A stretch of DNA of 64,000 nt from Saprospiraceae bacterium. Its GTDB lineage: Bacteria; Bacteroidota; Bacteroidia; Chitinophagales; Saprospiraceae. The notes beneath the pieces are model-generated. The model had not been told where the DNA came from, ran no database searches, and was given only the letters and a program-made list of their open reading frames with translations. Where the stretch lies: contig JAHDDE010000001.1 of the NCBI GenBank assembly GCA_020629515.1, positions 113,783 through 177,782 on the forward strand, given 5' to 3'. Positions 1 to 64,000 of this stretch are shown in pieces; position 1 is the stretch's first letter; every line of letters starts with the position of its first letter. A program made the position numbers and the translations under genes.

Positions 1-75
1 GGTTTTACTATTAGGTTGGACCTGCCAACCAGAGTAGCCCGTTCCGTCATAAGACATTCTCACAGACACTCTCAT
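1..75 (-). CDS. truA: tRNA pseudouridine(38-40) synthase TruA, N-terminal fragment
   Basis: This is the first 25 codons of a gene that runs off the left edge of the window. The translation begins MRVSVRMSYDGTGYSGWQVQ. The YDGTxYxGWQxQPN pattern at residues 9-22 is the signature N-terminus of TruA, which isomerises uridines 38-40 in the anticodon arm of many tRNAs. The catalytic aspartate lies beyond the edge and cannot be checked. The ATG lies 11 nt after the clpX stop on the same strand, so it is probably the last visible gene of the tig-clpP-clpX transcript. Confidence 0.88.
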   Translation of the reverse strand, partial: MRVSVRMSYDGTGYSGWQVQPNSKT

Positions 76-86
76 AGCTTAAGTGT

Positions 87-1325
87 TTATGCCACCTTTA
101 ACTTGCCAAACTTTGACTTATCAAGCTGACCCTGTGCATATGCTTTAGTTACTTTAAATTCTTTAACCTCATTATCTGAGGGTAAGTTAAACATAGCATC
201 AGTTAATACCTCCTCACAAATTGATCTTAAACCTCTGGCACCTAAACCAAAATCCATCGCTTTGGACGCTATGTACTCAATAGCCGCATCTTCAAAGGTT
301 AATTTAATACCCTCTAAATCAAATAATTTTACATATTGCTTTATCAATGCATTTTTAGGCTCAACCAATATTTTGGTCATCATATCTATGGTAAGTGGAC
401 GTAAGTATGTAAGAACTGGTAACCTACCTAATAACTCTGGTATAAGACCGAATCTCTTAATATCCTGATGAATCACATTGCTCAACGTTGAAGAAGTCTC
501 CTCCAACTGTTCTGGTAGATTACTGTTAAACCCTATAACATGAGTATTCAATCTTTTACTTATGATCTTCTCTATTCCATCAAATGCACCTCCACAAATA
601 AAAAGGATATTTTTGGTATTTACATTGATCAGCTTTTGTTCAGGGTGTTTTCTACCGCCTTGAGGAGGAACATGCACTTCCGTCCCTTCCAGCATCTTCA
701 ATAATGCTTGTTGCACGCCTTCTCCTGACACATCTCTTGTAATCGAAGGATTATCACTTTTGCGAGCTATCTTATCAATCTCATCGATATACACTATACC
801 ACTTTCAGCCGCCTCCGTATTGTAATCACAGACTTGCAATAATCGACTTAACATACTCTCAACATCTTCACCCACATATCCGGCTTCTGTAAACACTGTA
901 GCATCAACTATAGCGAATGGAACATCCAAAAATCTTGCGATAGTTTTTGCCAACAAAGTTTTACCAGTACCTGTCTCACCGATAAAAAGAATATTAGACT
1001 TTTCTATTTCAACATCATCTATTTTCTCATTATACTTTAGCCTTTTATAATGATTGTAGACAGCCACAGATAAGTACTTTTTAGCTTCCTCTTGTCCTAT
1101 GATGTATTCATCCAAATAAGCATTGATATGCTCTGGAGTTATATTTTCGGGAAGTGTGAACTTCTCGTCCGATTCGGAGACACTTGATTTTAATTCTTTA
1201 AGAACTATCTCATTTGCTTGCTCTACACACGACTCACATATATGACCATTGGTGCCTGCTATCAATAATAGCGCTTCGCTCTTATCCTTTCCACAAAATG
1301 AGCAATTTGGATTTTTAGTCTCCAT
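87..1325 (-). CDS. clpX: ATP-dependent Clp protease ATP-binding subunit ClpX
   Basis: ClpX is the AAA+ unfoldase that feeds tagged proteins to ClpP. The 412 residues contain, in order: the C4 zinc-binding domain (Cys8, 11, 30, 33), Walker A GETGTGKT (116-123), the GYVG pore loop (149-152), Walker B with DEID (181-184), the RKH loop (225-227), the IGF tripeptide that docks on ClpP (264-266), and a sensor-2 GLGARGLRS motif near the C-terminus. Walker A reads GETGTGKT where most ClpX proteins have GPTGSGKT, a conservative change. The length is normal for the family. It follows clpP by 13 nt in the usual tig-clpP-clpX order. Confidence 0.98.
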
Positions 1326-1338
1326 GTTAAATTTTTAG

Positions 1339-2040
1339 TTAGACTTTTTTGGCTTTCTTACTTTCCCGATTCAATACCTCATCAATCAAACCATAATCTT
1401 TGGCTTCCTGTGCAGTCAACCATTTATCTCTATCACAATCCTTCTCGATAGTATCAACATCTTTACCTGTATGATTTGCCATAATTTCATATAACTCTTT
1501 CTTCATCGTTTTGATCAAGTTATATGAAATCTCCATATCTGAAAACTGCCCTTGCATGCCTCCTGAAGGTTGATGAATCATAACTCTACTATGAGGAAGA
1601 CAGCTTCTTTTACCTTTTTTACCAGCGCATAATAATACTGCTCCCATTGATGCTGCTAAACTTGTACATATTGTATTTACATCAGGAACCACGTATTGCA
1701 TTACATCATATATACCCAATCCCGCTATCACACTTCCACCAGGACTATTAATAAACATTTGAATGTCCATCTTAGGGTCTGTTGACTCCAAAAATAACAT
1801 TTGGGCTTGCACCACATTGGCAACGTAATCATTAACAGGGACTCCCATAAAAATGACTCTGTCCATCATCAATCTTGAAAACACATCCATTCCAACTACA
1901 TTTAGTTGCCTTTCCTCGATCACTTGCGGGGTAAATCCATCTATTTGAGGAATGCTATTCGCCATGTATTTTTCTAAATGCATGGTACTCATCCCAAGGT
2001 GCTTAGTAGCATACTTTTTAAACTCGTTGCTGTTTATCAT
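1339..2040 (-). CDS. clpP: ATP-dependent Clp protease proteolytic subunit ClpP
   Basis: This is the serine peptidase that forms the tetradecameric chamber of the Clp protease. The catalytic triad is visible: Ser131 in SLAASMGAV, His156 in MIHQPSGG, and Asp205 in DRDKW. The 233 residues are about 25 longer than E. coli ClpP, mostly through an N-terminal extension (residues 1-45) that could be a propeptide. An internal start, for example Met17 or Met20, is also possible. It sits 49 nt after tig and 13 nt before clpX. Confidence 0.97.
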   Translation of the reverse strand: MINSNEFKKYATKHLGMSTMHLEKYMANSIPQIDGFTPQVIEERQLNVVGMDVFSRLMMDRVIFMGVPVNDYVANVVQAQMLFLESTDPKMDIQMFINSPGGSVIAGLGIYDVMQYVVPDVNTICTSLAASMGAVLLCAGKKGKRSCLPHSRVMIHQPSGGMQGQFSDMEISYNLIKTMKKELYEIMANHTGKDVDTIEKDCDRDKWLTAQEAKDYGLIDEVLNRESKKAKKV

Positions 2041-2089
2041 TTGATTTCTCTTTTAATCGATAAATTCTATAACTAATAACAGAAAATTA

Positions 2090-3451
2090 TCAAGCAATGT
2101 TTTCTTGAAGTTCCTTTACTATTTCTTTATACTTATCTAAAGACACATTTTTTGGCTTTAACTCTACTATATCACAGACTTTATCCAAAACTTTCTCCGC
2201 CAGCAATTCTTCATATTCCTTTTGAATGGTTTCTTGATTTTGCATGAGACGGTTAACCATGTCATCGTAATTTATCCCCGGATAGCCACCAAATTGTGCA
2301 AATTGTTTTTCAATTTTAATTCGGAGGGCAGCCTTAATCTCATCTGGACCTATCTCTAAGTCATGCGCTTTGGCGATAGATTGCTTTATTAGAGTCCATT
2401 TTAAATTCTTCACAAATCCCGAATAGTCTCTTTCAATATCTTCAGGAGTTGTTTTCTCATTAGTTGATAACAACCAACGCTTCAAGAATTCATCGGGAAG
2501 TTCAAAGTTGTTTACCTCAGTAAGATTTTCTAAAATATATCTTTTTGTTATTGATCTTCCCTGAGTTTTATAAAAACTTTCTAATTCTTCTTTTAGATAA
2601 TTCCTCGCCTCTTCTTCTGTTTTTATTTCAGGATTCCCAAAAGCCTTAGTAAACAGATCCTCATTAAGTTCTGCTAGCTTTAATCTTTTAATGCCGGCTA
2701 TAATGGCATTAAACTCAAAGGTGATATCTTCAGGTGCATCTTTAAGAAAATATTTTTTGACATACTCTTCATCAGCATCTTTCTCAAAATTTAAGATGTC
2801 CATCTTAAACTCTTCTCCCAATTTTTTGCCTAAAACAAGCTTTTGGGCATCCTCATTAAGCCTATCTGGCATTACTGTAATATTAGTCTGAAAAGCATCT
2901 CTATCTGCTGGAGCACTTTGTTCAGTAATTTCTATTTGTAATATATCATCAGACAATATTGTCTCATCTACTTCTTCTTGCGTGCCGAATCTTTTTCTCA
3001 AACTTTCTAATTCCTCATCGATCATAGAACCTTCAAAATCTACTTGTATATCATCATATACATCTGCCTCGGAAGCACCTACAAGAATAAATTCAGGGGC
3101 AAGACCTAAATCAAATACAAATTCAAAGTCACTCAAATTTTTTATATCAAAATCAATTTGCTTTTGATTGTCCGATGGAAGTGGATTGCCAAGTATTTCA
3201 ATTTTGTTGTCAGTGATATAATCCGATAATCCATTTTGCAATTTATCATTTATCACCTCAGCTAAAACAGATTGGCCGTACATTTTTCTAATGGCAGACA
3301 TAGGTGTTTTACCTTTCCTAAATCCTTTGATATGAGCCTTATTTTTGTATTTCTTTAATTCATCATTTAACCTACCGATATAGTCATCTTTCTCTAGTAC
3401 TATAGTAAGCTGTGATGAGAGATCACCCGTCTCAATCAATTCTGTTTTCAT
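2090..3451 (-). CDS. tig: trigger factor, ribosome-associated chaperone
   Basis: Trigger factor binds the ribosomal exit tunnel and shields nascent chains. The ribosome-binding signature GFRKGKTP is at residues 43-50, followed by an MxAIRKMYG helix. The remaining roughly 400 residues are charged and helix-rich, as expected for the chaperone arms. The central FKBP-like isomerase domain is poorly conserved, as in other Bacteroidota. At 453 residues it has the usual length. It is the first protein gene of the tig-clpP-clpX-truA run, about 56 nt after a tRNA-Leu gene on the same strand. I found no separate consensus promoter in that gap, so read-through from the tRNA promoter is possible. Confidence 0.93.
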   Translation of the reverse strand: MKTELIETGDLSSQLTIVLEKDDYIGRLNDELKKYKNKAHIKGFRKGKTPMSAIRKMYGQSVLAEVINDKLQNGLSDYITDNKIEILGNPLPSDNQKQIDFDIKNLSDFEFVFDLGLAPEFILVGASEADVYDDIQVDFEGSMIDEELESLRKRFGTQEEVDETILSDDILQIEITEQSAPADRDAFQTNITVMPDRLNEDAQKLVLGKKLGEEFKMDILNFEKDADEEYVKKYFLKDAPEDITFEFNAIIAGIKRLKLAELNEDLFTKAFGNPEIKTEEEARNYLKEELESFYKTQGRSITKRYILENLTEVNNFELPDEFLKRWLLSTNEKTTPEDIERDYSGFVKNLKWTLIKQSIAKAHDLEIGPDEIKAALRIKIEKQFAQFGGYPGINYDDMVNRLMQNQETIQKEYEELLAEKVLDKVCDIVELKPKNVSLDKYKEIVKELQENIA

Positions 3452-3507
3452 AAATTATTAATTAGGAAAAATATTAATAAGAAGTCGCTTTGCGAAGTGA
3501 GAAAATG

Positions 3508-3589
3508 TGCGGGTGGAGGGAGTCGAACCCCCACACCTCGCGGCACTAGATCCTAAGTCTAGCGTGTCTACCAATTCCACCACACCCGC
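3508..3589 (-). tRNA. tRNA-Leu, anticodon UAG
   Basis: The minus strand folds into a class II (long variable arm) tRNA. A 7-bp acceptor stem GCGGGTG/CACCCGC carries discriminator A73. The D-arm contains AATTGGTAGAC, the anticodon arm is CTAGA-CTTAGGA-TCTAG with anticodon TAG, the variable arm is TGCCGCGAGGTGTG, and the T-arm is GGGGGTTCGACTCCC. The anticodon and the A73 plus long variable arm identify it as leucine, reading CUA and wobble codons. The 3' CCA is not encoded, so it must be added after transcription. It sits between tig and rel. Confidence 0.97.
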
Positions 3590-3605
3590 ATTTTCAATGA
3601 GGCCG

Positions 3606-3636
3606 CAAATATATGACGTTTATTTTGATTTTCAAC
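3606..3636 (-). promoter_or_regulatory. Bacteroidota-type promoter of tRNA-Leu
   Basis: Read on the minus strand, a -33 element GTTG (3636-3633) is followed after exactly 19 nt by the -7 element TATATTTG (3613-3606). This matches the phylum consensus TTTG-N19-TAnnTTTG. Transcription would start a few bases before the tRNA 5' end at 3589. The match of both boxes and the spacing supports the call; no transcript evidence is available. Confidence 0.6.
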
Positions 3637-3687
3637 ACCCTTAAAAAAATTATCCCAAATTTTTAAAATAAGATTTTTTAATATAAA

Positions 3688-3702
3688 TTAGACTTTGTCT
3701 AA
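3688..3702. promoter_or_regulatory. 15-bp palindrome upstream of rel (possible Fur-family operator)
   Basis: TTAGACTTTGTCTAA is a near-perfect inverted repeat of the 7-1-7 form typical of Fur/PerR/Zur boxes. It lies 14 bases before the rel start, and a Fur-family gene is the second gene of the same transcript. An extra half-site AATCTAAA follows at 3702-3709. Autoregulation is an inference from position and format only. Confidence 0.3.
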
Positions 3703-3716
3703 ATCTAAATTCAGCT

Positions 3717-5930
3717 ATGCCTACAGGCACTACAGCCATATCTTCTGAAGAACTCAAGTCTATAACAGAAGTATTTGAGGGATTAATTACATCTCTAAAA
3801 CCAAAGCTAAAAGGTAGTGATGAAAAAGATATTAGAAAAGCCTACGAGCTCTCATTGGATGCGCACAAATTCCAGAGAAGAAAATCTGGAGAAGCCTATA
3901 TCTTCCACCCTCTCGAGGTAGCAAGAATATGTCACGAAGAAATTGGTTTAGGCCCAACAGCTGTTATTTGTGCTATCCTGCATGATGTAGTCGAAGACAC
4001 TCCGATTAATCTTGAAGAGATATACGAACTTTTTGGCCCCAAAGTGACTAAAATAGTCGATGGATTGACCAAATTAGATGGACTATATAATGTTGATAAC
4101 AAAAATGCTGAAAATCTAAAAAAAGTACTAAGTACTTTAGTCGAAGATGTCAGAGTAGTCCTCATCAAAATGGCTGATCGCATACATAATCTGCGTACTA
4201 TTAACGCGATGCCTAAGCATAAAAAGCTCAGAATCGCTGCAGAAACAATGTACATATATGCACCGCTCGCTCATCGCCTTGGATTATACAAAGTCAAAGT
4301 CGAATTTGAAGATATCTGCATGCGGATTACTGATTCTGATAAGTACAAAGAAATCAGTAATAAAATAAAAGCAAGTGAAGAAGACCGTCAAAGATATATT
4401 AGCAAATTTATAGGTCCGCTGCAACAAAAAATAGATAAAGAAGGGATCAAATATCGCATAATTGGTCGTCCCAAAGCCATCTCATCCATCTTCAATAAGA
4501 TAAAAACCAAGAACGTCGAATTTGAAGAAATCTATGATCTATTCGCTGTGAGGATTATTGTAGATGTTCCTTTAGCCCTTGAAAAATCTGTATGTTGGCA
4601 AGTTTATTCAATAATAACAGATTATTATAAACCCATCCCCGAAAGGTTAAAAGATTGGATCACAACTCCAAAAGGAAACGGATATGAGTCATTGCATACA
4701 ACTGTTATAGGCCCCTCTGGTAGATTTGTTGAAGTGCAAATCAGAAGTGAAAGAATGGATGACATTGCTGAAAGAGGGTTTGCAGCTCACTGGAAGTATA
4801 AAGGGGTTAAGAGTGATGACAATGTATATGACAAATGGTTAGGCAACATTAGGACTCTACTGGAAAATCAAAATGGAGATGCCATAGATTTTCTCAATGA
4901 CTTTAAAACAAATCTCTTTAAAGAAGAAGTCTATGTCTTCACTCCTAATGGTGATATGAAAATACTTCCTAAAGGAGCAACTGCCTTAGACTTCGCTTTT
5001 GATATTCACTCTGACGTGGGCGCTCAAGCTGTATCTTTTAAGATCAACAATAAGTTGGTGCCAATGGGCTATGTACTGCAAAATGGGGACCAGATCAAAG
5101 TAAACACTTCAAAAAATCAAAGTCCTAAAGAGGATTGGTTAAAATTAGTCATAACGGGTAAAGCTCGTTCCAAAATACGATCTTCATTAAATGAGCATAA
5201 AAAGCTTTCAGCGGAATTAGGTAAAGAAGCTTTAATTAGGAAGCTCAAAAATTTAAAAATTGACTTCGAGACGAATACTGACCTCATAGCTAGTGAATAT
5301 GGTTTTAGAAACAGACCGGATCTATACATCGCCATAGAAAATGAGACTATCAAATTACAGGATCTCACAAAGAGGTTTGAAATAATTAATGGTGAATTAG
5401 TAAAACTAAAAGTTGAAGAAACAGCTGATACCAAGGAAAGTGTAAAACCGCGTCCAACTAAAAGTAAAAGTAAAAGCGAAATAATCATAAATGGACAAAT
5501 CGATGAGTCATTCGATTATTCACTTTCTACCTGCTGCAACCCCGTCATGGGAGATGAGATATTTGCTTTTTTAACCACCAATTCGGGGATGAAAATTCAT
5601 CGTTTCAATTGCAGTAATGCCTCTAATTTATTCACTAATTATGGTTACCGAATATTAAAAGCCGAATGGGCAAAAACGGCCAGTCGGAATTTTGAGGTGG
5701 AACTTAAAATCACGGGTATAGATACTGGACCTGGGGTGATACAAATGTTAACAAACGAAATATCCAACCATTTAGGAGTTAACATTAAAGCATTTAGTAT
5801 TTCAGGTGAGGAAGGGATTTTTGAGGGTAACATTAAAATTATTGTAAAAGACAAAGGTCAACTGAATACCGTAATAAGTAGAATTAAAAGAATAGAAAGT
5901 ATCTCTACGATAGAGAGAACCATAGTATAG
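3717..5930 (+). CDS. rel: bifunctional (p)ppGpp synthetase/hydrolase, Rel/SpoT family
   Basis: This enzyme makes and degrades the stringent-response alarmone (p)ppGpp. The 737 residues show the full long-RSH layout. The HD hydrolase domain has His64, His89-Asp90 and Glu93-Asp94 (HDVVEDT). The synthetase domain contains [12 protein letters not shown], and it has RLKD at 310-313, the RxKD form found in bifunctional enzymes rather than the ExDD form of E. coli RelA. A TGS domain spans about 404-465, followed by the central zinc-finger/helical region and a C-terminal ACT domain (about 665-737). Both active sites look intact. It leads a plus-strand run, with a Fur-family gene 10 nt downstream and then purA. 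Confidence 0.96.
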
Positions 5931-5940
5931 CAATAGTCCA

Positions 5941-6414
5941 ATGATGATAGAAGAAATACCTTTGACAGAAAAGCTTAAAAATGCCAAGGCTAAATTCAAG
6001 CACTTCTTAGAACATAATAAAAACAGAAAAACACCTGAGAGATTCGCAATTCTTGAAGAAATATACCTCAATCAACACCATTTCGATGCTGAATCACTCT
6101 ATATAAAAATGAAACAAAACTCATACCGAGTAAGTAGAGCGACCATTTATAATACTCTTGACATTCTTGTGGAATGTGAATTAGTGATACGCCATCAATT
6201 CGGTAATAACAAGACGCTCTATGAAAAATCATTTGGTTTTGAAGAGCATAGTCACATTGTATGTATGCAATGTGGAGAAATCACCGAGTTTAAAGATGAA
6301 CGCTTGAATGATATAATTAATGATGCCATCGATCATAATAATCAAGAGGTGATTAGAAACGCCTTTAATATTTATGTGTCTTGTACTAATAAGAATTGTC
6401 ATAATCCCGAGTAA
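5941..6414 (+). CDS. Fur/PerR-family metal-dependent transcriptional regulator
   Basis: This is a 157-residue ferric-uptake-regulator family protein. An N-terminal winged helix contains [15 protein letters not shown], which matches the recognition-helix region. The dimerisation domain has HSH (His103, His105) as metal ligands. Two structural zinc cysteine pairs are present, Cys108/Cys111 and Cys148/Cys153. I cannot tell Fur, PerR and Zur apart from sequence alone. It lies 10 nt after rel, so the two are almost certainly co-transcribed. Two consecutive ATGs (5941 and 5944) are possible starts. A 7-1-7 palindrome upstream of rel is a candidate site for autoregulation. Confidence 0.93.
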
Positions 6415-7725
<1,311 letters not shown>

Positions 7726-7739
7726 AATTGCATCAATAA

Positions 7740-8432
7740 CTATTTAAAAGCCCAAATCATATATTGATAAGGAAGAGCATGCTCATTAACCTTTACCACA
7801 TGAAACCCGCTGTTTTCAATGTCTTTGTAAATATCTTCAAGCTTTACAAGTATATCTGGACTATATATTAATTCTTGTGGTACACCATTAGCCTTAAAGT
7901 CAACTATAAGAAGTAATCCATCTTCATTAAGCCCTCTGCGTACTCTCTTGAGGTAATCAACTTTATCTTCGATATATCCTATTGTATTAATGATTAAGGC
8001 AATATCTATTTCTCCATTTCTTAATCTCGGGTCATTAGGCAATGCCTTTCTCGTATCGATTACCTCTTGCATACTGAGATCTACATTCTGCTTAAAGAGC
8101 TCAATTAATTCGATCATCTCAGGATCGATTTCTATTGCGATTACTTTCTTCGCTTTCTTAGCTAATCGAAATGTAAAATATCCCGATTCTGCCCCGATAT
8201 CTGCTATAACCTTATCAGAAATATCCCCTAAACTTTCTATAACAAATTGTGGTTTTTGCCATTCCAGTCTAGTACTCGATGAACTGGCATCATAAGGATC
8301 ATCATCCTTATAATGTTCTAAAGGCTTTATTCCATCGTGGCCTTTATCTTTAAAGGATTCGCACCCAAAGATGAGTGATAGCAAAAACACCAATACGGCT
8401 AAAAACAATAAATTGAAATAATTAAGTTTCAT
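7740..8432 (-). CDS. lipoprotein-type SAM-dependent methyltransferase
   Basis: The protein has 230 residues. The N-terminus is a lipoprotein signal (hydrophobic 7-22, lipobox ending IFGC, Cys24), so the protein should be envelope-anchored. The rest is a class I methyltransferase fold. Motif I is DIGAESGYF (78-86), an acidic residue ends strand 2 (AIEID), and a later strand reads LLLIVDF. The substrate is unknown. It is the last gene of the rimK operon, and its ATG directly abuts the dacB stop. A SAM enzyme outside the cytoplasm would be unusual because SAM is cytoplasmic. Alternatives are retention at the inner face of the membrane or loss of SAM use. Confidence 0.75.
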   Translation of the reverse strand: MKLNYFNLLFLAVLVFLLSLIFGCESFKDKGHDGIKPLEHYKDDDPYDASSSSTRLEWQKPQFVIESLGDISDKVIADIGAESGYFTFRLAKKAKKVIAIEIDPEMIELIELFKQNVDLSMQEVIDTRKALPNDPRLRNGEIDIALIINTIGYIEDKVDYLKRVRRGLNEDGLLLIVDFKANGVPQELIYSPDILVKLEDIYKDIENSGFHVVKVNEHALPYQYMIWAFK

Positions 8433-9905
8433 TCAATATTTTTTAAAAACCTCTTCTATAACCTTTTCAAATTCGCTCCTCACTATGCGATTAGAAAATA
8501 AATGGCCATTCGCAATAAGGCTAATAGCCAATTTCCTACCTGACTTGCCTATTATCACTCCGGTATATGAAACAACCGAACCCATAGAACCCGATTTTAA
8601 GAATACCTTTCCTACCATATCTTTCTTACCCCTCAAAAAATATCGCACACTTCCTTCTTTACCTGCCTCGGGTAGATAACTCAATTTATCCTCAAATGAA
8701 GATTGATCTGTCATGATCTTTGCTATGAATCTGGAAAGAAAATCTGTAGATACTCTATTTTTAACTGATAGACCACTTCCGTCTAAATAGTTTAGTGAAG
8801 AAGAATCTAAATTAATCTTGCTCAACCATGATGTCATAATGTTCACCCCATCTGAAAAGCCCGTAGGATTATCTTGTGAATCAACTGCGAGAGTTTTTAA
8901 AAATGTCTCACTATAGAGATTGTTCGATTCGAAATTAGCTCTACGCACTAATTGAGAAAGAGGAGGAGAAACAAACGTACAAATCGTCCTTTCTTGTTGC
9001 TGTTCTCCGACCACTTTATAGTCTTTAGAGTCAATAATATTGCACTTGATACCCTCATCATTCATTCGTCCAACCAATTTTTCTCTAAAAAATAGTGAGG
9101 GACTAGGAATAGCCCCTTTAATCTTAAACTCTCCTTTCCCAGGCGGAATCGTCCCTTTAATTATTCTTCGATTTTCATATGGGTCTCCATATATATAGGC
9201 ATTATCCCCACTACCCTTATCTCCCGTCGTTACTAAGTTGGTAAAACTAAGATTTAACCCAGAAGGTAATATTTTATTGATGGTAGTTAATGTATTGCTC
9301 TTTTCTGATCGCCCAAAATGCAAATAGTATAGATTCTCATGTATATTAAATCCGAATGTACCCGAAGCATAATAATTTGCTATGTCATCCCAAGACCATG
9401 AATCATGAATAGCCGAAGAATCAAATATTGAGTCATCAACCAGTATATCTCCATCGATACAACTTACTCCAATTTTAGCCAGCTTTATTATTATACTTTC
9501 TATTAATTTATCGATTGATAATACGTTTTCTTCAACCGGAGAACCAAGACTTGGATCACCTGCCCCTTTAATTATTAAGTTTCCATATAGAGTGCCATCT
9601 TGCCCTACTTCACCATTAATCAGCACTTTAGTCTCATATTTATAATCTGCTCCTAACATGTCCAATGCCCCATAACTTACCAAAACCTTGAGAGAGGAGG
9701 CAGGGATAAGAGACAATTGAGAATTATATTCGAATAACACTTCCTCACTATCTATATCCACTAATGACATCGCTAATTGAGTATGCTCGAATTGTTCATC
9801 TTGTAGCAACTCTTGCCATATCTCTATCTGGGCACCAATCCTGATATGAGTTACCAAGCTAAATATGACTAAAAGCGCTATTAACCCATTCTTATATCTT
9901 TTCAT
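8433..9905 (-). CDS. dacB: D-alanyl-D-alanine carboxypeptidase/endopeptidase, PBP4 (S13) family
   Basis: This is a penicillin-binding protein that trims or cleaves peptidoglycan cross-links in the periplasm. The three active-site motifs are present: SSLK (SxxK, preceded by IPA), SNN (SxN) in FESNNLYSE, and KSG (KTG box) in LKSGSMGSVVSYTG. The insert between SxxK and SxN is long, as in PBP4. I chose the ATG at 9905 because it gives a clean signal peptide (MKRYKNGLIALLVIFSLV, cut near IGAQ). An ATG 33 nt further upstream adds 11 hydrophobic residues. With this start the gene overlaps the preceding hydrolase gene by 14 bp, implying translational coupling. Confidence 0.93.
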   Translation of the reverse strand: MKRYKNGLIALLVIFSLVTHIRIGAQIEIWQELLQDEQFEHTQLAMSLVDIDSEEVLFEYNSQLSLIPASSLKVLVSYGALDMLGADYKYETKVLINGEVGQDGTLYGNLIIKGAGDPSLGSPVEENVLSIDKLIESIIIKLAKIGVSCIDGDILVDDSIFDSSAIHDSWSWDDIANYYASGTFGFNIHENLYYLHFGRSEKSNTLTTINKILPSGLNLSFTNLVTTGDKGSGDNAYIYGDPYENRRIIKGTIPPGKGEFKIKGAIPSPSLFFREKLVGRMNDEGIKCNIIDSKDYKVVGEQQQERTICTFVSPPLSQLVRRANFESNNLYSETFLKTLAVDSQDNPTGFSDGVNIMTSWLSKINLDSSSLNYLDGSGLSVKNRVSTDFLSRFIAKIMTDQSSFEDKLSYLPEAGKEGSVRYFLRGKKDMVGKVFLKSGSMGSVVSYTGVIIGKSGRKLAISLIANGHLFSNRIVRSEFEKVIEEVFKKY

Positions 9906-10848
9906 AATCATAAGCAATATGAAACAAAGCATCTCCATGATGAACTACGGAGGCATTATTATGCCCAATGATATAGCCACTATTTTTAGCAATGACTCTT
10001 TTAGATCTGTCGGCCTGAGGAGAATTAATGACCCCTAAATTCTCACCTTTTACAATTTTAGTTCCTGATTTTCTCGACCATGTGAACAATCCAGCCTCTG
10101 AAGCTCTAACCCAACCTGTTCGAGTGACTGATATTGGTGTAAGAGTTGGTGCAGGGGCAATGTCGATCATACCAAGATGTTTTAATATTCTTTGGACACC
10201 ATTAAAACCCGACTCAATAGAATAACCGCATAATCTTACAGATTCTCCAGCTTCATAAACTAATACTGGAATACCCATTTCATTTGCCGTTTTTCTAAAT
10301 GACTTCGGTATAACTCCTTTTTGAATGAGAAAAGGAGCCGCAAACACCTTAGCTAATTCTTTCGCCTTTTCATCGATTTTACTATATCTCACTTGTGGAT
10401 AATTATACCGACTTGCTCCGCCGGTATGAAAATCTAAAGCGATATCGACATGAGGTAAAATCTTTTTTGTTAAAAGTCTTGCGACCCTTGATGCTAAAGA
10501 ACCATTAGAGGTGCCTGGAAAACTCCGATTCACATCTTTGCCATCAGGCACATCTCGGGTAAAATTGATAAAGCCATATACATTTAATAAAGATATAGCT
10601 ATGACGGAACCAACTTTGATTTTTTCAAGCATACCAGAATTAATCGCTTTTCTTACGATCTGTATCCCATTAATCTCATCACCATGAACTCCTCCGAGCA
10701 ATAATAGTGTGGGCCCTTCCTCTTTTGAACGATATACATGAGCTTGTATATTCACCATTGTTGCTGATGGCAGTCTACTCACGCTAATATCAACAACGGC
10801 ATTCTCACCTGGCTCGATCACTTTGTTTTCTATAACTATAGGACTCAT
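9892..10848 (-). CDS. succinylglutamate desuccinylase/aspartoacylase (AstE/AspA) family zinc hydrolase
   Basis: This is a 318-residue metallo-carboxypeptidase-like hydrolase. Zinc ligands His55 and Glu58 lie in GGVHGDEINGI, and His141 in LDFHTGG. The substrate-clamping NR pair is in DVNRSFPG (Asn107, Arg108), and a probable catalytic glutamate is in VLVYEAGES. The C-terminal 80 residues look like a beta-barrel/lipoyl-like cap, ending in IAYDYEKI. The family removes acyl or aminoacyl groups from amino acids. Its 4-bp overlap with rimK recurs in many bacteria and suggests it trims or regulates the glutamate-type additions made by RimK. The exact substrate is not known. Confidence 0.85.
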   Translation of the reverse strand: MSPIVIENKVIEPGENAVVDISVSRLPSATMVNIQAHVYRSKEEGPTLLLLGGVHGDEINGIQIVRKAINSGMLEKIKVGSVIAISLLNVYGFINFTRDVPDGKDVNRSFPGTSNGSLASRVARLLTKKILPHVDIALDFHTGGASRYNYPQVRYSKIDEKAKELAKVFAAPFLIQKGVIPKSFRKTANEMGIPVLVYEAGESVRLCGYSIESGFNGVQRILKHLGMIDIAPAPTLTPISVTRTGWVRASEAGLFTWSRKSGTKIVKGENLGVINSPQADRSKRVIAKNSGYIIGHNNASVVHHGDALFHIAYDYEKI

Positions 10849-11726
10849 TTGCCTCTTATCTTTCGTTCTACTAATTGAATTATTTTTTTTGCCACATCAA
10901 CTTTAGTGACAGTTTCTATCCCTTCTAAACCAGGTGAAGCATTTACCTCAATCACTAATGGACCTCGATCTGAGCGCAGCATATCTACTCCAGCCACATC
11001 CAATCCCATTATTCGTGTTGACTTTAGTGCTGTTTCCCTTTCTTCATTAGTCAGAACTATTTTTTGTGCGGTAGCCCCTCGATGAAGGTTAGACCTAAAT
11101 TCACCATCTTTAGCGGATCTAACCATTGATGCCACAACTTCTCCATCCACAACGAATGCTCTAATATCAGACCCTGAGGATTCTTTTATAAATCTTTGGA
11201 TCAAGATCTTTTGTTTTAACCCTAATAGCATTTCAACAGTAGACTCCAACTGACCTTTATTATCAGCCTTCATAACACCAAGTCCATGCGTCCCACTAAT
11301 CAATTTAATTATTTTGGGATAATCTTTAATTTCATCGATTACATCGTCCAAAAACATATCATTGGCAGAATATAAAGTATTGGGCACCTTGATTCCTGAC
11401 GCTGCTAAGAGCTGGAGACAGCTTAACTTATCTCTGGCTCTCATAAGAGATTCTGCTTTAAGAGTGCTATATATCCCCATAGTCTCTATGTGACGTACAA
11501 CAGCTCCTCCATGTTTTGTAACTGTATTTCCAATTCTTGGTATCGCCCCATCATACCCTTTGATTTCTTGACCATGATAAAACAATTTATTGCCTTGATC
11601 ACTAACCACGAGATCACAATACATGTGATCTATAACTTTGACATAATGATTTCTCCCTTTCGCTGCACGATATAAACTTCGCGTACTATAAAGCTCTCCA
11701 CTTCGAGAAAAGATAATTAATCGCAT
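10845..11726 (-). CDS. rimK: RimK-family alpha-L-glutamate ligase (ATP-grasp)
   Basis: RimK adds glutamate residues to the C-terminus of ribosomal protein S6, and relatives ligate amino acids to other acceptors. The 293-residue length matches E. coli RimK (300). The N-terminal pre-ATP-grasp domain starts MRLIIFSRSGELYSTRSL. The ATP-grasp domain follows with KLISGTHGLGV, VDGEVVASMVR and the metal-binding VIEVNASPGLEGIE. It is the first gene of a four-gene run (rimK, AstE-like, dacB, methyltransferase) and overlaps the next gene by ATGA. The RimB-type zinc protease that often accompanies this pair is not in the window. Confidence 0.92.
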   Translation of the reverse strand: MRLIIFSRSGELYSTRSLYRAAKGRNHYVKVIDHMYCDLVVSDQGNKLFYHGQEIKGYDGAIPRIGNTVTKHGGAVVRHIETMGIYSTLKAESLMRARDKLSCLQLLAASGIKVPNTLYSANDMFLDDVIDEIKDYPKIIKLISGTHGLGVMKADNKGQLESTVEMLLGLKQKILIQRFIKESSGSDIRAFVVDGEVVASMVRSAKDGEFRSNLHRGATAQKIVLTNEERETALKSTRIMGLDVAGVDMLRSDRGPLVIEVNASPGLEGIETVTKVDVAKKIIQLVERKIRGK

Positions 11727-11821
11727 ATCTAAGAGATATTAAAATTATTAATGCAATATAAGAGGGAAATCTATCAAATCTCCTTTATTGTCCTATCTTG
11801 TATTCGGTTGAAACGAAGTAT

Positions 11822-13114
11822 ATGTCGCAAGTTGAAGAAATAAAGTTAGATGACAAAAAAGTTATTAGGGCTTGGGCATTTTTTGACTGGGCCAATTCAG
11901 CTTATTCGTTGGTGATATCAACTGCTATATTCCCGATATACTACATCGCAATGTCTCCGGAAAATATAAATATTCTGGGACGTGAATTCAGCAACTCTTC
12001 GGTTTATTCATTTTCTATTTCATTCGCCTATATATTCATCGCCATAATAGCCCCTATATTAGGTGGTATTGCAGATTTTGGCAATAAGAGATTATATTTT
12101 CTAAGAATTTTCACCACCATTGGTGCTATATCTTGTGTGTGCCTTTATTTTTTTGATGGAACACCTATGGTCTGGTTAGGAACAGTCGCATTTATAATTT
12201 CTACTATAGGTTTCGCAGGAAGTTTGATATTCTATGACTCGTTTTTACCCACAATTGCAAGCGAGTCCAATTATGATAAGGTGAGCGCCATAGGTTATGC
12301 TTTTGGATATGTAGGAAGCGTGATTCTCTTATTATTTATACTCTTGATGAGTCAAAAGCCAGAGTTATTCGGATTTGCTGTCGATAGTTCTTTACCCTAT
12401 AGATTAGGATTTGTTTTAGTTGGGGTCTGGTGGTTTGGATTTGCACAATTTAGCTTTAGGCGTTTACCACAAGATACCTCGGGTAAGATGGTAAAAGGAA
12501 TCGTATCTAAAGGATATAAAGAGATAAAGCAAGTCTTAGGAGAATTAAGCGAACAGAAGAATTTGGTCTTGTACCTCATTGCATTTTTCTTCTATAGCGC
12601 TGGAGTCCAAACGATCATATACTTAGCAACTGTATTTGCCGAAAAAGAATTAAACTTCGAAAGCAGCGAACTCATATTAACCGTACTTCTATTGCAAATT
12701 GTTGCTATAGCTGGAGCCTATTTATTCTCCAAGGTTTCTAAAAACAAGGGGAGTAAAAATGCTTTAATAACGATGATTTGGATTTGGATTGCAATATGTA
12801 TATGCGCCTATTTTACCCATACGAAAGTTGTCTTCTTTGGTGTAGCGTTTTTTGTTGGATTGGTTCTCGGAGGAATTCAATCTACCTCACGGGCAGGCTA
12901 TAGTAAATTATTAAAGAAAGGAGAAGACGACTTAAGTTCTTACTTCAGCTTTTACGATGTACTATTCTATCTATCTGTAGTATTCGGCACATTTGCTTTT
13001 GGGTTTATAGATACCCTAACTAATAATTTGAGGTATAGTGTACTGATATTAGCCTCATTCTTTATTATTGCATTATGTGTGTTGACTAAGGTAAAATTTG
13101 AGAAAGCTACTTGA
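11822..13114 (+). CDS. MFS transporter, UMF1 family (Atg22-like)
   Basis: This is an integral membrane protein of about 430 residues with roughly 12 hydrophobic segments. The N-terminal signature AWAFFDWANSAYSLVI is typical of the UMF1/Atg22 group, related to the yeast vacuolar amino-acid exporter. The SRAGYSKLLKKGEDDLSSYFSFYD segment also matches this group. The substrate in bacteria is not established. I prefer the ATG at 11822; an in-frame TTG 24 nt upstream would extend it by 8 residues. It is monocistronic and divergent from rimK. Confidence 0.88.
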   Translation: MSQVEEIKLDDKKVIRAWAFFDWANSAYSLVISTAIFPIYYIAMSPENINILGREFSNSSVYSFSISFAYIFIAIIAPILGGIADFGNKRLYFLRIFTTIGAISCVCLYFFDGTPMVWLGTVAFIISTIGFAGSLIFYDSFLPTIASESNYDKVSAIGYAFGYVGSVILLLFILLMSQKPELFGFAVDSSLPYRLGFVLVGVWWFGFAQFSFRRLPQDTSGKMVKGIVSKGYKEIKQVLGELSEQKNLVLYLIAFFFYSAGVQTIIYLATVFAEKELNFESSELILTVLLLQIVAIAGAYLFSKVSKNKGSKNALITMIWIWIAICICAYFTHTKVVFFGVAFFVGLVLGGIQSTSRAGYSKLLKKGEDDLSSYFSFYDVLFYLSVVFGTFAFGFIDTLTNNLRYSVLILASFFIIALCVLTKVKFEKAT

Positions 13115-13146
13115 TTTAACAAAAGAAATTCCACTTTCAAAAAATT

Positions 13147-14610
13147 CTAATAAACTTGAGATTCATAACATCCTAAATCTGGAGATATTTGGTCTCGTGT
13201 GAATCCCAAAATGTCAAAAATGAGATTCTCAATCGGAATACCATGATCAAGAGCAATAGACAATGAATCCAATTGGTAATTATCCCGTTCCACGTCAGAG
13301 AACAACGGCTGATTATCAAGCTCAAGACAATTCTCACAAAATGTTGAAATTTCAAACTCCGTTTTAGTTTCTTCTACTTTGATCAGACTATGATTAATAG
13401 CTATATCAAATACTTCTGCATTTTCACCATTGGTGATATCAGTCATAACCAATTCATCAGGATTATTGCCAGATATGATACTATTATTAATCGAAACCTT
13501 TATGGGCCTTATTGCAGTCTCCACGCAGTCTTCATCCAAGCAATCAAAATTATCTAATAAGACAGCCGGTTCACTATTCCCATAGTTACCAATTGTCATG
13601 TAATTAAATTCATAATTTCCTCCTGAAGTCAAAATAATACTCTGAGCGGCATTATTATAAATCAATGAATTTTCAGCTCGGATAGAACTATTAATACCAA
13701 TTAATCCTGCATTAGAAGTATTTCTTATAATTGAAGAACTCATCTCAAACTGTGCCGCGCTATCAACTCTTATTCCAACAATACTGTTTTCAATTATGGT
13801 ATGGGTAATAATGTTTTTTGAGCTATTGCTAAGAAACCTTATTCCTGACCACTGACCAGAAACACCATCAAACTGACTTTCTAACCGATCTCCTTGGAAA
13901 ACTACAGGTTCTTCCAATGTCCCAACCACATCAAGATAACCTCCTTCCATAAATATGAGTCCACCGTCATTGAAGACTTGGTTGTCCAATATACCCAACC
14001 CTCCATGCACATGGACATGGGTCCCCGGAGCAATAATTAACCCACAGCTATCAATAAAAAGTAATCCATAAACAACATAAGGCTTGGGATCATCCCAAAC
14101 CACGGTTTGATTATTACAAGTGAGTCGCAACAACTGACCTTTAGCATTTTTTGATGGAAAATAATTAGCATTCTGCCCCCATGCCTCTATCACTACTTTA
14201 GCACTACCATCAGAGGTGGTCAAGAGAAGCTCATCAGTTATAACAAAAGGACTAACACTTAACGGTTCGTCAGGATCAACTGTTACCTCAATGAATATAT
14301 AAAGACTATCTCCTGCTCCCACATTTATGTTTTCAGCTAAATTCGTTGAAACTCCATCCACATTAAGCCTAAATTTCGAATTAGACTTTCCCATTTTAAC
14401 TGAATTTATGATAATTCCTTGTTGACCTCGATTGTATACTTTTATTTCCCTTGTTGCACTCCCAATAGTGGTGAAGACAGTATCAAATCGCAATGTATCT
14501 ACCGAAAACGAAATATCTGATTGCTGTGAAGGAACAAAATCCTCATCAAAGCAACCTGTATATAATGTCAGCGAAACAACAATTATGACTAAACAATTAA
14601 ATAGCTTCAC
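13147..14610 (-). CDS. predicted lipoprotein with right-handed parallel beta-helix
   Basis: This is a secreted protein of about 487 residues. Starting at the GTG at 14610 gives an ideal lipoprotein signal, MKLFNCLVIIVVSLTLYTGC with Cys20. An in-frame TTG at 14643 would add 11 polar residues. Residues 30-150 look like an Ig-like domain (TIGSATREIKVYNRG). The central 200 residues have short beta repeats rich in Ile, Asn and Ser (GLLFIDSCGLIIAPG, HTIIENSIVGIRV, SSIIRNTSNAGLIGI), the pattern of a pectate-lyase-like helix. No catalytic residues can be assigned. The protein is conserved-looking and of unknown function, possibly binding or cleaving polysaccharide. Confidence 0.72.
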   Translation of the reverse strand: MKLFNCLVIIVVSLTLYTGCFDEDFVPSQQSDISFSVDTLRFDTVFTTIGSATREIKVYNRGQQGIIINSVKMGKSNSKFRLNVDGVSTNLAENINVGAGDSLYIFIEVTVDPDEPLSVSPFVITDELLLTTSDGSAKVVIEAWGQNANYFPSKNAKGQLLRLTCNNQTVVWDDPKPYVVYGLLFIDSCGLIIAPGTHVHVHGGLGILDNQVFNDGGLIFMEGGYLDVVGTLEEPVVFQGDRLESQFDGVSGQWSGIRFLSNSSKNIITHTIIENSIVGIRVDSAAQFEMSSSIIRNTSNAGLIGINSSIRAENSLIYNNAAQSIILTSGGNYEFNYMTIGNYGNSEPAVLLDNFDCLDEDCVETAIRPIKVSINNSIISGNNPDELVMTDITNGENAEVFDIAINHSLIKVEETKTEFEISTFCENCLELDNQPLFSDVERDNYQLDSLSIALDHGIPIENLIFDILGFTRDQISPDLGCYESQVY

Positions 14611-14658
14611 AATAAACCTTGATGTGTAAGAAGAATTGATCAAATTTGTCCTTCAATG

Positions 14659-14695
14659 GTGATTATAAGGTGCGAAGATAATACACCTTAATCAC
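14659..14695. promoter_or_regulatory. imperfect inverted repeat in a divergent promoter region
   Basis: GTGATTATAAGGTG (14659-14672) and CACCTTAATCAC (14684-14695) are reverse complements except for a 2-nt bulge, separated by 11 nt. The repeat lies between the beta-helix lipoprotein (minus) and the glycosyltransferase operon (plus), so it could be an operator for either side. No known regulator motif is recognised. Confidence 0.45.
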
Positions 14696-14723
14696 ATCTG
14701 TCTTTAACAGCATAAATAGAAAA

Positions 14724-15431
14724 GTGTATAGTGGCCAAAAGACCATACCCATAGTTGATGTAATCATTCCGGCCTACAATGAACAAGATTCAATTAGTAA
14801 AGTAATTTCGGACATCCCTAAAAATTTGGTCAGGCACATAATTGTCTGTAACAATAATAGTACTGATAACACAAAAGATAATGCTTTAAGGAATGGGGCT
14901 ATTGTCGTTGACGAGCCAATAGCAGGTTACGGAAGAGCTTGTCTTAAGGGGATCGAGTACATCACCACTTTAAACATAAAACCAGAAATAGTATTATTTA
15001 TTGATGGTGACTATTCTGATTATCCCGAAGAATCAAAGAACCTTATAGAACCCATCATTGAAGATGGATATGATCTCGTCATAGGATCAAGAGTTTTGGG
15101 TGAAATGGAAAAAGGATCTATGACTCCCGCTCAAATTTTTGGAAATTGGTTAGCCACCAGTCTCATCAAAATGATCTATAATTACCAGTTCACAGATCTT
15201 GGCCCTTTCAGAGCTATAAGATTTGACAAATTGATGGCCCTTAAAATGGAAGACAAAGATTTTGGTTGGACAGTAGAGATGCAAGTAAAAGCAGCAAAGA
15301 TGAACCTAAAATGTATTGAGGTATCTGTTGACTATAGAAAAAGGATAGGTAAATCCAAAGTATCTGGTACTATAAAAGGAACCATATTAGCTGGGCATAA
15401 AATATTGTGGACCATATTTAAATTAATCTAA
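14724..15431 (+). CDS. glycosyltransferase family 2, polyprenyl-phosphate sugar synthase type
   Basis: This 235-residue GT-A enzyme resembles dolichyl-phosphate mannose/glucose synthases. The N-terminal strand and loop VDVIIPAYNEQDSI bind the nucleotide, and the acidic metal motif is FIDGDYSDYPE. RVLGEMEKGSMTP and DLGPFRAIR follow, as in DPM1-like enzymes. There is no membrane anchor. The start is GTG, since no ATG or TTG lies between it and the upstream in-frame stop (14679-14681). It leads a three-gene run with 3-nt spacings and would supply a lipid-linked sugar to the membrane glycosyltransferase two genes downstream. Confidence 0.88.
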   Translation: MYSGQKTIPIVDVIIPAYNEQDSISKVISDIPKNLVRHIIVCNNNSTDNTKDNALRNGAIVVDEPIAGYGRACLKGIEYITTLNIKPEIVLFIDGDYSDYPEESKNLIEPIIEDGYDLVIGSRVLGEMEKGSMTPAQIFGNWLATSLIKMIYNYQFTDLGPFRAIRFDKLMALKMEDKDFGWTVEMQVKAAKMNLKCIEVSVDYRKRIGKSKVSGTIKGTILAGHKILWTIFKLI

Positions 15432-15434
15432 CCG

Positions 15435-16943
15435 GTGGAAGAATCTTCAATTTCTCATATGGTTCATATAGCAGGTATAATTGTTCTCATCATTTATACA
15501 GCCTCTATAGTCGCAGTTACTGTTTATTGTCTGATGCAATTTCATTTACTCTACTACTATAAACGGTTTGGCAAATCTGCCGTAAACAAATTGCAAAAAA
15601 ATGAAGAAAGTGAGCTCCTGCCCTATGTGACCATTCAATTACCCATATTCAATGAATTATATGTGATTAAGAGACTATTGTCCTCTATCAGTCAATTGGA
15701 TTATCCTAAAGAGCGATTCGAAATACAGGTACTTGACGACTCAACGGATGAAACTTTAGATATTGTAAAAAAAGAAGTTGAAAAATATTCGAGCTTAGGG
15801 TTTACCATATTCCATAAAACAAGAGAAAATCGAACTGGCTTTAAAGCCGGTGCACTAAAAGAAGGAATGCTAACGGCAAGTGGAGAATTTATAGCAATAT
15901 TTGATGCAGATTTTGTGCCACAACCAGATTTCCTCAAAAAAACAATAGGATATTTTAAGAATAAAAATGTGGGTGTTGTACAGACTCGCTGGGAACACAT
16001 TAATCAAAATCATTCGATATTAACTGAAGTCCAAGCCTTTCAACTAAATGTTCATTTTACTGTAGAACAATTAGGACGAATGGCGGGCAATATGCTTTTA
16101 CAATTTAATGGGACTGCAGGGGTATGGCGGAAAGAGTGTATCGATAACGCTGGTGGTTGGGAGGCTGATACGTTAACAGAAGATTTGGATCTAAGTTATA
16201 GAGCACAACTTAAAGGATGGGAGATAGTGTATCTAGAAGACACTGTCTCTCCAGCAGAACTCCCTTCCGAGATGCATGGACTAAAATCACAACAATATAG
16301 ATGGATGAAAGGTGGGGCAGAAACCGCCAAAAAAGTACTTCCTAAAGTATGGCAGTCCGAATTATCTTTTACTCAAAAAGCACACGCCTCTATACATCTA
16401 TTAGGTTCGACAGTATTTTTAGCCGTATTTACATTAGGAGTATTTAGTGTTCCGTTAGCTTTTTTGATTAATCCACTAAATATTAGCTCTGATCGCTTTG
16501 CTATATTCTTAATCAGTTTATTATCTATATTGATAATCTACTATATAGCCAATGTTGAAGTGGCGTGGAAGTCAAAAAATCGTTTGAAATTAATATTCAA
16601 ATTTTTATGCCTATTCCCTATTTTCCTATCCTTATCGATGGGATTATCCTTTCATAATTCATTGGCAGTAATACAGGGTTATTGGGGCAAAAAAACAGCC
16701 TTTGTAAGAACTCCAAAATTCGGTATAAAAAATATTAGCGATCAGTATATTAAAAAGAAGTATTTCAAAACTTCAATTAGTTCTATAACTATTATTGAGG
16801 GGCTGTTGTTCCTATATTTTTCATATAGTCTTTACTATGGATTAAATACTGGTCAGTACTATTTCGCACCAATGCACCTGCTGCTTGCCATCGGCTATGG
16901 TTTAATTTTCTATTTTTCTGTCAAGAATTATCGATTCAATTAG
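15435..16943 (+). CDS. processive family 2 glycosyltransferase, cellulose synthase-like
   Basis: This is a membrane glycosyltransferase of 502 residues. A membrane segment spans about 10-32, then comes a cytoplasmic GT-A domain with the D,D,D,QxxRW set: DDSTDET, DADFVPQ, TEDLDLSYRAQ and QQYRWMKGG. At least four C-terminal membrane spans follow. These are hallmarks of enzymes that polymerise and extrude beta-glycans, and also of glucosylceramide/mannan synthase relatives. The product is unknown. There is no PilZ domain and no BcsB partner nearby, which argues against classical cellulose. The start is GTG, 3 nt after the previous stop. Confidence 0.87.
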   Translation: MEESSISHMVHIAGIIVLIIYTASIVAVTVYCLMQFHLLYYYKRFGKSAVNKLQKNEESELLPYVTIQLPIFNELYVIKRLLSSISQLDYPKERFEIQVLDDSTDETLDIVKKEVEKYSSLGFTIFHKTRENRTGFKAGALKEGMLTASGEFIAIFDADFVPQPDFLKKTIGYFKNKNVGVVQTRWEHINQNHSILTEVQAFQLNVHFTVEQLGRMAGNMLLQFNGTAGVWRKECIDNAGGWEADTLTEDLDLSYRAQLKGWEIVYLEDTVSPAELPSEMHGLKSQQYRWMKGGAETAKKVLPKVWQSELSFTQKAHASIHLLGSTVFLAVFTLGVFSVPLAFLINPLNISSDRFAIFLISLLSILIIYYIANVEVAWKSKNRLKLIFKFLCLFPIFLSLSMGLSFHNSLAVIQGYWGKKTAFVRTPKFGIKNISDQYIKKKYFKTSISSITIIEGLLFLYFSYSLYYGLNTGQYYFAPMHLLLAIGYGLIFYFSVKNYRFN

Positions 16944-16946
16944 ACA

Positions 16947-18284
16947 GTGAAGCTTTACAATAATTTTAGAGACCATTTACTTGCTGCTGTAGTAGCCATT
17001 GCTTTCATATTTTCAATTGCTTACATAGCCTATGTTCCCAGCCAGCATGAGTTTCTTAGAATAATTATCCCCATCAGTGTAGCTTTTCTGTGCTACTACT
17101 ATATGTTAAGATCAGATAAGAATAATTATTCCTTTCAACAATTACTCTTAATCGCTCTAATCGCCCGATTTTGCATCATTTTTGCCGTTCCAAATTTGTC
17201 CGATGATATTTATAGATTCCTTTGGGATGGGCGTATGGTACAGTCAGGACTCAATCCATATGGACTCTTACCATCAGAAACGGTTGGAACTAACTCATTA
17301 CTCTCACAGGGTTTATATGCTCTTTTAAATTCTCCAAATTATTACACAATCTATCCTTCTGTTATTCAATTTATCAATACCCTATCTACTTTTGTTGCAT
17401 CAACTGATTTTCATTATGAGATATTAATTTATAAGTTAATAGTTGTCCTTTTCGAAATTGCCCTATTGAAGGTTTTATATAAGTTTTTAAAAAACCATAA
17501 CTACCCATCAAAAAATCTTTTTCTATATGCGCTTAACCCATTAATAATTATAGAAATATCCCATAATCTTCACTCCGAGGGAATTATGATACTATTCTTA
17601 ATCATGGGTCTAAATTCCCTACATTCGGGAAGGATATATAAGGCAGCTATCCTATTTAGTTTTTCTATAGCAAGTAAACTACTCCCGCTAATGTATATCC
17701 CCATAATTTTATTAAAACAATCAATTAAAAATAGTATCCATCTTGTAGGTATGGGTCTAATCTCTCTCCTTATACTATTCTGCCCAATATTCTATCAAAA
17801 TCCTTTATTGGGATTAGATCAACTGAGTAGCTTAGGCCTCTATCTCAAAAAATTTGAATTTAACGGAAGTATATATTATTTATTAAGATGGCTCGGTTAT
17901 GAAATTTACGGGTATAATCTCATTCATGTATTAGGGCCTATTTTAACCTTGGCAGCTGGTGCAGCAATATTAATCATAAGCATCAGGGATAAATCCAAAA
18001 ATATAACTCAGTTTAGCGTTGCGTTACTTTTGATTACAACAATTTTTTTGTTTACCTCGAGGACGGTTCATCCTTGGTACTTGTCTCTTCCTATAGTGCT
18101 TTGCATTTTCACTCCTTTCAGATTCCCAATCGTTTGGTCCTATTTGATATGTTGGACCTATATAAATTACAGCTACTCCGTATATCAAGAAAATCTACTT
18201 ATTGTATTTATTGAATATTTAATAGTCCTTGTATTGATGACTTATGAAATATATCTATACAAAAAAAGGCTTATCACCATGTGA
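16947..18284 (+). CDS. polytopic membrane glycosyltransferase (GT87/DUF2029-like)
   Basis: This hydrophobic protein has 445 residues and about 10-12 predicted spans. The loop LSDDIYRFLWDGRMVQSGLNPY resembles the acidic first-loop motif of GT-C enzymes that use polyprenyl-phosphate sugars (ArnT and alpha-mannosyltransferase relatives). A second family feature is SRTVHPWYLS. It probably transfers a sugar at the outer membrane leaflet, using the donor made by the first gene of this run. The start is GTG, 3 nt after the preceding gene. Its TGA stop (18282-18284) is embedded in the terminator hairpin. Confidence 0.8.
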   Translation: MKLYNNFRDHLLAAVVAIAFIFSIAYIAYVPSQHEFLRIIIPISVAFLCYYYMLRSDKNNYSFQQLLLIALIARFCIIFAVPNLSDDIYRFLWDGRMVQSGLNPYGLLPSETVGTNSLLSQGLYALLNSPNYYTIYPSVIQFINTLSTFVASTDFHYEILIYKLIVVLFEIALLKVLYKFLKNHNYPSKNLFLYALNPLIIIEISHNLHSEGIMILFLIMGLNSLHSGRIYKAAILFSFSIASKLLPLMYIPIILLKQSIKNSIHLVGMGLISLLILFCPIFYQNPLLGLDQLSSLGLYLKKFEFNGSIYYLLRWLGYEIYGYNLIHVLGPILTLAAGAAILIISIRDKSKNITQFSVALLLITTIFLFTSRTVHPWYLSLPIVLCIFTPFRFPIVWSYLICWTYINYSYSVYQENLLIVFIEYLIVLVLMTYEIYLYKKRLITM

Positions 18285-18293
18285 TAAGCCTTT
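18265..18293. terminator. strong bidirectional intrinsic terminator
   Basis: A perfect 13-bp stem, AAAGGCTTATCAC / GTGATAAGCCTTT, closes a 3-nt loop CAT. An A-run (18261-18267) flanks it on one side, and TTT followed by an AT-rich tract lies on the other. It can therefore terminate both the glycosyltransferase operon (plus) and the gldKLMN operon (minus), whose last stop is at 18315. The left arm is within coding sequence and the right arm contains the stop codon. Confidence 0.88.
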
Positions 18294-18314
18294 ATAATTC
18301 TTTTAATTTACTAT

Positions 18315-19211
18315 TTAATAGGTCCAAAGATCATGTTCCCAATTAAATAACTCTTGTTTTATTTTCTCTGAGGCCAATAACCTGTCATACTCACTGTCTG
18401 GAAATTGATCCTTAAGTCTTTGTCCTAATGAATTTGACTGTGCATAGATATAACTTGCGAAGAATCTTAATTCAAACAAATCATACCAAGACATTGGAGC
18501 TACATCATTAAAATCACTCACTACTCTTTCCTTAGCTAAAAACCTTCTCGCTTTAGGATAATAAGCCCAAAACATTGGAATTTCATATAAGAATTCACCG
18601 GTATTTTCGTCAAACTTGTCTAATATTGGAGCGATTCCTAATATACGAACTTTAACTTGAGAAGTCTTTTTATCAAAGAACCACACTTCTTTTACTCTGT
18701 ATCTCTTTACATCTTCAGGATCTAATGGATTCTCCGTAATTACGATCTTTTCTTCATATGTCTCAGGATCATAAACCACAGCCGTATCGATTCTATTCAT
18801 CATAGCCGATAAGTCATCATTATCCAATGGCTCTTTGAATTTCTCATCTCTAAAAACCTTGATATCTCCTGACTCAGCCAAATCTTTTAGAATAGTAAAG
18901 AAAGGTCTATCGGCATTTCTAAAGCCCATATTCATCTTTTCTCTCGTATCTACTACTCTCCAAATACGACGTTGCCACATAACATCAGACTCTCTAAGAG
19001 GCTCGTATTCGATAACTCTACTTTCTTGCATCAATTCTCTTGGTACAATATCATCATAATACGTACTTAAATCATCTGCATCATTAAAAATTGTAGCTTC
19101 ATCTGCTGCTCCTTCATTTTCGTCAGGATCATTTAAAAAGAAATCATCATCCTGTCCATTAATCGCAGTGATTAATGAGCACATAATTAAAAATGAAAAT
19201 AGATACTTCAT
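18315..19211 (-). CDS. gldN: gliding motility/type IX secretion protein GldN (PorN)
   Basis: GldN is a periplasmic component that forms a ring with the lipoprotein GldK at the outer membrane in the T9SS. The 298 residues start with a signal peptide (cut near INGQ). An acidic low-complexity stretch (DDDFFLNDPDENEGAADE) follows, and then the conserved domain with VMWQRRIWRVVDTREKMN, KVRILGIAPI and a C-terminal LFNWEHDLWTY. The order gldK-L-M-N and the 27-nt spacing confirm the identity. It is the last gene of the operon, just before the shared terminator. Confidence 0.93.
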   Translation of the reverse strand: MKYLFSFLIMCSLITAINGQDDDFFLNDPDENEGAADEATIFNDADDLSTYYDDIVPRELMQESRVIEYEPLRESDVMWQRRIWRVVDTREKMNMGFRNADRPFFTILKDLAESGDIKVFRDEKFKEPLDNDDLSAMMNRIDTAVVYDPETYEEKIVITENPLDPEDVKRYRVKEVWFFDKKTSQVKVRILGIAPILDKFDENTGEFLYEIPMFWAYYPKARRFLAKERVVSDFNDVAPMSWYDLFELRFFASYIYAQSNSLGQRLKDQFPDSEYDRLLASEKIKQELFNWEHDLWTY

Positions 19212-19238
19212 GTATATAAGTTAATTGTGTCGTCTATA

Positions 19239-20849
19239 TTAATTAATGATAAAGGACATTGTTCCTAAGTCCCTTGCGGCAGGATCACCTGGGCATTTAC
19301 ACTTAATATTCTCAAAAAAGAATCTGTCTCCTGGTTTTGCCTTGCCAATAACTCTTTTAGCATCACCTTTAAAGGAGCCTCCTGGGTTAACTGCAACTTC
19401 TGGATCCTCTCTTCTCGGCACTCTTACTACATTAAATCCAGCTATGTTACATTTCGCATCAAAGTCAAAACCTTGCAACACTGGAATCATACCTGGTTGC
19501 GCTTTAAAGGTTCCAGATCCCATCTTACCTCCTCTACTTTTAGATAGCATCGGTATCGGATCAGGTATCCTTTTAACTCTGAATTCTTTAGATGCAGTAA
19601 AGCCAGGTGCTGACAGCTTTACATTGGCAAAGCTACCTTGCTTAGTAGGTTTGGTCACCTTGACATTATAAGTTCCGTCACTGTTTTTAGAGATACTACC
19701 ACCTCCATCTCCAGTCATAGAAACTTTTACTTGATTACTAGGTACACCCGCCACAGATACTTCTACAGGATTATCAACACCTATGTAAAAAACATTCATC
19801 TTTGCAGCTGAAATAGTAGCAGACCTTTCACCTACCTCATATTCATAAGTTCGCTTAAATGATTGCACTTCTCCTGTAACAGGGTTTTTTATCGAAGCTT
19901 CAACATCATATTTCTTCTTACCTACTCCATTGGCCTTAGCAGAAAACTCCGCTACACCTTCACTATTCAAGCTAAGCGGCCTTCCATTTACACTAATTGA
20001 TACTCCTGTATTGGACTCCGCTGAGGCAGATGCACTCATAAATACTTCTGTCTTAAATGTTTCTCCATTGATTACATAAGTTTTCTCTGGAGATGATACA
20101 ACAGTAAATTTATCAAGCACGACATCCGTGTTAGTCCCTACCTTATTAGCTAAATAGTTGAGAAAAGTAGCTTCGGTACTTATCACATCATTTTGAAACT
20201 TTCTAAAGATAGGTAACACAGCCTGAACGGGCATTTGCTTGAAATTAAAAGTAGCCCAATCAAATTTGGCATTTTTTGACTTCGTAGCAGCCTTTTCTCT
20301 CCATGTCTCGTCATCTATAATTGATGGAATTTCATTAGCAAAAGAAGCTCTATCTTCTTCATCAACGAGATCCAATATTTTCTGACGATAGTCTATGAGT
20401 TGTTGTTTCAACTCTTCACCTCTACCTTCTTTTACAAGAAGTCTTGATGTCACATCTTTATTCTTCTTACCTCTTAAGGTAGTGGTTTTCTTTCCGTCTT
20501 TGAATACATAATCTCCATCATCATATTCACCATTTTGATTACCAGAAGCATCTATCAACCAATCCATGATTTCATCCATTTCTTGGTTCATCGTTTTTGA
20601 TAATTCTTGAGCTGGCTCTATTCTCTCCGCATATTGTTCTAAGGCCTTCTTCTTTTTGGCTCCATCACGTATCAGTTCTGGTAGCGCTTTATTAGACTCT
20701 TCTAATGCCTTATTAGATTTAATAAGACCTTTATCAACAATCTTGAATGCATTAAATATTTCTGCGGATACATTAAGGGCCAACATCGCTGTCAATACCA
20801 AATACATGATATTGATCATCAGGGCCCGGGGTTCCTTAGGAATTGACAT
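19239..20849 (-). CDS. gldM: gliding motility/type IX secretion protein GldM (PorM)
   Basis: GldM spans the periplasm and, with GldL, forms the proton-driven motor of the T9SS. There is one N-terminal membrane helix (LMINIMYLVLTAMLALNVS) preceded by KEPR. A long helical region (about 40-220) follows, then a series of beta domains. The C-terminus has NPGGSFKGDAKRVIGKAKPGD and a KCKCPGD segment. At 536 residues it is in the family range. The gene follows gldL by 34 nt. Confidence 0.95.
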   Translation of the reverse strand: MSIPKEPRALMINIMYLVLTAMLALNVSAEIFNAFKIVDKGLIKSNKALEESNKALPELIRDGAKKKKALEQYAERIEPAQELSKTMNQEMDEIMDWLIDASGNQNGEYDDGDYVFKDGKKTTTLRGKKNKDVTSRLLVKEGRGEELKQQLIDYRQKILDLVDEEDRASFANEIPSIIDDETWREKAATKSKNAKFDWATFNFKQMPVQAVLPIFRKFQNDVISTEATFLNYLANKVGTNTDVVLDKFTVVSSPEKTYVINGETFKTEVFMSASASAESNTGVSISVNGRPLSLNSEGVAEFSAKANGVGKKKYDVEASIKNPVTGEVQSFKRTYEYEVGERSATISAAKMNVFYIGVDNPVEVSVAGVPSNQVKVSMTGDGGGSISKNSDGTYNVKVTKPTKQGSFANVKLSAPGFTASKEFRVKRIPDPIPMLSKSRGGKMGSGTFKAQPGMIPVLQGFDFDAKCNIAGFNVVRVPRREDPEVAVNPGGSFKGDAKRVIGKAKPGDRFFFENIKCKCPGDPAARDLGTMSFIIN

Positions 20850-20883
20850 TTTCTTTGGGTATTAATTTATTAATTAATGTAAC

Positions 20884-21498
20884 CTATTGCTTAACTGTAA
20901 ATGCGCTCAACACATTACCATATACAGAATTCAAAGAAGATAAATTTCTATTAAGAGAAGCCATCTGATCTTTATACATCTTAGTATCCTCAACAGTCTC
21001 ACTTAAAGAAGACATCGCTTCATTCAACTTTCCGTAAAAATTATGGGCCGCTTGAAGTTGTTGAGATGTTTCACTAAAGTCTACCTCTTGTAAAGCCTTA
21101 AGTGATCCCAAACTTTTAGACATGGATTGTAGTTCATCCAACATTCCACCTAATTGATTTTCAACCACTTCTGCATTAAGTGCCCTTGCGTCGACTGCAG
21201 CTGAGCTTGCTGCTATCTGACCTCCGGATAATGGAGCGATTGAAGCATTATGAGAATCTAAACCTGGATATAATTTCTCCCAGTAGTAATCTTTTTCTGG
21301 TCCCAATATACCTAACATAAAGAATAGAATCGCTTCTGTTACTAGTCCTACCGTCAATAGGTCTACTTTAAAACCTGCAACAACTGGCTGTTCCCAAGAC
21401 TGTATTTTATACAATGCACCTAACATCACTAATGCTGCACCTACACCGATTATAAGGTTTTTGAAATATTTAAAACCTGAAGAATGTACAAAACTCAT
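20884..21498 (-). CDS. gldL: gliding motility/type IX secretion motor protein GldL (PorL)
   Basis: GldL is an inner-membrane protein of 204 residues. It has two N-terminal transmembrane helices: FKNLIIGVGAALVMLGALY, and a second containing VGLVTEAILFFMLG. Glu55 in the second helix is at the place of the conserved glutamate thought to carry protons in the GldLM motor. The remaining 140 residues are cytoplasmic and coiled-coil-like. The gene lies between gldK (47 nt) and gldM (34 nt). Confidence 0.94.
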   Translation of the reverse strand: MSFVHSSGFKYFKNLIIGVGAALVMLGALYKIQSWEQPVVAGFKVDLLTVGLVTEAILFFMLGILGPEKDYYWEKLYPGLDSHNASIAPLSGGQIAASSAAVDARALNAEVVENQLGGMLDELQSMSKSLGSLKALQEVDFSETSQQLQAAHNFYGKLNEAMSSLSETVEDTKMYKDQMASLNRNLSSLNSVYGNVLSAFTVKQ

Positions 21499-21545
21499 TT
21501 TAAATTGATTTTATTGAAGTTTAAATTTTGCGAAATAAGGGTAAA

Positions 21546-22793
21546 TTAAAAGTCGTCTATCGAGCGTCCTAAAAATGTCATAGCACATCTAAAACCGATA
21601 TAAGACTTAGCAGAGTCTTGGTACTCTCTATCTCTGGTACCTGTCTGCAAGAAATAATAAATATCTTTCCATGATCCTCCTCTTACTACTTTTAGTTTGA
21701 ATGCTGCAGGATCATCATCCTTAGCATTATACTTTAAATCTGGGTTTAGATCATGTATATGTTGGTATGCATTTGCAGTGTAAGTCGTTTCAGTCCATTC
21801 AGAGACATTGCCCGCCATATTATATAACCCGTAATCATTAGGGAAATAAGAATCTACAGGCACAGTATGCATACCTCCATCTTCGGCATAATTCCCTCTG
21901 CCAGGCTTAAAATTAGCTAAGAGACATCCTTTGCTATTTCTAACATAGTATCCTCCCCATGGATATGGTGCTAAATCATGTCCACCTCTTGATGCATATT
22001 CCCATTCAAATTCAGTGGGTAGTCTAAAATTCTCAACAAGAGATTGGTCGTCTCCTAATTCATCATTCCAAATTTTAGTTCTCCAATGGCAGAATGCTTG
22101 TGCTTGTGGCCAAGTAACACCTACTACTGGGTAATCATCAAATGCCGCATGATCAAAATAATGTCTGGTCATAGGCTCATTATAACTATAACTAAAGTCT
22201 CTTATCCATACGAATGGATCAGGAACAATATTTACTGTTTTCTTTTCTATTACTTCAGATCTTCTACCAGCATAATTTCCACTTGCTGCTTTTTTCCAAT
22301 TGATCCAATCGTAAGTATATTCTAACAGATCTGGATTAAGTTCTCTTCTACCACTAAGAGCCATATCTTTTGAAAAGAACATTTCATCTAAATCTTCAGA
22401 TTCGTAATCGAGTTCCATTTCCCAATCAATTTCTTCATTCCCAAAATTATCTTCGATATAATCTCCCATGATTTCATGCCCTTTAGCATCTCTAACCCAT
22501 TCTACAAATTGGCGATATTCATTATTGGATATTTCTGTTTCATCCATATAAAATCCTGTAATTGAAATGGATTTGGGTCTGGTGGTATAGGCACTGAATA
22601 TATCTTGGTCGCTCTGACCAACATTCAAATATCCAGATGGTACGTAAACCATGCCATATGGATTAATCGTTCCTTTCCATTTAGGTCTTTCCTGTGAACC
22701 TATTAATTGGCCTCCATTATCTCTTCCGCAGCTACTCATTAAGATGAGAGCAATCAAACAAGAAAAAACAATATTGATGTTCCTCTGTGTCAT
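21546..22793 (-). CDS. gldK: T9SS ring lipoprotein GldK (PorK)
   Basis: GldK is an outer-membrane lipoprotein that forms the periplasmic ring of the T9SS with GldN. It has a lipobox LMSSC with Cys22. It then has a formylglycine-generating-enzyme/sulfatase-modifying fold: GFYMDETEISNNEYRQF, VGVTWPQAQAFCHWR, FRLPTEFEWEYASRGG, NMAGNVSEWTETTY and VVRGGSWKD. At 415 residues it fits the family. It is the first gene of the gldKLMN run and is preceded by 244 bases of non-coding DNA that separate it from porP. Confidence 0.95.
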   Translation of the reverse strand: MTQRNINIVFSCLIALILMSSCGRDNGGQLIGSQERPKWKGTINPYGMVYVPSGYLNVGQSDQDIFSAYTTRPKSISITGFYMDETEISNNEYRQFVEWVRDAKGHEIMGDYIEDNFGNEEIDWEMELDYESEDLDEMFFSKDMALSGRRELNPDLLEYTYDWINWKKAASGNYAGRRSEVIEKKTVNIVPDPFVWIRDFSYSYNEPMTRHYFDHAAFDDYPVVGVTWPQAQAFCHWRTKIWNDELGDDQSLVENFRLPTEFEWEYASRGGHDLAPYPWGGYYVRNSKGCLLANFKPGRGNYAEDGGMHTVPVDSYFPNDYGLYNMAGNVSEWTETTYTANAYQHIHDLNPDLKYNAKDDDPAAFKLKVVRGGSWKDIYYFLQTGTRDREYQDSAKSYIGFRCAMTFLGRSIDDF

Positions 22794-22991
22794 CTAAAAA
22801 TCTATTTAAATAAAAATATTTAGGGTTAAAACTTTATAGAAACTGCAAACCATTATGAAATAGTATGTCACAGTTACTCTAAATGACAATAAATTGACAT
22901 TTATACCCTTTCAAAAAACGTGCTAATCTTCCATATATTTTAAAAAAATGTCAACTACTTTACATTTAGGCCCTAAATAACTGATAATGAC

Positions 22992-23020
22992 AAGCTTAAA
23001 AAATCGTATATTTTAAGCTT
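22992..23020. repeat. 10-bp inverted repeat between porP and gldK
   Basis: AAGCTTAAAA (22992-23001) and TTTTAAGCTT (23011-23020) form a 10-bp stem with a 9-nt loop, 18 nt past the porP stop. No clear T-tract follows on the minus strand, so it may be a weak terminator, an RNA-processing hairpin or an operator for gldK. The rest of the 244-base gap (22794-23037) is AT-rich with no gene and no promoter match I trust. Confidence 0.4.
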
Positions 23021-23037
23021 ACTGTGACTTAATCAGC

Positions 23038-24009
23038 CTAATTGAATCTTGGATTGTAGATGATTTTAGGCAATTCTGCTGTTCTTATTTTTTTATTGAG
23101 ATTATAGTTAAGAATGAACTCGTGGGTATTGTCATGAAAGGAACTTAGTTTTGAGATTCCAAAATCGTAGGAATAGGAAATTCTGATATGTTCATTCAAT
23201 TTAGTCCCTAAGATAAAGTTGATGGCATCGATAGATCGACTATTGTAACCTCTGATCGTCAGCCCTCCCATGATATTATTGTATCGGCCTATTGCTCCTA
23301 AGTCAGTTTGTGTTTGGACAAAATCCGATTTGACCAATAAAATGGGAGAAACAACTATCTGAGATATAAGAGGAATGTCATAGCTATAAAAAAGAGAGAA
23401 CAATTGCTTTTGTCTAAACTGGGAACTGCCTGATGGGCTCAACGATACAGGGACATTATCTAAGCTTAAACCTAACTCTCCATATCCAGTAGCAGCATAG
23501 AGACTAAATCCATAGATGATCGAACTCCCTCTCATATCTCCTGACAATAAAATAGGATCATTATGATTAATAGCATTATCTACATAAGTCCCTGACGGCG
23601 TAACTAATCTCGAACCGTCTATCTCTACTTGAGAAAGGCCAAATTTAACACCAAGAGACAATAAGACTCCTGGCATTTCGCCAACATAATTATAAGAGGT
23701 AGTTAAATCAGTTTTGACAAGAGGTCCTAAGGATTCGTTTTGAATACTAATTCCGGCTGATCCAGACAAAAAATAAAGTGGCAAGTGTGCATTGATAAAT
23801 TGAGTCTTTGGGGCTCCATCAAATCCGCTCCATTGTGACCTTAATCCCGCCGTAATACTTAATGAGGATTCTAATCCGCCATATGCTGCGCTAAAACCAT
23901 ACCGGTTGAACATGAATTGGGTACTTTGTGTACCTTGTTGGCCTGTAAGAACATTACAAAATAAGAACAGGCTTAATACCAATATGATATGTGCTGATAT
24001 CTTGGACAT
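23038..24009 (-). CDS. porP: type IX secretion outer-membrane protein, PorP/SprF family
   Basis: This is a 323-residue outer-membrane barrel protein. After a signal peptide (cut near LTGQ) comes the family start TQFMFNRYGFSAAYGG, which corresponds to the 'QxMxNxxxxNPAYAG' region of PorP/SprF. Alternating beta-strand segments follow, with IRISYSYDFGISKLSSF and an EFILNYNL-type final strand. PorP-like proteins link secreted type-B substrates to the T9SS. It precedes gldK on the same strand, the usual porP-porKLMN order, and follows the MBL hydrolase gene by 35 nt. Confidence 0.92.
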   Translation of the reverse strand: MSKISAHIILVLSLFLFCNVLTGQQGTQSTQFMFNRYGFSAAYGGLESSLSITAGLRSQWSGFDGAPKTQFINAHLPLYFLSGSAGISIQNESLGPLVKTDLTTSYNYVGEMPGVLLSLGVKFGLSQVEIDGSRLVTPSGTYVDNAINHNDPILLSGDMRGSSIIYGFSLYAATGYGELGLSLDNVPVSLSPSGSSQFRQKQLFSLFYSYDIPLISQIVVSPILLVKSDFVQTQTDLGAIGRYNNIMGGLTIRGYNSRSIDAINFILGTKLNEHIRISYSYDFGISKLSSFHDNTHEFILNYNLNKKIRTAELPKIIYNPRFN

Positions 24010-24044
24010 CTTATAATTAATAAGAACAAATTATGATAAGTTGT

Positions 24045-24809
24045 TCAAATATCAAATTGTAATCCATCATAAGAGGCATAAACTCCACTTGGCAACAACT
24101 TAGACCATTCCTTGGTAGGTCCCAGCAGATGACTCATATGGATTAGATAAGCCTTGTCTGGTTGGACCTCCCTAATAAATTCTAAGGCCTGACTTAAATT
24201 AAAATGAGAATGATGCTCTTGTTTTCTAAGTGCATCAAGTATTAGTATATCCAAATCAAGAAGGATTTCAGCAGTATCATTTGGGACCCTATTAGTATCA
24301 GTCAAATAAGCTAATCGTCCTACTTTAAATCCAAGGATAGGCAAATTTCCATGAAAAACTCTTAATGCTTCAACTATAAAGCCGTCAAATGTGATCTTAT
24401 CTCCTGGTTTGATAGCAATTAGCTCAAACCTGGGGGCTCCTGGATAGGCTTGAAATTCAAATGCATACTTAAACCTCGCTAATACCTCATCAAGCACTCT
24501 CTGTTCAGCGTAAATTCTCATTGCACTATTTCGTCTAAATATGAATGGCCTTAGATCATCAAGACCTATTACATGGTCATTATGCTCATGTGTGAGAAAA
24601 ACCGCATCAAGATTTTTCACCTGTGAGGAAAGCATCTGTTGCCTAAAGTCAGGCCCCACATCAATGACTACAGTACTTCGCTCTGTTTGCAATAAAGCGC
24701 TGCAACGCCGTCTTTTATCTCTGGGATCGTCTGAAGTACATGTGGGACAATCACAAGCTATGACTGGTATTCCTTGAGATGTAGCAGTACCTAGTAAGGT
24801 GAATTTCAA
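24045..24809 (-). CDS. MBL-fold metallohydrolase, PhnP-like
   Basis: This is a 254-residue metallo-beta-lactamase-fold phosphodiesterase. The N-terminal signature LGTATSQGIP is followed by a Cys cluster (Cys19, Cys21, Cys24), as in PhnP-type enzymes that bind a structural zinc. The catalytic metal motif THEHNDH is at His74, His76, Asp78 and His79. The later ligands are in FHGN, LTDTN and HMSH. PhnP cleaves cyclic ribosyl phosphates, but here there are no phn genes, so the substrate is open. The start is TTG, the only reasonable one. It is upstream of porP in the same run. Confidence 0.87.
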   Translation of the reverse strand: MKFTLLGTATSQGIPVIACDCPTCTSDDPRDKRRRCSALLQTERSTVVIDVGPDFRQQMLSSQVKNLDAVFLTHEHNDHVIGLDDLRPFIFRRNSAMRIYAEQRVLDEVLARFKYAFEFQAYPGAPRFELIAIKPGDKITFDGFIVEALRVFHGNLPILGFKVGRLAYLTDTNRVPNDTAEILLDLDILILDALRKQEHHSHFNLSQALEFIREVQPDKAYLIHMSHLLGPTKEWSKLLPSGVYASYDGLQFDI

Positions 24810-24844
24810 TAAATATTTTATAAAATTAGAAGAATCCTACCCCT

Positions 24845-25054
24845 TTACTTATTTACTATGATCGATAGTATTTTTCTGAGGTTGTCTATTCGAGAATCAA
24901 TATCATGAAATTTGTTGATAACAACCACTTTTTTATTTTCTAAAATACAATAGCCAGAATTAAAATTTCCTTTTTCAAACCGAACGGTATATTCGAATTC
25001 CTTAAGTTTATCAACAAGTTTCTGTAAATGATATCTTGACTTACCTTTTGACAT
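24845..25054 (-). CDS. small basic conserved-looking protein of unknown function
   Basis: This 69-residue protein is Lys-rich with predicted mixed alpha/beta content (LQKLVDKLKEFEYTVRFEKG, then CILENKKVVVINKFHDID). No known domain is recognised. It starts with ATG and leads the run toward the MBL hydrolase and porP (35-nt spacing each). Its start codon is 13 nt from the divergent barrel gene's ATG. A coding role is supported by the clean ATG, the fit in the operon and protein-like composition. Confidence 0.65.
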   Translation of the reverse strand: MSKGKSRYHLQKLVDKLKEFEYTVRFEKGNFNSGYCILENKKVVVINKFHDIDSRIDNLRKILSIIVNK

Positions 25055-25067
25055 AGTACATATTAAA

Positions 25068-25718
25068 ATGCGAATATATATAAATCATTCATATATCAAA
25101 TATTTAGGAATATGTTTGAATATGACTTTGATTAGTACTGTAGTACTGGCTCAGACTTCTTCAATAGAAACTCAAAAATTTGGTGCTTCACTTTTAGTCA
25201 GTGGTAATTTATCTCAATTAGAAGGAGACAATCTCAGCGGATTTAATAAGATAGGTTTTCAAGGAGGAATGCTAATTAACTATGATCTTAATAAAAAGAA
25301 AGGATTATACGCAGGGTTCTTGTATTCACAAAAAGGGAGCTCAACGGGTACAATTAAAAATTCTACAATCACACCTCAGTCTATATCATTGCATTATTTA
25401 AGCATGCCTATACAGTACTATTTAAACGAATGGTGGGAAAAAGATCAGCAAGATCACATCTTAAGAGTTAATATGGGACCAATTATAAGCCGGTTAGTCC
25501 AAGTGCAATCAACTAATTCCTTCTTCGATAACGCTACTGAAGATTTCAACAAATGGGATCTTGCCTTATCTATTGGTCTCTCCTATCGATTATCAAAAAA
25601 ATTAGACCTTATTGTGTCTTATGAAAGGTCTATAACCAAAGTGTATCAAATACCAAATAGCAATTTGAATGGTTTACAGAGTTATCTAATAAACATCGGA
25701 TTAAGCTATTCACTATGA
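25068..25718 (+). CDS. predicted outer-membrane beta-barrel protein
   Basis: This 216-residue protein has an N-terminal signal (hydrophobic YLGICLNMTLISTVVLAQ) and alternating polar/hydrophobic strands (KFGASLLVSGNL, GLYAGFLYSQKG, ALSIGLSYRLSK, SYLINIGLSYSL). The last strand ends in an aromatic-rich pattern typical of PorT-like barrels. Function is unknown. It overlaps the following phosphatase gene by ATGA, so the two are coupled. A second ATG at 25122 would leave a signal too short to be credible. Confidence 0.78.
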   Translation: MRIYINHSYIKYLGICLNMTLISTVVLAQTSSIETQKFGASLLVSGNLSQLEGDNLSGFNKIGFQGGMLINYDLNKKKGLYAGFLYSQKGSSTGTIKNSTITPQSISLHYLSMPIQYYLNEWWEKDQQDHILRVNMGPIISRLVQVQSTNSFFDNATEDFNKWDLALSIGLSYRLSKKLDLIVSYERSITKVYQIPNSNLNGLQSYLINIGLSYSL

Positions 25719-26593
25719 TAAAAGCAGCTATTGATATTGGGACTAATACTGCACATATCTTAATCGCAGAAGTTCAAAACTCTCGGATTACCAAAATCCT
25801 TGATAAAAGAAGATTTTATATCTATTTAGCCGAAGATGGTATTGAACGAATCTGTCTATCTGCACAAAATAGATTATATCGAGCTATGGACCAATTTGAA
25901 CTGCTTATCAAAAAGTATAACATCTCAAAAGTATTTTGTACAGGGACAGCAGCACTTCGCACTGCTACCAATGGACCATTGATTGTCAATAGAATAAAAT
26001 TCACCAATCAAATTGAAGTACATCTCATAACGGGCGAGCAAGAGGCAGAGTACATTTTTAACGGAGTGATACAAAAATTCAATTCTATTGATCAGCATTA
26101 TGTTATAGTTGATATTGGAGGTGGTAGCGTCGAGTTTATCTTTTATAAGAATAATAAAGTCTTATCTAAAAGAAGTTTCCCTATAGGTATTGCCAATCTT
26201 TATAATCAGTTTCATAAATCTGAACCGATCGAACAACAAGAAGTCAAAGAGCTTCATTCTTTTTTATGTGACCAAATAGATTCTTATTTAAATGATAATG
26301 TCTCTGACGGGCTAAAGTTGATAGGTGCAGCTGGCACATTTGAAGTGTTTCAAAACCGTAATCCACAGTCAAAACAAAATAAAATAAGTATTAAAGAATT
26401 GGATATTTATCTGTCAGAATTAAGTGCTCTAACTGAGGACGAAAGAGCAAAGTCTACCTTTATTCCTTCAGATAGGGCAAAATATATAGTAGTGGCATTA
26501 ATCTTAGTACAACATATCATGAATGTGCTTCAATTAAGTCATTTCAACGTATCAGACTATGCATTAAAAGAAGGTATTATAGTTAGTGGATAA
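25715..26593 (+). CDS. Ppx/GppA-family phosphatase
   Basis: This is a 292-residue actin-fold phosphatase of the exopolyphosphatase/pppGpp phosphatase family. The phosphate-1 loop is AIDIGTNTAHILIAEV, the phosphate-2 region VDIGGGSVEFIFYKNN, and SFPIG follows as expected. It has only the two N-terminal actin-like domains and lacks the C-terminal HD region of long GppA proteins. It could act on polyphosphate, pppGpp or another phosphoanhydride; sequence alone cannot decide. It overlaps the preceding barrel gene by 4 bp. Confidence 0.88.
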   Translation: MIKAAIDIGTNTAHILIAEVQNSRITKILDKRRFYIYLAEDGIERICLSAQNRLYRAMDQFELLIKKYNISKVFCTGTAALRTATNGPLIVNRIKFTNQIEVHLITGEQEAEYIFNGVIQKFNSIDQHYVIVDIGGGSVEFIFYKNNKVLSKRSFPIGIANLYNQFHKSEPIEQQEVKELHSFLCDQIDSYLNDNVSDGLKLIGAAGTFEVFQNRNPQSKQNKISIKELDIYLSELSALTEDERAKSTFIPSDRAKYIVVALILVQHIMNVLQLSHFNVSDYALKEGIIVSG

Positions 26594-26597
26594 TATT

Positions 26598-26636
26598 TTT
26601 AGATTAATCTAAATTTAATATATTTACTAATCTAAA
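26598..26636. promoter_or_regulatory. putative DtxR/MntR-type operator with a second partial site
   Basis: TTTAGATTAATCTAAA (26598-26613) is a perfect 16-bp palindrome. A second, weaker copy TTTACTAATCTAAA follows at 26623-26636, sharing the half-site AATCTAAA at a 23-nt offset. Both lie within 51 nt of the start of the permease-DtxR fusion gene. The form resembles metal-repressor boxes of the DtxR/MntR family. Its function is inferred from position and symmetry. Confidence 0.55.
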
Positions 26637-26648
26637 ATTTATTGGACA

Positions 26649-28124
26649 TTGGACTTAATCAATATACTAAGTGAAGAATGGGCTATCCGTGCATTAATTG
26701 CTTCCTCATTAGTGGGCATTATGTGTGGTGTGATTGGCAGCTTTATGGTCTTAAGAAACATGTCATTAATTGGTGATGCTCTTTCTCATGCTATACTACC
26801 TGGGATTTTTGCGGCATTTGTTTTAATTGGCTATAGTTCATTAGGCTTTTTTGTCGGAACGCTTTTGGCTGCACTGTTCAGTGCAGTAGCTATAACTTGG
26901 ATTCAAGAGAATGTAAAAACTAAAAATGATGCAGCAATAGGAATCATTTTCACTTTCATGTTTTCGTTAGGAGTCATTGGGATTTCCTACCTCAACAATC
27001 AAGAAGGAGTCCACTTAGACCTAAAGGATTTTCTCTTCGGGACGATACTTGGTGTATCAAATGAAGATCTTTATATCACAGGTATTGTAACGGTCTATTC
27101 TCTCATCAGTATTGTTGTTTTCTACAGGTATCTTTTTATCACAACATTTCAGCCAACAATAGCACAAACGATGGGGATATCTGTCAAGATGATTCATTAT
27201 TTCTTAATGTTATTATTGTCTTTTGCAGTTGTCGCAGCTCTTAGAACAGTGGGAATTATTCTTGTGGTAGCCATGTTGATCACTCCAAGTGCTACAGCAT
27301 TGCTATTAAGTAACAAACTCAAAACAGTATTGGTATTGTCGGGATTGTTTGGGTTACTTTCGGCCATTGTTGGCCTGATAGTGGCAATCCTCCTTAATAC
27401 AACTCCAGGTCCTGCAATGTGTGTCATTGCCACTATTTTCTACTTTATCGCCGTATTCTTTTCCCCATCGAAAGGATTGATGTTCAAATACCTCAGAAAA
27501 CAAAACCAAAATCAACAAATCGAAAAAGAAGACATTGTTAAGTTATTGTTTAAAAAAAGCGATCACAACATACCATCAGCTATACAGATTGGAGAAGAAT
27601 TAGGTATTAAGCCAAATAAGGTTAAAAAGTATATTGCTCAACTGCAGTCAGACGGATTGATGACCCATGGAAAGAATACTCTCACAGCTAAAGGAAATGC
27701 AATAGCCGAAGAATTGGTCAGAGCGCATAGACTGTGGGAGACTTTTTTAGTAGACCAAGTAGGACTTAGTGATCAGAACATCCATGAAGATGCTGAAAAG
27801 TATGAACACCTCTTGAGTTCTGAAATATTAGATCAGCTCGATATAAAATTGGGATATCCCACGAGAGATCCTCATGGTTCTCCTATACCTGAAAAAAGAA
27901 TAAAGGCGGATAATCCCTTGCTGAAATTAAAACCAAAAGCGAGAGCAAGAATATCCAAACAGCAGATCGACAGTACGGTTGAAAGTAAACTTTGGGAATT
28001 AGGGTTAAATGCCGATCAATCTATTCAAGTCTTGACTATTGATAAAGATCAGATTATTATAAAGTGTAGCGATAAAGAGTATGCCATCCCTGCCGACCTG
28101 GCTGAAAAGATAAACATGGCTTGA
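26649..28124 (+). CDS. metal ABC transporter permease fused to a DtxR/MntR-type repressor
   Basis: This 491-residue protein has two parts. Residues 1-275 form an ABC-3 family (ZnuB/MntB) permease with about eight spans, including LRNMSLIGDALSHAILPG and LRTVGIILVVAMLITPSATA. Residues 293-491 are an iron/manganese-dependent repressor: winged helix (about 295-350), dimerisation helix with metal ligands His360 (RAHRLWE) and Glu383, Glu386, His387 (EKYEH), the DPHGSPIP motif, and a C-terminal FeoA/SH3-like end. The start is TTG. No ATPase or binding protein is adjacent. It probably imports Mn or Fe and senses it at the membrane. Confidence 0.9.
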   Translation: MDLINILSEEWAIRALIASSLVGIMCGVIGSFMVLRNMSLIGDALSHAILPGIFAAFVLIGYSSLGFFVGTLLAALFSAVAITWIQENVKTKNDAAIGIIFTFMFSLGVIGISYLNNQEGVHLDLKDFLFGTILGVSNEDLYITGIVTVYSLISIVVFYRYLFITTFQPTIAQTMGISVKMIHYFLMLLLSFAVVAALRTVGIILVVAMLITPSATALLLSNKLKTVLVLSGLFGLLSAIVGLIVAILLNTTPGPAMCVIATIFYFIAVFFSPSKGLMFKYLRKQNQNQQIEKEDIVKLLFKKSDHNIPSAIQIGEELGIKPNKVKKYIAQLQSDGLMTHGKNTLTAKGNAIAEELVRAHRLWETFLVDQVGLSDQNIHEDAEKYEHLLSSEILDQLDIKLGYPTRDPHGSPIPEKRIKADNPLLKLKPKARARISKQQIDSTVESKLWELGLNADQSIQVLTIDKDQIIIKCSDKEYAIPADLAEKINMA

Positions 28125-28129
28125 TAAAA

Positions 28130-28975
28130 TCAAGATTTAACCAATTTTATCATTCTGGGTTTACCTTGCATATCTCTTTTGAGCTCTATAGAATCATACT
28201 GTGCCGAGGATTCATATATTGCCAGCGTTTCTTCTGACAAAAACTCATTAATCTCTAAGTATATTGATCCTCCTAAGTTAAGATGATCCGACGCAAACCT
28301 ATCAATAGTTTTATAAAATATGAGAGGATCATCACCTTCAGGTATAAGGGCCATTTCAGGTTCATATAGTAAAACGTTTTCAGCAATATGTACACGCTCT
28401 TGCTCAGAAATATATGGCGGATTACTCACAATTATATCAAAATGACCAATATTATTCCACTTCTGATTATTGATAAAATTAAAATGTAATGGATGAATTG
28501 GAGCCTTCAATCGTTTGCTATTAATCATTGCCACATTTAACGCATCCAGAGAATAGTCTACAGCCGATATAGACCAATTAGGGCGCTTGGATTTAATAGT
28601 CACTGGTATACAGCCCGAACCTGTACCAATATCAATTAAACTCATAGACTTTTTAGTATTAGAATTATCTGTAAGTACCCATTGAACTAATTCTTCCGTT
28701 TCCGGTCGTGGAATTAAGGTATGTTTATTCACCTTAAATCTCATGCCATAAAAATCAGCACGACCTGTTATGTATTGTATAGGTTCTCGATTAATGAGTC
28801 GAGGCAAAATATCTTTTAATAGCGCTTCCTCATAATTGAAACACTCGGATGATTGAAGTAACAAAATATCAAAGCAATCCTCAAATAGATATTTGGTAAT
28901 GGTCTCCGCCTCTTGTTGGACATAGATATTTTTTAATCGATTGACAACATGGTTATATGCCTCTTTGATCGTCAT
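28130..28975 (-). CDS. prmC: peptide chain release factor N5-glutamine methyltransferase PrmC
   Basis: PrmC methylates the GGQ glutamine of release factors RF1 and RF2. The 281 residues have an N-terminal helical domain (about 1-75), then LINREPIQYITGRADFYGM, ending in the family segment HTLIPRPETEELV. SAM motif I is DIGTGSGCIPV, and the catalytic NPPY motif is in IVSNPPYISEQE. Length and motifs are canonical. It is the third gene of a tight kdsB-sulfotransferase-prmC run (2-nt gap) and converges on the permease-repressor gene with only 5 nt between stops. Confidence 0.96.
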   Translation of the reverse strand: MTIKEAYNHVVNRLKNIYVQQEAETITKYLFEDCFDILLLQSSECFNYEEALLKDILPRLINREPIQYITGRADFYGMRFKVNKHTLIPRPETEELVQWVLTDNSNTKKSMSLIDIGTGSGCIPVTIKSKRPNWSISAVDYSLDALNVAMINSKRLKAPIHPLHFNFINNQKWNNIGHFDIIVSNPPYISEQERVHIAENVLLYEPEMALIPEGDDPLIFYKTIDRFASDHLNLGGSIYLEINEFLSEETLAIYESSAQYDSIELKRDMQGKPRMIKLVKS

Positions 28976-28977
28976 TT

Positions 28978-29955
28978 TTACTCTAATCTTATAGGAAAAT
29001 TAAACAAATGGGTTGGATGAAGCTTCATCGTCCTGATAACCATTTCTTGTAACAAATCTCTCCGAGCGATATTTTGCATATTTCGTTTTTCACCCCTCAT
29101 TTTATATCCAAATAAATCACAGATTTCATTGACACTTTTTACTGACGGTTCTCGTCCCGCTATGGTATAATTATTCTTGATTCTAAACCTATTAGTGCAA
29201 TACAAAATCAAATTTTTCTCTTCAGATGACAAGACATCAAATCTGGACTCTTTTGAAGAATAAGGCAGATCGGTTTCAGCAAATCTCCAACTATTCATCT
29301 TAATAGGGACCACTGTTTGATGCCAATCAAAATTATCATCTAATCCTAAAAACTTAGCGATCGTTGAACATGTCAACTCGTATGCTGACGTTAGATCCTC
29401 ATATTTAATAGACATAAAATGATCTTTTGAAGAGACAATACCAAATCCTGTATTAATCAAAAATAAAGCAGTAGCATAAACTGGAGAAAAACCACGTATT
29501 ACCATAGAGGCTATGGCCTCAAATGGATCCCTAATGGTCAAAATACACGTTAGAGGAATTTCCATTTGTAAATGTTGATGAAACAATAAACTATTAGCTG
29601 GGGTTTTCTCTGCCCACCAAAGAGTATTATTATTTGCATTTATAATAGAGGTTAACTCAAGAAGAAATTTCTCAAAAGAAGTTTGCTTTAGGATCAAGTC
29701 CTTTAGCTCCACATAAGAGATCCCTAATTTTTGATATGGTATATTAACACCATTATCTCGATGCCAACCATGGTTCCTTAAAAATGAAAATTGCGAGGTA
29801 TTTATACGACCTTTATATTTATTCCAATCATTATAGAATTGAGGCCGAGCAAAAAGTGAACTCTCAGGACCTCCAATGATTTTTTTGTGCCTATTGAGCA
29901 ATTGTAACAATAGAGAACTTCCTGTACTACTCGACCCTCCAATACATAATATCAT
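28978..29955 (-). CDS. sulfotransferase-family protein
   Basis: This 325-residue protein starts with a PAPS-binding-type loop, ILCIGGSSSTGSSLL (GGSSSTGSSLL, 6-16), where the family usually has G-x-x-R-S-G-T-S. The second phosphate-binding element is LTIRDPFEAIASMVIRG. A conserved WWAEKTPAN motif, as in tyrosylprotein and glycan sulfotransferases, is present. The R of the first loop is missing, so the donor may be bound atypically. It overlaps kdsB by 4 bp, which suggests a role in modifying an LPS or KDO-containing glycan. The acceptor is not known. Confidence 0.78.
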   Translation of the reverse strand: MILCIGGSSSTGSSLLLQLLNRHKKIIGGPESSLFARPQFYNDWNKYKGRINTSQFSFLRNHGWHRDNGVNIPYQKLGISYVELKDLILKQTSFEKFLLELTSIINANNNTLWWAEKTPANSLLFHQHLQMEIPLTCILTIRDPFEAIASMVIRGFSPVYATALFLINTGFGIVSSKDHFMSIKYEDLTSAYELTCSTIAKFLGLDDNFDWHQTVVPIKMNSWRFAETDLPYSSKESRFDVLSSEEKNLILYCTNRFRIKNNYTIAGREPSVKSVNEICDLFGYKMRGEKRNMQNIARRDLLQEMVIRTMKLHPTHLFNFPIRLE

Positions 29956-30698
29956 TTAGGATCGTATTTCGCTTCGTTTGCCACATATCTCTCCAAATCT
30001 TCAAGGGTATTTATACTCATTGTAGTGTTGGGAGTATGTACAATTTTGATTTTATACCCATACTCTAACCATCGCAATTGTTCGAGACTTCTTTGCAACT
30101 CTTTCTTAGATTGCGGTAATTTGATTATATCCAATAGAATGGCACTTTTATATGCATAAACGCCAATATGATGGTATAAATGAGTATGATCCATATTATC
30201 GACTTCCCTAATAAAATCAATTGCAAAACAATTATGATCTACAACGGCTTTGACAACTGATGACGTACCAATATCTGTAATTTCCAGAGGCCCGCATATT
30301 GTAGCAATATCGATCTGCTCATCACTTTTCATCAAACGGATCATATTTTCAATCAACATTGGATTAACCTCTACTTCATCAGCCTGTACATTGACTACTA
30401 TATCACAATCACTGTAAATAGCGGCGACCTCCCCACAACGTTCGGTTCCATTCTTATGTCCAATTTGAGATTGATAACACTTTATAAAATTGAGATCTGA
30501 TATTTCTTCTTCTATCAGATCAGAATCAGTCGCTACAATTATTTCCTCAGAAATAGCAGTAAGGCTTTCTAACTTTTTACAAGTTATTTTGATAATAGAT
30601 TCTCCATCAATCTTTCGCAACAATTTTTGACTGAGCCTTTTAGATTCTAATCTTGCAGGAATAACAATTAATACTTTCGATTCTTTCACGTTTGACAA
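29952..30698 (-). CDS. kdsB: 3-deoxy-manno-octulosonate cytidylyltransferase (CMP-KDO synthetase)
   Basis: KdsB activates KDO as CMP-KDO for LPS core synthesis. The signature VIPARLESKRLSQKLL binds CTP, and ATDSDLIEEE, NVQADEVEVNP and the HIGVYAYK segment match the family. Length 248 is normal. The TTG at 30698 is the longest start. The GTG at 30689, giving MKESKVLIVIPARLE, aligns better with typical KdsB N-termini. It heads the kdsB-sulfotransferase-prmC run. Confidence 0.95.
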   Translation of the reverse strand: MSNVKESKVLIVIPARLESKRLSQKLLRKIDGESIIKITCKKLESLTAISEEIIVATDSDLIEEEISDLNFIKCYQSQIGHKNGTERCGEVAAIYSDCDIVVNVQADEVEVNPMLIENMIRLMKSDEQIDIATICGPLEITDIGTSSVVKAVVDHNCFAIDFIREVDNMDHTHLYHHIGVYAYKSAILLDIIKLPQSKKELQRSLEQLRWLEYGYKIKIVHTPNTTMSINTLEDLERYVANEAKYDPK

Positions 30699-30893
30699 AA
30701 ATAGAGAAGAACAATAAGAACATCCTATTTATTTCATCATCCTGCAACCTCGAGTAATAGTATTTCTACCTTGACATAATCACAATCAATTAAAAAATAC
30801 AATGAATTTTATGCCTGAAATTATAGCTTACTCAAATACGCAATGACGACATCTTAGAGCAAATTAATTAATACATATTACAATATTTTTTAA

Positions 30894-30901
30894 TACATTT
30901 G
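30894..30901 (+). promoter_or_regulatory. possible -7 promoter element for the LysM gene
   Basis: TACATTTG fits TAnnTTTG and ends 18 nt before the ATG at 30920. I see no TTTG at the normal upstream spacing. The remaining kdsB-LysM gap (30699-30893) is AT-rich with nothing else recognisable. Confidence 0.35.
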
Positions 30902-30919
30902 TCACTATAAACCAATTAG

Positions 30920-31783
30920 ATGAAAACCTTTTTTTATATTTTAATTATAATAATTTCACTGACCACCAATGCATTTAATCAATCACAGAATACTATATCG
31001 GCAACTTGGAAAGATGGGGTAATAGTCATTGAGTATTCTATTCAAAAAGGGCAAACTATATATGGCCTATCACAACATTTTGGAGGAGACGTGGCACAAA
31101 CCATTGATCTCAATCCCAAGATTGATTTGGCAAATGTCTCAGTTCAAACAAATTTAAAATTTTCACTATCGCCTGAATTAATATCCCAGCAAAAAGATTC
31201 CATAAGTAATACTCCCGTTATCTATACTGTAAAAAAAGGGGATACAGCTTATAATATAGCCACACAGTACTTTGATCTTTCAGTGGTAGAATTACTAAAA
31301 CTCAACCAAAAAACAACGAGCACACTATCTCAATCTGAAAATCTAATAGTAGGTTTTATTAATCTCCCATTCTATGACAGATCAATCTATACAGATAAAA
31401 TTGCCTCAAATAACGAAATTAAAGAGGTGATAGCGGAGGCAGTTATAACAAATGATAGCACGAACATCTCTATTTCAACCCAAATAGATACTATACCTTC
31501 TCCTGTAACCGAGACTTGGGTGAAAGAAAGAGGCTTGGCCTATTGGCAAAATAATGATAATGGTCAAGATGAATTGTTAGTTATGCACTCTAAAGCTCGA
31601 ATCAACACGGAGATTGAATTATATAATCCTATGTTAGACAAAAAGGTGAATGCAAAAGTTGTAGCCCAACTACCAGAAAAATCCTATCCAGATAATATAA
31701 GTATCGTAATTTCGCCAGCTGTAGCAGATGCATTAGGTGCTCTGGACAAGAGATTCTTGGTAGAAATGACTTATATACAATAA
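30920..31783 (+). CDS. secreted LysM-repeat protein with a C-terminal barrel-like domain
   Basis: This 287-residue protein has a signal peptide (cut near NAFNQ). Two LysM domains follow: about 38-80 (YSIQKGQTIYGLSQHFG) and about 101-145 (YTVKKGDTAYNIATQYF). Residues 200-287 (ERGLAYWQ, VMHSKARINTEIELYNP, ISIVISPAVADALG) resemble the double-psi beta-barrel that follows LysM in other Bacteroidota proteins. LysM binds peptidoglycan, so it probably acts in the periplasm. No catalytic residue is identified. Its stop immediately precedes the ATG of the next gene. Confidence 0.8.
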   Translation: MKTFFYILIIIISLTTNAFNQSQNTISATWKDGVIVIEYSIQKGQTIYGLSQHFGGDVAQTIDLNPKIDLANVSVQTNLKFSLSPELISQQKDSISNTPVIYTVKKGDTAYNIATQYFDLSVVELLKLNQKTTSTLSQSENLIVGFINLPFYDRSIYTDKIASNNEIKEVIAEAVITNDSTNISISTQIDTIPSPVTETWVKERGLAYWQNNDNGQDELLVMHSKARINTEIELYNPMLDKKVNAKVVAQLPEKSYPDNISIVISPAVADALGALDKRFLVEMTYIQ

Positions 31784-33142
31784 ATGAACTATAAAAATAA
31801 CATCCTTGAAACCATAGGTGACACTCCGCTCGTAAGGCTTAACAAAGTTGTATCTGATATAGATGCCCTAATTTTAGCTAAAGTAGAAACATTTAATCCA
31901 GGGCACTCCATAAAAGATAGAATGGCCCTAAAGATGGTGGAAGACGCAGAATCGGAGGGTAGAATTCTACCAGGAGGGACTATCATAGAATGTACATCAG
32001 GAAATACTGGCATGGGTATAGCCCTTGCTGCTGCAGTTAAAGGTTACAAATGTATTTTCACAACGAGCGACAAGCAATCCAAGGAAAAAATAGATATACT
32101 CAAAGCTGTAGGCGCAGAAGTCATAGTATGCCCAACGGATGTAAGACCAGAAGATCCCAGATCGTATTACTCAGTTGCAGAAAGATTAAGTAAAGAGATA
32201 CCTAACAGTGTTTGGCTTAATCAATATGACAATTTAGCTAATCGGCAAGCGCACTACGAGTCAACTGGACCTGAGATATGGAAACAAACAGAAGGAAAAA
32301 TAACTCATCTGGTTGTTGGAGTTGGTACAGGTGGCACCATTTCAGGTACCGCTAAATATCTAAAGGAACAGAATTCGGATATTAAAATTTGGGGGATAGA
32401 TACTTACGGATCGGTTTTTAAAAAATATCACGAAACTGGTGTATTTGATGAAAAAGAAATCTACCCATATATAACCGAAGGTATAGGTGAGGATATTCTA
32501 CCAAAAAATGTTGATTTCGAATTAATTGATCACTTCGAAAAAGTGAGTGACAAAGATGGCGCAATCGCAGCAAGAGATTTAGCCAGAGAAGAGGGTATAC
32601 TATTGGGATATTCTGCCGGTTCTGCTTTAGCCGGTCTGCGCCAACTTAAGGATCAGATTAAAAAAGATGATGTAGTAGTTATAATTTTTCACGATCATGG
32701 AACAAGGTACATTGGAAAAATTTATAACGACGAGTGGATGATGCAGAGAGGCTTTCTGGACAAAGTAATTAGGATAAAAGATTTACTACAAAAGAAATCT
32801 GACAATATTTTCTATACGGTTGAAAAATCACAAAAGCTAAGAGAGGCCTTAGAGATAATGAAAGAAAATGATATATCTCAAATGCCTGTTATGGAAGGAA
32901 AAAAAATCGTTGGCTCGCTCACCCAAAATAGAGTCTTAAATTTTATTTTAGAGAATCCGCTCAAACATACAGAGCTCCCAGTAGGAGAAATCATGGGTGA
33001 TACATTTCCCGAAGTTTCAATTGATATACCCTTAAATGAATTAAATCAGTATATCACTAAAGAAGTACCCGCTGTAATCACGAAAAGTCAAAAAGGCGAA
33101 TTTCAGATAATCACTCAATACGATATCATCCAAGCCATTTAG
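31784..33142 (+). CDS. cystathionine beta-synthase-type PLP enzyme with CBS domains
   Basis: This is a 452-residue fold-type II PLP enzyme. The Schiff-base lysine is Lys44 in NPGHSIKDRMAL. The substrate loop is ECTSGNTGMGIALA and the phosphate loop VGVGTGGTISGTAKYL. Residues from about 335 onward form a pair of CBS domains (LREALEIMKENDISQMPVM and PVGEIMGDTFPEVSID). This layout matches cystathionine beta-synthase, which makes cystathionine from serine and homocysteine; O-acetylserine or O-succinylhomoserine reactions remain possible. It has no N-terminal heme domain, as is normal in bacteria. It is directly joined to the LysM gene with no spacing. Confidence 0.9.
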   Translation: MNYKNNILETIGDTPLVRLNKVVSDIDALILAKVETFNPGHSIKDRMALKMVEDAESEGRILPGGTIIECTSGNTGMGIALAAAVKGYKCIFTTSDKQSKEKIDILKAVGAEVIVCPTDVRPEDPRSYYSVAERLSKEIPNSVWLNQYDNLANRQAHYESTGPEIWKQTEGKITHLVVGVGTGGTISGTAKYLKEQNSDIKIWGIDTYGSVFKKYHETGVFDEKEIYPYITEGIGEDILPKNVDFELIDHFEKVSDKDGAIAARDLAREEGILLGYSAGSALAGLRQLKDQIKKDDVVVIIFHDHGTRYIGKIYNDEWMMQRGFLDKVIRIKDLLQKKSDNIFYTVEKSQKLREALEIMKENDISQMPVMEGKKIVGSLTQNRVLNFILENPLKHTELPVGEIMGDTFPEVSIDIPLNELNQYITKEVPAVITKSQKGEFQIITQYDIIQAI

Positions 33143-33153
33143 TAAATTGCATA

Positions 33154-34062
33154 ATGGATATAATTCTTCGATATGTTAAAGGGACGCTGTGGTCGCTGCT
33201 CGAACTGATTGTTTATTTATTTTTCATAGTACTGATTGCAGGCTCTTTAGGATTCTTAAGCCTCAAGCTTACAGGTGAAAACGTATTAGATGAGTCAGAC
33301 ATGTTCAACCGACCATACATGATGCTTTTACTTGAGTACGCTCCCCTACTCATTGGATCTATTGCGTCGTTATATATTACACATACTTTAATATTCAAGA
33401 AAAACTTTGTTCTTACTGGGTTTAGTTATAAAAACATCTATAAAGAAATAGGTCAAGGTGGCTTACTGGCCTTACTTATGCTCAGTATTGGGTTTATATT
33501 GTTATACTCTTTAGAGATGATCGCCATCGAAAAGATTGATTTTAACCCTTTTTTATTCATCGGATTTCTTTTATTTTTTTTCGTTCAAAGCAGTTTTGAG
33601 GAAGTAGTTACTCGCGCTTTTATGATTCCTTCTATATCATCTAGAATAAATGTACCAATTGCCTTGCTTATAAGCTCATCAATATTCGCCATACTACATC
33701 TATCTAACCCTAACATTAATTGGATCAGTCTTTCCAATATATTCTTAGCTGGCTTGTTGATGGGACTTTTATTCTTAAAAACCAATAGAATTTGGGCTCC
33801 TATTGGCTTGCATGCCTTTTGGAATTTTCTTCAAGGTTCATTTTTCGGGTTTGAGGTAAGCGGATTTGACGTTTATAGTCTTATAGATTCTAAAGAAATA
33901 GGAGCTGATCTCTGGACAGGTGGTCAATTTGGATTTGAAGGATCTTTAATCGCCCTATTACTACTATTAGTATCATGCATTTATATTATCTACCACAATC
34001 CTTCGATTATATTTAACAATAGGAGATTCAATACTGAGAATACAGCACCTACAATTTCTTAA
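33154..34062 (+). CDS. CPBP (Abi/Rce1) family intramembrane glutamic protease
   Basis: This is a 302-residue membrane protein with about eight spans. The catalytic residues of the Rce1/CPBP family are in place: Glu149-Glu150 with Arg154 (FEEVVTRAF), His182 (FAILHLSN), and His220 with Asn224 (GLHAFWNF). Family members process prenylated proteins in eukaryotes and peptides or self-immunity factors in bacteria. The target here is unknown. It follows the PLP enzyme by 11 nt. Confidence 0.85.
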   Translation: MDIILRYVKGTLWSLLELIVYLFFIVLIAGSLGFLSLKLTGENVLDESDMFNRPYMMLLLEYAPLLIGSIASLYITHTLIFKKNFVLTGFSYKNIYKEIGQGGLLALLMLSIGFILLYSLEMIAIEKIDFNPFLFIGFLLFFFVQSSFEEVVTRAFMIPSISSRINVPIALLISSSIFAILHLSNPNINWISLSNIFLAGLLMGLLFLKTNRIWAPIGLHAFWNFLQGSFFGFEVSGFDVYSLIDSKEIGADLWTGGQFGFEGSLIALLLLLVSCIYIIYHNPSIIFNNRRFNTENTAPTIS

Positions 34063-34142
34063 AAGAATATAAAGACCAATGGATAAATAGCTATTATTTT
34101 TCGTGATATGCTTATTTTGGCATTGATCAATAAGGGCAGAAA

Positions 34143-35717
34143 TTGGATCCTATAACTAATCGTAAGCAAAGTTTTTTTTCGGAATGGCTCGAAAAGTTGC
34201 AACAAGAAAGTTGGCAACTCGAGCTGCTCATCTCAGGTTTAGCATTATTCGGAATTTGGGAATCACAAAACCTGTTGATCAGATTTGACTATTATTTGGA
34301 CATTCATATTACCAGTGACGTAAGTCTTGCGCTTAACATTTTTAACTCATTACTCTGGGCCAGTTGGGCAATTTTTTTAGTCAATCTACTCATTCATATA
34401 ATTATTAGGGGGTTTTGGATAGGAGCTATTGGACTAAGATATGTTTCGGGTGACATCGACTTTGACCAACTTAATTATTCAGAAAAATTCACCAATCACT
34501 ACAAAAAAAGAATAGGAAGTTTTGATCAGTATATCGAGCGTCTCGAAAAGATCAGTAGCGTAATTTTTTCTTTTACTTTTCTACTTTTTTTTATGCTACT
34601 TTCTTTTGTGGCATTTAACTTAGTTTTCGCCCTTTTTGTTAGCTTGTGTCAGCGCTTCTTAGATAAAGGTTCCGCTCTGGATCAACAAATCATAGCAGTA
34701 TTTTCACTTTTGTATTACGGATTAGGACTACTTGTGTTAATCGACTTTTTCACTCTCGGAGCTTTTAAAAAAATCAAAGAACCTACAATTTCTACAGTTT
34801 ATTTATGGCTTTACCGTTTTTATTCAACGGTTTCGCTTTCATTTTTCTACCGCCCACTACTTCTTAACTTTATTGACAATAGCTATACCAGAAGACTATT
34901 CTTTTTAGCTATTCCTTATGGAGCAGCACTTTGGCTATTAGGTAACTTTCACATGGAAAGATATGCTCTATTCCCTTCTTTTGAATATAATAGCGACTAT
35001 TCTTTTTTAATCTCTAACGAATCTATCAATTGGAGATATTATGATGACGAAAGAGATAAACATTTAAATACTTTCAAGAAAGATGGAGATAGAATTTTAA
35101 AGGAAAAAATATCTTTCATATCCTTAGAGTCTTATGAGATAGAAGGTCCTTTGATGAAGCTATTTTTAGAGTATCGTCGAGATGATGATGAATTATTAAC
35201 TAATGCTGACAAATCTTTATCTCTTTTTAGATCTAAGGGACTACGCCATAAACTTATGACTAACAGTATCAAAGATGCAGGAATAAAAAAACTTGACTCA
35301 TTAGAAAGAACTGAGCTCGATTTGTTACGAAAAATAGTTCGACAAGGACAAAAAGAAGTCGATGGCAATCCTAAACTCGTGAAAAGCTTTCAAGATATTG
35401 AGAAAGAAAATTATCAGATAAAAAGGTCCGAAATTAAAGACACCTATAGGGAGTATCGAAGACAGTATATGGAGAATAAGCTTATATCTATAAAAGCAGA
35501 ATTAAAAAATTTATACACTATTGAATTGGATCAAGAAATTGTTGACGAAAAATTAGAGTGTGAGTTTTATATACACCCCAATCTTCATGAACGAGGATTA
35601 TTATGTTATCTTAATGTAGATTCACTTAATGTCGGCAAACATAGTTTGAGAGTTTGGAAAAAGAACTCAAAGGGAGAAAGCACACATAGAGTGGTGCCAT
35701 TTTTAAAAGCAAAATAG
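34143..35717 (+). CDS. unknown membrane protein with a charged cytoplasmic domain
   Basis: I do not recognise this 524-residue protein. About six hydrophobic segments occupy residues 28-275, for example LELLISGLALFGIW, IFSFTFLLFFMLLSFVAF and IIAVFSLLYYGLGLLVLIDFF. The C-terminal 240 residues are soluble and highly charged with a predicted helical core (RTELDLLRKIVRQGQKEVD, SEIKDTYREYRRQY). The start is TTG (MDPITNRKQ). It is 1 nt upstream of a DUF4199 gene, so the two are likely translated together, and 80 nt after the CPBP protease. Its large helical tail could bind a partner. Confidence 0.75.
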   Translation: MDPITNRKQSFFSEWLEKLQQESWQLELLISGLALFGIWESQNLLIRFDYYLDIHITSDVSLALNIFNSLLWASWAIFLVNLLIHIIIRGFWIGAIGLRYVSGDIDFDQLNYSEKFTNHYKKRIGSFDQYIERLEKISSVIFSFTFLLFFMLLSFVAFNLVFALFVSLCQRFLDKGSALDQQIIAVFSLLYYGLGLLVLIDFFTLGAFKKIKEPTISTVYLWLYRFYSTVSLSFFYRPLLLNFIDNSYTRRLFFLAIPYGAALWLLGNFHMERYALFPSFEYNSDYSFLISNESINWRYYDDERDKHLNTFKKDGDRILKEKISFISLESYEIEGPLMKLFLEYRRDDDELLTNADKSLSLFRSKGLRHKLMTNSIKDAGIKKLDSLERTELDLLRKIVRQGQKEVDGNPKLVKSFQDIEKENYQIKRSEIKDTYREYRRQYMENKLISIKAELKNLYTIELDQEIVDEKLECEFYIHPNLHERGLLCYLNVDSLNVGKHSLRVWKKNSKGESTHRVVPFLKAK

Positions 35718-35718
35718 T

Positions 35719-36279
35719 ATGAAAAAAGCAATTCAATTAGGAATCATATTAAGCATTATAAGTTTAGTAAGTACACTTTGTATAGAATCATTTTTGAGCA
35801 TTGACTTTCTTTTTAGTTGGAAAACGATAGGATTGTCCTTACTAATTTCCTTATTAGCTCTAATACTTTTAGGTCGTCTGATGCTCAGAAACGAGGATAA
35901 TCCAAGCCTAAGTTATGGTGAAGCTCTGAAATACCTTTTTGTTGCCTCAATAGTAAGTGGAATTATAGGGCAAGTTGTTATGATAGCCAGACATAGCCAA
36001 AATGAAGAAATGAAAGAAGCATTTACAGATTACGCAATTAATAGTCAATTAACCGGCGTAAGAATGGGAATGCAAATGGCCGGAGCTGATGAATCTACGA
36101 TTGAAGATAACATTGAAGAAATGAAAATTGCAATAGATAATGGAGAGTCCCAACTTCCTGATTATCCATTCACTTTAGCCAACTTACCTCTTAACATTCT
36201 TAATTCCTCATTTATGAGTCTCATTCTATCTCTGATAGGTGCCATTTTCGTAAAATACAAAGGTTCCGACTTTACCTAA
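35719..36279 (+). CDS. DUF4199-family membrane protein
   Basis: This 186-residue protein has four hydrophobic segments: about 7-24, 36-54, 72-88 and 158-178. The motif LSYGEALKYLFVASIVSGIIGQVV matches the DUF4199 family, which is common in Bacteroidota and uncharacterised. The loop between spans 3 and 4 is acidic (ADESTIEDNIEEMK). It begins 1 nt after the stop of the preceding membrane protein. Confidence 0.8.
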   Translation: MKKAIQLGIILSIISLVSTLCIESFLSIDFLFSWKTIGLSLLISLLALILLGRLMLRNEDNPSLSYGEALKYLFVASIVSGIIGQVVMIARHSQNEEMKEAFTDYAINSQLTGVRMGMQMAGADESTIEDNIEEMKIAIDNGESQLPDYPFTLANLPLNILNSSFMSLILSLIGAIFVKYKGSDFT

Positions 36280-36288
36280 TATTACAGT

Positions 36289-37335
36289 TTATTCATCCTT
36301 ATAGATACCTACATATCTTTTAGTTGGGACAGCATATGCTCTATACATCCCTGCTGAATTAAATGGCATTGAGACTCTACCCTTCTTATCAACTGCTATT
36401 AAACCTCCGCTACCGCCATTTTTCAACAATGTCGTATTAACAACATAGTTGCTGGCCTCTTGTACAGACTCACCTAAATACAACATTCTAGCATGTACGT
36501 CATGAGCAACCGCATATCTGATAAAATATTCGCCATGACCTGTGCAGCTAACTCCCACTGTAGCATTATGCGCATATGTCCCAGCCCCTATAATAGGTAC
36601 ATCACCAAATCGATTATACTTTTTGTTCGTCATGCCACCAGTACTCGTTCCTGCGACTATATCTCCATGTGTGTCTAAGGCAACACAACCCACTGTACCA
36701 TGCTTTTTATCGTTTGGATCATCAGATTCTGATAATTCAGCCCCATTTTCTTCAGCTATAACTCTTTGGAGCGACTTCCATCTCGACTCAGTATAAAAAT
36801 AAGATGGATCAACCGTTTCAATCCCTTGTTCTTTAGCGAATTGCTCTGCCCCATTACCCGTCAATAGGACATGATCAGAATGATCCATAACAGCAATTGC
36901 CGCTGAGATAGGATGCTTAACAGTACTCAAACCACCTACTGCTCCAGCATTTTGATCACTTCCTCTCATAATAGACGCATCCAATTCATTTTCTCCACTG
37001 TGATTAAAAACGGCGCCCTTACCTGCATTAAATAGAGGATTATCCTCGAGATAATGAATTGTTTTTTCAACAGCATCAAGAGCAGTTCCTCCTTTTTTGA
37101 GTATATCTTCGCCAATCGTAAGTGCCGTTTCAAGTGCTTCTCTATAATCCTTTTCACGTTCTGGGGTCATATTCTTTTTTAGAATAGTGCCCGCCCCCCC
37201 GTGTATTGCAATTGCATACCTTTGATCTTCTATTTTATCAATAGCTTCATTTTTCTCATTCTGGCAGGCTCCAGTCCATCCAAAAATTGAGAGTATTATG
37301 AGAATCTTAGCCTGATAAGTTATTTTGAAGATCAT
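36289..37335 (-). CDS. isoaspartyl peptidase/L-asparaginase, lipoprotein form
   Basis: This is a 348-residue Ntn-hydrolase that should self-cleave before the nucleophile Thr214 (KKHGTVGCVAL). N-terminal IAIHGGAGT, NAGKGAVFNHSG (substrate region) and STGGMTNK with GHGEYFIR follow the family pattern. The first 24 residues form a lipoprotein signal ending GWTGAC, so it is probably anchored in the envelope, whereas E. coli IaaA is cytoplasmic. It would degrade isoaspartyl dipeptides or asparagine. A G7 homopolymer (minus strand) within the codons for HGGAG could be slippage-prone. Confidence 0.93.
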   Translation of the reverse strand: MIFKITYQAKILIILSIFGWTGACQNEKNEAIDKIEDQRYAIAIHGGAGTILKKNMTPEREKDYREALETALTIGEDILKKGGTALDAVEKTIHYLEDNPLFNAGKGAVFNHSGENELDASIMRGSDQNAGAVGGLSTVKHPISAAIAVMDHSDHVLLTGNGAEQFAKEQGIETVDPSYFYTESRWKSLQRVIAEENGAELSESDDPNDKKHGTVGCVALDTHGDIVAGTSTGGMTNKKYNRFGDVPIIGAGTYAHNATVGVSCTGHGEYFIRYAVAHDVHARMLYLGESVQEASNYVVNTTLLKNGGSGGLIAVDKKGRVSMPFNSAGMYRAYAVPTKRYVGIYKDE

Positions 37336-37384
37336 ATTACTTTTTGTTTAGATTTGATATAAGAAATCTTTTAAGAATACGATG

Positions 37385-37408
37385 ATAATTTATTTACAAA
37401 TAAATTAT
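37385..37408. promoter_or_regulatory. 24-bp near-perfect AT-rich inverted repeat in a divergent region
   Basis: ATAATTTATTT and AAATAAATTAT (11 bp each) are separated by only AC. It lies 50 nt from the peptidase start and about 136 nt before miaA, in the region where divergent promoters should sit. It could be an operator; the tight spacing favours protein binding over an RNA hairpin. The rest of 37336-37544 shows no recognisable gene. Confidence 0.45.
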
Positions 37409-37544
37409 TTTCAGAAAATTCATCTTTTTTCGATCCATAGTATAAGTTAATTCACCAAAAAGGATCTTCATCTTGAAACCGAAATACTTACAATTAACTT
37501 TAACCTGTGTTCCGAAATGACTTCATATCTAAAATTAATAAAGT

Positions 37545-38456
37545 CTGAAAGCAAAACATAAATATCTTGTTCTCATCGGAGGTCCCACCGCAAGCGGAAA
37601 AACCTCACTAAGCATTGAATTAGCAAAATATTTCAAAACAGAGATCATTTCTGCCGACAGCAGACAATTCTACAAAGAAATATCGATCGGAACAGCAAAG
37701 CCTACTTCTAAAGAGCTTAATTCAGTAGATCATCATCTTATTGACTCGTTATCAATTTTTGATAATTTTAGTGTGGGTGATTTTGAGAGAGCGGCTTTAA
37801 ACTTAATAAATACGATTCATTGTACTAATGAAGTAGCTATTGTGGTTGGAGGTACGGGATTATACCTCAAGTCCCTTTATCATGGGTTAGATAAGTTCCC
37901 CAAAGAAGATCCTCAGCACAAAATCTACTATAACTCCTTATTCAAATCTGAGGGTTTAGAATCAATTCAATATGAATTGATCAAGGTTGATCCCATCTAT
38001 GCAAAACAAATCGACATAAACAATCCACACAGGATAATTAGAGCACTTTCTATATACAAGACAACCGGAATCCCATTTAGTCACTTCATAAAAAGCCATA
38101 AACCCCAAAGGCCTTTTGAATCTATAAGAATAAAAACTGATTTACCCAGAGATATCCTCTATCGGCGCATTAACCAAAGAGTGGATGAAATGATCACAAA
38201 TGGATTAATTGAAGAAGCACAAAGGGTGTACCCTTACCGCCATCTCAATAGCTTAAATACAGTTGGGTACAAAGAACTTTTTAAATATTTCGATCAAGAA
38301 TGGTCTTTGGAATACGCTATTGACAAGATAAAGCAGCACACAAGGAATTATGCTAAACGACAAATTACTTGGTTCAACAATCAAGATGAGTGGCTATCAG
38401 CGAAAAATAAAGAACAAGCCATTCAGCACATAAATAGTTCAATTCAGTCCGAATAA
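37545..38456 (+). CDS. miaA: tRNA dimethylallyltransferase MiaA (CTG start or frameshifted start)
   Basis: MiaA attaches a dimethylallyl group to A37 of tRNAs that read UNN codons. The P-loop GGPTASGKT, the motif ISADSRQFYKEISIGTAKP, VVGGTGLYLKSLYHG and the C-terminal NYAKRQITWF are all visible. The first in-frame ATG/GTG/TTG, a GTG at 37773, would delete the P-loop and must be wrong. Between the upstream in-frame TAA (37539-37541) and the P-loop the only plausible start is CTG at 37545, giving MKAKHKYLVLIGG and 303 residues. Alternatively, an ATG at 37517 in another frame would join if one base of the A4 run at 37553-37556 were absent. Confidence 0.88.
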   Translation: MKAKHKYLVLIGGPTASGKTSLSIELAKYFKTEIISADSRQFYKEISIGTAKPTSKELNSVDHHLIDSLSIFDNFSVGDFERAALNLINTIHCTNEVAIVVGGTGLYLKSLYHGLDKFPKEDPQHKIYYNSLFKSEGLESIQYELIKVDPIYAKQIDINNPHRIIRALSIYKTTGIPFSHFIKSHKPQRPFESIRIKTDLPRDILYRRINQRVDEMITNGLIEEAQRVYPYRHLNSLNTVGYKELFKYFDQEWSLEYAIDKIKQHTRNYAKRQITWFNNQDEWLSAKNKEQAIQHINSSIQSE

Positions 38457-38649
38457 TCGAATGAATGAAGAAAAAAAGCTGAAATTTGAGTATTAAATTC
38501 GTTTTTTTTCAACAAAACTTAAATTTTTATAATTTTCCGCGACCTATCATTATTCTGTAGACTAAGATGATAAAATTCATTTTTTCTGATTAAAATATTC
38601 ACGCAGAATTTTATTTTGAAAAAGCTCAAATAATCAATTATGCATAGCA

Positions 38650-38666
38650 CAATAATTTGATTATTG
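38650..38666. promoter_or_regulatory. 17-bp inverted repeat upstream of gap
   Basis: CAATAAT-TTG-ATTATTG is a perfect 7-bp inverted repeat about 85 nt before the gap start, in a 295-base non-coding stretch (38457-38751). It could be an operator controlling gap-pgk. An AT-rich palindrome of this size can occur by chance, so confidence is low. The rest of the stretch is AT-rich with no gene I would accept. Confidence 0.3.
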
Positions 38667-38723
38667 ACGAATATCTTTCCAGTAATTCGCTTTAAAGGCA
38701 TAGAAATTACTAATTACTTTATT

Positions 38724-38731
38724 TAATTTTG
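38724..38731 (+). promoter_or_regulatory. possible -7 promoter element for gap-pgk
   Basis: TAATTTTG fits TAnnTTTG and ends 20 nt before the gap ATG. No TTTG appears at the standard 19-nt spacing upstream. Confidence 0.35.
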
Positions 38732-38751
38732 TCATATCAAATTCATGAAAA

Positions 38752-39750
38752 ATGGGAAAAAAAATAGCTATCAATGGTTTTGGACGTATAGGAAGACTTA
38801 CGTTCAGAAATCTTGTCAAAAATGAAAATATCGAAGTTGTCGCGATCAATGATCTAACTGACAACGCAACATTAGCTCACTTGTTAAAATTCGATAGTGC
38901 TCATGGTCAATTTGACGGTACAGTCGAATCTACAGAAGATGCTTTAATAGTAAATGGTAAAAGCATTAAAGCATTTGCAGAAAGAGATCCTGCCAAGCTT
39001 CCTTGGGCTGATCTTGGAGTGGACTTAGTATTAGAGTGTACAGGAATATTCAGAACCAAAGAAAAGGCTGGATTACACTTAACAGCTGGAGCTAAAGATG
39101 TATTAATATCAGCTCCTGCTAAAGGTGATGGAGTACAAACTATCGTATTAGGTGTCAATAATGACGAATTAGATAGAAGAGCAAATGTATTCTCCAATGC
39201 ATCTTGTACAACCAACTGCCTTGCTCCAGTAATGAAAATTCTCGAAGAGAACTATGGTGTTATTTATGGCGCAATGACTACTACTCATGCCTATACTGCA
39301 GATCAAAGGATACAAGACGCGCCTCATGCAGATCTAAGAAGAGCCCGAGCTGCTGCGTATAATATAGTTCCTACAAGTACAGGAGCTGCTAAAGCGGTAG
39401 GAAAGGTTGTGCCTTCTGTTGATGGTAAATTATTCGCTATAGCTGTCAGAGTACCAGTTATTACTGGCTCTATGGTAGAATTGAATGTTCGGTTATCGAA
39501 AAAAGTTACTAAAGAAGAGTTGAATGCAAAATTCAAGGAATATGCCGATGGTGCTATGAAAGGGATTTTAGAGTACTCAACAGACCCATTAGTATCAAGC
39601 GACATAGTTGGCAATAAACATTCATCTATTTTTGATTCATTGATGACTGACATCAATGAGGATATGGTCAAATTAGTAAGTTGGTATGATAATGAAGCCG
39701 GATATTCTGCGCGATTAGCAGATTTAGCGGCACTAATCGTTAAGGCTTAA
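38752..39750 (+). CDS. gap: type I glyceraldehyde-3-phosphate dehydrogenase
   Basis: This is the glycolytic enzyme that oxidises glyceraldehyde-3-phosphate with NAD. It has the Rossmann motif NGFGRIGR at 8-15, and Asp34, which favours NAD over NADP. The active-site Cys152 is in NASCTTNCLAP, and the partner His179 is in TTTHAYT. SWYDNEAGYS closes the C-terminus. At 332 residues it is canonical. pgk starts 2 nt after its stop, forming a two-step glycolytic operon. Confidence 0.98.
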   Translation: MGKKIAINGFGRIGRLTFRNLVKNENIEVVAINDLTDNATLAHLLKFDSAHGQFDGTVESTEDALIVNGKSIKAFAERDPAKLPWADLGVDLVLECTGIFRTKEKAGLHLTAGAKDVLISAPAKGDGVQTIVLGVNNDELDRRANVFSNASCTTNCLAPVMKILEENYGVIYGAMTTTHAYTADQRIQDAPHADLRRARAAAYNIVPTSTGAAKAVGKVVPSVDGKLFAIAVRVPVITGSMVELNVRLSKKVTKEELNAKFKEYADGAMKGILEYSTDPLVSSDIVGNKHSSIFDSLMTDINEDMVKLVSWYDNEAGYSARLADLAALIVKA

Positions 39751-39752
39751 CA

Positions 39753-40955
39753 ATGAACATAAATGTATCGGGCAAAAAAGTCCTTGTTCGTGTTGATTTT
39801 AATGTTCCTTTGGATAAAGAATTAAACATCACCGATGATACGAGGATTCAAAGAGCCTTACCCACTATAAACAAATTGCTTGCTGAAGGAGCTGCCGTTA
39901 TACTTATGTCTCACTTGGGGAGGCCGCAGAAAAAACTTAACGAAGATGGAACAATTAATGTGAAAAAATTCACATTAAGAAATATAGCACCTCACTTAGC
40001 AACTCTATTGAATAGACCTGTACAATTTGCAGAAGATTGTATTGGTGAAAATGCTAAAACAAAAGCAGCTTCTCTATTAAGTGGAGAAGTTCTTTTGTTG
40101 GAGAATACAAGATTTCATAAAGGAGAATCTAAAGGAGATATTGCAATGGCCCAAAGTCTTGCTTCCTTAGCTGATATCTACGTTAATGACGCCTTTGGAA
40201 CGGCACATCGCGCTCATGCATCAACATCAGTTATTGCTCAATATTTTGACCAATCCAATAAACAATTTGGTCTTTTGATGCAATCTGAAATTACCAATGC
40301 CGATAAGGTCTTGCATAATCCTCAAAAGCCATTAGTGGCGATAACAGGTGGAGCTAAAGTATCGGATAAACTTCTATTATTAGAAAAGTTGATAGACTTT
40401 GCAGATACGGTAATTATAGGAGGAGGAATGGCTTACACCTTTTTCAAAGCTCAAGGCGGTGAGATAGGAAATTCAATATGTGAAGAGGACAAAGTAGACT
40501 TAGCGTTGGACTTATTAGAATTAGCTAAAAAGAAGAATACACAACTTTTATTACCTGTTGATAATGTAGCTGCTGATGATTTCAGCCCTACAGCTAATAG
40601 TCAAATAGTTGATAGTATGAGTATACCCAATGGATGGGAGGGTTTAGATATCGGACCAGAATCTATCGATCTATTCTCTAAGGCAATCGCTACAGCACAA
40701 ACTATAATATGGAATGGACCTATGGGTGTCTTTGAGTTCGACAAATTTGCCATAGGTACTAATGCTATAGCTCAGGCGGTGGCAGGTGCTACTTCGAAAG
40801 GGGCATTTTCTTTAATTGGTGGGGGAGATTCGGTCTCCGCGATTAAGAAAAACGGCTTAGCTGACCAAGTCAGTTTTGTCTCAACTGGAGGTGGAGCAAT
40901 GTTAGAATATTTAGAAGGCAAAGAACTTCCTGGTATAAAGGCCATTAAGTCATAA
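39753..40955 (+). CDS. pgk: phosphoglycerate kinase
   Basis: This enzyme transfers the phosphate of 1,3-bisphosphoglycerate to ADP. The N-terminal motif VRVDFNVPL, the MSHLGRP substrate arginine loop, ENTRFHKGE, TGGAKVSDKLLLL and the C-terminal GGGDSVSA are all present. Length 400 is normal. It follows gap by 2 nt and is co-transcribed with it. The next gene, a sulfotransferase, is 44 nt away and could be part of the same message. Confidence 0.98.
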   Translation: MNINVSGKKVLVRVDFNVPLDKELNITDDTRIQRALPTINKLLAEGAAVILMSHLGRPQKKLNEDGTINVKKFTLRNIAPHLATLLNRPVQFAEDCIGENAKTKAASLLSGEVLLLENTRFHKGESKGDIAMAQSLASLADIYVNDAFGTAHRAHASTSVIAQYFDQSNKQFGLLMQSEITNADKVLHNPQKPLVAITGGAKVSDKLLLLEKLIDFADTVIIGGGMAYTFFKAQGGEIGNSICEEDKVDLALDLLELAKKKNTQLLLPVDNVAADDFSPTANSQIVDSMSIPNGWEGLDIGPESIDLFSKAIATAQTIIWNGPMGVFEFDKFAIGTNAIAQAVAGATSKGAFSLIGGGDSVSAIKKNGLADQVSFVSTGGGAMLEYLEGKELPGIKAIKS

Positions 40956-40999
40956 TAATGATAGACAGAAATTAACTTTTTAGTCGTTATTAGCTTGTG

Positions 41000-41788
41000 A
41001 TGAGTTCAGAACTATTAGCGACTAAAAAGTTTTTGATTGTGGCAGGTATGCATCGATCTAATACAAGCTACTTTACTCATTGCTTGAGTAAAGCTGGGCT
41101 GAACTTAGGTAATGATCTTATAGCTGCCTCCAAGTCTAATAAACATGGCCATTTTGAAGATGAGGATATAGTTGATTTTCATAAGGCATTGATATCTCAA
41201 AATAATCTTGAATCCAGATGGAACTATGTTCAATTTTCGAAAATTGAAGCATTTACTCCAAGTGATCAAGATATACAAAAAGCGACGTCAATCTTAACTC
41301 ACAAAATTCAAGACAATACTCATTTCGCTTGGAAAGATCCTCGTAACTGTCATTTTTTATCTCTTTGGCTCAAGGTAGTTCCACAAGCCAAGTTCGTGCT
41401 TATAGTTAGAAGACCGGAAGAATGTGTTAGATCGCTCATGAGGAGATCTCTTCAAAATAATAAGTGGAAACTTAGACCTGATTTATATTTTAGGTTTCAT
41501 AAGTACTGGGAGATTACCAATAAACAGATATTAAATTTCTATAATGCTAACAAAGAATCTTCTTTAATTTTACTTACTCCTGATCATATCTCGAATAGTA
41601 CTTTTCATCGATACCTGAATAACACAATATTTAACATCTGGAAATTTCCGAAACTTCATGAAATTGATCTAATGGAAAACTATGATAAAAGTTTGATAAC
41701 CTCTAATAGTCACGTCTTTTACAAACAGCCTCGAACTACTCTGTTATATGATAAACTGGCGACTTTAGCCAATCAACAATTAGTCTAA
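41000..41788 (+). CDS. sulfotransferase-family protein
   Basis: This 262-residue protein has a clear PAPS 5'-phosphosulfate loop, VAGMHRSNTSYF (GMHRSNTS at 16-23), and the 3'-phosphate motif LIVRRPEECVRSLMRRS. HGHFEDEDIVDFH resembles glycan sulfotransferases of marine bacteria. The ATG at 41000 is preferred over a GTG one codon upstream. It follows pgk by 44 nt. Its last 9 bases overlap the end of the convergent polysaccharide-export gene, which hints at, but does not prove, a shared role in a sulfated exopolysaccharide. Confidence 0.85.
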   Translation: MSSELLATKKFLIVAGMHRSNTSYFTHCLSKAGLNLGNDLIAASKSNKHGHFEDEDIVDFHKALISQNNLESRWNYVQFSKIEAFTPSDQDIQKATSILTHKIQDNTHFAWKDPRNCHFLSLWLKVVPQAKFVLIVRRPEECVRSLMRRSLQNNKWKLRPDLYFRFHKYWEITNKQILNFYNANKESSLILLTPDHISNSTFHRYLNNTIFNIWKFPKLHEIDLMENYDKSLITSNSHVFYKQPRTTLLYDKLATLANQQLV

Positions 41789-44476
41789 CCTTTGAACTAA
41801 TAATACTAATGTCAATATTGACATTGCTTGAGCTACACTATCACCCAACACTTTTGTCCAATTAACATCTTCTTTGTTCTGACTTCCATATAGATCCACC
41901 GGTCTCTTTCCGACATTGATAACAGATCCTTGCTGTACTAATGGATGTTTCTTTCCAAAAGGAAAACGTTTCTCCGTAGTTTTAACTTCTCCGTTAGGAT
42001 GAGTTACCCATATTTTATCCTTTCTGGCATTATCCGCAAACCCTCCTGCATATTCATTGATATAAAATAGAGCCGTCTTTCCTTGATGAAAGGGTACCCT
42101 TATAGAATTATCCTCTCCTAAAATATCATCATTTTGAGTCTCCTTAATATTGGTCGCACCAGCGATCGTCACATAATCTTTTCTTTTAGGAATAATTAAT
42201 TCATCCCCATTTTTCAATGTATAATTATATCGAGAATTAGGCTTAGATAGAATTTCATCAACTCTTATTACAATAAATCCTATACTATCTTCACCTCTAT
42301 ACAAAGTGGCACCTGCAGGAAAGGCAGATTCGGTGATTCCTCCTGCTCGCTGTAGAAGATCATAAACAGTCTCATTCTCTTTAATAATACTATATTCTCC
42401 AGGAAGTACCACTTCGCCTTCGACAATAACATTTTGTTGCAATTCAAATTCTGGTACAGAACGTACAAAGATGTTATCGTATGGCTCAAGCTCAAAGACA
42501 CTATCACCTGACCCAAGATCATTAATTCCATTCCGACTTAAGGAAACAGTTTTTACAATAGTTTCAGTCTTTTGATTATCCTGTATGATCACTCTTGATA
42601 CCTCTATATTGTTAGTCGCCGACGATTTTTTAAACCCTCCAGCCAGAACAATAGCATCTCTAAGTGACATTCCCTCTCCATAGATAAATTCTCCCGGGTT
42701 ATTTACTGCGCCAGACACCTTTATTCCTATTTCGTCATAAAATTCATTCTTACTATAGATATAAATTGAATCGAAAGGTTCTAAGACAATATTATCTGCG
42801 CTATTCTCTTCTGACATTAAACGTCTTAGATCGAGACTCACATAAGAGTAATCTGCAGGATTTAATGGATCTAACCTATGAATATGAGCAAAAGTAGCGG
42901 CATCTCTTCTTAATCCTCCAGCCATTAAAATCGCATCAGCAGCCCTTAAATTGCCATTCTGGTCATAAGGTATTTTCTCCTCATATCTAACCGCTCCAGC
43001 TATCTTTATAAATTGCTCATCAGTAAACCGTTCTTTAGGCCAGATCATTACTTGATCTCTGTCTTCTAAGATCAAATCAACCAAAGGAGAATTATCTTTT
43101 AGTATATCATCAATCGATAATGAAATAATACTAATCTGACCATCTGGCTTAGTTCTTTTTAAATAAGCGAAGTCAGTTTTAGACGTATTTTTCAGTTGAC
43201 CTAAGTTTACAAGATCGCTAATCCTCATGCCTGGAGTTCGCTCAAACTCTCCAGGTTTACGAACATCACCTTCTATTACTACATAATTTTCTAATAAAGC
43301 GGCAATAGAGTCTATTTCAATTATATCTCCATTATTCAGTTCAAAATCTTGTCTTTTCTTAATTAATGAAGCATATGGTATGTCTTTTACAACCCTCTTG
43401 TCCTCTTCGTATCTGAGCACCCGCATAGAAGATAGATAGGCAGATCGATTAAGCCCCCCTGCATAATTGATTAAACTCATTATTCCTTCGCCAGGCAAGA
43501 GTTCATAAGTATGTGGTCTATTAATAGCTCCTCTTATTTCAACAAGATCTGCGGCAGATGGAACAAAAATCAAGTCTCCATCTTCAAGAAAATATTTATT
43601 GGTAGCTTTTGGATTATCAAGTAACTCATACAAATCAAAAAATTCATCTCGACCATCTCTTTTCACTAATTTAATCTTCCTCACAGATCCATTGTCAGTA
43701 AAACCTCCAGCTGCTGACAAAAGATTCATGATTGAATTTACAGCTGGTACTGTAAATGTACCCTGATTATTCACCTCCCCAAACACTTGGACTGTGATGT
43801 TACGAATAGTATTTACACTTACGCTGAATTGACCATCCTTAAAATTATAATCGCGACTATAATTTTTCTTTAGTTTCTCCCTAATTTCAGATAGAGTTAG
43901 CCCTTTGACGAACACCTTAACCCTCCCTTCCCTGATCATGATGCTCCCATCGGAGAGTACTGTATGTAATTCATCAGTTTGGGCATTAAGACCGAAGACA
44001 GAAACGGCCACTTCATCACCCATCCCTACCCGATAATAAGATGGTGGCACATATCCATTTGACGATTCAATGATTCCTATATTACTTCCATTTACTAATC
44101 TATGACCAAAAATAGAATACTCCTTAATACTATCTTGATCCAACAATTCTTGAGTCAAACTATCTTGACTCAGAATACTATCCATAGAGATATCTGCATC
44201 TATAGTATCTAAAGGCCCCACTATATTCACACCTTGCTTTTTGGCTTCTTGAAGTTGTTCAATAGCTTCTTGCAATTCTCCAATTTGTGAAGGAGTTAAA
44301 TCCTGAAGATTATTTATATCAATATTACGCTGAAGAAGCAATAAGCGCAATTCTTCTTCTTCTATCCCTCTTTTTTGCAACTCCTCTTGGAGCTGAACAT
44401 TATAAGGGACCAATTGACTATACCCTGTGGATACTACAATTATGCTAAAGAATAAAATACGCAGCCAAATAATCAT
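41780..44476 (-). CDS. polysaccharide export protein with seven SLBB-like units
   Basis: This 898-residue envelope protein belongs to the Wza-like outer-membrane polysaccharide export family. A signal peptide and a short coiled-coil-like region (LQEAIEQLQEAKKQG) precede the export domain YRVGMGDEVAVSVFGLN. Seven SLBB-type units follow, recognisable by repeats such as GEFIYGEGMSLRDAIVLAGGF and GEYSIIKENETVYDLLQRAGG. Typical Wza has only two or three. A C-terminal hydrophobic stretch (AMSILTLVLLV) ends the protein. rfbB lies 6 nt upstream on the same strand; no Wzc or Wzx partner is in the window. Confidence 0.88.
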   Translation of the reverse strand: MIIWLRILFFSIIVVSTGYSQLVPYNVQLQEELQKRGIEEEELRLLLLQRNIDINNLQDLTPSQIGELQEAIEQLQEAKKQGVNIVGPLDTIDADISMDSILSQDSLTQELLDQDSIKEYSIFGHRLVNGSNIGIIESSNGYVPPSYYRVGMGDEVAVSVFGLNAQTDELHTVLSDGSIMIREGRVKVFVKGLTLSEIREKLKKNYSRDYNFKDGQFSVSVNTIRNITVQVFGEVNNQGTFTVPAVNSIMNLLSAAGGFTDNGSVRKIKLVKRDGRDEFFDLYELLDNPKATNKYFLEDGDLIFVPSAADLVEIRGAINRPHTYELLPGEGIMSLINYAGGLNRSAYLSSMRVLRYEEDKRVVKDIPYASLIKKRQDFELNNGDIIEIDSIAALLENYVVIEGDVRKPGEFERTPGMRISDLVNLGQLKNTSKTDFAYLKRTKPDGQISIISLSIDDILKDNSPLVDLILEDRDQVMIWPKERFTDEQFIKIAGAVRYEEKIPYDQNGNLRAADAILMAGGLRRDAATFAHIHRLDPLNPADYSYVSLDLRRLMSEENSADNIVLEPFDSIYIYSKNEFYDEIGIKVSGAVNNPGEFIYGEGMSLRDAIVLAGGFKKSSATNNIEVSRVIIQDNQKTETIVKTVSLSRNGINDLGSGDSVFELEPYDNIFVRSVPEFELQQNVIVEGEVVLPGEYSIIKENETVYDLLQRAGGITESAFPAGATLYRGEDSIGFIVIRVDEILSKPNSRYNYTLKNGDELIIPKRKDYVTIAGATNIKETQNDDILGEDNSIRVPFHQGKTALFYINEYAGGFADNARKDKIWVTHPNGEVKTTEKRFPFGKKHPLVQQGSVINVGKRPVDLYGSQNKEDVNWTKVLGDSVAQAMSILTLVLLVQRLD

Positions 44477-44482
44477 TATGTA

Positions 44483-45544
44483 TTAGTTTAAACTATACTG
44501 TCTTTTATAATAATCCATATAAGACCCCGAAGTTATATCTGACAACCATTCCTCATTATCCCAATACCAATCGATAGTTTTTTTCATCCCTTCAACAACG
44601 GTAACTGAAGGGCTCCAACCTAATTCAGTGGTAAGTTTTGTATTATCGATAGCGTATCTATGATCATGCCCAGGCCTGTCTTTGACGAACGTGATTAACT
44701 CCCTGCTACTTCCTTGAGGTTTACCCATTTTTTGATCCATCAGATCACATAAAATATGTACCAATGCAATATTCTGAAGTTCGTTATTACCTCCAATATT
44801 ATATGTCTCGTTGACCCTTCCTTTATGAAATATCACATCAATTGCGCTGGCATGATCTATAACAAAAAGCCAATCTCTAATATTGGTACCATCTCCATAT
44901 ACTGGCAAATTTTTAGAATGTCGAATATTATTGAGCATAAGAGGTATCAATTTCTCAGGAAACTGATTAGGTCCATAATTATTAGAGCAATTGGAGATTT
45001 TGGTCTGTAATCCATAAGTATTTGCATATGCCCTCACAAAGTGATCAGAACTTGCTTTTGATGCTGAATAAGGAGATTGAGGGTCATATGCAGTATCTTC
45101 ATAGAAGTAGCCCTCTGGGCCTAAACTTCCATACACTTCATCAGTTGAAACATGATAAAACATATGTTTAGAATAGTCTTTCTCCCATGCCTTCCTTGCT
45201 GCCTGCATCAAATTTACCGTTCCAATAATATTGGTTTTTAAAAACGCTAATGGATCAGTTATAGACCTATCTACGTGTGATTCAGCAGCAAGATGAATTA
45301 TATCCGTGATATCATAATCATTAAAGACTGCAGAAATATGGTCTGCCTCTAAAATATTGCCATGAACAAAAACATAATTGTTCATCTTTTCAATATCGCT
45401 CAGATTAGATAAATTACCTGCGTAGGTCAAGGCGTCGAAATTGACTATTCTGTAGTCAGGATATTTCTTAACTAATAATCTTATGACGTGCGATCCAATA
45501 AACCCCGCTCCACCAGTAACTAAAATATTTTTTAAATAGTTCAA
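44483..45544 (-). CDS. rfbB: dTDP-glucose 4,6-dehydratase
   Basis: This enzyme converts dTDP-glucose to dTDP-4-keto-6-deoxyglucose, the entry to rhamnose and other deoxysugars. The NAD-binding GGAGFIG is at 11-17, the catalytic TDE at 134-136 (STDEVYGS), and Tyr159-xxx-Lys163 lies in YSASK. Length 353 fits RmlB. The start is TTG (MNYLKNILVTGG) with no ATG available. The other rml genes are not in the window. It precedes the SLBB export gene by 6 nt, linking it to a surface polysaccharide. Confidence 0.96.
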   Translation of the reverse strand: MNYLKNILVTGGAGFIGSHVIRLLVKKYPDYRIVNFDALTYAGNLSNLSDIEKMNNYVFVHGNILEADHISAVFNDYDITDIIHLAAESHVDRSITDPLAFLKTNIIGTVNLMQAARKAWEKDYSKHMFYHVSTDEVYGSLGPEGYFYEDTAYDPQSPYSASKASSDHFVRAYANTYGLQTKISNCSNNYGPNQFPEKLIPLMLNNIRHSKNLPVYGDGTNIRDWLFVIDHASAIDVIFHKGRVNETYNIGGNNELQNIALVHILCDLMDQKMGKPQGSSRELITFVKDRPGHDHRYAIDNTKLTTELGWSPSVTVVEGMKKTIDWYWDNEEWLSDITSGSYMDYYKRQYSLN

Positions 45545-45639
45545 GCCAGTCCCTTTTATAATGCAATTTACTGTATTTGATATTTATACAATAGGATTCT
45601 CATTAATCTGAGAGGTATTAACTTAATATTGTGATAAGT

Positions 45640-46896
45640 ATGATTAAAAACTTTGCAATATTAATTCTTAATAAGCTCTTTTTTAAGATCTGCTATCCTA
45701 CTTTATTGGCCACGTCCATTAGATTTATTAGACTTTTGGGCCCTGATCACAAGCTAAAAAAATGGTATGAACAGCGAAAGACTTTTAATGACTTAAAAAG
45801 TATTAGAACTGAATATAATAAACCTTGTATTTTAATATTCTGTCCTTCACTCGGTGAATATGAATCCATTAAATATTTAGTCAAATTATTAAAAGTTGAT
45901 TTCACCATTCATTTAAGCTTTTTTTCGGATTCTGGCTATATCAATATGCTGAATAGAGAAGAGGAATATGATCAAATGAGCTACACACCAATTGATGAGA
46001 AACGAAAAATTGAAAAGTATTTATCTATTATCAATCCATCTAAAATAATATTGGCAAGTTCCTTTGACTGGCCCAATCTTTTATTGACGCTTTATAAATT
46101 GAATAAAGCATATTTCTTCATCGATTTTAAACATAAAAGTCAAATTTGGTATCGACGAATTTTCTTCAAAATGCTAGCACCATATTACCTGAAGTCTTCA
46201 GGAATATTTACTTCAGACCAATCAACCTACGAAATCCTACAAAAGTCAGGATTCAAAAAATCATTCCTTACTGAACACCTTAGAATATCTTCTATTCTTC
46301 AAGATCAGCATATTGCAGAAATTCCGCCGAAAATCTTAGAATTTAAAGGTAATAATCAAATGATCATCTTAGGGAGCATTCATTTGGAGGATTTAAAAAC
46401 AATAGGCCAATCCCTAAAGATCATATCAGAAAAATATAAAATTCTCGTTGTCCCCCATGATCTGAAAAAGGAGTCAGTGATAGAATTATTAAGCGAATTA
46501 CCCAATTTCCTACTGTATAACACTCAAGATTCTATTGATATTAGGCGAACATCAAATATAATGGTAGTCAATTGTATGGGACTCTTAAAACATCTATATG
46601 CTATTGCTGATATGGCTTTTATTGGTGGGGGATTCGGTCAAGGGATACATAGTATACTTGAACCTGCCATATATAATATTCCCATCTTATCTGGCCCTAA
46701 CCATAAGGACTTTCCTGAAGCAGCCAAACTTATTAAAAGTAAGCAGCTTAAAGCGATAAAGTCAGGACCACAATTTCTCTCAATAGTAAATAAAGAAATG
46801 TCTTCTCCCTGTTCATATGATTTTTCTGCGACCTTTAATGTAAAAAAGCTCTACACAGATGTAACCCAGATTGTTGGTAATATTAAATCAGCCTAA
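45640..46896 (+). CDS. waaA: 3-deoxy-D-manno-octulosonic acid transferase (KDO transferase)
   Basis: WaaA adds KDO to lipid IVA in the inner membrane. About 418 residues. An N-terminal membrane-proximal segment is followed by two GT-B half domains. FCPSLGEYESIKYLVKLLK and DFTIHLSFFSDSGY match the N-terminal half. Residues corresponding to AFIGGGFGQGIHSILEPAIYNIPILSGPNH are the strongly conserved C-terminal signature. I prefer the ATG at 45640; a GTG 9 nt upstream is possible. It is divergent from rfbB and convergent with valS, overlapping by 9 bp. With kdsB it confirms KDO-containing LPS. Confidence 0.93.
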   Translation: MIKNFAILILNKLFFKICYPTLLATSIRFIRLLGPDHKLKKWYEQRKTFNDLKSIRTEYNKPCILIFCPSLGEYESIKYLVKLLKVDFTIHLSFFSDSGYINMLNREEEYDQMSYTPIDEKRKIEKYLSIINPSKIILASSFDWPNLLLTLYKLNKAYFFIDFKHKSQIWYRRIFFKMLAPYYLKSSGIFTSDQSTYEILQKSGFKKSFLTEHLRISSILQDQHIAEIPPKILEFKGNNQMIILGSIHLEDLKTIGQSLKIISEKYKILVVPHDLKKESVIELLSELPNFLLYNTQDSIDIRRTSNIMVVNCMGLLKHLYAIADMAFIGGGFGQGIHSILEPAIYNIPILSGPNHKDFPEAAKLIKSKQLKAIKSGPQFLSIVNKEMSSPCSYDFSATFNVKKLYTDVTQIVGNIKSA

Positions 46897-49512
46897 GCTT
46901 TGCAAGCTTTCTTCCAATATTTTAATCCTTTCGAGGCCATCGTTTAGTTTCTTTCTTTCATTAGCCACCACAGTTTCGGGAGCGTTGTTTACAAATCGCT
47001 CATTGGCAAGTTTTTTCTCAACAGAAGTTACAAAACCTTTAGCATACTCAAGATCAGCTCTAATTCTTTTCTTTTCTGCCTCCACATCAATTTTTACATC
47101 AAATTGCAAGAAATACTTCTCATTGTCACTCATTAAAGTAGATCCGTTATTTGGCAAATTCTCAACTATTACAACTTCTTTTAAAAAAGCCATCTTCTTA
47201 AGTAACCCTGCCAATCCACTTTTTGCTATGAAATTTGATTCTCCTTTCTCCACAGATAAACTCAGTAAATCTTTGGGTTTTAGTTGATTGGCATTTCGTG
47301 TTTCTCTAATCTTGGAAATCAACCTTTTGAGAATTTCAAAATTGGACAACACATCCAATTTTGTTTCTTTCAGCTTTGGATATCTGGAGATAATACAATC
47401 CTCCCCTTCTGCTCGCTCTTTAAGATTATGCCAAATCTCTTCTGTTACAAAAGGCATCAGAGGATGTAACAGAATACAAATGGTCTCATAAATATCCAGA
47501 GTTGCTTCTAACGTCATTTGATCTATTGGATGTTGATATTCTGGTTTTATCATCTCTAAGAACCACGAACAGAAGTCATTCCATACGACTGAATACAACC
47601 TCATGGTCATGTCTGATAACTTATAGTTAGCATAATCTTTATTGATGTCGCTAATTGTCTGGTTTAACTTTGTCTTCATCCAGTCAATAGCCTGTTGATT
47701 AGACAACGGTGTATCGAGTTTGTGATCGACCTCCCATCCTTTAATTAGGCGTAAAGCATTCCACATTTTATTACAGAAATTACGTCCTTGCTCACATAAC
47801 TTCTCATCAAATAATAAATCTCCACCAGCTGGTGAGGATGATAGTACCCCAAATCTCACACCGTCAGCACCGAAGTCTTCTATAAGCTTTAACGCATCTG
47901 GGCTGTTCCCCAATGACTTGCTCATTTTCCTTCTTTGCTGGTCCCTGACCATACCAGTGAAATATACTTCTTTATACGGCCTCTCTCCTTGCCACTCATA
48001 CCCTGACATGATCATCCTTGCTACCCATAGAAAGATGATATCCCAACCAGTAACTAAGATTGAAGTTGGATAATAATAACTAAGCTCTTTTTCAGAATTA
48101 AATCCATTAAAACAAGTAATTGGCCACAACCAAGACGAGAACCAAGTATCTAATACATCCTCATCTTGCTTTAAATCAGATAGTTGAATATCTTCCCCAA
48201 ACTTCTCTCTTGCAATTTTTAGCGCCTCTTGTGTGGACGTTGCCACCACCACCTCATCTTGGTAATAATATGCAGGAATACGATGTCCCCACCAAAGTTG
48301 TCTTGATATACACCAATCTCGTATATTCTCCATCCAGTGTCTGTACGTATTCTTTTGTCTTTCTGGATGAAATCTTATGTCATCGTCTATCACCGCTTTT
48401 AACGCGGGCTCAGCTAATGATTGCATATTTACATACCATTGCAAAGAAAGTTTTGGTTCTACGACAGCCTGCGTTCGCTCAGAACGACCTACACTGTGGG
48501 TATAGTCCTCTAGTTTATGCAGAGCTCCCAACTCATCCAATTTTTTGATGGCCATTTTCCTTGCTACCACTCTATCTAAACCAATGAACAACCCCGCCCT
48601 GTCACTTATAGTGCCATCATCATTGAGTACATCAATAGTCTCCAATTTATGTCTCTTGCCAATTTCATAGTCATTTGGGTCATGAGCAGGAGTAATTTTC
48701 AATGCTCCAGTACCAAATTCTCGATCAACATAATCGTCAAATATGATAGGCACCACTCTATCAACCATTGGTACAATTACACTTTTCCCATTTAAGTGAA
48801 TATATCTTTCATCCTGAGGATGTACAGCCACAGCAGTATCCCCCATGATAGTTTCAGGTCTTGTAGTCGCTACTATAATGTATTCGTCAGTGCCTTCAAC
48901 TCTATATTTGACCTGACAAAGCTTTGTCGTCTCATCAGAATAAATCACTTCTTCATTAGAGAGTACCGTTTTCCCCTCTGGATCCCAATTTACCATTCGG
49001 TAATCTCGATACAATTTTCCTCGATTATACAAATCCACAAAAGCTTGAATAACAGCTTCTGATCTACTTTCATCCATTGTAAAGGCCGTTCTCTCCCAAT
49101 CACAAGAAGCCCCTAATTTACGTAGTTGCTTAAGTATAATTCCTCCATACTTATCAGTCCAACCCCATGCATGCTCTAAGAATTCTTCTCTGGTCAAATC
49201 TGACTTTTTAATGCCTTTTTCACGAAGCATTCTGACCACCTTTGCTTCTGTTGCAATAGATGCGTGATCAGTACCTGGAACCCAACATGCGTTTTTCCCA
49301 TCTAAGCGAGCCTTTCTAATCAATATGTCCTGAACAGTATTATTCAACATATGCCCCATATGAAGGACGCCAGTCACATTAGGTGGTGGTATAACTATAC
49401 TATAAGCCTCTCTATCATCTGGTTCTGAATGAAAATATCCTTTTTCTTCCCAGTACGCATACCATTTATCTTCAACTTCCGATGGCGTATACCTCGACAT
49501 TAACTCTGACAT
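46888..49512 (-). CDS. valS: valyl-tRNA synthetase
   Basis: This is a class I synthetase of 874 residues. The HIGH motif is HMGH (51-54) in NVTGVLHMGHMLN. The editing (CP1) domain has TTRPETIMGDTAVAVHP, and the KMSKS motif is RRKMSKSLGN. The tRNA-binding anticodon domain and a C-terminal coiled coil (AEKKRIRADLEYAKGFVTSV) complete it. It charges tRNA-Val. lysA lies 8 nt upstream in the same direction, and its end overlaps waaA by 9 bp. Confidence 0.98.
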   Translation of the reverse strand: MSELMSRYTPSEVEDKWYAYWEEKGYFHSEPDDREAYSIVIPPPNVTGVLHMGHMLNNTVQDILIRKARLDGKNACWVPGTDHASIATEAKVVRMLREKGIKKSDLTREEFLEHAWGWTDKYGGIILKQLRKLGASCDWERTAFTMDESRSEAVIQAFVDLYNRGKLYRDYRMVNWDPEGKTVLSNEEVIYSDETTKLCQVKYRVEGTDEYIIVATTRPETIMGDTAVAVHPQDERYIHLNGKSVIVPMVDRVVPIIFDDYVDREFGTGALKITPAHDPNDYEIGKRHKLETIDVLNDDGTISDRAGLFIGLDRVVARKMAIKKLDELGALHKLEDYTHSVGRSERTQAVVEPKLSLQWYVNMQSLAEPALKAVIDDDIRFHPERQKNTYRHWMENIRDWCISRQLWWGHRIPAYYYQDEVVVATSTQEALKIAREKFGEDIQLSDLKQDEDVLDTWFSSWLWPITCFNGFNSEKELSYYYPTSILVTGWDIIFLWVARMIMSGYEWQGERPYKEVYFTGMVRDQQRRKMSKSLGNSPDALKLIEDFGADGVRFGVLSSSPAGGDLLFDEKLCEQGRNFCNKMWNALRLIKGWEVDHKLDTPLSNQQAIDWMKTKLNQTISDINKDYANYKLSDMTMRLYSVVWNDFCSWFLEMIKPEYQHPIDQMTLEATLDIYETICILLHPLMPFVTEEIWHNLKERAEGEDCIISRYPKLKETKLDVLSNFEILKRLISKIRETRNANQLKPKDLLSLSVEKGESNFIAKSGLAGLLKKMAFLKEVVIVENLPNNGSTLMSDNEKYFLQFDVKIDVEAEKKRIRADLEYAKGFVTSVEKKLANERFVNNAPETVVANERKKLNDGLERIKILEESLQSLG

Positions 49513-49520
49513 ATTCTTGA

Positions 49521-50777
49521 TTATACTTTTACTGATTCTGCTCTAAGAACCTCTAATTCAATCTGATTTTTCAACAAATCTTCAAATGTTTCCCTTTGTC
49601 TAATCAGATGCGCCTTACCTTGATATACTAATACTTCTGCAGGTCTAAATCTTGAATTGTAATTAGAACTCATCTGGTAACAATACGCTCCCGCATTCTT
49701 AAAGCATAAGATATCTCCTTCTTGGATTTCGCTTATCTTTCTATTTATCCCGAAAGTATCTGTTTCACAGATATAACCCACGACGGTATAAATCCTACTT
49801 TTTGCATCCGGTTTGCTAAGATTGATGACCTTATGATAAGCATCATAAAACATAGGACGAATCAAATGATTTAATCCAGAGTCAACTCCTGCAAATACTG
49901 TAGATGTAGTTTGTTTAACCACATTCGTTTTCACTAAAAAATATCCTGCCTCACTCACTAAATATTTTCCAGGTTCAAATTTTAAAGTCAAATCCCTTCC
50001 ATATTCTGTGCAAAATTGTCTAAAACGTTTAGTGATCTTTTTGCCTAAATCTTCAATATCCGTCTCTATACCATCGTCTTTATATGGCACTTTAAATCCA
50101 CTACCAAAGTCTAAATACGTCAATTGATCAAAAGATTTGGCCGCATTAAATAAGATTTCTGCACCGTTAAGAAATACCTCGGAGTCCAAAATCTCAGAAC
50201 CCGTGTGCATGTGTAGCCCTTCAACGATCATTCCTGTGGCCTGTACAATTCTCTCAACCAGTGGAAGTTGATACATAGAAATACCAAATTTCGAGTCAAT
50301 ATGACCTGTAGAAATCTTTGAATTTCCCCCAGCCATAATATGCGGATTGACTCTTACACAAATTGGATAATCTGGATATACTTGACCAAATTGTTCTAAT
50401 ATGCTGATGTTATCAATGTTTAACTTAACACCTAAACTTACGGCCTCTTCAATTTCTTCAAAGGAAACACAGTTCGGTGTATATAAAATCTCGTCTGGCA
50501 AAAAACCTGCATGAAGCCCTAATCTCACCTCTTGTATAGATACAGCATCCAATCCTGCACCCATTTTTTTAATCAACTTAAGTATATTGATATTAGTCAA
50601 CGCCTTACACGCATAGTTTATCTTTAAGTCTATGCCTTTGAAGGCATCAACAAGTCTGTCGTATTGTCTTTGAATTATTTCAAAATCATATACATATACT
50701 GGGCAACCATATTCATCGGCGATATCTAAGGCATTCACACCCCCATTCAAAACGTACTGGCCGTTTTTTATTTCCAT
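49521..50777 (-). CDS. lysA: diaminopimelate decarboxylase
   Basis: LysA converts meso-diaminopimelate to lysine. It is a fold-type III PLP enzyme of 418 residues. The PLP lysine is Lys58 in INYACKALTN, HMHTGSEI and the glycine-rich DFGSGFKVPY bind the cofactor phosphate, and the active-site cysteine is in VGYICETDTFG. FEPGKYLVSEAG matches the family. It precedes valS by 8 nt. Confidence 0.96.
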   Translation of the reverse strand: MEIKNGQYVLNGGVNALDIADEYGCPVYVYDFEIIQRQYDRLVDAFKGIDLKINYACKALTNINILKLIKKMGAGLDAVSIQEVRLGLHAGFLPDEILYTPNCVSFEEIEEAVSLGVKLNIDNISILEQFGQVYPDYPICVRVNPHIMAGGNSKISTGHIDSKFGISMYQLPLVERIVQATGMIVEGLHMHTGSEILDSEVFLNGAEILFNAAKSFDQLTYLDFGSGFKVPYKDDGIETDIEDLGKKITKRFRQFCTEYGRDLTLKFEPGKYLVSEAGYFLVKTNVVKQTTSTVFAGVDSGLNHLIRPMFYDAYHKVINLSKPDAKSRIYTVVGYICETDTFGINRKISEIQEGDILCFKNAGAYCYQMSSNYNSRFRPAEVLVYQGKAHLIRQRETFEDLLKNQIELEVLRAESVKV

Positions 50778-50866
50778 GACTTCGTAATTTGTGGCAAAGG
50801 TACAATGAACTTAGATTTAGCACACTCCAATAACAGAAATTACAATAATTAATATCTAAAAATTCC

Positions 50867-51523
50867 CTACTCTACAATACCTTCTGCCTTAAGCCCCGTG
50901 TATCTGCCCGAATTAATGATATTGTACAAAGAATTCATGGTACTAACTGGTCCCAACGAGGCAGCGAGATTCACTAACCAAGCTGGCAATGCACCTCCTG
51001 GGTCTACCCCCATGACATATTCAATTTCTATCCAACCATCCTCTTTAGGAGTCAATGTGTATTGAGAATCAAATCTCGGTATACGCAGAAATCCAGATTT
51101 CCTCTCAATTTTGTCTGGCGTAGCGTATGATATAGTTTTAACAATTTTAGTTACAGGATCTTGTTTTCTTTGATAAAATACCACAAGATCTCTGTCTTTG
51201 ATAGGAAAAGGCATATCAGTACTTAAATAAAAATGAAAACTTCCCGTTTCAGAATGGTCAATTATTTTAGCTTCTATGGTTCTCATCACCCACTCTTCTT
51301 GTGCCTTTACATCTTCAAGTGCCAATACTAATTCTGACAAGGTACTTCTAATTCTACCTTCAACTTTTATTTCTTTAAATTTTGAATCATGAAGTTTCCG
51401 ACCATAAACAACAAGATTTTCTTTCTCTTTTATCAAGTCCCAAGGCTCTTCTGATTGACCAGATAAAATATAACCATGCGAAAACCATATACTTATAATC
51501 AAAAATCTATATAAAAAACTCAT
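50867..51523 (-). CDS. secreted START-domain protein
   Basis: This 218-residue protein has a signal peptide (cut near ILSGQ), then a START/Bet-v1-like lipid-binding domain: EEPWDLIKEKENLVVYGRKL, LSELVLALEDVKAQEEWV, FHFYLSTDMPFPIKDRDLVVF and a long C-terminal helix. START domains bind lipids or sterols in a deep pocket. In bacteria the ligand is seldom known. It is likely periplasmic. It stands alone between lysA (89 nt downstream) and the flavin oxidoreductase. Confidence 0.8.
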   Translation of the reverse strand: MSFLYRFLIISIWFSHGYILSGQSEEPWDLIKEKENLVVYGRKLHDSKFKEIKVEGRIRSTLSELVLALEDVKAQEEWVMRTIEAKIIDHSETGSFHFYLSTDMPFPIKDRDLVVFYQRKQDPVTKIVKTISYATPDKIERKSGFLRIPRFDSQYTLTPKEDGWIEIEYVMGVDPGGALPAWLVNLAASLGPVSTMNSLYNIINSGRYTGLKAEGIVE

Positions 51524-51618
51524 CTACTACGCAATAATACTTGTCCGTATAAGACGCATATCACATGCTAAAAGTTGAGACTTATAACAGTTTTTAATGA
51601 TTTATTAAGAGTTAATTC

Positions 51619-52812
51619 TTACGGTCTCGATTTACCCGTTACCTTTTCATAAACCATCCACGGATCCATATTTGGATCTGCACCTAATCCGGCACCTAAT
51701 CTATGTAATTGAAACATATACCACGGCGTTACCAACATACCGCTCTGATCTATCTTGTCAACACCAGTTTTGATCTGGGGCAAAGTACAATCCTTTCGTA
51801 TACCTTCAATTAACTCCTTAGATACTTGTGGATACATACAAAAAGGTCTGCCTAAGCCAATCATATCAACTTCGCCATTGTCTATTGCTGAAGACATGAT
51901 TTCGGCAGTACGAAATCCTCCAGTCAACATCAAAGGAACTGTAACTTTTTGTTTAACCTTGACGATAAAATCCATAAAATAAGCTTCCCTACTCTTAGTA
52001 CTTTCTTTTTGCATTGTACCTACCATAGCAGCTCTTTCATACGTTCCTCCAGATACTTCGATTAAGTCCATTTTTTCGTCATTAAGCATCTGTATTACTT
52101 CCATTGACTCTTCTTCAGTAAAAGCACCTCGTTGAAAGTCAGCGCTATTTATTTTGATCCCTAATGGAAAATCTGGACCAACTTTAGTTCTCATATTTCT
52201 ATATATCTCGATGGCAAATCTTGCTCGATTCTCTAATGATCCACCCCATTTATCCTTTCTCTTATTAGTCAATCCTGATAAAAACTGGCTTACAAGATAG
52301 CCATGTGCTCCATGTATTTGAGCCCCTTTCATACCAGACTCTTTGGCTATCAAAGCACTATTGCCATATCTGTCTATAACATCCCATATTTCTGCCTCAG
52401 TTAAAGGAGTAGGCTGATTATACACCTTGCTTGGCATAGCGATATCAGAAGCACTAACAGGAGCTTTATCCAGATATTTAGGAGCCTGCCTTCCTGGATG
52501 ATTGATTTGCATCCAGAGTTGGGATCCATGAGCCTGAGCAGCTATAGCCAGTTTCTTATATGACTCTAAATATGTATCGTCTTCTGCTATCATGACATTA
52601 GCGTTAACGAGATGTTTATGATCTATCATGACATTGCCACTAAATATTATGCCTGCCTCACTTTTACCCCACTCTTCATATAGCTTAAAAAGAGCAGGAG
52701 TGGGACAACCATCAGGTGTAGCCATACCTTCGCTCAGGGCAGACTTTGCTATTCGATTCTGTATTTCTACCCCACATGGCAAAGTAATCTTCTTACCAAT
52801 AGATTCTGACAT
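51619..52812 (-). CDS. NADH:flavin oxidoreductase, Old Yellow Enzyme family
   Basis: This is an FMN-dependent TIM-barrel ene-reductase of about 397 residues. Family motifs include NRIAKSALSEGMATPDG, LWMQINHPGRQ, the active-site pair in QIHGAHGYLVSQFLSGLTNKRKD (positions typical of the proton-relay histidines), and WGGSLENRARFAIEI. It lacks the C-terminal iron-sulfur/NAD domain of 2,4-dienoyl-CoA reductases. The ATG at 52812 is preferred over a TTG 51 nt upstream. The natural substrate is unknown. Confidence 0.9.
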   Translation of the reverse strand: MSESIGKKITLPCGVEIQNRIAKSALSEGMATPDGCPTPALFKLYEEWGKSEAGIIFSGNVMIDHKHLVNANVMIAEDDTYLESYKKLAIAAQAHGSQLWMQINHPGRQAPKYLDKAPVSASDIAMPSKVYNQPTPLTEAEIWDVIDRYGNSALIAKESGMKGAQIHGAHGYLVSQFLSGLTNKRKDKWGGSLENRARFAIEIYRNMRTKVGPDFPLGIKINSADFQRGAFTEEESMEVIQMLNDEKMDLIEVSGGTYERAAMVGTMQKESTKSREAYFMDFIVKVKQKVTVPLMLTGGFRTAEIMSSAIDNGEVDMIGLGRPFCMYPQVSKELIEGIRKDCTLPQIKTGVDKIDQSGMLVTPWYMFQLHRLGAGLGADPNMDPWMVYEKVTGKSRP

Positions 52813-52896
52813 GATTGAACTTATTTTATTTGATGAATCACAAAGGAAATTCTTTTCTATCAAATCGTTTAACAGAAAATTAGCGCTGCAACTCGA

Positions 52897-54156
52897 CTAT
52901 TGGCGCATTGCGACTACAGGATCCAATTTGCCAGCTTGGAGAGCGGGAATAGTACCTGCCACAATTCCAACTATAACCGAGACAGAGACACCAATTATCA
53001 CATTTTTTAGTGACAACCATAGTTCAAAAGGAATAACCATGGATATTAATTTCATAAGACCGTAGACCATTGCGAGTCCCATGAGACCACCAAGAATACA
53101 CAGAAAAATAGACTCCATTAAAAATTCCAATAGAATAAATATTTTTTTGGCTCCAAGTGCTTTTTTGACTCCTATAATATTGGTTCTCTCTTTGACAGAA
53201 ACAAACATTATGTTAGCTACGCTAATCATACCAACGAGCAAGGCAAAAATTCCAATTGCAAAACCGGCAATATTTAAAACGCCAAAGAAGCCCGACAAAA
53301 CTTCCTCAAACATGCTTAATTCATTTAAGGCAAAATTTTCCTCCTCCAATGGTTTTAGTCTTCTCACTCCCCTAATTATGCCCGTTAATTCATCTTTAAG
53401 ATCATCAAGTTCAACACCTTCTTTAGCCTTAACCAACAATAACTTCTGATAGTTAAAGCCCTTGGTATAGTCATCAAAACTGTAAAACTTCCTCGTTGTA
53501 TTTAAACCGGTCCAAATGACGTCATCAAAATTGATGAAATTAAAGGGATCATCTCCTTCCTCCTTTAAAATCCCGATCACCTTAAATTTTTGACCTAACA
53601 TTTTAACACTCTTCCCAAGTGCACTTCGCTCACCAAATAGTTCGTCCTTTACTTTGCTTCCTATGATAACCACATTGGATGCATTTCTATATTCTAAATC
53701 AGAAAAATACCGCCCCTCTTCAATTTCCACATTCTGGAGCCTTTGATATTCGTATGTAGTACCCATGTAAAAGGCACCTTCGATACTACTCGACTCATAT
53801 TTGACAGTATTGCCACCTACAAAAAATGCATAAGCAGCACCATCTGCTAAATCAGATCTCCTGGTGATAGCTTCATAATCTCTCATTCCTGGCTCTGGTC
53901 TCCTGAGGTATTTCCAATAATTTCTTTCTGGGTCCTCAGTCCAAGGTTCTCTATCGACATATATTACATCTGATCCTAATTCAGAAAAACCATCTCTGAT
54001 ACTTTTCTCTAAAGAATCTACTGCTGAGAGGACAGCTATAATGCAAAAGATACCAATGGTGATCCCTAGCAATGATAAAAATGTACGAAGTTTATTACTC
54101 AACAATTGAGAAATAGCCATTCGTATACTTTCTAATATAATCTTCAAGATCACCAT
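52897..54156 (-). CDS. MacB/FtsX-family ABC transporter permease
   Basis: This 419-residue protein has the MacB-type layout: an N-terminal membrane helix (TFLSLLGITIGIFCIIAVLSAV), a large periplasmic domain (about 45-280), and three C-terminal helices. LSNKLRTFLSLLGI is the family start, and ALGAKKIFILLEFLMESIFLCILGG precedes the last spans. It would move lipids or peptides or transmit force. No ATPase or membrane-fusion partner is adjacent, so it must share subunits encoded elsewhere. It is divergent from queA. Confidence 0.9.
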   Translation of the reverse strand: MVILKIILESIRMAISQLLSNKLRTFLSLLGITIGIFCIIAVLSAVDSLEKSIRDGFSELGSDVIYVDREPWTEDPERNYWKYLRRPEPGMRDYEAITRRSDLADGAAYAFFVGGNTVKYESSSIEGAFYMGTTYEYQRLQNVEIEEGRYFSDLEYRNASNVVIIGSKVKDELFGERSALGKSVKMLGQKFKVIGILKEEGDDPFNFINFDDVIWTGLNTTRKFYSFDDYTKGFNYQKLLLVKAKEGVELDDLKDELTGIIRGVRRLKPLEEENFALNELSMFEEVLSGFFGVLNIAGFAIGIFALLVGMISVANIMFVSVKERTNIIGVKKALGAKKIFILLEFLMESIFLCILGGLMGLAMVYGLMKLISMVIPFELWLSLKNVIIGVSVSVIVGIVAGTIPALQAGKLDPVVAMRQ

Positions 54157-54322
54157 AAGCTCAAAACTACAATATCTGAATTACAATAATATTTGAAAAA
54201 CAAAATAGATTAAGGAAACCAAATTGGGGATAGATGCATTGATAAAAAGGTATTCAGTTAATATCACTCCCATTATCTGGACAATAAAATGGAAGGAAAT
54301 GAAATGGAAGTACTGAAATTTA

Positions 54323-54330
54323 TATTTTTG
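54323..54330 (+). promoter_or_regulatory. possible -7 promoter element for queA
   Basis: TATTTTTG fits TAnnTTTG, 62 nt before the queA ATG. No -33 TTTG at the expected spacing. The rest of the 236-base divergent gap (54157-54392) shows nothing else I can name. Confidence 0.3.
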
Positions 54331-54392
54331 CGCAAATTTTCAGAAAGTAACGTAAACGAGATTTAAAATTCCGTCTCTAAAAAGAAAAATAT

Positions 54393-55457
54393 ATGAAAGC
54401 TAAGTTATCACAATTTGATTTCGATTTGCCAGAAGAATTGGTTGCAGAATATCCTACAAAAGAAAGAGATGAATCACGATTAATGGTGGTACATAAAGAT
54501 TCAGGGAAAATCGAACATAAGATATTCAAAGATGTGATAGATTATTTTGATGATGGAGACACCTTTATCTTTAATAATACGAAGGTTTTTCCTGCTCGAC
54601 TTTTCGGAATAAAAGAAAAAACAGAAGCCAATATCGAAGTATTCTTGTTAAGAGAGTTGAATAAAGAAAATAAACTTTGGGATGTTTTAGTAGACCCTGC
54701 CCGGAAGATCCGAGTTGGCAATAAGCTTTTTTTTAAAAATGAGGCTGGAGAAAATAGGCTCATAGCTGAAGTTGTAGATAATACTACAAGTAGAGGTAGA
54801 ACAATTAGATTTTACTTTGATGGTACAGATGAGGAGTTTCAAGGCATCTTGGACGAATTAGGACAAACTCCCCTACCAAAATATATCAAGAGAGAGGTTG
54901 AGCCAATCGATATCGAGAGATATCAAACGATATATGCCAAAGAGACAGGTGCGGTGGCAGCTCCTACTGCTGGATTACACTTTAGTCGAGAGCTGATGAA
55001 GCGGTTGGAAATAAAAGGGATAGACTTCGCAGAATTAACATTACATATTGGTTTGGGCACTTTTAGAAGCATAGATGTAGAAGATTTGTCAAAGCACAAA
55101 ATGGATGCCGAATATTTCAAGATAACTCAAGAAGCTATCCAAACCGTAAATAAAGCTAAAGCAGCCAACAAAAAAATATGTGCTGTAGGGACTACAGCCA
55201 TGAGATCCATCGAATCTGCAGTAAGTGCTACGGGCAATCTAAAAATGGCTGAAGGTTGGACTAACAAATTTATTTTTCCACCTCATGAATTCTCCATTGC
55301 TAATAGCATGATCACTAATCTTCATTTACCTAAATCAAGCTTGATTATAATGATCGCTGCTTTTGCAGGTATCGAACTCACTATGGACGCTTATAATGAG
55401 GCTGTCAAGGAAAAATATCGTTTTTTCAGTTATGGAGATGCAATGCTTATCATTTAA
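54393..55457 (+). CDS. queA: S-adenosylmethionine:tRNA ribosyltransferase-isomerase QueA
   Basis: QueA transfers and rearranges the ribosyl group of SAM onto 7-aminomethyl-7-deazaguanine in tRNA to give epoxyqueuosine. The 354 residues contain the family start [38 protein letters not shown], and [10 protein letters not shown]. The C-terminal [18 protein letters not shown] is typical. The length is normal. A DUF2795 gene follows after 137 bases. Confidence 0.97.
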
Positions 55458-55478
55458 GCGAAATCAATTTAATTGGCT

Positions 55479-55509
55479 CTTGTACAGGAAATAAAATATT
55501 TTACTTTTG
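55479..55509 (+). promoter_or_regulatory. Bacteroidota-type promoter upstream of the DUF2795-cmk pair
   Basis: CTTG (55479-55482) is followed after exactly 19 nt by TACTTTTG (55502-55509), which fits the -33/-7 consensus. The next start codon, the DUF2795 gene, is 85 nt downstream, so the message would have a leader of about 80 nt with no visible structure. Confidence 0.5.
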
Positions 55510-55594
55510 TCGGAATTTTGAGGTATTTAGGAACTTTTGACATCCTCAACATTGTATGTACAGAGTAATTTAATATATCTAAATTTTTTTATTA

Positions 55595-55816
55595 ATGTAT
55601 TGGACATTAGAATTAGCACACCACTTAGAAGATGCCCCTTGGCCAGCTACGAGAGATGAATTGATCGATTATGCGGTAAGATCTGGTGCTCCTCTTGAAG
55701 TTATCGAAAATTTGAATCAGCTGGAGGAGGAAGAAGAGACTTACGAGAACATAGAAGACATCTGGCCTGATTATCCTCGCAAAGACGATTTTTTGTTTAA
55801 TGAAGATGAATATTAA
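55595..55816 (+). CDS. DUF2795-family small protein
   Basis: This 73-residue acidic protein starts MYWTLELAHHLEDAPWPATR. The WPATRDELIDYAVRSGAPLEVIENLNQL pattern matches DUF2795, a helical family found in many bacteria with no known function. The C-terminus is rich in Asp and Glu. Its end overlaps the proposed cmk start by 17 bp, so the two genes are coupled or the cmk start is further downstream. Confidence 0.82.
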   Translation: MYWTLELAHHLEDAPWPATRDELIDYAVRSGAPLEVIENLNQLEEEEETYENIEDIWPDYPRKDDFLFNEDEY

Positions 55817-56552
55817 CCCTTTTTATTATCAGGGAATATTTAAAATTATCCAAGATCAAGCAAATCATATTATAAGATTGAAAGAAAAGCCCATCATAAT
55901 CGCAATTGATGGGCATTCTTCATGTGGTAAATCCACACTTAGTAAAGACCTCGCAAGTGTCCTCTCATATCGTCATATCGATACTGGAGCTATGTATAGA
56001 GCTGTGACATTAGCTTTTTTAGATGGTGAGGTGGATATCGAAAGTGAACAAGAAGTTATTGATTCACTCAAAAATATTAAGGTAGACTTCGAACGTATAG
56101 GTGATCAAAACTGTACATTGTTAAATGGTGCTAATATAGAAAATCAGATCAGAGGACTTAGAGTATCACGTAATGTTAGTGAAGTAGCAGCAAATAGTCA
56201 TGTTAGGAGATTCTTAGTACAGCAACAACAGATGATGGGTCTGCAGAAGGCTATAGTAATGGATGGAAGAGATATAGGAACTGTTGTTTTCCCAAATGCA
56301 GAATTAAAAATATTTATGACTGCATCTATAGAAATAAGAGCTCAACGACGATATCTTGAAATGAAAAAAAAGGGAGCAACAGAAGACTTTGATCAAATCG
56401 CAGCCAATTTAGCCCATAGAGACCATATAGATTCAACAAGAGAAGACTCTCCCCTACTTAGAGCAGAAGATGCTAAAATAATAGACACCTCAGATCTAAC
56501 GAGAGAAGATCAACTGTCATTAGCGCTGAATTTAGCCATTAAGTCTATCTAA
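55800..56552 (+). CDS. cmk: cytidylate kinase
   Basis: Cmk phosphorylates CMP and dCMP. The P-loop is IDGHSSCGKST (38-46), with RHIDTGAMYRAVTLAF, VVMDGRDIGTVVFPNA-type and DSTREDSPL motifs following. The 250 residues include about 26 before the first core strand, longer than usual. A TTG at 55878 would give MKEKPIIIAIDGHS, the normal Cmk start, and other genes here use TTG, so that start is a serious alternative to the ATG at 55800. The gene converges on the CHU_C gene with an 8-bp overlap. Confidence 0.93.
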   Translation: MKMNINPFYYQGIFKIIQDQANHIIRLKEKPIIIAIDGHSSCGKSTLSKDLASVLSYRHIDTGAMYRAVTLAFLDGEVDIESEQEVIDSLKNIKVDFERIGDQNCTLLNGANIENQIRGLRVSRNVSEVAANSHVRRFLVQQQQMMGLQKAIVMDGRDIGTVVFPNAELKIFMTASIEIRAQRRYLEMKKKGATEDFDQIAANLAHRDHIDSTREDSPLLRAEDAKIIDTSDLTREDQLSLALNLAIKSI

Positions 56553-59500
56553 TTACTGTGATCGTCCCGCTGAAGAGCTTAGATTGACCATCTATTGTAG
56601 TCAAGGTCTCACATGTATACACATACACTCCTGGATTAACCCAATTGTTATTCATTTTTCCATCCCAAAGTTCTACTCTAAACCTTCCATTTGGATTTAA
56701 TACTTCATGTATTTTCGCACCATTACGATCATATATTGAAAACCTAAGTATGGATTCGATCTGAGATGGGAGAGATACCCATAGGGAGCCATTCACGTTG
56801 TCTGATTCAGGAATAAATGCATTAGGAACGTATAATCCAACTTGATCCAATGTAAAGACTGCATTGACTAATAATGTATCCCTAAATACACAACCATTTT
56901 CGGTAAGTGCTTGCAATATGATTTCTTCATCTTCATTAGCAATCCTTTCAATAATTTCCTCCAAAGGAATATCAATACTCTGACCATTTATGAACCAATC
57001 CAAATCAAAATAATCCCCATCTATAAATGGAGTAATGTTAAAAGCCGTATTAACAGGGACAACAATGTCTTCTCCCAGTTCAATCACTAAATCATCTCCA
57101 GAAAGAATATTAACAGTGGTATCTATACTACAATTGACTGCATCGTTCACAAGAATATTATAGGAAGCAGGCGTCAAGTCATTCAATGTCATGTCCAATA
57201 TATCTGTGCTATCTACAGATATATTAATCGGTAATACACCGCCATTTATGTTAGAAAAAATTATCGATCCATCATTTTCACCAAGGCAAGATTCAGAAAT
57301 AACAGTAATATCCATGCCCAAAAGTGGAGAATTGCTTAAACTTATTTCTACTGTGTCAAAAGAAATACACCCATTGGATATAAAAGAGGATTGCAGGATA
57401 AATAGTCCAGTATCATTGGTCAATAATTCTGGGTTGTTAGAAGTTTCTGCTCCATTCACAGTCCAGAGATAATCGTGTATAGCCAAATCTATATTATCAG
57501 GAGACAACAACATGCTCTGTGGAGCACATAAAACTGTATCATTATTGCTGATCAATACTTTTGGAGTGTCAGTATTCGAGAGTATTTCAATGGATTTAGA
57601 TGCTTTACATCCATTATAACCTTCAACCGTTACATCTAACTTCATCTCTTCAGCAATACTTATATCGAATTCCTGAGATGAAAGTTCAAGAAATTGCCAT
57701 TCTACATTCTGATAATCTTCTTCTGATAGTGTCAATTGTAAGGTGTCAAGGATACATGTCAATTCGAGAGAATCATCAATTGGTATCTCTGACAAATTTT
57801 TATCTGAAGAAACATTCCAAAAGCCATTAATTACACAGCCATTACTCCCTTCAATTCTATATTCATATTGTCCTGCATTGCTCGTTTCGATCGTAGGAGA
57901 TAAAATTGTTTCGCCAGATGGTAGATTCCAACTTGTTAAAGCATCAGGATCACTCAAAATTTCGAATATAGCAATGGAATCAATACAGTTAATAGATGTA
58001 TCTCCACTTATCACTTCTAAAGGGTCATCTCGATTGGAGTCCACAAAAATATTTCCTCTGACTTCACAAAACGTCAAGTTGTTAGTTCCTGTAAATCTAT
58101 ATAAACCAGAGTCCCGTACCACTGGGTTAGATCCTACGAAGACAGATAGATTGCGTCCTTCCCAATTCATACTATATCTGCTCGTATCTAAACCAGAATC
58201 TAAAACCAACGAATCAACTTCGCACGTCAAAAGAACCTCTTGATCATCTAAGGTGCTGTCTGATCTTAGGTCTGTTACGGTAAAACCGAACCTTTCACTA
58301 CAACCATTATCATAATTAGCTAAATATGAAAAACTTCCACCGGTAAATATTTTTTCTGATGCCTCCGAAAACTCAAAAGCACCCCCATTAAAGCTTCGAG
58401 TTAGGATGAATGTTTTTGAACTTTCGACATTGAGCAATAAGGTGTCATTCAGACAATCAAGAAGAGTATCCCGTAATACTCCCTGTAATGGAGGAGTAAT
58501 AGTGTCCATATAAGTCGTGAAGTCCAATTCTGATAAACATCCATTGGGATTAATACCAACTATTCGAAAATCATCGGCATCCGAAATATTCAGAGATCGA
58601 TGAGTGGATAACAATGAATCTTGTGCATTATACCATTCAAAATCTATAAAACTGTTAGAATTGGTAACTGACACTTCTGTCGTTCTATTCTCACACGTTA
58701 TAGTATCAAAATCAATTAGCAGGTCACTTACTTCAATGTTTTTATAGATACTTATAGTATCAAGCGATTGACAAGAACCTGGCCCATTTAAAAACAAGAT
58801 ATAATCTCCTTCCTGATTGATCCGAATGCTATCAATATCAGATGTTTGACCAAAATACTCCCAATGCACATCAAGTACTGCCATATCTGTAGCAAAACTC
58901 AAGGTAGCAGTGCTATCAACACAGTTAATCGTATCAACTGTGCTTAGTATTTGCGTATTAACGAGACTTGATTCTTGCACGACCAGTACCCGAGATGAAT
59001 CCGAGCAGATGCCATCATCTAATCTCAACAAATAACTCCCAGTCTCACTGACATTAACTATAAGTTGGTCAGATAAAAAAACTCCATTATCATCTGTCCA
59101 AGTGATAACAGTAGAATCATTAGTAGATGACAAAGAACCGTCGAGCAATGTCGTTGCACTGTTGCATCCAATGATACTTGTATCAATCACTGAAGAAATG
59201 ACCCCACTTGATTTTTTAATATTAATTTGGATTGGCTCACTAATATCCACACAATATGCACCTCCATAACTAGCGATTAAATCTAATAATGAAATTTTAT
59301 TGAGGCCACTGAGTTCAGATATAAAAGCATCCTTTTGCTTGGACAAAATTGTAATTATATAAAATTCGAATGAACCTTCAAAAGCGGGGATATCATCTAC
59401 GGTGAATATGGCATTTCCACTAAAAGAAATAGGTATTTCTGAATATAGATTTTGAGGATCAGCAATAGGTTGATATACAGTATTGATATCTAATGTCTGA

Positions 59501-60183
59501 CCTTCACAAACTGAAATTGAATCGACTAAAAAGTCTCCAGAAGTAGCCTCGCAAACCATACATGAGATCTCCTGATTACAAAATTTGATCTCAAAACTCT
59601 CAAAAACAGAAGGATCTAAAGAACCTAAAAATTGATCACTGATAACTAATTCCCATACTCCATTTACATTCCCAGTGGCAAAATTAATATCCAGATCTCC
59701 ACCGAACGGCCAATAGTTTCCAGAATAAGCACCATTGTCACCCCAATTTGGATCACGATTATCCCAGCGATCTGACAGCCCAGGATCTGGGCTAGGGGCG
59801 GTATAACTTGGAATGAAGCCAATATCATGAGGAATTCCAAATATCTGTAAGCCTGAACCAGTTGGCTCCGCAGGTCCTACAAGTATAGAGTTATCAACAT
59901 CTGGAGAATATAAGGATATGTTTAGGTCAGTTATATCTTGGTGAATAAATTCTAAACGAACTTCGCACAAGCCTTGATCATCATTTTCAAGCCTGTCTAA
60001 TTCAGCGTTCTCTACTAATATCCTTAAGTTGACAGTATCGATACTGGCTATATTGATAGCGCCACCTAATAAAGTATCCACCATACATTGACCAAAGGAA
60101 TTAATGATAAAACTTCCGAAAAATAGAAGTAGTAAAAGGTATCTGAACCAAATATTCAATGTAAAAAATCTATTAAACAACAT
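56545..60183 (-). CDS. giant secreted protein with P-domain, Ig-like repeats, SprB repeat and CHU_C sorting domain
   Basis: This protein has about 1212 residues. It has a signal peptide (preferred ATG at 60183, cut near SFGQ) and a proprotein-convertase P-like domain (roughly 40-200), with a subtilase P-domain pattern (DLNISLYSP, WELVISD). After an unknown segment come about eight tandem units of 65-80 residues, each beginning with a Cys (TINCVDS, ITCENRT, LTCEVDS, INCIDSI) and ending near NGC. One SprB-like repeat (CLGENDGSIIFSNINGGVLP) follows, then a gliding motility-associated C-terminal (CHU_C) domain (SIYDRNGAKIHEV, WDGKMNNNWVNPGVYVY). It is a probable type-B T9SS substrate at the cell surface. 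No catalytic residues are seen. Confidence 0.9.
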   Translation of the reverse strand: MLFNRFFTLNIWFRYLLLLLFFGSFIINSFGQCMVDTLLGGAINIASIDTVNLRILVENAELDRLENDDQGLCEVRLEFIHQDITDLNISLYSPDVDNSILVGPAEPTGSGLQIFGIPHDIGFIPSYTAPSPDPGLSDRWDNRDPNWGDNGAYSGNYWPFGGDLDINFATGNVNGVWELVISDQFLGSLDPSVFESFEIKFCNQEISCMVCEATSGDFLVDSISVCEGQTLDINTVYQPIADPQNLYSEIPISFSGNAIFTVDDIPAFEGSFEFYIITILSKQKDAFISELSGLNKISLLDLIASYGGAYCVDISEPIQINIKKSSGVISSVIDTSIIGCNSATTLLDGSLSSTNDSTVITWTDDNGVFLSDQLIVNVSETGSYLLRLDDGICSDSSRVLVVQESSLVNTQILSTVDTINCVDSTATLSFATDMAVLDVHWEYFGQTSDIDSIRINQEGDYILFLNGPGSCQSLDTISIYKNIEVSDLLIDFDTITCENRTTEVSVTNSNSFIDFEWYNAQDSLLSTHRSLNISDADDFRIVGINPNGCLSELDFTTYMDTITPPLQGVLRDTLLDCLNDTLLLNVESSKTFILTRSFNGGAFEFSEASEKIFTGGSFSYLANYDNGCSERFGFTVTDLRSDSTLDDQEVLLTCEVDSLVLDSGLDTSRYSMNWEGRNLSVFVGSNPVVRDSGLYRFTGTNNLTFCEVRGNIFVDSNRDDPLEVISGDTSINCIDSIAIFEILSDPDALTSWNLPSGETILSPTIETSNAGQYEYRIEGSNGCVINGFWNVSSDKNLSEIPIDDSLELTCILDTLQLTLSEEDYQNVEWQFLELSSQEFDISIAEEMKLDVTVEGYNGCKASKSIEILSNTDTPKVLISNNDTVLCAPQSMLLSPDNIDLAIHDYLWTVNGAETSNNPELLTNDTGLFILQSSFISNGCISFDTVEISLSNSPLLGMDITVISESCLGENDGSIIFSNINGGVLPINISVDSTDILDMTLNDLTPASYNILVNDAVNCSIDTTVNILSGDDLVIELGEDIVVPVNTAFNITPFIDGDYFDLDWFINGQSIDIPLEEIIERIANEDEEIILQALTENGCVFRDTLLVNAVFTLDQVGLYVPNAFIPESDNVNGSLWVSLPSQIESILRFSIYDRNGAKIHEVLNPNGRFRVELWDGKMNNNWVNPGVYVYTCETLTTIDGQSKLFSGTITVIR

Positions 60184-60323
60184 GACATAATAAGAACGCA
60201 AAATTGTATCAATTAGTCGATTGAACAAATAACTTTGTTAAATCAATATTAAAATGACAATTCAGCAGTAACTATTCATAGTTTTATTGTTCTTAAGTAT
60301 AGCTTAGACAACAAAATGATCAG

Positions 60324-60896
60324 ATGCGCAAAAATTTATTTTATACAGCAATTATTGTATTAATCTCTCTCATACTTTGCGATGATATCAACGCTCAGAG
60401 AACAAGAACATCTACTCGCCGAACAACAAGTCGTCGTGCAGCTCAAGATGATTCGAAATTGGCTGAACAATGGTTAGCTATAAGTTTAGGTAATGTACAG
60501 TTCGGATCAGGATTTAGTATAAGTTCTAAGTTTTCTTATGGATTTGAATTTATGGATCGCTTTTCTATTGGAGCGTCTGGAAAGATTTATTATGATTTTC
60601 TCAATAGAATTGGATTTCCTGATGAAAATTTGTTTACCTATGGAGTCGCTGCATTTAGCCGTGTTAAGGTCTCTGAAGAAATCTATATAATGGGTGAATA
60701 TGGATACACTTCATTCGATTTAAGCAATAATCAGGGTAGACTATCAGAACTATATCCATCGATTGGTGCTGGTTATAAATCTGGAGAAGGACCATGGACC
60801 TATGGAATTCACCTATTGTTTCAGCTCGACGACTTTGTAAGAGATATTCAAGGTCAGAGCATCGAATTTTGGATCGACTTCAATTATAAATTTTAG
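60324..60896 (+). CDS. small predicted outer-membrane beta-barrel protein
   Basis: This 190-residue protein has a signal peptide (cut near DINAQ). An unusual Arg/Thr/Ser-rich stretch follows (QRTRTSTRRTTSRRAAQDD). Beta strands come after it: FGSGFSISSKFSYGFEFMDRF, YIMGEYGYTSFD and a C-terminal IEFWIDFNYKF typical of barrel ends. The basic stretch before the barrel is odd for an outer-membrane protein. Function is unknown. It is divergent from the CHU_C gene and overlaps the convergent Nudix gene by 4 bp. Confidence 0.72.
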   Translation: MRKNLFYTAIIVLISLILCDDINAQRTRTSTRRTTSRRAAQDDSKLAEQWLAISLGNVQFGSGFSISSKFSYGFEFMDRFSIGASGKIYYDFLNRIGFPDENLFTYGVAAFSRVKVSEEIYIMGEYGYTSFDLSNNQGRLSELYPSIGAGYKSGEGPWTYGIHLLFQLDDFVRDIQGQSIEFWIDFNYKF

Positions 60897-61411
60897 CTAA
60901 AAGGTTTCAACTCTGGCTCATAACCACGAGAAACCAAAAAATCCCTAAGGGCATAACCGGTACCAGCTGGCCAGTATTTTGCTTTTTCAAACGGAATTAC
61001 TTTATAGTCATCAAGTTCGTCTTCTAATAAAATCTTTTGGTTAGGATTGGCTCGCAGATGATAGGCAATGATAATTTGATTCATCCTTTTAAAAGAATAA
61101 TGTCCAATAAACTGGATAACTTCTGCATCTAAACCTAACTCCTCTTTAACCTCCCTTAAAACACATTCATCAGGGTGTTCGAACTTTTCTAAAAACCCGG
61201 TTATCAAACCATACCAACCCTTGGGCCACATACGGTTATGTGCGACTATAACATTGTTTTCCCCATATTCTATAATCGCTGCAACAACAGGAGTTGGATT
61301 GTTATATTGTATGTAGTCGCAATCTGCACTCTGACAATAATTATAACCGAGTTCTCCAACTGCCATATTGGACTTGCACTGAGGACAATATGGGAAATTC
61401 ATATTTTTCAT
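60893..61411 (-). CDS. Nudix hydrolase with zinc ribbon (NudC-like)
   Basis: This 172-residue protein has a zinc-ribbon with Cys9, Cys12, Cys26 and Cys31. A canonical Nudix box follows, GFLEKFEHPDECVLREVKEELGL in form (G-x5-E-x7-REVKEELG), which binds the metal for pyrophosphate cleavage. NudC family members decap NAD-RNA or hydrolyse NADH, but this protein lacks the long NudC N-terminal domain. The substrate is therefore uncertain. It begins 10 nt after the TonB-dependent receptor gene's stop. Confidence 0.88.
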   Translation of the reverse strand: MKNMNFPYCPQCKSNMAVGELGYNYCQSADCDYIQYNNPTPVVAAIIEYGENNVIVAHNRMWPKGWYGLITGFLEKFEHPDECVLREVKEELGLDAEVIQFIGHYSFKRMNQIIIAYHLRANPNQKILLEDELDDYKVIPFEKAKYWPAGTGYALRDFLVSRGYEPELKPFS

Positions 61412-61421
61412 TGTATTTGTG

Positions 61422-63455
61422 TTAAAACGAAACTTTCAATCCCACGAATATAGCCCTATTGGGACCTGGTTCATAATACCTTGCTCCAAAGGCATTGATT
61501 CTCACATTGGCATAATAATCAGTATTAAGTAGATTGTTAATACCCACATAAGGAACTATAGAATAATTGGATCTATTCAAATTATAAGAGGCATAAATGT
61601 TTAGAAGATTATAGGCCTCACTTACTACTGAATTAGAATTGTTCAAATAGATTTCTCCAGTTGCTAAATACTGAAGGCGGGCAGCAAAACTCTTGTTCAC
61701 ATATCTACCTGATAGAGTGAATCTTTGATCAGGAATCCCGGGCAAATCATTTCCTTCGAAATTTTCACCATTAACCACAAACTCATCATATTTAAATGAT
61801 CCTAATGAATAAGAGCTATTGAAAGTGACAGATTCACTTACTTTATATTGTACTGAAGCTTCTACCCCATCCCTCTGAGTTTTTCCTGCATTCCTATAAA
61901 AATCACGACCAGGAAATTGATCTAATTCATAAGGAATAAGCTCATCAGAAGAAGATATTACAAACCAAGTCAAATCTATATAAGATTGTGAAACTATGCC
62001 CATTCTGATACCCATCTCTAAGGATTGAGCTTTCTGTGGTGATAAGTTGTTAAATCCCCCTTGGCCAGAAGGATTACTTGACAACTCGCTTAATGTTGGT
62101 GTTTCAAAACTGGTAGAATAATTAGCATAAACACTTAGATTCTTTCTAAGACTCTTATTAGCACCGAAATGATAATTAAAGCTATTCAGCGACAGATCTC
62201 CAGAATCATCTCCATCGATTAATCTCTTGTCTTGTACTTCGAGATCATTAATGTCGTATCTTATACCCACATCTACATTCCATCCCTGCAAATCAAATTT
62301 AGCCTGACTGAACAAAGCGTAATTACCAAATTTCTCAATTTGATTAAGTGCTTCTGGCCCTATAATTCCCTGAACATTGTCATTACGCACCCTTTCATCA
62401 GATTGAAAAGCCCAGTCGAACCCATAAATAAAATCAACTACCAGACGTTTATCTACCCATTTAATCGCACTATTTAATCCGCCACCCCAATAGTGTCTAT
62501 CGAGATTAATAATCCCGCCATTCTCAAATGGTAAAAACCCTTCAAATTGTCTCCGACTATAAAATAAATAACTATTAACAGAACTATTTTCTCTGAGTTG
62601 ATGCCTATAACTTACAGCATATTTAGAGTGATCTATAGATTCTCCCGAGTTAAATAATAGGTTTCTATCACGGGCTTGACGTGGATTTTCTTCTACACTT
62701 TCTAAAGTTATTCCTCCTGGGTCGTTAGCTATAGGAGAAGAAGTTTTGTTGACAATCACATTTAGCAGGCCATTCTGAAAAGGTTGAATATATTTCAAGT
62801 TGACATTAGTACTCTTGACCTCATTATGTTGTCTGTACCCGTCATAATTAAGATGTTCTAAATTACTGATCACTTTGGCCTTACCAAAAGTGGCACTCCC
62901 CATAAAGCTGTATCGCCGAAGGCCAAATGATCCACTTTGAAAGTTCAAGGTCACAGGCTTTTCTAACTCTTCAGTAATAGTTGAAATGTTTATCACCCCG
63001 CCTGAAGCATTACCATACATACTCGCTGCAGAACCCTTAAGTACTTCAATGCGTCTGATGGAAGATAGATTTAGGTTATCCAGTTGTCCTTGTCCATCAG
63101 GAGTAGTTTCGGGTATACCATCAACTATCAGCTTAACGCCTCTTATACCAAAAGCAGACCTCGAACCAAACCCTCTAATCGATATACGCGAATCTTGAGC
63201 AAAATTGTATCCATTTAGTATAAAAAGACCCGGTACTTCCTCAACATAATCATTGAATGACAATAATGAATTGGGTGCTTCATTAGGAGCAATTTCAAGT
63301 AGAGCGGTTGATCTAACTGATTTCGCTAAGTCAGTTTTTATCTTTTGAGAGGTAATCCATACAGTATCTAAGCTACTCGACCACTCGATTGTCTCAGTTG
63401 ACTGACCATATATTTTAACACATAATAAAAGTAAAAGACACGTACGAACTACCAA
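61422..63455 (-). CDS. TonB-dependent outer-membrane receptor
   Basis: This 677-residue receptor has a signal peptide, a plug domain (about 50-165, with PGLFILNGYNFAQDSRISIRG, VIVDGIPETTPDGQG-type and RIEVLKGSAASMYGNASGGVINI), then a barrel of repeated beta strands ending in IFVGLKVSF with a terminal Phe. There is no carboxypeptidase-like N-terminal domain or SusD partner, so it is a metallophore/iron type rather than a SusC type. The start is TTG, 1 nt after the cytochrome gene stop. The ligand is unknown. Confidence 0.93.
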   Translation of the reverse strand: MVVRTCLLLLLCVKIYGQSTETIEWSSSLDTVWITSQKIKTDLAKSVRSTALLEIAPNEAPNSLLSFNDYVEEVPGLFILNGYNFAQDSRISIRGFGSRSAFGIRGVKLIVDGIPETTPDGQGQLDNLNLSSIRRIEVLKGSAASMYGNASGGVINISTITEELEKPVTLNFQSGSFGLRRYSFMGSATFGKAKVISNLEHLNYDGYRQHNEVKSTNVNLKYIQPFQNGLLNVIVNKTSSPIANDPGGITLESVEENPRQARDRNLLFNSGESIDHSKYAVSYRHQLRENSSVNSYLFYSRRQFEGFLPFENGGIINLDRHYWGGGLNSAIKWVDKRLVVDFIYGFDWAFQSDERVRNDNVQGIIGPEALNQIEKFGNYALFSQAKFDLQGWNVDVGIRYDINDLEVQDKRLIDGDDSGDLSLNSFNYHFGANKSLRKNLSVYANYSTSFETPTLSELSSNPSGQGGFNNLSPQKAQSLEMGIRMGIVSQSYIDLTWFVISSSDELIPYELDQFPGRDFYRNAGKTQRDGVEASVQYKVSESVTFNSSYSLGSFKYDEFVVNGENFEGNDLPGIPDQRFTLSGRYVNKSFAARLQYLATGEIYLNNSNSVVSEAYNLLNIYASYNLNRSNYSIVPYVGINNLLNTDYYANVRINAFGARYYEPGPNRAIFVGLKVSF

Positions 63456-63456
63456 A

Positions 63457-63831
63457 TCATTGTCTTAATTCTTCAATGTATTCAGCGACAGAATTAATCT
63501 GCTCTTTACTTAAAATGTCTTTGTAAGGTGTCATCAATCCCTTACCATTTGTTATTTGCTCAATTCTCTCTTCAAGAACCAATGTCGAAGCCGAAAGATC
63601 AGTAGCACCACTTACTGCTAACTTTCCATCTGCTCCATGACAGATAACACAATATTGCTTGTACACCAACTTACCCTTTCTATTTCCAGTGGAGGCCACT
63701 GACTCTTCTTTCTTGTCAATCTTTGTTTTATCACTTCCAGTAGAAGTTTTAGCTTCAGTTTTTTCTCCCCCACATGATACAAGAAGAATTGAAGCAGATA
63801 ATAAAAGTAAAATGAACCCAAACTTTTTCAT
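63457..63831 (-). CDS. c-type cytochrome lipoprotein
   Basis: This 124-residue protein has a lipobox LLVSC (Cys20), a Lys/Ser-rich linker (about 25-52), and one cytochrome c domain. The heme-binding CVICH is at 61-65 with a probable axial Met100 in GLMTPYKD. It should be anchored in the envelope and shuttle electrons. Its stop is 1 nt before the TTG of the TonB-dependent receptor gene, so they are translationally coupled. It could assist electron transfer linked to metal uptake. It follows trxB by 103 nt. Confidence 0.9.
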   Translation of the reverse strand: MKKFGFILLLLSASILLVSCGGEKTEAKTSTGSDKTKIDKKEESVASTGNRKGKLVYKQYCVICHGADGKLAVSGATDLSASTLVLEERIEQITNGKGLMTPYKDILSKEQINSVAEYIEELRQ

Positions 63832-63934
63832 GAATCAGAAGATTATTAAGTTTTATAAAACGCATAAATAGCACTTTGGCCATTCAAATTCAAATGCCTT
63901 AAGCGTTAAATCAAAAAAGAAGTATTAATAGCGA

Positions 63935-64000
63935 TTATATCACCCCTTTCTCGGTGAGATATCGTTCAGCGTCCAAAGCAGCCATACATCCAGTTCCTGC
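63935..64000 (-). CDS. trxB: thioredoxin reductase, C-terminal fragment
   Basis: The last 21 codons of a gene that continues past the right edge read AGTGCMAALDAERYLTEKGV followed by a stop. AGTGCMAALDAERYL is the FAD-contacting C-terminal signature of TrxB. The CxxC active site is outside the window. It is upstream of the cytochrome gene on the same strand; the 103 bases between them (63832-63934) hold nothing else I recognise. Confidence 0.9.
   Translation of the reverse strand, partial: AGTGCMAALDAERYLTEKGVI

Follow-up and report, generated by a model that had tools for sequence, protein, structure and literature searches.

An ABC-type metal permease from a Saprospiraceae genome carries a DtxR-derived C-terminus, and the explanation towards which we lean, if only slightly, is that a separate MntR reads the operator in front of the fusion gene and the fused domain, as a module of the transporter, senses metal and acts on transport. 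The fusion architecture itself is already known from Chlamydia YtgCR, through which permease-DtxR fusions are usually read as repressors kept on a transporter; a 2017 review credits Thompson et al. (2012) with the discovery of such fusions in 11 phyla. Comparison of related genomes parts the two halves of the fused domain: where an MntR coexists with the fusion, the operator, the MntR recognition helix and the metal core are fixed, and the DNA-reading surface of the fused protein drifts.

A metal permease with a DtxR-derived C-terminus

The window, by which we mean the whole 64,000-nucleotide stretch of DNA that was analysed, holds the following features in and before the fusion gene.

26598..26613, unstranded: putative MntR-type operator TTTAGA-TTAA-TCTAAA (TTTAGATTAATCTAAA, exact), kept before the fusion and before mntR-SBP operons
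26619..26626, plus strand: promoter -7-like element TATATTTA, one off TAnnTTTG, read from the window sequence
26649..28124, plus strand: permease-DtxR fusion gene, ORF of 491 aa with a TTG start
26676..27461, plus strand: ABC-3 permease domain, residues 10-271 (PF00950, 2e-69), PsaC-like by sequence and model
27522..27683, plus strand: winged-helix part, residues 292-345, recognition surface not conserved (PF01325 below cut-off)
27684..27893, plus strand: DtxR metal-binding and dimerisation domain, residues 346-415 (PF02742, Fe_dep_repr_C, 1e-26)
27915..28115, plus strand: FeoA/SH3-like domain, residues 423-489 (PF04023, 2e-6)

The gene thus starts at 26649, and position 26598 is the start of the palindrome. 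The Pfam matches bear out the fusion of a metal ABC permease to a DtxR domain that an earlier note on this DNA had described. The permease domain matches PsaC (7kyp), is the sole ABC-3 match in its own genome (3.9 Mb, 98 contigs) and is extended by about 215 cytoplasmic residues. The metal ligands named in the earlier note (His360, Glu383, Glu386 and His387) are all present and nearly invariant among orthologues: in an alignment of 38 proteins of the window's type, from which three ytgABCD-like family members were left out, H360, E364, H379, E386 and H387 are kept in 38/38, while residue 383 is E in 33 and D in the other five. Asp295 is also invariant in these 38 proteins. PF01325, the DtxR DNA-binding domain, reaches 17.7 bits in the window's protein against a Pfam cut-off of 26, and the FeoA part has a Pfam match in 20/29 orthologues.

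In the AlphaFold2 model of the fusion (mean pLDDT 88.6), the last transmembrane segment runs into a single helix, residues 277-302, which is helix 1 of the DtxR part. The winged-helix fold is kept in the model with high pLDDT, and the FeoA part is modelled with low confidence.

The fusion gene is solitary in the window, with no ATPase or binding-protein gene adjoining it, just as the note had stated. Elsewhere in the window, at 19239-24009 on the minus strand, there are what we take to be gliding/type IX secretion-like genes (GldM, GldL, GldK, PorP), which fit a Bacteroidota genome.

A conserved operator upstream of the fusion

The palindrome TTTAGATTAATCTAAA begins 51 nt ahead of the fusion start codon, inside the 55-nt gap after the preceding gene; the earlier note, too, had placed it directly upstream. 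By itself it is not significant in the window, which holds three perfect 16-bp palindromes against 1.85 expected from base composition, and on this point too the note was right. It becomes significant because it is conserved upstream of orthologues. A search of 61 family genomes with the fusion protein gave some match in 58, and the 43 genomes considered below are those with a permease-DtxR fusion, or a piece of one, by gene calls on the loci. Allowing at most one mismatch, the operator lies within 300 nt upstream of the fusion or permease gene in 32/43 family genomes (25 exact) and before 29/34 mntR-SBP operons (17 exact), compared with 17/295 other ORFs of the same loci, a control set in which the upstream region of some ORFs may also be that of mnt genes. 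Of the first 30 loci, 22 have an exact TTTAGANNNNTCTAAA in the 300 nt before the gene and four more have it with a single mismatch, 26 in all. Across loci the site is nearly unvarying except for its four central bases, and TTTAGA-N4-TCTAAA is almost certainly a conserved operator.

Three of the 11 genomes without the site before the fusion (G003, G005 and G022) have a single operon, mntR-SBP-ATPase-fusion, whose only operator precedes mntR. In a further three (G008, G031 and G037) the fusion stands in another, ytgABCD-like arrangement; the contig stops at the fusion gene in G007, and in G036 the fusion gene directly follows an SBP-matching ORF. In G004, G009 and G013, no operator site was found within 300 nt upstream of the fusion. 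The sequence TAnnTTTG, presumably the Bacteroidota -7 element, occurs no more than 40 nt after the operator in 21/32 fusion loci and 16/29 mntR loci, versus 2% of random windows.

Two other lines of evidence were rejected. The earlier note had proposed a second half-site, AATCTAAA (26629-26636), but a further half-site within 40 nt downstream is found in only 4/32 fusion loci. Genome-wide palindrome counts are uninformative as well, since the genome has five exact TTTAGANNNNTCTAAA sites versus four for the reversed control pattern. The three further sites overlap an ORF start (L011, on C53), lie inside an ORF (L012, on C56) or stand about 25 nt upstream of one (L013, on C65), and none of the ORFs at these sites is obviously a metal gene.

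A separate MntR and the partner subunits share the operator

On contig C23 of the same genome, mntR and the genes for a binding protein and an ATPase follow one another, and no permease gene comes next. TTTAGACTGCTCTAAA, the same element as that before the fusion, starts 49 nt before this mntR; the palindrome therefore also precedes other metal genes of the genome, and the ATPase is located. In this putative MntR regulon, the transporter genes share one operator upstream. The genome holds a single binding protein of the ZnuA/PsaA type. It has two DtxR metal domains, the second of them in the separate DtxR at C23:31300, a protein with PF01325, PF02742, FeoA and a conserved recognition helix, whose gene has the operator in its promoter. 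PsaA-type manganese proteins are the best match of the binding protein (1e-60), followed by TroA (3e-48), with ZnuA less close. Given this order, the substrate of the importer is likely to be manganese, possibly iron.

A separate DtxR is present in 40/43 family genomes, and none was found in the drafts of the other three (G009, G036 and G054). In G031, one of the genomes with a ytgABCD-like arrangement, MntR (L056:6800-7465) has a different recognition helix and there is a shifted operator-like site, GTTAGACAACTCTAAC; this single case is as expected if MntR reads the site.

The DNA-reading half varies and the metal core is kept

In the 32 paired genomes, that is, those with both a fused and a separate protein, the mean identity of the recognition helix (MntR positions 36-48) is 23% among fused orthologues and 73% among separate MntRs. 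The corresponding values are 22% and 58% for the wing, and 66% and 73% for the metal/dimer domain; the sequences are related, so that the compared pairs are not independent. At E <= 0.001, PF01325 is found in 0/29 fused proteins (the first 30 fusions minus one partial) versus 32/32 separate proteins (34 MntRs minus those of G031 and G043), whereas PF02742 is found in 29/29 and 32/32, respectively. Among the 38 proteins of the window's type, 0/44 HTH/wing columns exceed 0.8 identity, versus 46% of the metal-domain columns, and mean column identity is 0.67 for the metal/dimer domain and likewise 0.67 for the permease. The FeoA part stands at 0.31 versus 0.23 for HTH/wing (p = 0.06). Bits against an HTH profile (fused medians 5.6-8.4, maximum 28.3; separate DtxR minimum 67.6) were replaced by the Pfam counts as a criterion, the profile having been built from those same separate proteins.

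An unvarying site calls for an unvarying reader, a role that suits MntR and not the fused domain. On these sequence comparisons, the separate MntR is very probably what reads TTTAGA-N4-TCTAAA, and the fused domain is probably not a reader of it. The earlier note's view of the C-terminus as an intact repressor is thus hard to maintain. An operator does lie in the promoter of the fusion, but in place of the autoregulation proposed in the note, control is probably exerted by MntR, whose helix is nearly invariant. It should also be noted that the fused wHTH is positively charged (mean +3.5 versus +2.3 in MntR), and non-specific DNA binding by it is possible.

Fusions in Chlamydiae and other phyla

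A phylum search covered 247 genomes, 39 of which matched at E <= 1e-40, and a scan of named genomes was followed to its best 80 loci. A second fusion type, in SBP-ATPase-permease.DtxR-permease operons, occurs among the matches listed in Bacteroidota, Balneolia, Verrucomicrobia, Planctomycetota, Omnitrophota, Sumerlaeota and Chlamydiae. Of the Chlamydiae, 49/50 genomes match; G366 matches only to a permease. Nineteen small genomes, presumably Chlamydiaceae, form a set in which 13 have the WWW motif, which is reported to be highly conserved across Chlamydiaceae YtgCR.

At a permease identity of 0.68, the recognition helix is 0.67 identical in this Chlamydiaceae-like set (110 pairs) and 0.23 identical in the window's type, or type A (561 pairs). 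Hence the helix measure does detect constraint where a fused repressor is reported. The whole HTH/wing of the Chlamydiaceae-like set (0.49) is nevertheless less conserved than its metal core (0.69). At permease identities of 0.6-0.8, helix identity is 0.39 in 28 other Chlamydiae (17 pairs) and 0.37 in the second Bacteroidota type, or type B (22 pairs). At 0.45-0.65, it falls to 0.20 in the other, environmental Chlamydiae (293 pairs) and 0.23 in the second Bacteroidota type, and is still 0.46 in the Chlamydiaceae-like set (41 pairs). The near-absence of helix constraint is therefore clearest in the window's own family, with the other fusions intermediate.

Divergence from the canonical HTH is no proof of lost DNA binding, because Chlamydiae fusions score low (1.8 bits for L190, 5.3 bits for L208) although YtgR is reported to bind DNA. 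Chlamydiae without a separate DtxR also have low HTH scores, which weakens the equation of a low score with no DNA binding; for this reason the within-clade comparison was used. HTH bits compared by presence or absence of a separate DtxR in 27 genomes across phyla showed no clear difference, as judged by eye.

In three Chlamydiae fusions (L241, L253 and L256) the HTH segment is 11-20 residues below the median length, with the metal motif intact. In Planctomycetota, Omnitrophota and related genomes, both permease subunits have DtxR-like C-termini (L180, L184, L187, L189, L191, L192, L199, L200, L213 and L220 among the matches listed), and the first subunit of these loci has an altered metal motif, HVDRDAD..EH.

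The leading alternative is that the fused domain is a YtgR-like repressor which, whether still anchored in the membrane or released by cleavage, occupies the palindrome in its metal-loaded form and controls its own gene. C. trachomatis YtgR, which comes from a homologous fusion, is reported to be cleaved, to bind DNA and to repress; there, YtgC is part of ytgABCD and YtgR is called the sole identified iron-dependent regulator in Chlamydia trachomatis. The window's fusion matches YtgCR in domain order and metal ligands, the operator is directly upstream, and its positively charged wHTH has a predicted fold. Yet the recognition helix is only 23% identical under a constant operator, PF01325 is matched by none of the 29 fused proteins, a canonical MntR with the same operator exists in the genome, and the continuous helix 277-302 of the model would offer no obvious flexible cutting site. 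We regard this alternative as unlikely.

Origin of the fused core and related modules

In a tree of the metal cores, 118 fused cores split from 63 separate DtxRs with a support of 0.885 (0.769 after adding six more sequences); the tree uses about 70 residues, its best split was chosen from all nodes, and L257 and L258 are included twice. Since the two groups separate, the tree suggests that the fused core is one old module, inherited along with the permease.

Other ABC-3 permeases of about 370-390 aa, mostly paired, have a C-terminal winged helix and no metal domain (L194, L203, L205, L212, L218, L225 and L228; Winogradskyella, Caldithrix, Rhodothermaceae, Tissierellia and Anaerolineales records, among others, in the matches listed). 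Their winged helix aligns with the fused region at 99.3% hhalign probability (15 sequences). As these permeases lack the metal domain, a winged helix attached to a permease needs no DtxR function.

Six family genomes encode, directly before FeoB, a membrane-anchored DtxR-core protein of 337-350 aa (L114:3655-4668, L116:3584-4621, L108:2560-3600, L109:2669-3715, L112:2404-3456 and L105:14-1036), with FeoB identified by Pfam in L114 and by motif in the other five. This protein combines an N-terminal hydrophobic, TM-like segment, a divergent winged helix, a DtxR metal domain and FeoA, the last in one or two stretches by Pfam, and in L114, L116 and L108 it is preceded by a separate DtxR. The simplest common account of the fused, the winged-helix-only and the FeoB-side proteins would be a metal-sensing regulatory domain on a transporter.

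Proposed mechanism and remaining alternatives

In the explanation that we prefer, the fusion would supply the membrane subunit to an ABC importer for manganese (or iron) of the PsaA/TroA type. The importer would be encoded at two loci, the rest of it lying with mntR on C23 under the same operator. Metal-loaded MntR would bind TTTAGA-N4-TCTAAA and shut both promoters, a step that we infer strongly. The C-terminus of the permease would no longer read this operator and would be kept for its metal-binding, dimerising core, held beneath the membrane by the continuous helix from the last transmembrane segment. Within the permease dimer, two such cores could come together, bind Mn or Fe from the cytoplasm and, when metal-bound, damp transport, a form of substrate feedback or trans-inhibition in which the winged helix would be a structural spacer. 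Metal uptake may thus be adjusted at both the gene and the protein level.

This explanation draws on the presence of one permease, one SBP and two DtxR metal domains in the genome, on the shared operator of the mntR-SBP-ATPase operon together with the single operons of G003, G005 and G022, on the recognition helix that varies in the fused proteins and stays fixed in MntR, on the helix constraint seen in the Chlamydiaceae-like set, on the permeases that have a winged helix and no metal domain, and on the parallel of a membrane-anchored DtxR core beside FeoB. Against it count the reported DNA binding and repression by YtgR, the intermediate helix identities of the other fusions, the weak FeoA conservation, the three of 43 genomes without a separate DtxR, the predicted wHTH fold with its positive charge, and the hypervariable winged-helix surface, which also seems unlike a conserved ATPase contact. 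Whether the fused domain acts on transport is, on its own, an evenly balanced proposition.

Feedback may be dispensed with if the core serves in the cytoplasm as a structural or metal-accepting domain, required for assembly or for passing the metal on. The strongly conserved ligands, the rigid link to the permease in the model and the related permeases that carry a winged helix alone would all suit this role, but DtxR cores are, to our knowledge, switches in all characterised cases, and we find the proposal quite improbable. Little more can be expected of a scheme in which the dimer domain common to both proteins lets the fused core pair with MntR and keep it at the membrane, so that the activity of the repressor would depend on how much transporter is present. 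Both proteins do have the conserved PF02742 domain and coexist in 40/43 genomes; however, the core is also conserved in Chlamydiae, where G305 and G306 gave only a fusion-sized DtxR match, and fused and separate cores split cleanly in the tree. That the domain is a decaying leftover without function, as the variable HTH and the patchy FeoA match (20/29) might hint, is scarcely credible when its metal/dimer domain is as conserved as the permease and the ligands are invariant.

More broadly, and with more doubt than confidence, we propose that the main role of DtxR-type cores on Mn/Fe ABC permeases, across many phyla, is to sense metal for the transporter at the post-translational level. Most lineages would have lost DNA recognition or left it unconstrained, and a clear constraint would persist only in some, Chlamydiaceae among them. 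If true, the DtxR fold would serve transporters as an allosteric domain, and the proteins beside FeoB would be a parallel. A literature search, with most subscription papers outside its scope, found no report of lost DNA recognition in fused DtxR domains, no description of a DtxR-type transport-inhibition domain and no report of this operator in Bacteroidota. For manganese control in the window's Bacteroidota family, the comparison supplies an operator and a regulon spread over two loci. It also suggests caution in carrying the repressor model of YtgR over to other phyla and to environmental Chlamydiae, and raises the testable question of whether a former repressor senses metal to gate its own importer.

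Comparison with known systems

With YtgCR, the window's fusion shares the N-terminal ABC-3 permease and the DtxR metal/dimer domain with its ligands, and their fused cores group together. Unlike YtgCR, the window's gene is solitary and encodes the only ABC-3 permease, with its partners on another contig and no second permease; a separate canonical MntR coexists with it, and its HTH is not conserved. The fused C-terminus has the domain order and metal ligands of the MntR/DtxR/TroR repressors (PF01325, PF02742 and FeoA), but PF01325 is recognised in none of the 29 fused proteins at the threshold used. Compared with the PsaBC/TroCD manganese importers, the permease matches PsaC and the binding protein PsaA, and the difference lies in the extra cytoplasmic residues. 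In MetNI and ModABC, by contrast, the regulatory domains are on the ATPase subunit and have other folds. Both are given as ABC importers with known feedback (trans-)inhibition in a review whose main text has 0 occurrences of 'DtxR'. What the fusion would have in common with them, by analogy, is the proposed logic of a substrate-binding cytoplasmic regulatory domain that leads to feedback inhibition.
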